From Prevotella sp. (GTDB taxonomy: Bacteria; Bacteroidota; Bacteroidia; Bacteroidales; Bacteroidaceae), in contig JAFRQC010000055.1 of assembly GCA_017428805.1 (NCBI GenBank), positions 1 to 7,874 of the forward strand: a stretch of DNA of 7,874 nucleotides, read 5' to 3'. The position numbers and the translations under genes are program-made. Below, one piece after another: positions 1 through 7,874 of the stretch. Every line of letters starts with the position of its first letter. Position 1 is the first letter of the stretch. The notes under the pieces were generated by a model. The model ran no database searches. It saw only the letters and a program-made list of their open reading frames with translations, and was not told the DNA's origin.

Positions 1-18
1 CCTCTAAGCATTTTATTT

Positions 19-58
19 CCCCTCCTGAGTAGGAGGGGTGCCCGAAGGGTGGGGTGGT
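19..58. repeat. GC-rich palindromic intergenic element
   Basis: Bases 19-26 (CCCCTCCT) pair perfectly with 31-38 (AGGAGGGG) around a GAGT loop. A short CCC/GGG hairpin (41-43 with 47-49) and a G-rich tail (51-57) follow. Neither strand has a T-tract after the stem, so it does not look like an intrinsic terminator. Similar 'CCCCTCC...GGAGGGG-TGCCC-GGGTGGGG' blocks are, from memory, scattered between genes in Bacteroidales, so an interspersed palindromic repeat is the likely identity. That cannot be tested within one window. Confidence 0.5.
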
Positions 59-76
59 CTGATCCGCCTCTCGTCT

Positions 77-92
77 TTGGCACGCTTCTTGC
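77..92 (+). promoter_or_regulatory. Sigma-54 (RpoN) -24/-12 promoter of hsp20
   Basis: TTGGCACG at 77-84 and TTGC at 89-92 place the invariant GG (79-80) and GC (91-92) exactly 10 bases apart, matching the RpoN consensus TGGCACG-N4-TTGC. Transcription should start near 103-105 and leave a leader of about 73 nt before the hsp20 start. No canonical TTTG/TAnnTTTG pair is seen in this leader. An RpoN promoter needs an AAA+ enhancer-binding activator. Only 76 bp of upstream DNA is visible and no activator site is recognisable. Confidence 0.75.
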
Positions 93-162
93 CTCTTACT
101 CAGTGACCGCCACAAGACGATCACCAAAATAGTCAACATGTATAACTTTTAAAAATATAATT

Positions 163-168
163 AGGAGG
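163..168 (+). promoter_or_regulatory. Strong Shine-Dalgarno of hsp20
   Basis: AGGAGG lies 8 nt before the ATG at 177 and decides between that start and the ATG directly after it. It is the only strong Shine-Dalgarno in the window; the other genes have A/T-rich starts, as is common in Bacteroidota. This suggests high translation of the heat-shock protein. Confidence 0.8.
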
Positions 169-176
169 TAAAAATT

Positions 177-602
177 ATGATGCCAATGATGAGAACAAAC
201 AACTGGATTCCCGCAGTGTTCAACGATCTGTTTGATACGGACTATCTGCCGAAGGTCAACTGCACTGCACCGGCAATCAATGTGAAAGAAAGCGACAAAG
301 CCTACATCGTAGAGCTCGCCGCACCGGGCATGAAAAAGGAGGATTTCAATGTGCACATCAACGACGAAGGCAACCTCGTCGTGAAGATGGAGAGCAAGGC
401 CGAGAAGAAGGATGAGGACAAGAACACCCGCTACCTGCGTCGTGAGTTCTCTTACTCAAAGTACGAGCAGACGCTCATCCTGCCTGACGATGTGAAACGC
501 GACGCCATCTCCGCCAAGGTCGAACACGGTGTCCTCACCGTCGAACTCCCGAAGATCGTCGAAGAGAAGGCCAAGGTATCCCGCCAGATCGACATCGCAT
601 AA
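177..602 (+). CDS. hsp20: Hsp20-family small heat-shock protein
   Basis: This 141-residue cytoplasmic chaperone belongs to the alpha-crystallin/Hsp20 family. Such proteins form oligomers that hold unfolding proteins, without ATP, for later refolding by DnaK/ClpB. The short N-terminal arm carries the usual W-I-P and FNDLFD stretch (about 10-20). The alpha-crystallin domain covers about 32-127, with the family's A-x-x-x-G-V-L type ending seen as HGVLTVELPK (117-126). The C-terminal tail has the I-x-I motif as I138-D-I140, which in the family docks onto a neighbouring subunit. Length is normal. The start at 177 is set by a strong Shine-Dalgarno 8 nt upstream. The gene stands alone, with a sigma-54-type promoter before it and an intrinsic terminator after it, so it is probably induced under specific conditions. 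Confidence 0.95.
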   Translation: MMPMMRTNNWIPAVFNDLFDTDYLPKVNCTAPAINVKESDKAYIVELAAPGMKKEDFNVHINDEGNLVVKMESKAEKKDEDKNTRYLRREFSYSKYEQTLILPDDVKRDAISAKVEHGVLTVELPKIVEEKAKVSRQIDIA

Positions 603-615
603 CAGCACAAAAAGC

Positions 616-648
616 AAGTGGCTCGCAAACCTGCGAGCCACTTTTTTT
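616..648 (+). terminator. Intrinsic terminator of hsp20
   Basis: A perfect 12-bp stem (616-627 with 632-643) closes an AACC loop and runs into a T-tract ending at 648. It begins 13 nt after the hsp20 stop and isolates that gene from the next operon. Confidence 0.92.
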
Positions 649-688
649 GAGAAAAACGATGTTCCTGTAGAATTACTGCCCGTTTTCT

Positions 689-719
689 TTTGCACTTTGC
701 TCATTTTTTCTTAACTTTG
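689..719 (+). promoter_or_regulatory. Bacteroidota promoter P1 of the buk operon
   Basis: TTTG (689-692), 19 bp, then TAACTTTG (712-719) matches the -33/-7 consensus of the Bacteroidota primary sigma factor exactly. Start of transcription is expected near 725, giving a leader of about 105 nt. It is the upstream member of a duplicated pair. Confidence 0.75.
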
Positions 720-769
720 CCATCAAAATGGCTTAGTTACTCTGTCTCGGCAAAAAAAGATTGAAATCT

Positions 770-800
770 TTTGTTCTGCGCTCAACTTTTCGTAACTTTG
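770..800 (+). promoter_or_regulatory. Bacteroidota promoter P2 of the buk operon
   Basis: TTTG (770-773), 19 bp, then TAACTTTG (793-800) repeats the P1 layout exactly 81 bp downstream. A transcript from here would start near 806 and reach the buk ATG at 830 after about 24 nt. An AT-rich 7-bp inverted repeat (755-761 with 766-772) overlaps its -33 box and could be a small operator, but that is weak. The position of P2 rules out the in-frame TTG at 761 as the main buk start. Confidence 0.8.
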
Positions 801-829
801 CAGCAAAGAAATTTAAAACGATTACTGCG

Positions 830-1891
830 ATGAAAATATTGGCTATTAATCCGGGAATGATCTCGACGAAAGTGGGAATTTTCCAAGATGAGGAGTTGCT
901 GATGCACGCCACGCTGAACCATCCGTTCGAGGAGCTGTGTCGCTACCCTTTCATCATGGACGAGTTTGACTATCGCAGGGAGAAGATCATGGAGGAGATT
1001 CAGCGCCAGGGCTATGCGATGGACTTCGACGTGGTAGTGGGTCGCGGTGGTCTGGTGAAGCCTATCGAAAGTGGTGTGTACGAACTGAACGACAAGGTGA
1101 TTGAAGATACGCGCCACCCGAGGTTGCATCATGCCTGTAACTTGGGTTCGCTGATAGCACTGAGCATCGCCCGTGAGATTGAGGGCTGCCGAGCCTTCAC
1201 CGTCGATCCGGGAGTGGTGGACGAACTCGACGATGTGGCGCGCATCACCGGTCTGCCTGAACTGCCCCACCAGACCATCTGGCACGCCCTGAACCAGCGC
1301 GAGATAGCCAAGCGGTACTGCCGCGAGCACGGTGTGAAGTATGATGAGCAGGATCTGATCGTCTGTCACATGGGCAGCGGCATCTCCTTCGCCATGCACC
1401 ACCACGGACGTGCCATAGAGTGCAGCGACGCGCTGAGCGGCGACGGGCCTTTCTCTCCGTCGCGGGCAGGTATGCTGCCGACGGCCGCTTTGGTAAAACT
1501 GTGCTACAGCGGACAGTACACCGAGGCGGAGATGCTGCGTAAGATCAACGGACACAGCGGACTGACGGCTCATCTGGGCACCAACGACGTGAGGGAGGTG
1601 GAGCGGCGCATCGCTGAGGGTGACGAGAAGGCCAGGCTGGTGCTCGACGCCATGATCTACAGCACGGCGCGCTGGATGGCTTCGCTGGCACCGACGACCA
1701 ACGGGCATGTGGATGCGGTCATCCTCACCGGTGCCATTGCACATAGCCAGTACGTCACCGAGGGACTGCGGCGCAGACTGAGCTATTTGGCCCCCGTATT
1801 TGTCTATCCGGGTGAGGACGAACTGACGGCACTGGCCATGAATGTGCTCAGGGCCATGCGAGGTGAACAGGAAATCAAACGTTATCAATAA
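830..1891 (+). CDS. buk: Butyrate kinase (ASKHA acetokinase family)
   Basis: This 353-residue cytoplasmic enzyme is predicted to interconvert butyryl phosphate + ADP and butyrate + ATP, or to act on a related branched or short acyl phosphate. Visible family blocks are INPGMISTK (6-14, first phosphate motif), GRGG (71-74), HHACNLG (100-106), DPGVVDELDDVARITG (126-141), HMGSGIS (180-186, second phosphate motif), DGPFSPSRAG (205-214), HLGTND (248-253) and LTGAIAHS (299-306, adenosine region). Length fits the family (about 355). I chose ATG 830 because the protein then begins MKILAINPG like its relatives; an in-frame TTG at 761 would precede promoter P2. The usual partner, phosphate butyryltransferase (ptb), is not adjacent. 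The first motif reads NPGMIST where NPGSTST is common. The esterase gene follows after 12 nt, so they are probably co-transcribed. The substrate is not fixed by sequence. Confidence 0.93.
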   Translation: MKILAINPGMISTKVGIFQDEELLMHATLNHPFEELCRYPFIMDEFDYRREKIMEEIQRQGYAMDFDVVVGRGGLVKPIESGVYELNDKVIEDTRHPRLHHACNLGSLIALSIAREIEGCRAFTVDPGVVDELDDVARITGLPELPHQTIWHALNQREIAKRYCREHGVKYDEQDLIVCHMGSGISFAMHHHGRAIECSDALSGDGPFSPSRAGMLPTAALVKLCYSGQYTEAEMLRKINGHSGLTAHLGTNDVREVERRIAEGDEKARLVLDAMIYSTARWMASLAPTTNGHVDAVILTGAIAHSQYVTEGLRRRLSYLAPVFVYPGEDELTALAMNVLRAMRGEQEIKRYQ

Positions 1892-1903
1892 TTAATCGAA
1901 TTT

Positions 1904-4297
1904 ATGAAAAGACTATTCACAACAATTCTGATGGCAGTAGCCATGGGAGGGCTGACGGTGTCGGCACAGGCGACACTGGCGAAGGGAGAAATGGGCGCAG
2001 AGGGCAGGTATCTCCTGTCGTGCGGCCATGTGGAGATGGAGATCGACGCCGCCAAGGGCGGAAAGATCCTGTCGTTGAAGTATGACGACCGCGAGATGCT
2101 CTCGCAGTTGAGATGGCCGGAGAGCTTCGGCAGCACGTTCTGGACCAGTCCGCAGAAAGAGTGGAACTGGCCGCCGGTAAAGGAGTTCGACAAGATGCCT
2201 TATATGGTGGAGCAGGAAGTCGGAACGCTGAGCATGACCAGCGAGGTATCGGAGAGGCTGAAGTGCAGGGTAGGGAAGACGTTCACCGCCGACGAGAAGG
2301 ACGGGGCGATTGTCGTGACCTATACCATCACTAACGAGGGCAGCGAGCCAAGGAAGGTGGCGCCCTGGGAGATTACACGTGTCGAGAACGAGGGAGGCGT
2401 GATCTTCTTTGACTCTCCCGTGGAAGGCATCTGGCCTGCTGGTCTGATGGATTTCAAGGCACAGTACGGGCTGGCGTGGTATCAGACGGACGAGCGGAAC
2501 GAGAACCGCAAGGTGAACACCGACGGCAAGGGCTGGCTGGCATATTGTTCGCGCGGTCTGCTGCTGGTGAAGCGTTTTGACGACCTGACACCTGAGCAGC
2601 CTGCTCCTGATGAGGCTGAGGTGCAGGTGTACGTGAACCGTGGCAAGGCGCATATCGAGCTGGAGAGCCAGGGCGCGTATCAGCTGTTGCAGCCGAAGGA
2701 GTCGCTGAGCTGGACGGTACGCTGGTATCTGATGCCATACGAGGGTGAGGCGGTGCCGTCGGAGGCTCTGGCCAAAAAGGTGAGGGACATTGTGGGCCCT
2801 AAGCAGTGCCTGGCACCAGTGGTCAGCACGGTGTCAGGTGACGTGAGCGGTATCATGCAGGAGGGGGCGATGGCGTATCTCGGCATCCCCTATGCGAAGG
2901 TGGAACGGTGTATGCCGCCGCTGCCTGTGGACAAGTGGGAGGGTGTGAGAGCCTGTGACCACTGGGGCCCGCAGGTGATGCAGCAGACATGGGGCCGGGA
3001 GCTGAGCGAGGACGAGATGTCGGAGAAGAACTCGTGCGTGCTGAACGTGTGGACCACCGACCTGAAGGCGAAGAAGCCCGTGATGCTGTGGCTGCACGGC
3101 GGCGGCTTCGATTCGGGCACGTCGGCCTGGAACCCCGGCATGCGGCTCGCCCATAAGGACGTGGTCGTGGTGAGCATCAACCACCGCCTGAACATCCTCG
3201 GATTCCTGGATCTCTCGGCGGTATCGGAGAAGTATAAGTATTCCGGCAACGTGGGTATGCTTGACGTGGTGCAGGCCTTGGAGTGGATCCGTGACAATAT
3301 CACAAGGTTTGGCGGTGATCCGACGAACGTGACCGTCTTCGGCGAGTCCGGTGGCGGCGGCAAGGTGGGTACGCTGATGTGTATGCCCAAGGCGAAAGGG
3401 CTCTTCCACAAGGCGATCATCATGAGCGGCACCATCCTGAACGTGAACAATCACGAGATGACACAGCAGCTGGGCAAGGCCGTGCTGAAGGAGTTAGGCA
3501 TCAGCGAGAAGGATGTGGACAAAATCAAGGATATCCCCTATCAGCAGCTGTACGACGCAGGGCAGAAGGCGATGGCGGCAAGCATCGGAACACGAAAGCC
3601 TGGTACGCCGATGATGTGGGGTTTCGGACCTACACCTGACGGCGAGGTACTGTTGCAACAGCCGTTCCAGCCTGCGTTTGCGAAGCTGTCGGACGGGATG
3701 CCTGTGCTGATGGGTACGACGTTCAATGAGTTGCAGCGGCTGCAGTATGACAAGGAGATGACGCTGGAACAGGCGAAGGAACAGTTGCAGAAGACCTTCG
3801 GCGACGAGACGGAGGCGTATGTGAAGGCGTTTGCCAAGGCGTATCCGCAGTTTGTGCCGCAGGATCTGGTGAGCGTCGACTGGCTGTTCCGTCCGAAGAC
3901 AATCATCACTGCCGACGAGAGGACTTCAACCCTGAAGACACCCCTTTATATGTATATGTTCACGTGGCGCTCGCCTGTGAACAAGGGATCGGTGCACGGG
4001 CATGAGTTGAAGTTCTGCTTCAATACGCTGCACCACTCGCCCAACGAACTGCCACAGCCTACGGCTGAGGACCTGAAACTGGCAGACACGATGAGCAGTG
4101 TGTGGGCACAGTTCGCCCACAACGGCAATCCGAACATTGAGGGACTGCCTGCGTGGAATCCTTATACTGCCCAGAACGGTGAGATGATGGTGCTGGACTA
4201 CAAATGCGGCATCCGCAACAATCCTGACCGTGAATTGGAGGCGATCATCGACCGCCACTGCTTCAAACAGTTAGACGAATTCCGCAAGACACACTAA
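1904..4297 (+). CDS. Secreted DUF4380-like / type-B carboxylesterase fusion
   Basis: This 797-residue exported protein has two parts. Residues 1-21 or 1-23 are a signal peptide (MKR, hydrophobic core, VSA-QA cleavage) without a lipobox cysteine, so it is probably periplasmic. Residues about 30-290 resemble DUF4380, a carbohydrate-mutarotase-like beta-sandwich family, with the block GSTFWTSPQKEWNWPP at 76-91. Residues about 305-795 form a complete type-B carboxylesterase: oxyanion loop HGGGF (398-402), nucleophile elbow GESGGG with Ser482, acid GTTFNE with Glu609, and HGHE with His698. It should hydrolyse a carboxylic ester; an ester on plant polysaccharide is plausible given the front domain, but that is inference. 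It lies 12 nt after buk, has no Shine-Dalgarno, and ends in a terminator. The unbroken frame and single signal peptide argue for a true fusion. Confidence 0.88.
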   Translation: MKRLFTTILMAVAMGGLTVSAQATLAKGEMGAEGRYLLSCGHVEMEIDAAKGGKILSLKYDDREMLSQLRWPESFGSTFWTSPQKEWNWPPVKEFDKMPYMVEQEVGTLSMTSEVSERLKCRVGKTFTADEKDGAIVVTYTITNEGSEPRKVAPWEITRVENEGGVIFFDSPVEGIWPAGLMDFKAQYGLAWYQTDERNENRKVNTDGKGWLAYCSRGLLLVKRFDDLTPEQPAPDEAEVQVYVNRGKAHIELESQGAYQLLQPKESLSWTVRWYLMPYEGEAVPSEALAKKVRDIVGPKQCLAPVVSTVSGDVSGIMQEGAMAYLGIPYAKVERCMPPLPVDKWEGVRACDHWGPQVMQQTWGRELSEDEMSEKNSCVLNVWTTDLKAKKPVMLWLHGGGFDSGTSAWNPGMRLAHKDVVVVSINHRLNILGFLDLSAVSEKYKYSGNVGMLDVVQALEWIRDNITRFGGDPTNVTVFGESGGGGKVGTLMCMPKAKGLFHKAIIMSGTILNVNNHEMTQQLGKAVLKELGISEKDVDKIKDIPYQQLYDAGQKAMAASIGTRKPGTPMMWGFGPTPDGEVLLQQPFQPAFAKLSDGMPVLMGTTFNELQRLQYDKEMTLEQAKEQLQKTFGDETEAYVKAFAKAYPQFVPQDLVSVDWLFRPKTIITADERTSTLKTPLYMYMFTWRSPVNKGSVHGHELKFCFNTLHHSPNELPQPTAEDLKLADTMSSVWAQFAHNGNPNIEGLPAWNPYTAQNGEMMVLDYKCGIRNNPDRELEAIIDRHCFKQLDEFRKTH

Positions 4298-4323
4298 AAA
4301 AGCCCCGCCTGGCGGGGCTTTTT
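4297..4323. terminator. Bidirectional intrinsic terminator between convergent genes
   Basis: GCCCCGC (4302-4308) pairs with GCGGGGC (4312-4318) around a 3-nt loop, flanked by A-tract (4296-4301) and T-tract (4319-4323). Each strand therefore reads hairpin plus U-run. It sits between the stop codon of the esterase fusion (4295-4297) and that of trpB on the minus strand (4325-4327), so it serves both. Confidence 0.93.
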
Positions 4324-4324
4324 A

Positions 4325-5686
4325 TTATTGCTTGTCGAGTTCTGCGAGGTTGGCGGCGATCATCTCGTCGGTGACCGTGTAGTTCTGCAGGTCGCCCTTG
4401 ATGTAAGCCTCGTAAGACGGCATGTCGATGAGTCCGTGACCAGAGAGGTTGAAGAGGATGACCTTCTCCTCGCCTGTCTCCTTGCACTTCAGGGCCTCGC
4501 GAATGGTGGCGGCGATGGCGTGGGTGCTCTCAGGAGCAGGGATGATCCCCTCTGTACGGGCGAAGAGCATACCGGCCTCGAAGGTCTCGAGCTGCGGGAT
4601 ATCGACACCGTGCATCAGACCGTCCTTGATGAGCTGAGAGATGATCATACCGGCACCGTGGTAGCGCAGACCGCCAGCGTGGATGTTGGAGGGCTTGAAG
4701 TTGTGACCCAGCGTGTACATCGGCAGCAGCGGGGTATAGCCGGCCTCGTCGCCAAAGTCGTAGCGGAACTGGCCACGGGTGAGCTTCGGACAGCTGTCGG
4801 GCTCGGCAGCGATGAACTCAGTGGTCTTACCGTCGAGCAGGTTATGACGCATGAAGGGGAAGGAGATACCGCCGAAGTTGGAACCGCCGCCGAAGCAGCC
4901 AATCACGATATCGGGATATTCGCCTGCCATGGCCATCTGCTTCTCTGCCTCGAGGCCGATGATGGTCTGATGGAGGCCTACGTGGTTGAGCACGGAGCCT
5001 AGGGTGTATTTACAGTTCGGCGTGGTAGTGGCGAGCTCGACGGCCTCAGAGATAGCGGTGCCGAGAGAGCCAGAGTGGGTGGGATCCTTCGTCAGGATGT
5101 CCTTACCAGCACGGGTGGACATCGAGGGAGAGCCTTCGACGACGGCACCGAAGGTGCGCATGATGCTGGAGCGGTAGGGCTTCTGCTGCATGGTGATCTT
5201 CACCTGATAGACGGCGCAGTCGAGACCGTAGATCTTCGCAGCATACGAGAGGGCTGCACCCCACTGTCCGGCACCTGTCTCTGTGGTGACGTTGGTCGTA
5301 CCTTCCTGCTTGGCGTAGTAGCACTGGGGCAGAGCAGAGTTGATCTTATGAGAACCCAGGGGATTGGTAGACTCGTTCTTGAAATAGATGTGGGCAGGTG
5401 TGTCGAGGGCCTCTTCGAGGGCGTAAGCGCGCACCAGCGGAGTAGAACGGTAGTACTTGTACTTGTCGAGCACATCCTCAGGGATGTCGATCCAGCGATG
5501 TTCTGTATCGAGTTCCTGCACGCAGCACTCGCGTGGGAAGATGTGGGCGAGGTCGTCGACGCCCAAAGGCTGCTTCGTTGCGGGATGGATGGGCGGCATG
5601 GGTTTGTTGGGCATGTCGGCCTGAATGTTGTACCACTGTGTTGGGATCTCACTCTCTTGGAGGATGAATTTCTTTTGTTTAGCCAT
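4325..5686 (-). CDS. trpB: Tryptophan synthase beta chain, TrpB2 type (PLP enzyme)
   Basis: This 453-residue cytoplasmic PLP enzyme condenses indole with serine, or with O-phosphoserine in some TrpB2 enzymes, to give tryptophan. The PLP lysine is K114 in NPLGSHKINSA (108-118). ETGAGQWG (136-143) contains the catalytic Glu136. The phosphate loop is GCFGGGSNFGG (263-273). EGIIPAPESTHA (379-390) and LSGHGLIDMPSY (414-425) complete the fold. The W in GAGQWG (TrpB1 has H), the N-terminal extension (about 50 residues) and the length (about 450 against about 400) mark the TrpB2 subfamily, which generally works without TrpA. No trpA or other trp gene is visible. The start gives the usual MAKQKKFIL beginning; its upstream is A-rich with no Shine-Dalgarno. 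It lies 46 bp after the hybrid regulator on the same strand, with no clear TAnnTTTG promoter between, so read-through is possible. Confidence 0.95.
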   Translation of the reverse strand: MAKQKKFILQESEIPTQWYNIQADMPNKPMPPIHPATKQPLGVDDLAHIFPRECCVQELDTEHRWIDIPEDVLDKYKYYRSTPLVRAYALEEALDTPAHIYFKNESTNPLGSHKINSALPQCYYAKQEGTTNVTTETGAGQWGAALSYAAKIYGLDCAVYQVKITMQQKPYRSSIMRTFGAVVEGSPSMSTRAGKDILTKDPTHSGSLGTAISEAVELATTTPNCKYTLGSVLNHVGLHQTIIGLEAEKQMAMAGEYPDIVIGCFGGGSNFGGISFPFMRHNLLDGKTTEFIAAEPDSCPKLTRGQFRYDFGDEAGYTPLLPMYTLGHNFKPSNIHAGGLRYHGAGMIISQLIKDGLMHGVDIPQLETFEAGMLFARTEGIIPAPESTHAIAATIREALKCKETGEEKVILFNLSGHGLIDMPSYEAYIKGDLQNYTVTDEMIAANLAELDKQ

Positions 5687-5723
5687 AATTCTTTGTGTTA
5701 AATTTGTTATATATCTCTTAATT

Positions 5724-5750
5724 CTTCACTTTTCACTCTTCACTTTTCAC
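5724..5750. repeat. Two-unit tandem repeat across the regulator stop codon
   Basis: The 14-base unit CTTCACTTTTCACT (5724-5737) is followed by 13 bases of a second copy (5738-5750). Read on the minus strand it is an AGTGAAAAGTGAAG pattern. It encodes the last residues (VKSEE) and stop codon (5733-5735) of the hybrid regulator and fills much of the gap before trpB. Similar low-complexity 'gtgaagagtgaa' runs are common behind Bacteroidales genes, as far as I recall. Confidence 0.7.
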
Positions 5751-7433
5751 CTGATACAAGCTCTCCATGAACTCCTTAGGCTGTACGCCGAACTGTTTTT
5801 TGAAACAGGTGGAGAAGTAGCGTGGATCACGGAATCCTACCTTATAGGCAAGGTCGCTGACGCGCAGGGTGGGGTCGGTCTGTGCGAGGCGATGGGCTTC
5901 TTTCAGACGGACGTCGCGGATGAGGCCAGAGACGTTCAGACCCGTGATGGAGCGCAACTTGTTGTAGATGGTCGACGGACTGGCACCCATATCGGCTGCG
6001 AGGGCCTCGCGGTCGTAGGTGTCGTCGTCGAGGTGGGAGTAGATACATTCGAGGACGCGGCTGAGGAACTCCTCGTCCAGCGTATTCGGAGCGGTGACGA
6101 TACGGCGGGCATCGTCGGCGGTCTCCTGATGGTATTCGGCCTGGATGCGCTTGCGGTTCTCGATGATGTTGTCGATGCGCAATTTGAGGTCTTTGAGGCG
6201 GAAGGGCTTCGTGAGATACTCGTCGGCACCGAGGAGCAGAGCCTCCTGTTCGTCTTCCTCCTGCGTCTTAGCGGTGAGGAGGATGATGGGCAGATGGCTG
6301 TAGTTGGGATCGCTTTTGACGGCCTTCGTGAGCTCGTAGCCGTCCATCTCTGGCATCATCACGTCGGAGATGATGAGGTCGAGGTCTTTCTGATGGATGA
6401 TGTCAAGGGCCTCGCGACCGTTCTTGGCGGCATAGACGTAGTAGGACGACTTCAACAGCTGTCGCATGAGCATGAGGAGCTCGGCATTGTCTTCGACGAT
6501 GAGCAGACGGTAGATGTCCTCGTCGGGATGGTCCTGAGGGTCGTTTTCTTCGATATAAACATCGGGCGTGAGTGCCTGGACGTCGATGATGGCGTTTTTG
6601 GGGATATTGAAGTCGATGGTGCGCGTCTCGTCAATCTGGTCAGGGGCGAAAGATTCCTTGTTGATGGGCAGTTCGACGGTGAAGGTGGTGCCCTTTCCCA
6701 CTTCGCTTTCGCAGCGGATGGTGCCGTGGTGCAGATAGACGAGGTCGTGGGTGAGGTAGAGTCCGAGGCCCGTGCCGATGGTACGGTGCTTACGGTATTC
6801 ACCGTCGTGGAATCGGTGGAAGAGGTTCTTCATCTTCTCTGGCGGAATGCCGTCGCCTGTGTCGCTTACCTCGATGCGGATGTGGTCGAAGGTCGTGTTT
6901 GTCTGTACCTTCAGCGTCACCTCACCGTCTTCGTGGGAGTATTTGGCGGCATTGGAGAGGAGATTGTAGATGATCTTGTCGAGTTTGTCGGTATCAATCC
7001 AGCCCATCATGCTCTCTGGATAGCAGGAGATGGTGAAATGCTGCTTTTTTTGCGCCAGAAGGGGCTCGAGACACTCGGCGGTTTCGCGGATATAGCGCAT
7101 GACGTCACCCTGTGCGACCACCAGCTTGAGCTGTCCTGCCTCCGACTTGCTGGTCTCGAGAATCTGCTGTAGCAGGCGCACCATACGCTGGATGTTGAGC
7201 TGCATAAGGTCGTAGTCGTGGCTGTGATTGGGTGCTTCGTCGCGAAGTTTGTCGACGGAGGCGGAGATTACGGTGAGCGGCGTGAGCAGTTCGTGGGTGA
7301 TGTTGGTGAAAATGTTACTCATCTGCAGACGACGGCGCAGGCGCAGGCTACGCAGGTAGAGGTTTCTGCCTACGAGACTGATGACGATGACGATTGCCAG
7401 GACGGCAAAAACTAACAATATGCGCGCAGTCAT
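5733..7433 (-). CDS. Hybrid two-component regulator (HTCS-like) without periplasmic sensor
   Basis: This 566-residue inner-membrane protein joins a histidine kinase and its response regulator in one chain. One membrane helix (about 4-22) is followed by a basic linker (23-35). The HisKA box is FTNITHELLTPLT with phospho-acceptor His47. The HATPase domain shows the N-box (NLLSNAAKY, Asn161), DTGDGIP (191-197) and GTGLGL (220-225). A receiver domain (about 308-425) has acidic pair E314/D315, phospho-acceptor Asp357, Thr387 and Lys409. An AraC-type helix-turn-helix domain occupies about 455-560. All catalytic residues are present. Bacteroidales HTCS proteins usually carry about 700-800 residues of beta-propeller/Y_Y_Y sensor before the kinase; here none exists. 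A TAA lies in frame two codons before the ATG and a promoter lies just upstream, so it is not an artefact of start choice. It may control the adjacent operator and itself (inference). TrpB2 lies downstream. Confidence 0.92.
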   Translation of the reverse strand: MTARILLVFAVLAIVIVISLVGRNLYLRSLRLRRRLQMSNIFTNITHELLTPLTVISASVDKLRDEAPNHSHDYDLMQLNIQRMVRLLQQILETSKSEAGQLKLVVAQGDVMRYIRETAECLEPLLAQKKQHFTISCYPESMMGWIDTDKLDKIIYNLLSNAAKYSHEDGEVTLKVQTNTTFDHIRIEVSDTGDGIPPEKMKNLFHRFHDGEYRKHRTIGTGLGLYLTHDLVYLHHGTIRCESEVGKGTTFTVELPINKESFAPDQIDETRTIDFNIPKNAIIDVQALTPDVYIEENDPQDHPDEDIYRLLIVEDNAELLMLMRQLLKSSYYVYAAKNGREALDIIHQKDLDLIISDVMMPEMDGYELTKAVKSDPNYSHLPIILLTAKTQEEDEQEALLLGADEYLTKPFRLKDLKLRIDNIIENRKRIQAEYHQETADDARRIVTAPNTLDEEFLSRVLECIYSHLDDDTYDREALAADMGASPSTIYNKLRSITGLNVSGLIRDVRLKEAHRLAQTDPTLRVSDLAYKVGFRDPRYFSTCFKKQFGVQPKEFMESLYQVKSEE

Positions 7434-7461
7434 GAGTTAGAGTGGTTGAAAAACTACCGTG

Positions 7462-7469
7462 CAAAAATA
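7462..7469 (-). promoter_or_regulatory. Probable -7 element of the hybrid regulator promoter
   Basis: On the minus strand TATTTTTG (followed by C) matches TAnnTTTG and lies 28 bases before the ATG at 7433, giving a leader of about 20 nt. The -33 position (7489-7492) reads TGCA rather than TTTG, so the promoter is weak or regulated. Confidence 0.55.
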
Positions 7470-7528
7470 GTCATTTTTATCGAGAAACTGCATATTTCTC
7501 AAAAAAAGTTGTTGTTTAGGGCTGGAAA

Positions 7529-7606
7529 ATGTTTAAAATGCGTGATTTTATGTCGAAAATGCGTTAATTCACGCATTTTAAACATAAAATAACGCAAAGT
7601 CAACAT
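7529..7606. promoter_or_regulatory. Four-site palindromic operator with AraC-like geometry
   Basis: The 17-bp element ATGTTTAAAATGCGTGA occurs at 7529-7545 (+). It recurs at 7550-7566 (+, 3 differences), at 7569-7585 (-, identical) and at 7590-7606 (-, 12 of 17 matching). Each like-oriented pair has a 21-bp period with a 4-bp gap (TTTT or AAAA). The two pairs face each other around 7567/7568, and 7539-7596 is palindromic at 25 of 29 positions per arm. AraC half-sites are 17 bp with the same 21-bp direct-repeat period. It lies between divergent promoters next to a gene for an AraC-domain regulator, the natural candidate to bind it. As RNA or DNA it could also fold into a hairpin (17-bp arms, 23-nt loop). 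Binding by the neighbour is inference; the repeat structure is directly visible. Confidence 0.8.
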
Positions 7607-7625
7607 CACGTATCAGAATTTGTTG

Positions 7626-7633
7626 TACTTTTG
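7626..7633 (+). promoter_or_regulatory. Rightward promoter -7 element lacking a -33 box
   Basis: TACTTTTG (followed by C) fits TAnnTTTG, with transcription expected from about 7639. The place for TTTG (7603-7606, 19 bp upstream) reads ACAT and is the end of the last operator copy. A poor -33 box covered by a regulator site is what an activator-dependent promoter would look like. Confidence 0.6.
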
Positions 7634-7638
7634 CACCA

Positions 7639-7738
7639 GAATAAAGATTTTAATGGTTAAGGTTTATGGTTGATTAATTTAGTTTTTTAAGTAATTTAAA
7701 GAAAAGGCTCGTTGTGAAACGAGCCTTTTCATATTTTA
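7639..7738 (+). ncRNA. Candidate short non-coding transcript or leader RNA
   Basis: A promoter element (7626-7633) and an intrinsic terminator (7701-7735) bracket about 95 nt with no credible protein. The only ATG-led frames are 6 codons (7653-7673, MVKVYG) and 3 codons (7666-7677), neither with a Shine-Dalgarno. The body is AT-rich before the GC-rich terminator hairpin. It could be a small RNA under the operator upstream, or an attenuated leader of a gene now displaced beyond the intron. No known RNA family is recognised. Confidence 0.4.
7701..7735 (+). terminator. Strong hairpin terminator before the intron
   Basis: GAAAAGGCTCGTT (7701-7713) pairs perfectly with AACGAGCCTTTTC (7718-7730) around a GTGA loop, and the 3' arm carries TTTT followed by a T-rich run. 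The reverse strand also yields a hairpin followed by a T-rich stretch, so it could terminate transcription from the right as well. Confidence 0.85.
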
Positions 7739-7874
7739 GTACGCCCAGCATGGGCGTACGCTATAGGGTGCAAGTCCCGAACGAGCCCTGATAGTGGGAA
7801 TCGTTAGCCAAGAGCAAGGGTGTCCGTGGTGACGCGGAATCTGAAGGAAGCTGGCGACAAACACTCGGCCTTAC
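7739..7874 (+). mobile_element. Group IIC-type intron, 5' part of domain I (continues past window)
   Basis: Starting GTACGCCC, the sequence shows the order of blocks of a group IIC intron ribozyme 5' end: an 8-bp stem (7739-7746 with 7752-7759) around AGCAT, GGG-tgcaagt-CCC (7766-7777), an AACGA/TCGTT pairing (7780-7784 with 7801-7805), GTGTCCGTGGTGACGCGGA (7820-7838) and CTGAAGGAAGC (7841-7851). This matches my memory of the Oceanobacillus iheyensis IIC intron. It lies 8 bases after a terminator hairpin, the known target preference of IIC introns. The 5' base triplet is GUA rather than the usual GUG. The rest of domain I, the reverse transcriptase frame and domains V-VI are outside the window, so activity cannot be judged. 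The exact first base is inferred from the consensus. Confidence 0.85.

Follow-up and report, generated by a model that had tools for sequence, protein, structure and literature searches.

The window, as the entire 7,874-nt stretch of Prevotella sp. DNA analyzed here is called, carries an array of four 17-bp sites between two divergently oriented genes (Table 1). One of these encodes a hybrid two-component system (HTCS) protein, in which Pfam models detect the complete chain of HisKA, HATPase_c, receiver, and AraC-type helix-turn-helix (HTH) domains. No Pfam domain precedes residue 38, and the N-terminal hydrophobic segment was judged by eye. Because a large periplasmic sensor domain is absent from this chain, the protein is filed as HTCS-like, in a sensor-less form. 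Its receiver loop reads SHLP, and NHLP in most relatives; an S/C-H-I-P loop is described as a mark of REC-DBD inhibition in HTCSs in the available text of PMC11253607. A profile scan of genome contigs with the orthologue alignment returned 299 relatives, and comparison was restricted to the best 80 of these 299 (59–99% identity), which come almost entirely from MAGs and isolates of rumen or gut Prevotella.

The second gene is unannotated and runs divergently from the HTCS gene; like the two promoters on either side of the array, it is absent from an earlier sequence-only reading of this DNA. A TAnnTTTG promoter box, an invariant, C-free core, and a covarying hairpin together give this stretch the anatomy of a small RNA (sRNA), and it is therefore predicted to be a small regulatory RNA gene with its own promoter, an intrinsic terminator, and a transcript of about 95 nt. 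The core is found upstream of the HTCS gene, on the opposite strand, in 79 of the 80 loci, with one mismatch in two loci and two mismatches in one. The remaining HTCS locus (L065, genome G019) has a run of Ns in the assembly at this place. The divergent switch suggested by the sequence-only reading thus has a conserved partner opposite the HTCS gene, namely this sRNA gene. On the far side of the sRNA, a convergent glutathione peroxidase and/or thioredoxin reductase gene is present in 65 of the 78 loci with enough sequence (among L001–L080). In the window, a group II intron, represented by its 5′ part (7739–7874, start placed by eye), begins ~8 nt after the sRNA terminator and includes an RF02001 domain match at 7823–7874; this intron is missing from the same position in L001, a close relative.

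Table 1 Positions of the regulatory and coding features within the window
Feature	Positions	Strand	Description
Sensor-less HTCS	5733-7433	-	566 aa; Pfam: HisKA, HATPase_c, Response_reg, HTH_18/AraC; N-terminal hydrophobic segment
CAACCA in HTCS 5′ leader	7443-7448	-	within stretch complementary to sRNA core (inferred pairing)
HTCS promoter -7 box	7462-7469	-	TATTTTTG; 59 bp from site 1
HTCS-type site 1	7529-7545	+	ATGTTTAAAATGCGTGA; distal pair, facing array centre
HTCS-type site 2	7550-7566	+	ATGTCGAAAATGCGTTA; 21 bp from site 1
HTCS-type site 3	7569-7585	-	ATGTTTAAAATGCGTGA; inverted, same sequence as site 1, among the best conserved
HTCS-type site 4	7590-7606	-	ATGTTGACTTTGCGTTA; most degenerate copy, at expected place of -33 box
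sRNA promoter -7 box	7626-7633	+	TACTTTTG; 97 bp downstream of site 1 start
Inferred small RNA	about 7638-7735	+	ends approximate
sRNA core	7648-7681	+	TTTTAATGGTTAAGGTTTATGGTTGATTAATTTA; 34 nt; perfect in 76/79 loci
sRNA terminator hairpin	7701-7730	+	compensatory changes at 10/14 stem pairs

Geometry of the four-site array

The sequence-only reading had described four copies of a 17-bp element arranged in two pairs, in which copy 3 repeats copy 1 in inverted orientation, and had likened the layout to that of AraC. This description agrees with the coordinates. Each pair is a direct repeat of 17-bp sites with a 21-bp period and a 4-bp gap, the two pairs are opposed with 19 bp between the inner starts, and sites 1 and 3 share one sequence on opposite strands. 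Two direct-repeat sites placed ~21 bp apart, the arrangement expected of an HTCS operator, are thus found twice in the array. Using a weight matrix built from the window's four copies alone and 200 dinucleotide shuffles, the four-site geometry was detected at p ≤ 0.01 in 77 of 79 orthologous Prevotella loci (L056 and L062 being the exceptions), a count across related and hence not independent loci. L241 was left out of this test for having too little upstream DNA. The proposed link between the array and the adjacent sensor-less HTCS therefore extends to orthologous HTCS loci. The mean array score is 45.4 at a spacing of 21/19/21 and drops to 30.3 or less upon changing any single spacing. In the same four-copy matrix test, 5 of 29 sRNA-model loci, a set that overlaps with the 80 HTCS loci, have no significant array. 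Some other weight-matrix counts rest in part on a matrix derived from the very loci being scored; the counts of the four-copy test, 77/79 among them, do not. The element is also not an unrelated genome-wide repeat, as a search of 12 genomes for the pair pattern with up to three mismatches gave 10 matches, seven of which lie at this locus.

In AraC, the I1-I2 operator consists of 17-bp half-sites in a 21-bp repeat, with the proximal site overlapping the −35 element. The window array differs from it in having two opposed pairs and in its association with a phosphorelay protein. As a recognition geometry for HTCSs, the direct repeat emphasized in the sequence-only reading is not new, because 21-bp direct repeats had already been predicted for 16 HTCSs of B. 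thetaiotaomicron. According to the available text of PMC3878776, these motifs comprise two conserved sites at an average distance of 21 bp and are predicted to be bound by a dimer on one face of the DNA, the Man group having sites of 16 bp separated by 5-bp spacers. That text describes a single pair for each promoter upstream of glycan-use genes, whereas the window has two opposed pairs between a regulator and a small RNA. What is new is therefore not the half-array but its context, between an HTCS gene and a divergent, unannotated sRNA gene.

Phasing of the array with two promoters

A TAnnTTTG box precedes the core in all 80 sequences including the window, within 33 nt in 73 and farther away in seven. 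At loci where promoter and core have drifted from each other, the array keeps its place beside the promoter. A strong four-site score was obtained for 71 of the 80 sequences, and in these the distance from site 1 to the sRNA −7 box is 97 bp in 70 and 98 bp in one. Site 4 consequently occupies about −48 to −32 relative to the inferred sRNA start. A TTTG at −33, 19–21 bp from the −7 box, is found in only 2 of the 80 orthologous sRNA promoters and in none of 11 array-bearing paralogues. In contrast, it is present in 6 of 9 array-less sRNA copies, at exactly 20 bp (Fisher test, 1.9e-6). Because the −33 box is nearly always missing where the array is present and mostly present where the array is missing, the sRNA promoter is read as activator-dependent.

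The core, at up to three mismatches, occurs in 23 of 24 genomes, once in 18 and in four to seven copies in five (G008, G010, G011, G013, and G014). Away from the HTCS gene, 11 of 20 paralogous or viral sRNA copies carry the array, a count that omits the diverged or doubtful L167, L171, and L172, the HTCS-linked L093, L095, and L099, and the G011 copies; prmA-linked copies have no array. Three of the 20 (L140, L141, and L142) are in IMG/VR contigs. L140 is accompanied by an integrase-like ORF, and L141 and L142 by common phage-like ORFs that also lie beside chromosomal copies (L088). Across the family the range of the core is narrow, with matches in 10 of 399 genomes (27-nt core, up to two mismatches).

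The promoter of the HTCS gene shows a similar organization. Its −33 box is rare (3/69), and its −7 box lies 59–61 bp from site 1 in 58 of 65 loci; the remaining seven distances, of 49, 50, 81, or 82 bp, differ by about whole helical turns. Both features would be expected if the array served chiefly for autoregulation of the HTCS and the sRNA were a neighbour with an overlapping promoter. This explanation is nevertheless improbable: more than half of the sRNA copies that lie away from HTCS genes have kept the array, the sRNA −7 box stands at an even more constant distance from site 1 than the HTCS box does, and the sRNA promoter has mostly regained a −33 box in copies that lack the array.

Co-occurrence and loss of the array, the sRNA, and the HTCS

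In 150 genomes of the genus, with strong sRNA-model matches (E < 1e-8) and short HTCSs (ORF of 559–616 aa, E ≤ 1e-179) both counted by hand, the sRNA is present in 52, the short HTCS in 47, and both in 46 (Fisher test, 9e-31). The sole genome among the 47 without the sRNA is G019, the assembly with the N-run. Weaker sRNA-model matches of 36–48 bits in 25 genomes were not counted as members; inspection of six of them gave nothing in five and a loosely similar RNA-like stretch in L309.

Six sRNA genomes are without a full short HTCS. Four of these (G398, G481, G488, and G512) encode in its place a 345–375-aa relative, two of the four having been assigned by eye, and in all four both site pairs are kept with a centre one base wider. 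In the two shrunken proteins that were scanned, the HTH was found, any HATPase match was weak, and neither HisKA nor the receiver was detected at E ≤ 0.1, so that the domain chain of an HTCS is not complete. One of them, aligned to the window protein, is 56% identical in the HTH part and 31% in the HATPase-like part. These genes (L221, L229, L231, and L237) appear to have lost HisKA and the receiver and to have kept the HTH, a hydrophobic segment at the N-terminus, and an eroded ATPase part. In the other two sRNA genomes, G463 and G465, there is neither a short HTCS nor a site pair scoring above shuffles.

These patterns bear on whether the array is instead the binding site of some other AraC-type regulator that has the HTCS gene among its targets. 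The three additional pairs from the 12-genome search (L176, L178, and L180) are single, lie in three genomes at unrelated genes, and could represent further targets or sites of another regulator. Two are near an efflux-type gene and a putative AraC-like membrane protein, annotated by eye, and one is near prfB and a MATE-like gene. Given this placement, there may be another AraC-type protein that recognizes a similar motif. As the regulator of the array itself, however, such a protein is given little credence, since the array and the HTCS co-occur and are lost together and the shrunken HTCS is best preserved in its HTH. Least probable of all is that the core encodes a tiny peptide (MVKVYG) or acts at the DNA level rather than as a regulatory RNA: the core does include ATGGTTAAGGTTTATGGTTGA, but the six codons are no more invariant than the bases 5′ of the ATG and 3′ of the stop, the ATG is lost in some paralogues (L087 has GTG), and the promoter, the spacing, and the covariation in the terminator are consistent with transcription.

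Proposed circuit and its relation to known systems

Based on the conservation, phasing, co-occurrence, and co-loss seen in the sequences, the array is best explained as the operator of the adjacent HTCS, which would activate the divergent sRNA gene, likely regulate its own gene, and be subject to feedback by the sRNA (estimated probability of about 0.7). Binding, activation, transcription, and pairing are all predictions in this circuit. Two dimers of the AraC-type domain would bind, one on sites 1 and 2 and the other on sites 3 and 4. The latter would be located at about −60/−40 of the rightward promoter, which possesses a −7 box but lacks a −33 box, and from this class-II position it would stimulate transcription of the sRNA through to its intrinsic terminator. 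The dimer on sites 1 and 2, at a near-fixed distance from the HTCS promoter, would likely mediate autoregulation. Because paralogous sRNA genes carry the same array in some species, one regulator would drive several sRNAs there. DNA looping is unneeded, yet it may occur.

The sRNA would probably pair with mRNA starts, including that of the HTCS, and thereby exert feedback. This is suggested by the unusual complementarity of the HTCS start region to the sRNA core: for 76 HTCS start regions, the value is −15.7, compared to −12.8 with shuffled cores, and 1 of 100 shuffles is as good. HTCS starts (55 loci) also pair with the core at a mean of −15.1 kcal/mol, compared to −11.6 kcal/mol for 488 other genes, a difference reached by shuffled cores in 1 of 60 cases, with mechanical start codons, mononucleotide shuffles, and related loci underlying these values. 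The comparison group wrongly includes several HTCS starts, an error that reduces the contrast and does not create it. Given the circuit, the chances of such feedback are about even. Starts of susC were rejected as targets (30 starts in two genomes, −13.2 versus −13.6 kcal/mol for shuffled cores, 136 of 200 shuffles as good). In eight single-copy genomes of the 12 searched, the complement of a 17-nt core segment at up to one mismatch is found only in the sRNA gene itself, and a search of seven genomes for a seed-plus-ATG pattern yielded, in the 30 loci examined, mostly matches within coding sequence and in frame. The HTCS leader is consequently the only target proposed.

HTCSs are switches of glycan-use operons, and no report of an HTCS controlling an sRNA was found among the open-licence papers searched. 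If the circuit is correct, an HTCS-controlled sRNA would connect phosphorelay signals in rumen Prevotella with control at the post-transcriptional level. The Qrr sRNAs of Vibrio are likewise multicopy, have an invariant core, are driven by the response regulator LuxO, and feed back on their regulator; they use sigma-54 promoters and Hfq. The window system belongs to another phylum and has an AraC-type hybrid kinase as its regulator. Tentatively, it could be a Bacteroidota counterpart of LuxO-Qrr, with mirror-image four-site operators, paralogous sRNAs, some of them on phage or mobile elements, and feedback on the HTCS. By this proposal the DNA-binding half and the sRNA would be so central that some lineages could discard the kinase and receiver while keeping a membrane-tethered DNA-binding protein, the operator, and the RNA. 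The series of genomes with a full HTCS, a HTCS without kinase and receiver, and no HTCS, which the operator follows, offers a natural experiment on the role of the protein.

Among Bacteroidota sRNAs, the window sRNA may already be known from Segatella as SrcF (El Mouali 2024). SrcF of Segatella copri is also a Prevotella-group sRNA and, according to a review, is linked to nutrient use. The FopS/GibS sRNAs (with RbpB) resemble the window sRNA in forming a paralogous family with a single-stranded 5′ part, a conserved seed, and a following terminator, and both share TTAAGGTT (available text of PMC11697453). According to that text, the FopS promoters are canonical and their activator is called unknown, whereas the window sRNA promoter lacks the −33 box; an HTCS acting as sRNA activator would provide a concrete model for FopS. 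Unlike FopS, the window sRNA shows no enrichment at susC starts. No Rfam family reaches its cut-off on the window sRNA, and the FopS model RF04319 scores 12.9 bits against a cut-off of 56, so the sRNA is not a member. FopS-like sRNAs (RF04319; L102–L113) do occur in the same Prevotella genomes, at other loci and with a different sequence, as 12 matches in five genomes with one copy each over the cut-off.
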